A stretch of DNA of 12,237 bases from Anaerolineales bacterium (GTDB lineage: Bacteria > Chloroflexota > Anaerolineae > Anaerolineales > Anaerolineaceae). Shown piece by piece: positions 1-12,237 of the stretch. The notes under the pieces were generated by a model that ran no database searches, was not told where the DNA came from, and worked only from the letters and a program-made list of their open reading frames with translations. How positions within the stretch are numbered: the first letter of the stretch is position 1; the number at the start of each line of letters is the position of its first letter. The stretch covers positions 1 to 12,237 of the forward strand of contig JAGVAB010000151.1 in the NCBI GenBank assembly GCA_020060485.1, written 5' to 3'. The position numbers were made by a program, and so were the translations under genes.

Positions 1-137
1 CACCCCACCCCTCGAACTCCCCTCCCCGCGAGGTGCTTGACGTTGTGATCTTCATTCTTTTGCGGGAAGGGGAGCTTTTTGTACTGTGTTGAGCAGCTTC
101 GCTGCTCAACACAGTACGGGTTTTCCCTCCCCCGGCC
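1..137 (+). repeat. Dispersed hairpin-rich repeat, copy 1 (partial)
   Basis: This stretch matches the middle of the repeats at 10245-10611 and 11968-12237. It contains the CACCCCACCCCTCGAA block, a 13-bp stem CTCCCCTCCCCGC (17-29) against GCGGGAAGGGGAG (62-74), the run CTTTTTGT (75-82), a perfect palindrome (81-117) and the C-rich CCCTCCCCCGGCC. The upstream part lies outside the window. After about 137 the sequence departs from copy 2, so the right end is missing or diverged. The loop of the first hairpin differs from copies 2 and 3 while its stem is kept. The element is non-coding by all appearances. Confidence 0.85.
81..117. repeat. Perfect 17-bp hairpin in repeat copy 1
   Basis: GTACTGTGTTGAGCAGC (81-97) is followed by a TTC loop and its exact reverse complement (101-117). 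The outer 13 bp (GTACTGTGTTGAG) are identical to the hairpin in copy 2 at 10414-10456, but the inner four bases of each arm differ and still pair. The hairpin lies directly after a T-run in the repeat. Confidence 0.9.
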
Positions 138-189
138 GGTACGCCAGGAATGAAATTTCCAGAGAGCCGATAGTCCAACCAAGTCACCC

Positions 190-218
190 TTGTTTTATGC
201 CTTGCTTTTATGTATAGT
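190..218 (+). promoter_or_regulatory. Sigma70-type promoter for the cytidylate-kinase-like gene
   Basis: TTGTTT (190-195) and TATAGT (213-218) are separated by exactly 17 bp. The predicted transcript would start near 225 and give a leader of about 55 nt ending in the ribosome binding site AAAGGAGGA just before the ATG at 280. No operator-like dyad is obvious around it. Confidence 0.65.
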
Positions 219-279
219 GAAAGTAAGCCAAATGACCAAACCGGGATTCTGAAGGATCCTGCGAAAGGAGGATAAAACG

Positions 280-954
280 ATGTCCGTGATCACATTCTCC
301 AGAGAGATCGGTAGTCAAGGCCGGCAGATCGCTGAAAACACAGCCCATGTATTGGGATATCATTTCATGGACAAAAATTCAATCGGTTCAATCATGGAAG
401 AATATGGCCTGGTGGAATTCGACCGGCAATACGAGTCGTCCCCCACTTTTTGGGATCTTTTTGATACACATCTCATGGAACGGCGAAAAGAGATGATCAA
501 AATGCTCAATCTGATTTTGCTTGCGCTGGCCCATCATGGTAACATGGTCATCCTGGGGCGCTGCGGCTTTGCGGTTCTGCACGATTATGCAAACGTGCTC
601 AATGTGCGTATTCAGGCCCCCTGGGAAAATCGCGTTCGTCAAGCAATGGCAGACCGGAATATCGCTGACATGGAGCAGGCAGAAGACTTTGTAAAAGAAA
701 ACGACAAGGCGCGCACCGATTTTGTTGAATTCTTCTATGACGTGAAATGGGATACAGCTGCCGCTTTTGACCTGGTGATCAACACAGGCAAAATTGCCCC
801 GGAGACAGCAACCGACTGGATTATCTCCACCGCCCGGAAAATGGATGAAAGCCAGGAAGCGGGCATCAAAACCACGGCTTCCATTCCGGTTGACCAGGTG
901 CTGCATTCAGTCATTTGTGAAGAATTGCATTGCAGCAAGGTTCATAGCCGGTAA
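280..954 (+). CDS. Cytidylate kinase-like family protein
   Basis: A 224-residue protein of the cytidylate-kinase-like P-loop family (Cytidylate_kin2 type). The N-terminus ITFSREIGSQGRQIA (residues 4-18) is this family's version of the phosphate-binding loop. Next come VILGRCGFAVL (90-100), matching the family's 'VGRGA' segment, then an arginine-rich region around R117-R120, a D-x-x-R helix near 142-145 (lid-type residues) and FDLVINTG (163-170), a typical late beta strand. Family members are thought to be nucleotide or small-molecule kinases, but the substrate is usually unproven. True CMP kinase (cmk) is less likely because the CMP-binding insert is not evident. The start is supported by AAAGGAGGA eight bases upstream and by a promoter at 190-218. 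The C-terminal ~35 residues beyond the kinase core look unconserved. Confidence 0.82.
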   Translation: MSVITFSREIGSQGRQIAENTAHVLGYHFMDKNSIGSIMEEYGLVEFDRQYESSPTFWDLFDTHLMERRKEMIKMLNLILLALAHHGNMVILGRCGFAVLHDYANVLNVRIQAPWENRVRQAMADRNIADMEQAEDFVKENDKARTDFVEFFYDVKWDTAAAFDLVINTGKIAPETATDWIISTARKMDESQEAGIKTTASIPVDQVLHSVICEELHCSKVHSR

Positions 955-960
955 TGAGTT

Positions 961-1038
961 CCTTTACAGGGGCATTTCAGCCCGGTGCGTTTTTCTGCGT
1001 ATGCGTCAAAAAAAGTGGTTTTTTCATGCCCCTAAAGG
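961..1038 (+). promoter_or_regulatory. Long inverted repeat covering the ACT gene's ribosome binding site
   Basis: CCTTTACAGGGGCAT (961-975) can pair with ATGCCCCTAAAGG (1026-1038), giving 13 base pairs with a two-base CA bulge around a 50-nt loop. The right arm contains TAAAGG, the Shine-Dalgarno sequence of the next gene, so the folded form would hide it. A small A/T hairpin (AAAAAA/TTTTTT around GTGG) sits inside the loop just before the right arm. The pairing is seen directly; a role in translational control is inference. Confidence 0.45.
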
Positions 1039-1044
1039 ATGAAC

Positions 1045-1428
1045 ATGGCTGTCCAGCTTGAAGTATTAGCGGACCAATTCGCAGTTTGTCGCTTTGCCCC
1101 GCAAACTGCAATTGCAGATTTGGTCCCGTCTGCCGGCTTTTTTGCCCTGACCCGCACCGCCGATGAACTTTCCCTTGTGGTCAGCGAGTCTGCACTTGGC
1201 ACAGGATGGCAGGCCGAACGCGGCTGGTGCGCGCTGAAAGTGCTTGGCCCGCTGGATTTCAGCCTGGTGGGGGTGCTGGCCGCACTGGCTGCGCCATTGG
1301 CGGAAGCCGGCATCAGTATCTTTGCCATCTCCACCTACGACACGGATTATCTGCTGGTTAAGAAAGACACGCTGGCCGCTGCCTTGGCTGCCCTGGCAAC
1401 TGCCGGATTTGTGATTGGCGGGGGATGA
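1045..1428 (+). CDS. ACT domain-containing protein
   Basis: A small (127-residue) stand-alone ACT-type protein, resembling the ACT_7 class related to the regulatory half of aspartate kinase. Hallmarks are WCALKVLGPLDFSLVGVLAAL (around residues 62-82), then LAEAGISIFAISTYDTDYLLVKKDTLAAAL, the classic 'ISIFAISTYDTDYILV' beta-alpha-beta signature of amino-acid-binding ACT repeats. An N-terminal half-domain (LVVSESAL) precedes it, consistent with two stacked ACT folds. The expected role is sensing or binding a free amino acid; the ligand cannot be read from sequence. ATG at 1045 is preferred over ATG at 1039 because AAAGGA (1034-1039) lies five bases before it. The gene may be read through from the kinase-like gene 90 bp upstream. 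Its ribosome binding site lies in an inverted repeat. Confidence 0.8.
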   Translation: MAVQLEVLADQFAVCRFAPQTAIADLVPSAGFFALTRTADELSLVVSESALGTGWQAERGWCALKVLGPLDFSLVGVLAALAAPLAEAGISIFAISTYDTDYLLVKKDTLAAALAALATAGFVIGGG

Positions 1429-1503
1429 GCCCTCATTTTTCCCTGATTGATGATTGCATCTGCCAGGCTTTGACAATTTCCGGTTGGGATGTGGAGGGCT
1501 TTT

Positions 1504-2454
1504 CTACCCCAGCCATTTCATTGCCCACCTGCGCAGCAGGTTGCGCAGGCGCTGTTTGAAGGGTGGCTTTTTGTGCAGGTGGGGCAGCCAGGCCGGATTG
1601 GTTTGGCGTACCCAGGTGATGAATTCCTCCCAGTCCAGGGCTTCGAGCTGGCGCAGACGATCAATGCCCACCTGCACACCATAGATCAGATAATCTTCCG
1701 GCTGCAGGTATTTGATGATGCCGCGCACCTGATTGGTGAATTCAAACACGTCTTCTTGCGGCGTTTTCTCAATTTCAAAGTTGACTTTCTTGAAAGTGCG
1801 TTCCCGTTTGCTGCGCCGGTTCATCACCTGGTGGTAATGAAAGGTGTTGTCCACTTGTCCCCAGCGCTGGCCGGCATTGCGGATGAGGGTGGAAAAGATG
1901 ATGTCTTCATTGCGAAACAGGTAGTCGTCATCAATTTGCGGCAGCACATCGGCAAAGGCGGCTTTGCGCCCCATCTGGCTGCCGGAGTAGGAGCGCGGAA
2001 AAGGCGATTCCAGGGGGTATTCGATCATGGCGGTAATGCGCTGCGGACATTCGAACCAGTCATATTCGCTGCGGTGACGCAGCATGGATTCAAACCAGCC
2101 TGGCGGCAGGAACACGTCTGCGTGCAGGTAGATGAACCATTCGGTTCGCACGGCTTCGATCAGCAAGCGGATGCTGTAACCCTGGGAATGGATTTTGGTG
2201 TGGTCCAAAACCTCGACCCGCGGGAACTGGCGGGCCACTTCCAGGGTGTTATCCAGTACCCCGCCATCCCCCAGCAGCAAGCGGTTGACGGGAATCTCGC
2301 GGTAAAAAGACAGCAGGTTGTTATAAAACAGGTCATTGGAATGGATGACCGGGATGATAACATCCACCGCGTCCTGGGGGTCGGTTTCAAAGCGGTCAAC
2401 CAGAGGAACGTCGGCGAAAAGCTCGCGGAATATGTTGTTGTGCGGGTCGGTCAT
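1504..2454 (-). CDS. Glycosyltransferase, GT-A fold (family 2-like)
   Basis: A 316-residue cytosolic or membrane-peripheral transferase. The nucleotide-sugar-binding start DVIIPV lies at residues 31-36, GDGG at 62-65 and YLHADVFLPPGW at 109-120, where H-A-D takes the place of the metal-binding DxD. RNEDIIF (181-187) resembles the acceptor-side E-D motif, and FHYHQ (205-209) a late histidine motif. The C-terminus is basic (KQRLRNLLRRWAMKWLG), amphipathic and may touch the membrane; no clear transmembrane helix is seen. The donor and acceptor are unknown. The start codon lies 3 bp after the stop of the upstream transferase gene, with GGAGG overlapping that gene's end, so translational coupling is likely. 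It is the last gene of the operon; no convincing terminator separates it from the convergent ACT gene 75 bp away. Confidence 0.8.
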   Translation of the reverse strand: MTDPHNNIFRELFADVPLVDRFETDPQDAVDVIIPVIHSNDLFYNNLLSFYREIPVNRLLLGDGGVLDNTLEVARQFPRVEVLDHTKIHSQGYSIRLLIEAVRTEWFIYLHADVFLPPGWFESMLRHRSEYDWFECPQRITAMIEYPLESPFPRSYSGSQMGRKAAFADVLPQIDDDYLFRNEDIIFSTLIRNAGQRWGQVDNTFHYHQVMNRRSKRERTFKKVNFEIEKTPQEDVFEFTNQVRGIIKYLQPEDYLIYGVQVGIDRLRQLEALDWEEFITWVRQTNPAWLPHLHKKPPFKQRLRNLLRRWAMKWLG

Positions 2455-2457
2455 GCG

Positions 2458-3933
2458 TCATGCCTCCGGGCGGTATGTTTCGATCAGCTTGTCGAGCAAT
2501 TGTAACATTCGCCGGCCTGAACGCCCATCCAGAAACCCCCAATCGGGGGCGGCCTGGGCCTGGGCAGCAGCGGTCTGCTGGAAGTAATTGCTGTCCGTGG
2601 TCAGGCGCGCCAGTAATTCCTGAAACCCGGTTTGTTCTTCCGTGTAGAGCACGCCCTTGACTTGCATGAAGCCTTCATAATGATAGCGGTAAACGTCATA
2701 ATTGATCACCGGCTTGCCGCAGGCGATGGCCCAGCGGATGGTGGACGAGACCGAGGTTACGTACAGGTCGCACAGCGGCACCACCTCGGCGGTTGGCTGG
2801 CGGGCGATCTTCACTCCCCAATCCTCAATATGGCGCATCGCTTCGTAAGAAACGGATGGGTGCAACAAGATCACAATATTCCAATCCTTAACCGCGGCCA
2901 GAGACTTCACCCAGAATTCAACCAGCTGCGGGTAGGTTTGGAAGTCGCATTGCGGACGCCCGCCGGTCATGTAAAGGGTGTCTGGCGGCAGGGCTGAAAG
3001 CAGGATGGGCTTGTCTTCTGGCAAATCCAGTTCCTGGCACAGGGCCGTTCTCCGGGCAGGTTTATTCTGGTCGGCGGCAGCCAGGACATCATCGGTCAGT
3101 GAGCCGGTGATCACCAGTTGCTGGCGGGGCAGACCGGCGGCTGTGTAGAACTGCACCATGGCCTCACTCTCCACGGCGATGGCGTCGGCGTCCCCGCTGC
3201 CCGCCACCCAGGGCAAAGGCGGCGCTAGGCCCAGCCATTCCATGGCCAGCACCCGCCCCCAGGGCATGCGGATCAGTTTCTTGCCGCGCCAGTCGCGCAC
3301 CCAGTGGGGATAGAGCCAGCCGGTCAGGCGGTTCATCAGGGGCTGCAGGCTGTGCTTTGGATCATGATAATAGGATTCGGCCTGGGCCTGGCCATTGTCC
3401 ATCGTGGATGACACGATCACCACCGGCATCTTGAGGGTGTGGGCGGTCTGGATGTAAACCGCGCTATCGTAGCCGACCATGTGCCCGCCCAGAAGCAGGA
3501 CATCCGCCTGTGTGCGATGCAGGAAGGCTTCCACCGCGCGCCGGCGCTTTCTGAGTTGCGTGTACTGGTAGAGCAGGCTGCTGCGCCGCCACTGGTAAAC
3601 AAACCGGTATCGTTTTTGATTCGTGCGGGAAAGTCGTTCCACCCATCCGGCTGGCAGGCGTTGTTTGAGGGCGGCCTTCCATTTTACAGAAGTCTCCACC
3701 TGAACGGGCGTAGTCTGGGTGGATTCAACAGGCGTAAGCGGGCGGCCCTGCCAGTCAATCACTTCCAGTCCGGCAGCCTGACAGCGGGCAATATCTTGCT
3801 GCACGGTGGGATAGGGAATCGAAAAATAAAAGACTGACTGAAATTCCCTGGAATCTCTGAGGGTCAATCCGGCATGGAACAATTCGATGAAAAAGGTGTT
3901 GGTATGAACCACCAGTAGGGCACGCCTTGTCAT
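2458..3933 (-). CDS. Putative GT-B-fold transferase (glycan or CDP-glycerol transferase-like)
   Basis: A 491-residue protein with the layout of a two-domain GT-B transferase. The N-terminal half begins with a short strand (RRALLVVHTNTFFIELFHAG) and includes ADVLLLGGHMVGYDSAVYIQ (143-162) and MPVVIVSS (169-176). The C-terminal half has QLVITGSLTDD (272-282), VILLHPS (354-360) and CDLYVTSVSSTIRWAIACGKPVI (388-410), the donor-site pattern seen in UDP-GlcNAc epimerase and CDP-glycerol transferase-like families. The exact donor is unknown. Translation could start at 3972, overlapping the methyltransferase gene, but 3933 is preferred: it begins directly before the first beta strand and leaves a 10-bp gap with an AGGT box upstream. 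The gene sits between the methyltransferase and the GT-A gene in one operon, which suggests a shared glycan or glycolipid pathway. Confidence 0.68.
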   Translation of the reverse strand: MTRRALLVVHTNTFFIELFHAGLTLRDSREFQSVFYFSIPYPTVQQDIARCQAAGLEVIDWQGRPLTPVESTQTTPVQVETSVKWKAALKQRLPAGWVERLSRTNQKRYRFVYQWRRSSLLYQYTQLRKRRRAVEAFLHRTQADVLLLGGHMVGYDSAVYIQTAHTLKMPVVIVSSTMDNGQAQAESYYHDPKHSLQPLMNRLTGWLYPHWVRDWRGKKLIRMPWGRVLAMEWLGLAPPLPWVAGSGDADAIAVESEAMVQFYTAAGLPRQQLVITGSLTDDVLAAADQNKPARRTALCQELDLPEDKPILLSALPPDTLYMTGGRPQCDFQTYPQLVEFWVKSLAAVKDWNIVILLHPSVSYEAMRHIEDWGVKIARQPTAEVVPLCDLYVTSVSSTIRWAIACGKPVINYDVYRYHYEGFMQVKGVLYTEEQTGFQELLARLTTDSNYFQQTAAAQAQAAPDWGFLDGRSGRRMLQLLDKLIETYRPEA

Positions 3934-3943
3934 GGGACAGCAT

Positions 3944-4891
3944 CTACCTGCTGCGCTTGCGGCCGCGCCCAAGCAGGATGCCCAGGATCAGGCCGGTCAA
4001 CAGGCTGAATGCCGCCAGGCTGCGTTTGCGCTGCAACTGGTCGAGAATGCGGTCAATGGTTTCCGGCGGCCGGGCAAAGATGACTTCACCGCCGGTGGTA
4101 ACCTCGGCCGGGATGCAGGTATAGTCTTCCGGCGGCTCGGGCAGTTCCTTGACGGCATAGGCTTGCCAGCGCTTGCCTTCCTTGCTGGTTAGCACCGGCA
4201 AACCGTCCGCCACCGGGTATTTGCGTCCGCAGTAGGCATCCTGGCAAACCAGCCAGCGGCCATTTTCCACGGCCTGCAATTTGCCGGGGTCGGGGCTGCC
4301 ATCCTGGGCATGTTCGGCCAGACAGGCCGGGCAGCGCAGGGCAGCCAGCAGATTCTGCTGCACATCTCCAGGGTAAGCCATCTCACCAGTTTCTTTGACG
4401 GCGCGCAGCTCAAAATGCAGGCCTTCGAGGATATTGTTCAGATACTGGCTGAGGAAGTCCAGGATGCGCTGGCTGGGGATCCAGCGCAGCACTCTGGCAT
4501 TGTATTGTTTGTCAACCTTCAGCACATCAAAGCGGGCAGCAGAATAGTAGGACCGTCCCTGGCGTTTGCCGAAGAAATCGAAGGAATGCTCGGTGAAAGC
4601 GCGCACATGGGTGGGGTCCATAGCGGTGTAATGGCTGTTCCAGTTGACCACACGGATATAGACCCGGCCATCGGGGCGCAGTAGACGATGGATCTCCTCC
4701 ATGGTAGCAATGGTGTCGGGGATGTGCTCGATGACATCATTCAGGTACACGGCATCAAAGGTATTGGCCGGGAAGGGATAAGGGCGTTCCTTCAAGTCCA
4801 CCAGCACATCCACTCCCGGCAGCGGGATCACGTCCAAACCAGCCGCCCCGCTGACTTTTGCGGTTCCGCATCCCAGGTCGAGTATGTTCAT
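3944..4891 (-). CDS. SAM methyltransferase fused to Trm112-like zinc domain and C-terminal membrane anchor
   Basis: A 315-residue fusion. Residues 1-130 are a class I SAM-dependent methyltransferase: ILDLGCGT (3-10) is motif I, VDVLVDL (27-33) the acidic loop, FDAVYLNDVIEHI (45-57) motif II and LLRPDGRVYI (70-79) motif III. Residues 185-240 are a Trm112/UPF0434-like zinc-ribbon domain with C187-P-x-C190 and C216-x4-C221, followed by RKYPVADGLPVL, the typical end of that fold. Residues 291-308 (SLAAFSLLTGLILGILLG) form a single membrane helix followed by a basic RGRKRSR tail, which suggests a cytoplasm-facing anchored enzyme. It starts very close to motif I, but GAGGTG sits correctly before the ATG. 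First gene of a three-gene operon with two glycosyltransferases, so the substrate is probably a sugar or glycolipid. This is inference. Confidence 0.78.
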   Translation of the reverse strand: MNILDLGCGTAKVSGAAGLDVIPLPGVDVLVDLKERPYPFPANTFDAVYLNDVIEHIPDTIATMEEIHRLLRPDGRVYIRVVNWNSHYTAMDPTHVRAFTEHSFDFFGKRQGRSYYSAARFDVLKVDKQYNARVLRWIPSQRILDFLSQYLNNILEGLHFELRAVKETGEMAYPGDVQQNLLAALRCPACLAEHAQDGSPDPGKLQAVENGRWLVCQDAYCGRKYPVADGLPVLTSKEGKRWQAYAVKELPEPPEDYTCIPAEVTTGGEVIFARPPETIDRILDQLQRKRSLAAFSLLTGLILGILLGRGRKRSR

Positions 4892-4925
4892 CTTTTCACC
4901 TCTAATTGTTAAATGACTTTCTTAA

Positions 4926-4957
4926 ATTATAGTACGGTTGACCGCTTTCGATTTCAA
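4926..4957 (-). promoter_or_regulatory. Possible promoter of the methyltransferase/glycosyltransferase operon
   Basis: On the minus strand a perfect TATAAT lies at 4931-4926, about 35 bp before the methyltransferase ATG. The best -35 is TTGAAA at 4957-4952, but the 20-bp spacing is long, so only the -10 box is convincing. Confidence 0.4.
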
Positions 4958-5090
4958 AATGTTGCATCAAGTTCCAAACCTGTTGCACACGGAGAGAAAA
5001 AAAGAGTGTATGTCCTTCTTGTTTTCGCTTAACTTTTTTGAAAGTATTGTTCTGTGTATCCGGGGGGCATAAAAAAGAGTTATCAATTAA

Positions 5091-5119
5091 TTGACAAATT
5101 CGCATAAGTGTGTTAAAGT
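5091..5119 (+). promoter_or_regulatory. Strong extended -10 promoter of the cold-shock gene
   Basis: A consensus TTGACA (5091-5096) is followed after 17 bp by TAAAGT (5114-5119). The -10 box is preceded directly by TGT, an extended -10 element. Transcription would begin near 5126, leaving a ~100-nt leader. Confidence 0.7.
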
Positions 5120-5125
5120 AAGTGT

Positions 5126-5226
5126 CCCGTTAGCAGTTGTGTTCTGTAAAAGCAGTACCGTTAGTGCACTGATCTGGAACCTCTAGCTTAACGAGTGAAT
5201 CATTAAAGAAGGAGGTAATACAGATC
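5126..5226 (+). promoter_or_regulatory. Long 5' leader of the cold-shock mRNA
   Basis: About 100 nt separate the predicted transcript start from the ATG. Long leaders are typical of csp genes, where folding changes with temperature. The leader holds two direct CCGTTAG repeats (5127-5133 and 5158-5164) and a later CTTAACG that could pair with CGTTAG, and ends in a strong GGAGGT (5211-5216) ten bases before the start. I did not recognise an E. coli-type cold-box sequence. The spacer before the promoter (about 4958-5090) shows nothing I can name. Confidence 0.4.
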
Positions 5227-5439
5227 ATGTCAGAACGTGAAACCGGAACAGTCAAATGGTTTAACGGCACAAAAGGCTTTGGCTTCATCGAACGTGAGGC
5301 CGGCGAGGACGTCTTCGTGCACTACAGTGCAATCTCAGGCGATGGCTTTCGCAATCTTGCTGAGGGACAGCGCGTGGAATTCACCGTTGTTCAGGGCCAA
5401 AAAGGCCCCCAGGCACAAGACGTAGTTCCTATGAACTAA
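5227..5439 (+). CDS. Cold-shock domain protein (CspA family)
   Basis: A 70-residue single cold-shock domain, the usual length for the family. The N-terminal [15 protein letters not shown] contains the first strand and the RNP1 motif [15 protein letters not shown] carries RNP2 (VFVHY). The end, GPQAQDVVP, is the family's last strand. These five-stranded barrels bind single-stranded RNA and DNA and act as RNA chaperones in the cytoplasm. The gene is monocistronic: its own strong promoter and ~100-nt leader lie upstream, and a near-perfect intrinsic terminator starts 19 bp after the stop. Cold induction is inferred from family and leader, not shown. Confidence 0.96.
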
Positions 5440-5457
5440 GCTTTGTTTGCCAAACAG

Positions 5458-5488
5458 AGTGCGGCGCTAAAAAGCGCCGCACTTTTTT
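5458..5488 (+). terminator. Intrinsic terminator of the cold-shock gene
   Basis: AGTGCGGCGCT (5458-5468) pairs perfectly with AGCGCCGCACT (5473-5483) around an AAAA loop, and six T residues follow the stem. It is a textbook rho-independent terminator for the plus strand. Confidence 0.95.
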
Positions 5489-5547
5489 GTTTTCCAGTCC
5501 CGCCACTTGTGTCGGTTAAAACTCGCACCGCGATTATTATCAAATGC

Positions 5548-5576
5548 TTGCATTAATCCCCCGACAGTGAAATAAT
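5548..5576 (+). promoter_or_regulatory. Possible promoter for dodecin-dimethylargininase
   Basis: TTGCAT (5548-5553) and AATAAT (5571-5576) are 17 bp apart. They lie downstream of the cold-shock terminator and about 45 bp before the dodecin start, so an independent promoter is needed somewhere here. The match is moderate. Confidence 0.42.
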
Positions 5577-5623
5577 CTGTTTATAGGATCTGGTAAATAT
5601 TTTTTCGACCCGGGAGGAAGCTC

Positions 5624-5833
5624 ATGTCTAACCACATTTACAAAAAGATCGAACTGGTTGGATCATCTCAAACCAGTATTGAAGATGCCATCCAGAACGC
5701 CATTGCCAAAGCTGGCGAGACGATACAAAACCTGCGCTGGTTTGAAGTCGTCGAAACCCGCGGCCAGATCGAGGATGGCAAAGCTGCTTATTGGCAGGTG
5801 ACGATCAAGATCGGTTTCCAGGTCGAAGGCTGA
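5624..5833 (+). CDS. Dodecin family flavin-binding protein
   Basis: A 69-residue protein of typical dodecin length. It starts with the [10 protein letters not shown] strand, then an [15 protein letters not shown] helix, then [14 protein letters not shown] and [15 protein letters not shown] strands. W39 corresponds to the tryptophan that stacks on the flavin ring in characterised dodecins, and Q58 to the glutamine that contacts the ring. Dodecins assemble as hollow 12-mers that store or buffer FMN or related flavins in the cytoplasm. A strong GGGAGGA lies ahead of the ATG. The dimethylargininase gene starts 13 bp after the stop and lacks an obvious ribosome binding site of its own, so the two are probably co-transcribed. 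Confidence 0.94.
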
Positions 5834-5846
5834 CCCAACTGTTTCG

Positions 5847-6626
5847 ATGATGCCATTCACTCAAGCCATCACCCGCAAACCTGGCGAAAGTTTTGCCGAA
5901 GGGATCACTTCCGCCAATCTTGGCAAACCGCATCTGGAGCTGGCGCTTGGCCAGCATGCCGCTTATCGCCAGGCGCTGGAGCGTTGCGGCCTGCGGGTGA
6001 CCACCTTCGAAGCTGACGAGCGTTTCCCCGATTCCACCTTCGTGGAAGATACAGCCATACTCACCCCGCAGATGGCCGTCATTACCCGCCCTGGCGCCGA
6101 CAGCCGCAAGGGTGAGGTGGATGCCGTCCGTGCCGCGCTGGAAGCTCACTACCAGGATGTACGCAGCATTGAGGCTCCCGGTACGGTGGACGGCGGAGAC
6201 ATCTGCCAGGCCGGGGATCATTTCTTCATTGGCGTCTCGGCCCGCACCAACCCGGAAGGCGCACGCCAGTTGGCGGGGCACCTGCAAGCAGCCGGTTTCA
6301 CCACCAGCGAGATCGACATCCGTTCCACAGCTGGCCTGCTGCATCTCAAAAGCGGTCTGACCTACCTGGGCAACGGTACGCTGCTGGTAATCAACGACCT
6401 GGCCAGCCAGCCTGCCTTCGCTGGGTATCGCGTTTTGCAGGTTCCATTGGAAAGCGAAAACTACGCCGCCAATTGCATTCGCGTCAATGACTTCGTGCTG
6501 TTCGCGGCCGGCTTCCCGCAGACTGCCGCCATGCTGGCTGCCGAAGGCTTTGACCTGATGCTGCTGGATATGTCGGAATTCCGCAAAATGGACGGCGGCC
6601 TGAGCTGCCTCTCACTGCGGTTTTGA
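5847..6626 (+). CDS. ddaH: N(G),N(G)-dimethylarginine dimethylaminohydrolase (dimethylargininase)
   Basis: A 259-residue enzyme predicted to hydrolyse asymmetric methylarginines to citrulline and methylamines. It belongs to the amidinotransferase-fold family. The catalytic set is visible: C254 in GGLSCLSLRF, H166 in LLHLKSG, and the acidic residue D115 in DGGD (Asp as in mammalian DDAH1; the Pseudomonas enzyme has Glu here). Substrate-contact FVEDTA (65-70) is also present. Two adjacent ATGs (5847 and 5850) are possible; neither has a clear Shine-Dalgarno, so coupling to dodecin translation is likely. Some relatives act on other guanidino compounds, so the exact substrate is less certain than the family. 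It ends 16 bp from a convergent gene. Confidence 0.9.
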   Translation: MMPFTQAITRKPGESFAEGITSANLGKPHLELALGQHAAYRQALERCGLRVTTFEADERFPDSTFVEDTAILTPQMAVITRPGADSRKGEVDAVRAALEAHYQDVRSIEAPGTVDGGDICQAGDHFFIGVSARTNPEGARQLAGHLQAAGFTTSEIDIRSTAGLLHLKSGLTYLGNGTLLVINDLASQPAFAGYRVLQVPLESENYAANCIRVNDFVLFAAGFPQTAAMLAAEGFDLMLLDMSEFRKMDGGLSCLSLRF

Positions 6627-6639
6627 ATTTCAAAAACCG
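6618..6639. terminator. Possible shared terminator between convergent genes
   Basis: CGGTTTTGA (6618-6626) and TCAAAAACCG form an inverted repeat with one bulged base and A/T tracts on both sides. It overlaps the dimethylargininase stop codon. It may end transcription in both directions, but the stem is short and AT-rich. Confidence 0.3.
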
Positions 6640-6642
6640 GGA

Positions 6643-7110
6643 TCACTCCCCAATATGGATCGTGAGCAGTTTGATCAGCTTGAGCACGTTGATCAGGCGC
6701 ACGTTCTTGCGCACGTGGTAGTTTTTTGGTTCAATCTCCACGAAGGTTTTGAGCGCCTTGATCTTGAGATAAAGATTCTCAAAAAGGGCTTCCGTGGTCC
6801 AGCCGACGTATTGCTGGTAAAAGGGGATCCCGCCAGTTGATTCTTCCTTGACTTTGCCAAATTTGATCGTGTTCAGGTTGAAGCTGGAATCCAGAGCTTT
6901 CTCCAGTTTGGTGGTCTCCAGTTTGCTGATCACATTATCCAGGCTGGCTTCCCCATCCAGGTAGAGCTGGATCACGTCGACATTGGCGCGCATCTCCAGG
7001 ATCAGGCTTCTTTTTGTGCCTTTGCTGTCGCGGACAAGTTTGTTGATCATCTCGCTGAATTCGGGGATGATCTTGATGACGCTCAGGATGGTGGTAATCA
7101 ATTCCGGCAT
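6643..7110 (-). CDS. Hypothetical protein, predicted helical
   Basis: I do not recognise this 155-residue protein. It is rich in Leu, Ile, Lys and Glu and appears almost wholly alpha-helical. Recurrent helix-like stretches include LITTILSVIKIIPEFSEMI (residues 4-22), LILEMRANVDVIQLYL (36-51) and VRLINVLKLIKLLTIHIGE (137-155). There is no signal peptide, clear membrane segment, cysteine or metal motif. A GGGAGC ribosome binding site lies upstream of the ATG. It is convergent with the dimethylargininase gene and divergent from gluconokinase (96 bp apart), so its context gives no pathway clue. A soluble coiled-coil or helical-bundle role is possible but speculative. The coding call rests on the ribosome binding site, the length, and a protein-like composition. 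Confidence 0.62.
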   Translation of the reverse strand: MPELITTILSVIKIIPEFSEMINKLVRDSKGTKRSLILEMRANVDVIQLYLDGEASLDNVISKLETTKLEKALDSSFNLNTIKFGKVKEESTGGIPFYQQYVGWTTEALFENLYLKIKALKTFVEIEPKNYHVRKNVRLINVLKLIKLLTIHIGE

Positions 7111-7206
7111 GGTCTGCTCCCTTTATTGGCTGTAGAATGAACAAAGCCGCGCTATTAATATCATACCTGATTTCGATTGCAGCGGCTAATCGCAAGAGTT
7201 GGAAAA

Positions 7207-7704
7207 ATGAAAACCAGATTTTTTCTCATCATGGGGGTTTCGGGCTGCGGCAAAACCACAGTGGGCAAAGCTTTGGCCGATCACCTGAAGTGGAATTTTT
7301 ACGATGCCGACGATTTCCATTCACCCGCAAACATTGAGAAGATGTCCAATGGCATTCCATTGACAGACGATGACCGCGCTTCCTGGCTGGCTGATCTGCA
7401 TGATCTGATCGCCAGTTCGCTGGCGCATAACCGGCCCGGCGTGCTGGCTTGCTCTGCACTAAAAGAGCAGTATCGCCGCACCTTGCTGGCAGGAAATGCG
7501 AATGTGCAATTGGTGTATCTCAAAGGCAGTTACGAAATGATCTGGCCGCGCATCTTGGCCCGCCAAGCCCATTATATGAAACCGGACATGCTCAAAAGCC
7601 AGTTTGCAGCGCTGGAAGAACCGGTCGATCCTCGTGCTCTGAAAGTGGATATCGCCTCGACCGTGGAAAGTATCATTGCCCAGGTTTTAAGCGCAAGCCA
7701 GTGA
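7207..7704 (+). CDS. gntK: Gluconokinase (GntK type)
   Basis: A 165-residue P-loop kinase that phosphorylates D-gluconate to 6-phosphogluconate with ATP, feeding the pentose phosphate or Entner-Doudoroff pathways. The Walker A loop is GVSGCGKTT (residues 9-17). It is followed by YDADDFHSPANIEKMSNGIPLTDDDRASWL, the near-invariant substrate segment of gluconokinases, then LACSALKEQYR, VYLKGSYE and HYMKPDMLKSQFAALEEP, all in family order. The length is typical. ATG at 7207 is chosen over a TTG at 7177 because the protein then begins just before the first strand (RFFLIMG). The ribosome binding site is weak (GAGTTGGA). No other gluconate gene is nearby. Confidence 0.93.
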   Translation: MKTRFFLIMGVSGCGKTTVGKALADHLKWNFYDADDFHSPANIEKMSNGIPLTDDDRASWLADLHDLIASSLAHNRPGVLACSALKEQYRRTLLAGNANVQLVYLKGSYEMIWPRILARQAHYMKPDMLKSQFAALEEPVDPRALKVDIASTVESIIAQVLSASQ

Positions 7705-7761
7705 TCGGAATAAAGCCATTACACGGGCAGGTTCCTTGCTCTCGTCCTGTCAAACCTACTC

Positions 7762-7792
7762 TTGACTCTCTCTCCACCGGAGAGAGTACAAT
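7762..7792 (+). promoter_or_regulatory. MerR-type promoter with dyad operator in a 19-bp spacer
   Basis: TTGACT (7762-7767) and TACAAT (7787-7792) are separated by 19 bp, too long for ordinary sigma70 promoters. The spacer itself is an inverted repeat, CTCTCTCC-ACC-GGAGAGAG (7768-7786), filling the gap exactly. Elongated spacers occupied by a dyad are the hallmark of promoters activated by MerR-family regulators through DNA distortion. The ACTCTC...GAGAGT core also resembles known MerR-family sites. No MerR gene lies in the window. The likely target is the gene at 7835. Confidence 0.7.
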
Positions 7793-7834
7793 AGTGTTTT
7801 GTGATCAAATGTTCTATAAGAAAAAGAGGGTAAA

Positions 7835-8737
7835 ATGCAAGCTCAACAAGCAATCCTGTCCTATTATGCCCAGCCCGGCCCATTAACTGATTTGCAGCCG
7901 CTGGCCGCCGAACTAAGCGGACTGCCCGGTGATGTTCCCGGCTTGTGCAAGCTGGTGCAGAATCTGTACCTGCACATTTTCTGGGCTGAACGCTATGGCT
8001 ACCCGGTGCCCGTCGAGCGTCAGGGCGAGGTGCAAGTGCGCCATGCCGCCTGCAAACTGGCTCTGACCATTGCACGCAGACCTGGGCCTCTGGCCGCCCC
8101 GCGCACCCCTGCCGAAAAACAGATCAGCAACTGCCGCGACTTCTCCACTTTGTTTTCTGCCCTTTTGCGCTATCAGGGCATCCCAGCCCGGGCGCGCTGC
8201 GGTTTTGCGACCTATTTCACCCCCGAGCAGGTTGTCGATCATTGGGTGGTCGAATACTGGAATGCTGCCGAAGGGCGCTGGGTGTGGGTTGACCCGCAGC
8301 TGGACGCGTTCCAGGTCAGCAATCTCAAGCTCGAATTCAACCCGCAGGACATTGAACCCGGCCACTTTCTGCCCGGCGGGCAGGCCTGGCAGATGTGCCG
8401 CTGCGGCGAAGCTGACCCCGATACCTTTGGTATCTTCGACATGCACGGCTGGGCATTCATCCGTGGCAACGTGTTGCGCGACCTGGCCTCGCTGAACAAG
8501 GTGGAATTATTACCCTGGGACTTGTGGGGGGGTATGCTCAAGCGGGATGAAGAAATGACAGAAGAGGACAACGCCCTTATCGACTGCGCCGCAGCTGCCG
8601 CCCTGGCGGTCAACGAAAATTTTGACGGCATGCAGCAGTTGTATGAAAAAGAGGAACAACTACGCACACCGCAGGCCATCTTCAGCTGGGTCAACAATGC
8701 CATGCAGCAAGTGGATATCAGCGATCCGCAAAGTTGA
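7835..8737 (+). CDS. Transglutaminase-like domain protein
   Basis: A 300-residue soluble protein with a transglutaminase-like (papain-fold) core. The catalytic triad is visible: C100 in SNCRDFSTLFSALLRYQGIPAR, H136 in VVDHWVVEYW, and D153 in WVWVDPQLD. Such proteins may act as peptidases, amidases or cross-linking enzymes; the actual reaction is not known for this subgroup. The lack of a signal peptide puts it in the cytoplasm. The C-terminal ~130 residues (FGIFDMHGWAFIRGNVLRDL, LLPWDLWGGM) form a lineage-type extension that I do not know by name. GAGGG lies 4 bases before the ATG. Transcription probably starts from the MerR-type promoter 40 bp upstream and ends at the hairpin at 8775-8812, so it is a single-gene unit. 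Confidence 0.85.
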   Translation: MQAQQAILSYYAQPGPLTDLQPLAAELSGLPGDVPGLCKLVQNLYLHIFWAERYGYPVPVERQGEVQVRHAACKLALTIARRPGPLAAPRTPAEKQISNCRDFSTLFSALLRYQGIPARARCGFATYFTPEQVVDHWVVEYWNAAEGRWVWVDPQLDAFQVSNLKLEFNPQDIEPGHFLPGGQAWQMCRCGEADPDTFGIFDMHGWAFIRGNVLRDLASLNKVELLPWDLWGGMLKRDEEMTEEDNALIDCAAAAALAVNENFDGMQQLYEKEEQLRTPQAIFSWVNNAMQQVDISDPQS

Positions 8738-8774
8738 CTTGAATTGCAGTTGGCCTGAGTTTGCTTAACAGAAA

Positions 8775-8812
8775 AAACTTCCGCGGGTGTCTTCTCGAAC
8801 CCGCGGAAGTTT
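8775..8812. terminator. Bidirectional intrinsic terminator
   Basis: AAACTTCCGCGGGT (8775-8788) and ACCCGCGGAAGTTT (8799-8812) are perfect 14-bp arms around a 10-nt loop. T-rich sequence follows on the plus strand (TTTAATTTT), and the A-run before the left arm gives T6 on the minus strand. It separates the convergent transglutaminase-like and flavodoxin genes. Confidence 0.9.
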
Positions 8813-8835
8813 AATTTTCAAACCTCGCTGCAATC

Positions 8836-9492
8836 TCAAACCGCCAGGCCAAGTTTGGCGGTAAGTTCCTTGCTCCAGCCGTGAATGGCATCCCAATCGC
8901 GGAAGTCGCCAATCGGAGATTTCATAGCTTTCATCATCAGGCGCTCGATCAATTTCAGCTTGCTCAAATCCATCACGCCCGCAAAAACAGCCTCAGAAGC
9001 CGGGGTCAGTAATGCTTTCGGCTTGTCCATATAGACCTTGACTTCCTCTTGCTTTTCAGAGTCATTCAGGCTCATGCATACGCTGAAGAAAGCGGCCGGT
9101 TTATTCTTTAGGGCAGCTGCGTTGTTTTCCACAAAACTGATCATTTCAGGAACCCAATTGCCAACGCGGATGGCAGAGCCCAGCACAACTGCCTGATAAT
9201 TGCTCACGTCCTGCACAGTGTTAACATTGCGCACATCCACTAGGGCGCCAGCCTCGGCCAGCACCTTGCCGATCTCTTCAGCCACCTCGCCGGTTGATCC
9301 TGCCCGGCTGCCATACACTACCAAAACTTTCTTGCTCATATTTGCTTCCTTTCCATACTGTCCTTCGGTCATTTCAATTTCGGGCTGCCGCGTGGCGACA
9401 AAGGTTATGCCGCTGCAAGCGAGCACGGTCGCACCGGCTGCGATGCCGGCGGTTTTTAAGAACTTTCTGCGTGACATTTTTTCGTTTGTCAT
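8836..9492 (-). CDS. Tat-signal flavodoxin domain protein
   Basis: A 218-residue protein with an N-terminal Tat export signal (SRRKFLK at residues 7-13, hydrophobic AGIAAGATVLA, then C26, which may be a lipobox cysteine) joined by a short linker to a flavodoxin_5/HemG-like domain. The FMN phosphate loop is YGSRAGSTGEV (60-70); later markers are AVVLGSAIRVGNWVP and PIGDFRDWDAIHGWS, close to the end motif of menaquinone-dependent protoporphyrinogen oxidase. It probably binds FMN and carries electrons outside the cytoplasmic membrane. The start at 9492 follows an AAGAAGG; an upstream ATG at 9525 is less likely. A second ATG at residue 52 (9339-9337) has its own AAGGAAG, right at the domain start. 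It is 54 bp downstream of the TetR gene and probably co-transcribed and repressed by it. Confidence 0.85.
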   Translation of the reverse strand: MTNEKMSRRKFLKTAGIAAGATVLACSGITFVATRQPEIEMTEGQYGKEANMSKKVLVVYGSRAGSTGEVAEEIGKVLAEAGALVDVRNVNTVQDVSNYQAVVLGSAIRVGNWVPEMISFVENNAAALKNKPAAFFSVCMSLNDSEKQEEVKVYMDKPKALLTPASEAVFAGVMDLSKLKLIERLMMKAMKSPIGDFRDWDAIHGWSKELTAKLGLAV

Positions 9493-9546
9493 GATGCCTT
9501 CTTTCATAACTTTTTCTGCAAGCACATCGCTTTTTGAAGGATTGCT

Positions 9547-10161
9547 TTATTTTGTTTTTTTGAAGCTCTCGATTTGCGCCCGCAGCACCTGCAGTGCGAC
9601 TTCGTCAAATTCTTCCTGGCAATTGCGCATCAGGGTCATGCGCAGCATGGCGATGCCATGGGTCATGAACCAGGCCTGCCAACGCAGCGATTCGGGAGTC
9701 GTGCCCGGCGGCAGTTCCAGCTCGCCATTTTCAACACCTTGACGGACCAGATTGCTCAAACCGGCGAAATTCGGATCGGCTGTGATCTCGGACAGACTTT
9801 GCTGCGGCCCGCTTTCGCTGACATTGAACATCAGGTGATACAGTTCCGGGTATTGGCGGGCGAATTGCAGGTACACACTGCCGGACGTGTACAACTGCTC
9901 AATGATCGGCGCCCGGGGGTCCAATGCTGTGCGCTGCATCTCTGCGGATCGCTGCCAGCCCTCTTCTCGCAAAGCATCCAGGATCTTTTCTTTACTGTCA
10001 AAGTACTTGTATAAAGCGGCCGGCGAGTAATCCACTTTCTCGGCCAGCGAGCGCATCGACAGCGCGTCAATGCCGTCATTTAGCAGGATCGCACGGGCGG
10101 CATTGATGATTGCCTGGCGGGTGCGGGCATGTCGCTTTTCACTTGGGGTTCGTGGTGACAT
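9547..10161 (-). CDS. TetR/AcrR family transcriptional regulator (WHG-type C-terminal domain)
   Basis: A 204-residue repressor. Residues 14-60 hold the DNA-binding helix-turn-helix: RQAIINAARAILLNDGIDAL, then MRSLAEKVDYSPAALYKYFDSKEKIL, the typical TetR 'S..ALYKYF..KE.L' recognition helix. The C-terminal ligand and dimer domain contains LYHLMFN (107-113) and WFMTHGIAML (164-173), the W-x3-HG signature of the WHG class. The inducer is unknown. GGAGG sits just before the ATG. Its promoter at 10222-10194 overlaps two imperfect palindromes, so it most likely represses itself and the downstream flavodoxin gene. A second, divergent control target seems to have been lost where a repeat has entered (see 10193-10244). 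Confidence 0.92.
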   Translation of the reverse strand: MSPRTPSEKRHARTRQAIINAARAILLNDGIDALSMRSLAEKVDYSPAALYKYFDSKEKILDALREEGWQRSAEMQRTALDPRAPIIEQLYTSGSVYLQFARQYPELYHLMFNVSESGPQQSLSEITADPNFAGLSNLVRQGVENGELELPPGTTPESLRWQAWFMTHGIAMLRMTLMRNCQEEFDEVALQVLRAQIESFKKTK

Positions 10162-10179
10162 GTGCCTCCGTTTTATTTG

Positions 10180-10192
10180 TGAACAATGTTTA
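10180..10192. promoter_or_regulatory. Predicted TetR operator 1
   Basis: TGAACAATGTTTA is an imperfect palindrome of the TGAACA-n-TGTTCA type bound by several TetR-family proteins. It covers the predicted transcript start of the TetR gene. Its centre is 18 bp from that of operator 2, and both share the core CAATGTTTAT. Confidence 0.6.
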
Positions 10193-10193
10193 T

Positions 10194-10222
10194 ATAATAA
10201 TCAATGTTTATTTAATTGTCAA
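10194..10222 (-). promoter_or_regulatory. Promoter of the TetR-flavodoxin operon
   Basis: On the minus strand a consensus TTGACA (10222-10217) and TATTAT (10199-10194) lie 17 bp apart, about 33 bp before the TetR ATG. Both predicted operators overlap or follow the -10 box. Confidence 0.8.
10196..10212. promoter_or_regulatory. Predicted TetR operator 2
   Basis: AATAATCAATGTTTATT is a 17-bp palindrome with one mismatched pair (7 of 8 pairs match around the central base). It lies in the -10/spacer region of the TetR promoter and on the downstream side of a divergent TATAAT. Confidence 0.6.
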
Positions 10223-10349
10223 GGGAGAACACATGAAAATCCATGGCTTTCTCAAAGTTATTTTTCCATTTGTTTCTTTTATTGATGGCACGAGGCTGGA
10301 CGAAAGACGGTCTGTGCATCACCGGGGTTTATTCACCCCACCCCTCGAA

Positions 10350-10415
10350 CTCCCCTCCCCGCTGCTTGCGTGACGAATCCCAATTCCTTCTTCTGCGGGA
10401 AGGGGAGCTTTTTGT
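10350..10415 (+). terminator. GC-rich stem plus T-run in the repeat (terminator-like)
   Basis: CTCCCCTCCCCGC (10350-10362) pairs with GCGGGAAGGGGAG (10395-10407), 12 of 13, and CTTTTTGT follows. The same stem and T-run occur at 17-82 and 12074-12138; in copy 1 the loop differs. The 32-nt loop is long for an intrinsic terminator, so function is uncertain. Confidence 0.4.
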
Positions 10416-10456
10416 ACTGTGTTGAGAAACGGCGAAGCCGTTTCTCAACACAGTAC
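10414..10456. repeat. Perfect 20-bp hairpin in repeat copy 2
   Basis: GTACTGTGTTGAGAAACGGC (10414-10433) has a GAA loop and an exact reverse-complement arm (10437-10456). The outer 13 bp equal the hairpin at 81-117; the inner seven (AAACGGC) replace that copy's CAGC yet remain fully paired. Confidence 0.9.
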
Positions 10457-10463
10457 GTTTCTT

Positions 10464-10520
10464 TTCCCCCCCCGGCCTATAAAGCCTAATTTACAAATCC
10501 AATCCGTGCCGGGGGAGGAA
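10464..10520. repeat. C-rich/G-rich hairpin in repeat copy 2
   Basis: TTCCCCCCCCGGC (10464-10476) can pair with GCCGGGGGAGGAA (10508-10520) with one mismatch, around a 31-nt AT-rich loop. Copy 1 keeps only a left-arm-like TCCCTCCCCCGGC; copy 3 lacks the whole structure. Confidence 0.65.
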
Positions 10521-10667
10521 TCCATTATCATCTGGATTTTGCATCTAGTTTGGTCTGGATGACCTTGACCGTTTTGGAAAATCGTAAATGTCAAGCTTTC
10601 TTGAGAATGCCATGCATGGAAATCCACGCCAAATTGATCCTTCCGGATTTTTTGTTTGGTCCCCTGA

Positions 10668-10848
10668 TGCAATTCCCTGCCTTTCCCCTTTATCATCAGA
10701 CTGTTGGCCAATCGCTTGCGCGGCCGTGGATATGAATGGGTGCATCTCTCGTTGACTTCGGCCGACAATCCCTTTACCCAACCTTGCCACCGGCCTGGGT
10801 GGAACAATCTACAATCGTTATCAGGTGTACCGTCTGGAGCTTTCCTGA
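10668..10848 (+). pseudogene. GNAT acetyltransferase C-terminal relic with frameshift
   Basis: The plus-strand reading IIRLLANRLRGRGYEWVHLS, then LTSADNPFT (to 10778), looks like the end of a GNAT acetyltransferase. Shifting one base at the CCC run (10777-10779) continues as NLATGLGGTIYNRYQVYRLE and LS, stopping at TGA 10846-10848. Together they match the usual 'HLSLTSEDNP..LATRLGG.IYKRYQVYRLEL' C-terminus of GNAT proteins in this kind of genome. A TGA at 10665 blocks the frame upstream. A weaker possible earlier piece, IDPSGFFVW, appears in another frame at 10633-10659. No intact start is found. It lies next to the repeat copy at 10245-10611 and on the opposite strand to the intact GNAT gene. 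Confidence 0.65.
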
Positions 10849-10926
10849 CGATATCAGCAAGAAAAACAACATCCTCCTGCAGCCAATTGGCCCGGGAGGA
10901 TGTCCGATCATAAGACAGCACCCATT

Positions 10927-11820
10927 TTAGAAAAATTTCAGCCAACAGCGGCTGTCAAAGATCTTTCTAAAACCCATTGCCTGATAGAACAATTGCTCCG
11001 AGCCGACAAAGGCTTCCAGCGCGCCCAGGGCAGCACAACGGCGCAGGCCCTCTATCACGGCTGCCTTGCCCAGGCCCATGCGGCGGTACTGTGGGTCTGT
11101 GGCAACTGGTTCGACATAGGCGATGCGGTTCTCAGGCTGATACCAAAGGCCGGCAAAGGCGGCATACTGGCCGTTGGGCGCCACGGCCACCATGGTCAGC
11201 TCTTTGCGGAAGTTGGGAGTGGACTGCATCTTGATTCGCCCGGAAAGGTCATCTGGCGGTTCACCATCATGATTGAAACCGCGCCACAGGACACGGTTGA
11301 TCTTTACCAGGTCATTCTCGTCAGCCAGGCTTTGCACCCGATAACCCGTGGGCAGCTCCGGGACGGGCAGATCTTCCAGCAGGGGCAGCCAGGACATGGG
11401 ACGATTGTAATCTTCATCCAGAGCGTAACCGCGTTCCTGGAGTATGGCTTCCAGGGCAGAATCAGCATCATGAACATAGATGCGGGCAAAATTTTGCCCC
11501 TCTTCCGAAATCCCAAGCAGATGGTGTTCGGCATAGTCCAAGAGCTCCGGTTTGAGGTTTTGAAACGCAGGGTGGAACTCGAAAAAGACTTCGCCGGGTG
11601 TGCTCTCATAGTGGACCACAGCCACAATTTCACCATCACATTCCCAAATCCCTATTCTGTCCAGCGCAGTTACATCCAGATTGGGATGGCTATGCATATA
11701 TTCCCAGATGGGTTGCAGCCAATTGCCGTCCTTGTTCCCGCGCCGGAAATGAACCGTCAGAAAACGGCTCACATTTACAAAATCAGCAGGGTCGACATAA
11801 GTACGAAATTTGATCGACAT
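10927..11820 (-). CDS. GNAT family N-acetyltransferase (tandem GNAT fold)
   Basis: A 297-residue protein made of two GNAT-like halves. The C-terminal half carries the acetyl-CoA signature: YVEPVATDPQYRRMGLGKAA (235-254) includes the R-x-x-G-x-G/A pyrophosphate loop (R246, G249, G251), then ALEAFVGSEQLFYQAMGF, the usual final strand and helix. The N-terminal half (residues 1-150; GIWECDGEIVAVVHY, EFFEF-like strands, FARIYVHDADSALEAILQERGY) has the fold's strand order but a degenerate loop. Such double-GNAT proteins resemble mycothiol-synthase-like enzymes in layout; the acceptor here is unknown. AAAGGAG precedes the ATG at good spacing, and a promoter lies at 11894-11865. The gene lies between two direct copies of the dispersed repeat. 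Confidence 0.87.
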   Translation of the reverse strand: MSIKFRTYVDPADFVNVSRFLTVHFRRGNKDGNWLQPIWEYMHSHPNLDVTALDRIGIWECDGEIVAVVHYESTPGEVFFEFHPAFQNLKPELLDYAEHHLLGISEEGQNFARIYVHDADSALEAILQERGYALDEDYNRPMSWLPLLEDLPVPELPTGYRVQSLADENDLVKINRVLWRGFNHDGEPPDDLSGRIKMQSTPNFRKELTMVAVAPNGQYAAFAGLWYQPENRIAYVEPVATDPQYRRMGLGKAAVIEGLRRCAALGALEAFVGSEQLFYQAMGFRKIFDSRCWLKFF

Positions 11821-11864
11821 CTGATGTCTCCTTTACAGAAGGTTGATTTCGCAGAAACACATTT

Positions 11865-11894
11865 AATATAACTGACATTGTATACGATGTGCAA
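11865..11894 (-). promoter_or_regulatory. Promoter of the GNAT gene
   Basis: On the minus strand TTGCAC (11894-11889) and TATATT (11870-11865) lie 18 bp apart, about 45 bp before the ATG. Both hexamers are one or two changes from consensus. Confidence 0.6.
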
Positions 11895-11899
11895 TTTTG

Positions 11900-11915
11900 A
11901 AATTTCATGAAATTT
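11900..11915. promoter_or_regulatory. Perfect 16-bp palindrome upstream of the GNAT promoter
   Basis: AAATTTCATGAAATTT is its own reverse complement, and an outer pair CAATTT (11892-11897) / AAATTG (11922-11927) flanks it. It sits just upstream of the -35 box, a position suited to an activator or repressor dimer. The AT-rich context makes chance a possibility. Confidence 0.45.
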
Positions 11916-11967
11916 GATTGTAAATTGAAATGACGTATAGTAACAGGGATCGCATGCTGAGAAGCAG

Positions 11968-12237
11968 GGCTTTCTCAAAGTTGATTTTCCATTTGTTTCT
12001 TTTATTGATGGCACGAGGCCGGACGAAAGACGGTCTGTGCATCACCAGGGTTTATTCACCCCACCCCTCGAATTCCCCTCCCCGCTGCTTGCGTGACGAA
12101 TCCCAATTCCTTCTTCTGCGGGAAGGGGAGCTTTTTGTGGCAGAGGGCAGCCCATTATCATCAGCATTTTGCATCTACTTTGGTCTGGATGACCTTGACC
12201 GTTTTGGAAAATCGTAAATGTCAAGCTTTTTTGAGAA
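11968..12237 (+). mobile_element. MITE-like repeat, copy 3 (right end outside window, central module missing)
   Basis: It starts with the same GGCTTTCTCAAAG as copy 2 and follows it over 171 bp with about five differences. GGCAGAGGGCAG (12139-12150) then stands where copy 2 has the 105-bp double-hairpin module, and the 87-bp right part resumes to the window edge with about five differences. The first GC-rich stem and T-run (12074-12138) are kept. The last few bases of the right inverted end lie beyond the window. Same orientation as copies 1 and 2. Confidence 0.75.

What the first reader, a model, noticed from the sequence alone, without database searches (positions are those of the whole stretch)
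81..117. Hairpins in copies 1 and 2 share outer arms but have swapped, still-pairing inner stems
Both hairpins begin and end with the same 13 bases (GTACTGTGTTGAG and its complement). The inner arm is CAGC with a TTC loop in copy 1 and AAACGGC with a GAA loop in copy 2 (10414-10456). Each is perfectly paired (17 and 20 bp). Replacing both sides of a stem while keeping pairing implies selection on structure, inversion or template copying of the hairpin, or a family of inserted palindromes with shared ends.
Basis: seen in the sequence. Interest (0 to 1): 0.7.

Follow-up and report, generated by a model that had tools for sequence, protein, structure and literature searches.

The report
Mobile DNA hairpins with swapped tips
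Two perfect DNA hairpins in an uncultured Anaerolineaceae-like bacterium belong to a repeat that, at one site, is a small non-coding jumping element, and comparable elements in other genomes show hairpin interiors that flip over or are exchanged as whole units, so paired changes need not mean selection on RNA shape.

Summary
In detail: 81-117 (17 bp, loop TTC) and 10414-10456 (20 bp, loop GAA) are perfect hairpins with identical 13-nt outer arms. Their cores are exact reverse complements (GCTTCGC/GCGAAGC). They are not separate inserts: they sit at the same place in a longer shared repeat, and upstream divergence is confined to hairpin interiors. Copy 2 lies in a 371-bp MITE (10243-10613) whose ends match an autonomous ISAs1-family element and which has a 9/10-bp target duplication. 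Copy 3 (11965 to window end) is the same element without the hairpin. Copy 1 lacks the right end. In G027 hairpin interiors come in discrete types, in both orientations, unlinked from flank ancestry. Tips form more reverse-complement pairs than chance in G241 (P 0.0004), but not significantly in G036 (P 0.08). Best reading: template switching or copy-to-copy exchange at the hairpins rather than selection on an RNA. Caveats: only two hairpins in the window, analogues with different arms, draft assemblies, mechanism inferred.

The parts
81..117 (+). Hairpin of copy 1: arms GTACTGTGTTGAG, inner stem CAGC, loop TTC (17 bp)
10414..10456 (+). Hairpin of copy 2: same arms, inner stem AAACGGC, loop GAA (20 bp)
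17..74 (+). First hairpin of copy 1: CTCCCCTCCCCGC / GCGGGAAGGGGAG (12 of 13 pairs), followed by CTTTTTGT; arms identical to copy 2, loop 17 of 32 identical
1..74 (-). Triplex-like motif of copy 1 on the - strand: pyrimidine tract, 36-nt loop, GGGGAGGGG(AG), 5-nt loop, GGGGTGGGG
10334..10407 (-). Triplex-like motif of copy 2
12057..12130 (-). Triplex-like motif of copy 3
10243..10613 (+). MITE, copy 2: ends ATGGCTTTCTCAA... and ...CTTTCTTGAGAATGCCAT, 371 bp
   Evidence: (length, ends). Compared by eye with the autonomous element of L022: right end 17 of 18 bases, left end 12 of the first 13, diverging after that
10233..10242 (+). Left target-site copy ATGAAAATCC (right copy ATGGAAATCC; 9 of 10)
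   Evidence: 1 of 20000 random pairs (uniform bases) reached 9
10616..10625 (+). Right target-site copy ATGGAAATCC
11965..12237 (+). Copy 3 of the element: 97% (174 nt) and 95% (86 nt) identical to copy 2 in two blocks, hairpin missing, right end cut by the window end
1..137 (+). Copy 1 of the shared module, cut by the window start; no right terminal inverted repeat found at 118-300 with up to 6 substitutions in 18

Best explanation
Shown: both hairpins are homologous parts of one interspersed repeat of an Anaerolineaceae-like genome. Copy 2 is a complete MITE with the ends of an ISAs1-family insertion sequence and a 10-bp target duplication with one mismatch. Copy 3 is a sister without the hairpin, and copy 1 is a third copy of the inner module. 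The repeat joins a G-rich triplex-like motif to a perfect palindrome. Inferred: the element is moved in trans by an ISAs1-family transposase. Also inferred: the palindrome and the triplex-like motif hinder replication, and hairpin interiors then change as units, by template switching (loop inversion, copying of one arm onto the other) or by exchange between copies, which keeps both sides paired without selection on an RNA.
For: Upstream divergence between copies 1 and 2 is confined to hairpin interiors: stems 52/52, flanks 22/22, loop of first hairpin 17/32 identical. Loop cores are exact reverse complements. MITE ends and target duplication; the L022 protein matches NF033564 (ISAs1 transposase) at 2.5e-61. 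Analogues. G027: one MITE family holds a 30-nt interior and its exact reverse complement, and a 7-nt interior TCGGTGA and its reverse complement TCACCGA; of 28 rows, A 10, A inverted 2 (one cut by a contig end), B 10, B inverted 3, untyped 3. Interior type is unlinked from flank ancestry: 10 changes on a 24-row tree, shuffled mean 10.7, as low in 84 of 200. The two closest flank pairs (146/147 and 118/119 columns) carry different interiors. G241: 4 reverse-complement pairs among 17 distinct tips of 25 copies, 2 of 5000 simulations as many. Template switching is described as giving multiple paired changes and inverted loops (PMC8794818, passages).
Against: Only two hairpins exist in the window, and a 3-nt loop equals a given reverse complement by chance once in 64. 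A loop flip does not by itself explain the change from CAGC to AAACGGC. In G036, 2 reverse-complement pairs among 6 triloops gave P 0.083. Downstream of the hairpin copies 1 and 2 also differ (76% over 34 nt), so change is not wholly confined to interiors. The flank tree of G027 is weak (2 of 21 inner branches starred). The comparison genomes are in many contigs, and three G027 copies hold N runs; repeat chimeras could fake the unlinking of interior and flank, though hardly the reverse-complement interiors. Arms in the analogues are unrelated to the window's arms. PMC8794818 reports that paired changes together with loop inversion are very rare in rRNA.
Confidence: 0.6

Rival explanations
1. 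Selection on an RNA hairpin (an intrinsic terminator or mRNA-end structure) keeps pairing while the sequence drifts.
For: Stems are perfect; each hairpin is followed by a T-containing stretch on the + strand (GTTTCTTTT, GGGTTTT) and the first hairpin by CTTTTTGT.
Against: Outer arms are identical, not covarying. Just upstream of copy 2 I found no + strand ORF with a recognised family: the TetR-like gene 9547-10161 and the GNAT-like gene 10927-11820 are both on the - strand (16 of the 71 listed ORFs were scanned). Copy 3 lacks the hairpin. No Rfam family reached its gathering score. The terminator scan found 17 sites against 15.1 in shuffles, although these two hairpins head its list. In G241 the inner pair is T-G in 3 and C-A in 2 of 25, too few to show an RNA-like strand bias (my count).
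Confidence: 0.15
2. A dedicated enzyme (transposase, invertase or hairpin nuclease) flips or swaps hairpin interiors.
For: Interiors flip exactly between arms in G027, including a 30-nt interior between 9-nt arms; interior and flank are unlinked.
Against: Arms differ between genomes and template switching needs no dedicated enzyme. I did not search for candidate enzymes, so this is not excluded.
Confidence: 0.12
3. Independent insertions of palindromes that share ends.
For: Copy 3 lacks the hairpin, as an empty site would.
Against: Copies 1 and 2 share sequence on both sides of the hairpin. Copy 3 is shorter than copy 2 by 93 nt (difference of the two spacings), including non-palindromic sequence, which fits a deletion better.
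Confidence: 0.05

Closest known systems
MITEs of the ISAs1 insertion-sequence family
   Same: Short element with ISAs1-type inverted ends and 10-bp target duplication; an autonomous element with the same ends in L022
   Different: Carries a triplex-like motif and a long perfect palindrome; the autonomous element is in another genome, and none could be sought in the source genome
REP palindromes (GTAG and CGTC families, PMC3733652, passages seen)
   Same: Palindromic repeats whose families contain alternative complementary stems and variable loops; GTAG repeats are reported there from Chloroflexi among others
   Different: Stems of 17-20 bp, no GTAG or CGTC tag, and inside a MITE at copy 2
Intrastrand triplex motifs, TMECO/PIT (PMC4666352; abstract, passages and first part of the discussion seen)
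   Same: Order pyrimidine tract, purine tract, second purine tract; G/C-rich; loops less conserved than stems
   Different: 36-nt first loop here; here inside a MITE at copy 2, whereas that paper reports never finding mobility genes around its E. coli motif sites
Template-switch changes in RNA hairpins (PMC8794818, passages seen)
   Same: Paired multi-base changes and inverted loops
   Different: Described there in rRNA genes; here in non-coding mobile repeats
Small hairpin-loop inversions of chloroplast DNA (listing only; otherwise recalled)
   Same: Loop of a stem-loop flips in place
   Different: Organelle loci, not dispersed repeats

Membership tests
ISAs1-type MITE | Terminal inverted repeats shared with an autonomous element | tested here: met
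   Right end 17/18, left end 12 of first 13 bases identical to L022 ends (read); L022 protein is ISAs1
ISAs1-type MITE | Target duplication of about 10 bp | tested here: met
   Copy 2: 9/10. Copies 1 and 3 are cut by the window ends and cannot be tested
ISAs1-type MITE | No transposase gene inside | tested here: met
   By length: 371 bp against 1310 bp for the autonomous element. The small ORFs inside it were not scanned; none of the 16 window ORFs scanned was a transposase
ISAs1-type MITE | Autonomous partner in the same genome | not testable with these tools
   No genome is held for the window
REP (GTAG/CGTC) | GTAG or CGTC tag at one end of the palindrome | tested here: not met
   The palindrome begins and ends with GTAC
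Intrastrand triplex motif (TM/PIT) | Y-R-R tracts able to form a purine triplex | tested here: inconclusive
   9-nt core fits (G.GC and T.AT triads) in 3 of 3 copies, Y/R 10, 10 and 9 of 11 pairs, but the first loop is 36 nt; no biophysics
Intrinsic terminator | Hairpin plus T run downstream of a gene on the same strand | tested here: inconclusive
   Hairpin and T-containing stretch present; no recognised + strand gene just upstream of copy 2; upstream of copy 1 lies outside the window
Template-switch product | Loop inverted exactly between paired arms | tested here: met
   Window cores reverse complementary, though only 7 nt; G027 30-nt interior
Template-switch product | Event seen between parent and offspring or sister strains | not testable with these tools

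The most novel reading that the evidence does not exclude
Anaerolineae carry MITE-borne triplex-plus-palindrome modules whose hairpin interiors behave as exchangeable, invertible cassettes: a set of interiors circulates among elements through 9-13 nt arms faster than the flanks diverge, so the hairpins act as hotspots of small-scale rearrangement spread by transposition.
Probability: 0.3. Interest if true: 0.6.

Novelty: new variant of a known kind. Interest (0 to 1): 0.42.

Why it matters
Paired changes in stems are often read as proof of selection on RNA structure. Here is a natural set, in non-coding mobile repeats, where perfect pairing persists although interiors are flipped or replaced as blocks, so such covariation could arise from the mutation process alone. 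It also offers triplex-like motifs, reported in E. coli without nearby mobility genes, a possible route of spread.

Tried and rejected
Exact arm pair: none in genome contigs, viral contigs or 147 family genomes; a second module pattern gave none in viral contigs. Phages searched with 1-280 only: no match. Plasmids with copy 2: no match; with 1-140 at E up to 1: only 27-nt C-rich stretches in 19 records. Rfam: four matches, all below gathering score; the two miRNA-family matches on the hairpins are taken as chance. The pattern GCGGGAAGGGGAGCTTTTTGT with up to 3 mismatches matched 14 of 147 genomes (18 matches), no better than its reversed control (14 genomes, 15 matches); only G027 had several (5). 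G027 proved to carry a different MITE with similar G-rich arms, so it is an analogue, not a shown homologue. G042 holds one copy of an element with the window's right end and an unrelated 15-pair palindrome: no test possible. The G075 match was only read. Selection on RNA and independent insertion were considered and scored low.

Rows dropped. G027: 33 matches, 30 with loci; L132 and L138 came out as repeats of other rows and were dropped, leaving 28; 25 typed; L140 dropped from the tree for lack of columns, leaving 24. G036: one 4-nt tip (L165) left out of the simulation. G241: 40 of 167 candidates scored, 30 matches. The 25 copies were selected for exact outer arms. In the 30 less selected copies the six-pair arms are perfect in 26, wobble in 3, mismatched in 1. 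Target duplications, 10/10: G027 in 7 of 18 examined (lower in 5, not measurable in 6), G036 in 6 of 12 (9/10 in 1 more), G007 in 4 of 6, G241 in 3 of 3.

Full report
Observation. The two hairpins are as described: 81-117 with 17 pairs and 10414-10456 with 20, outer arms of 13 nt identical, inner stems CAGC and AAACGGC, loops TTC and GAA. The longest perfect stem in 20 mononucleotide shuffles of the window was 10 bp.

Context. The hairpins lie at the same place in a longer repeat. Positions 1-93 and 10334-10426 align without gaps. Over these and the 3' outer arm, the arms of both hairpins are identical in 52 of 52 columns and the other flanks in 22 of 22, while the loop of the first hairpin is identical in 17 of 32. 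Upstream, then, all divergence is inside hairpins. Downstream the similarity is weaker (76% over 34 nt that include the 3' arm). A third copy (11965 to the window end) is 97% and 95% identical to copy 2 in two blocks but lacks the hairpin; it is 93 nt shorter between the blocks. Since copies 1 and 2 share the hairpin in shared surroundings, a deletion in copy 3 is simpler than two insertions (inference).

Identity of the element. The neighbouring kinase-like gene has its nearest named relatives in Anaerolineaceae and other Anaerolineae, the nearest genome at 60% identity. Copy 2 was searched in eight genomes that hold such relatives. In G007, 7 of 11 matches were to its right end. There the match is the end of a 157-160 bp element with inverted ends like ATGGCGTTCTCAAGAA and 10-bp target duplications (10/10 in 4 of 6 examined, 9 and 8 in the others). 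In G002 (the genome of L002, titled Ornatilinea sp.) the same ends bound a 1310-bp element with a 10/10 duplication, whose protein is an ISAs1-family transposase (NF033564, E 2.5e-61). Copy 2 of the window has such ends 371 bp apart and a 9/10 duplication (1 of 20000 random pairs did as well). I therefore call it a MITE of ISAs1 type. Copy 1 has no recognisable right end, and its left side lies outside the window. The window starts and ends inside this repeat, as a contig broken at repeats would (inference).

A second motif. On the minus strand each copy reads pyrimidine tract, 36-nt loop, GGGGAGGGG with two more bases, 5-nt loop, GGGGTGGGG. This is the order of the intrastrand triplex motifs of Holder et al. 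2015 (PMC4666352; abstract, passages and first part of the discussion seen). They tie such motifs in E. coli to local instability, found no evidence of stable triplexes in vivo, report no mobility genes nearby, and cite an earlier finding of no promoter or terminator activity. The long first loop makes membership uncertain.

Test on analogues. It was run on three analogues.

It has a MITE with ends CAGGGCAATCGCAAAGT and hairpin arms CCCTTCCCC/GGGGAAGGG. Of 28 rows, the interior is a 30-nt type A in 10, A reversed in 2 (one cut by a contig end), a 7-nt type B in 10, B reversed in 3, and untyped in 3. An A and a reversed-A interior are exact reverse complements over 30 nt. On a tree of 24 rows built from the flanks, interior type needs 10 changes against a mean of 10.7 for shuffled labels; the tree is weakly supported (2 of 21 inner branches starred). 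Among pairs with at least 100 shared columns, mean flank identity is 0.801 for 73 pairs of the same type and 0.796 for 145 pairs of different type, and the two most similar pairs (146/147 and 118/119 columns) carry different interiors. Target duplications were 10/10 in 7 of 18 examined.

(2) G036: the same arms, 12 copies, tips CGGGG 5, CCCCG 2, CGAGG 1, CCTCG 1, CCCGG 1, CACCG 1, CCCG 1. There are two reverse-complement pairs among six triloops, P 0.083, not significant. Target duplications were at least 9/10 in 7 of 12. Of 147 genomes searched with this arm pattern, 3 matched: G027, G036 and G026 with one copy.

(3) G241: a dispersed palindrome TTGCGAGGAGTGGCG...CGCCACGACG, also carried inside 2 of the 3 MITEs found there with ends like the window's. 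Such ends matched in 2 of 396 genomes of the class. Of 25 copies with exact arms there are 17 distinct tips and four reverse-complement pairs; 2 of 5000 simulations gave as many. The inner variable pair is C-G in 9, T-A in 10, T-G in 3 and other in 3 (2 of them C-A) of 25 (my count). In 30 copies not selected for exact arms, the arms are perfect in 26, wobble in 3, mismatched in 1.

Mechanism. Blocks that flip exactly between arms, and interiors unlinked from flanks, point to events that rewrite a whole hairpin interior at once. Template switching during replication is described as producing multiple paired changes and inverted loops (PMC8794818, passages), though the two together were very rare in rRNA. 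Exchange between copies could add interiors. In the window the flip accounts for TTC/GAA. The change CAGC to AAACGGC needs a further event, in which one arm gained new bases that were copied to the other, or an interior was acquired from another copy; this step is inferred.

Against my reading. Two hairpins are few. A 3-nt loop matches a reverse complement by chance once in 64. The analogues have different arms, so they show that the process exists in other Anaerolineae, not that it made these two hairpins. Draft assemblies can join repeats wrongly; that could produce unlinked interiors, but hardly reverse-complement interiors, since the 9-nt arms are shorter than usual assembly words (recalled). 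G036 alone is not significant.

Literature. Listings for ISAs1 with MITE (6 papers), Chloroflexi with miniature inverted-repeat (5), intrastrand triplex with transposable element (6), and zero papers for Anaerolineae with palindromic repeat and for loop inversion with palindrome showed, by title and start of abstract, no description of such elements in Anaerolineae; further listings are. Subscription journals are largely not held, so absence in print is not shown.

Noticed in passing
10243-12237: Two direct copies of the MITE flank a GNAT-like acetyltransferase gene (10927-11820, - strand), a layout from which a composite mobile unit could form.
   Followed up: no
5096-5487: Rfam cspA thermoregulator model matches at E 1e-10 (50.9 bits, below the gathering score of 78) over a cold-shock gene (5227-5439) with a terminator-like hairpin at 5458-5483.
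   Followed up: no
8775-8812: A 14-bp perfect hairpin with a 10-nt loop between the transglutaminase-like and flavodoxin-like genes.
   Followed up: no
L048-L077 (G241): A dispersed palindrome TGTCATTGCGAGGAGTGGCGC...GCGCCACGACGAAGCAATCTC with many different tips, two copies inside MITEs.
   Followed up: partly
L112-L141, L144-L165 (G027, G036): MITEs of about 170-196 bp whose inside reads CCCTTCCCC-tip-GGGGAAGGG-loop-GGGAAGGGG, the order of the E. coli triplex motif, between inverted ends with 10-bp target duplications in many copies.
   Followed up: partly
L044 1338-1523 (G042): One element with the window's right end and a G-rich hairpin followed by an unrelated 15-pair palindrome with one G-U, a layout like the window's.
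   Followed up: partly
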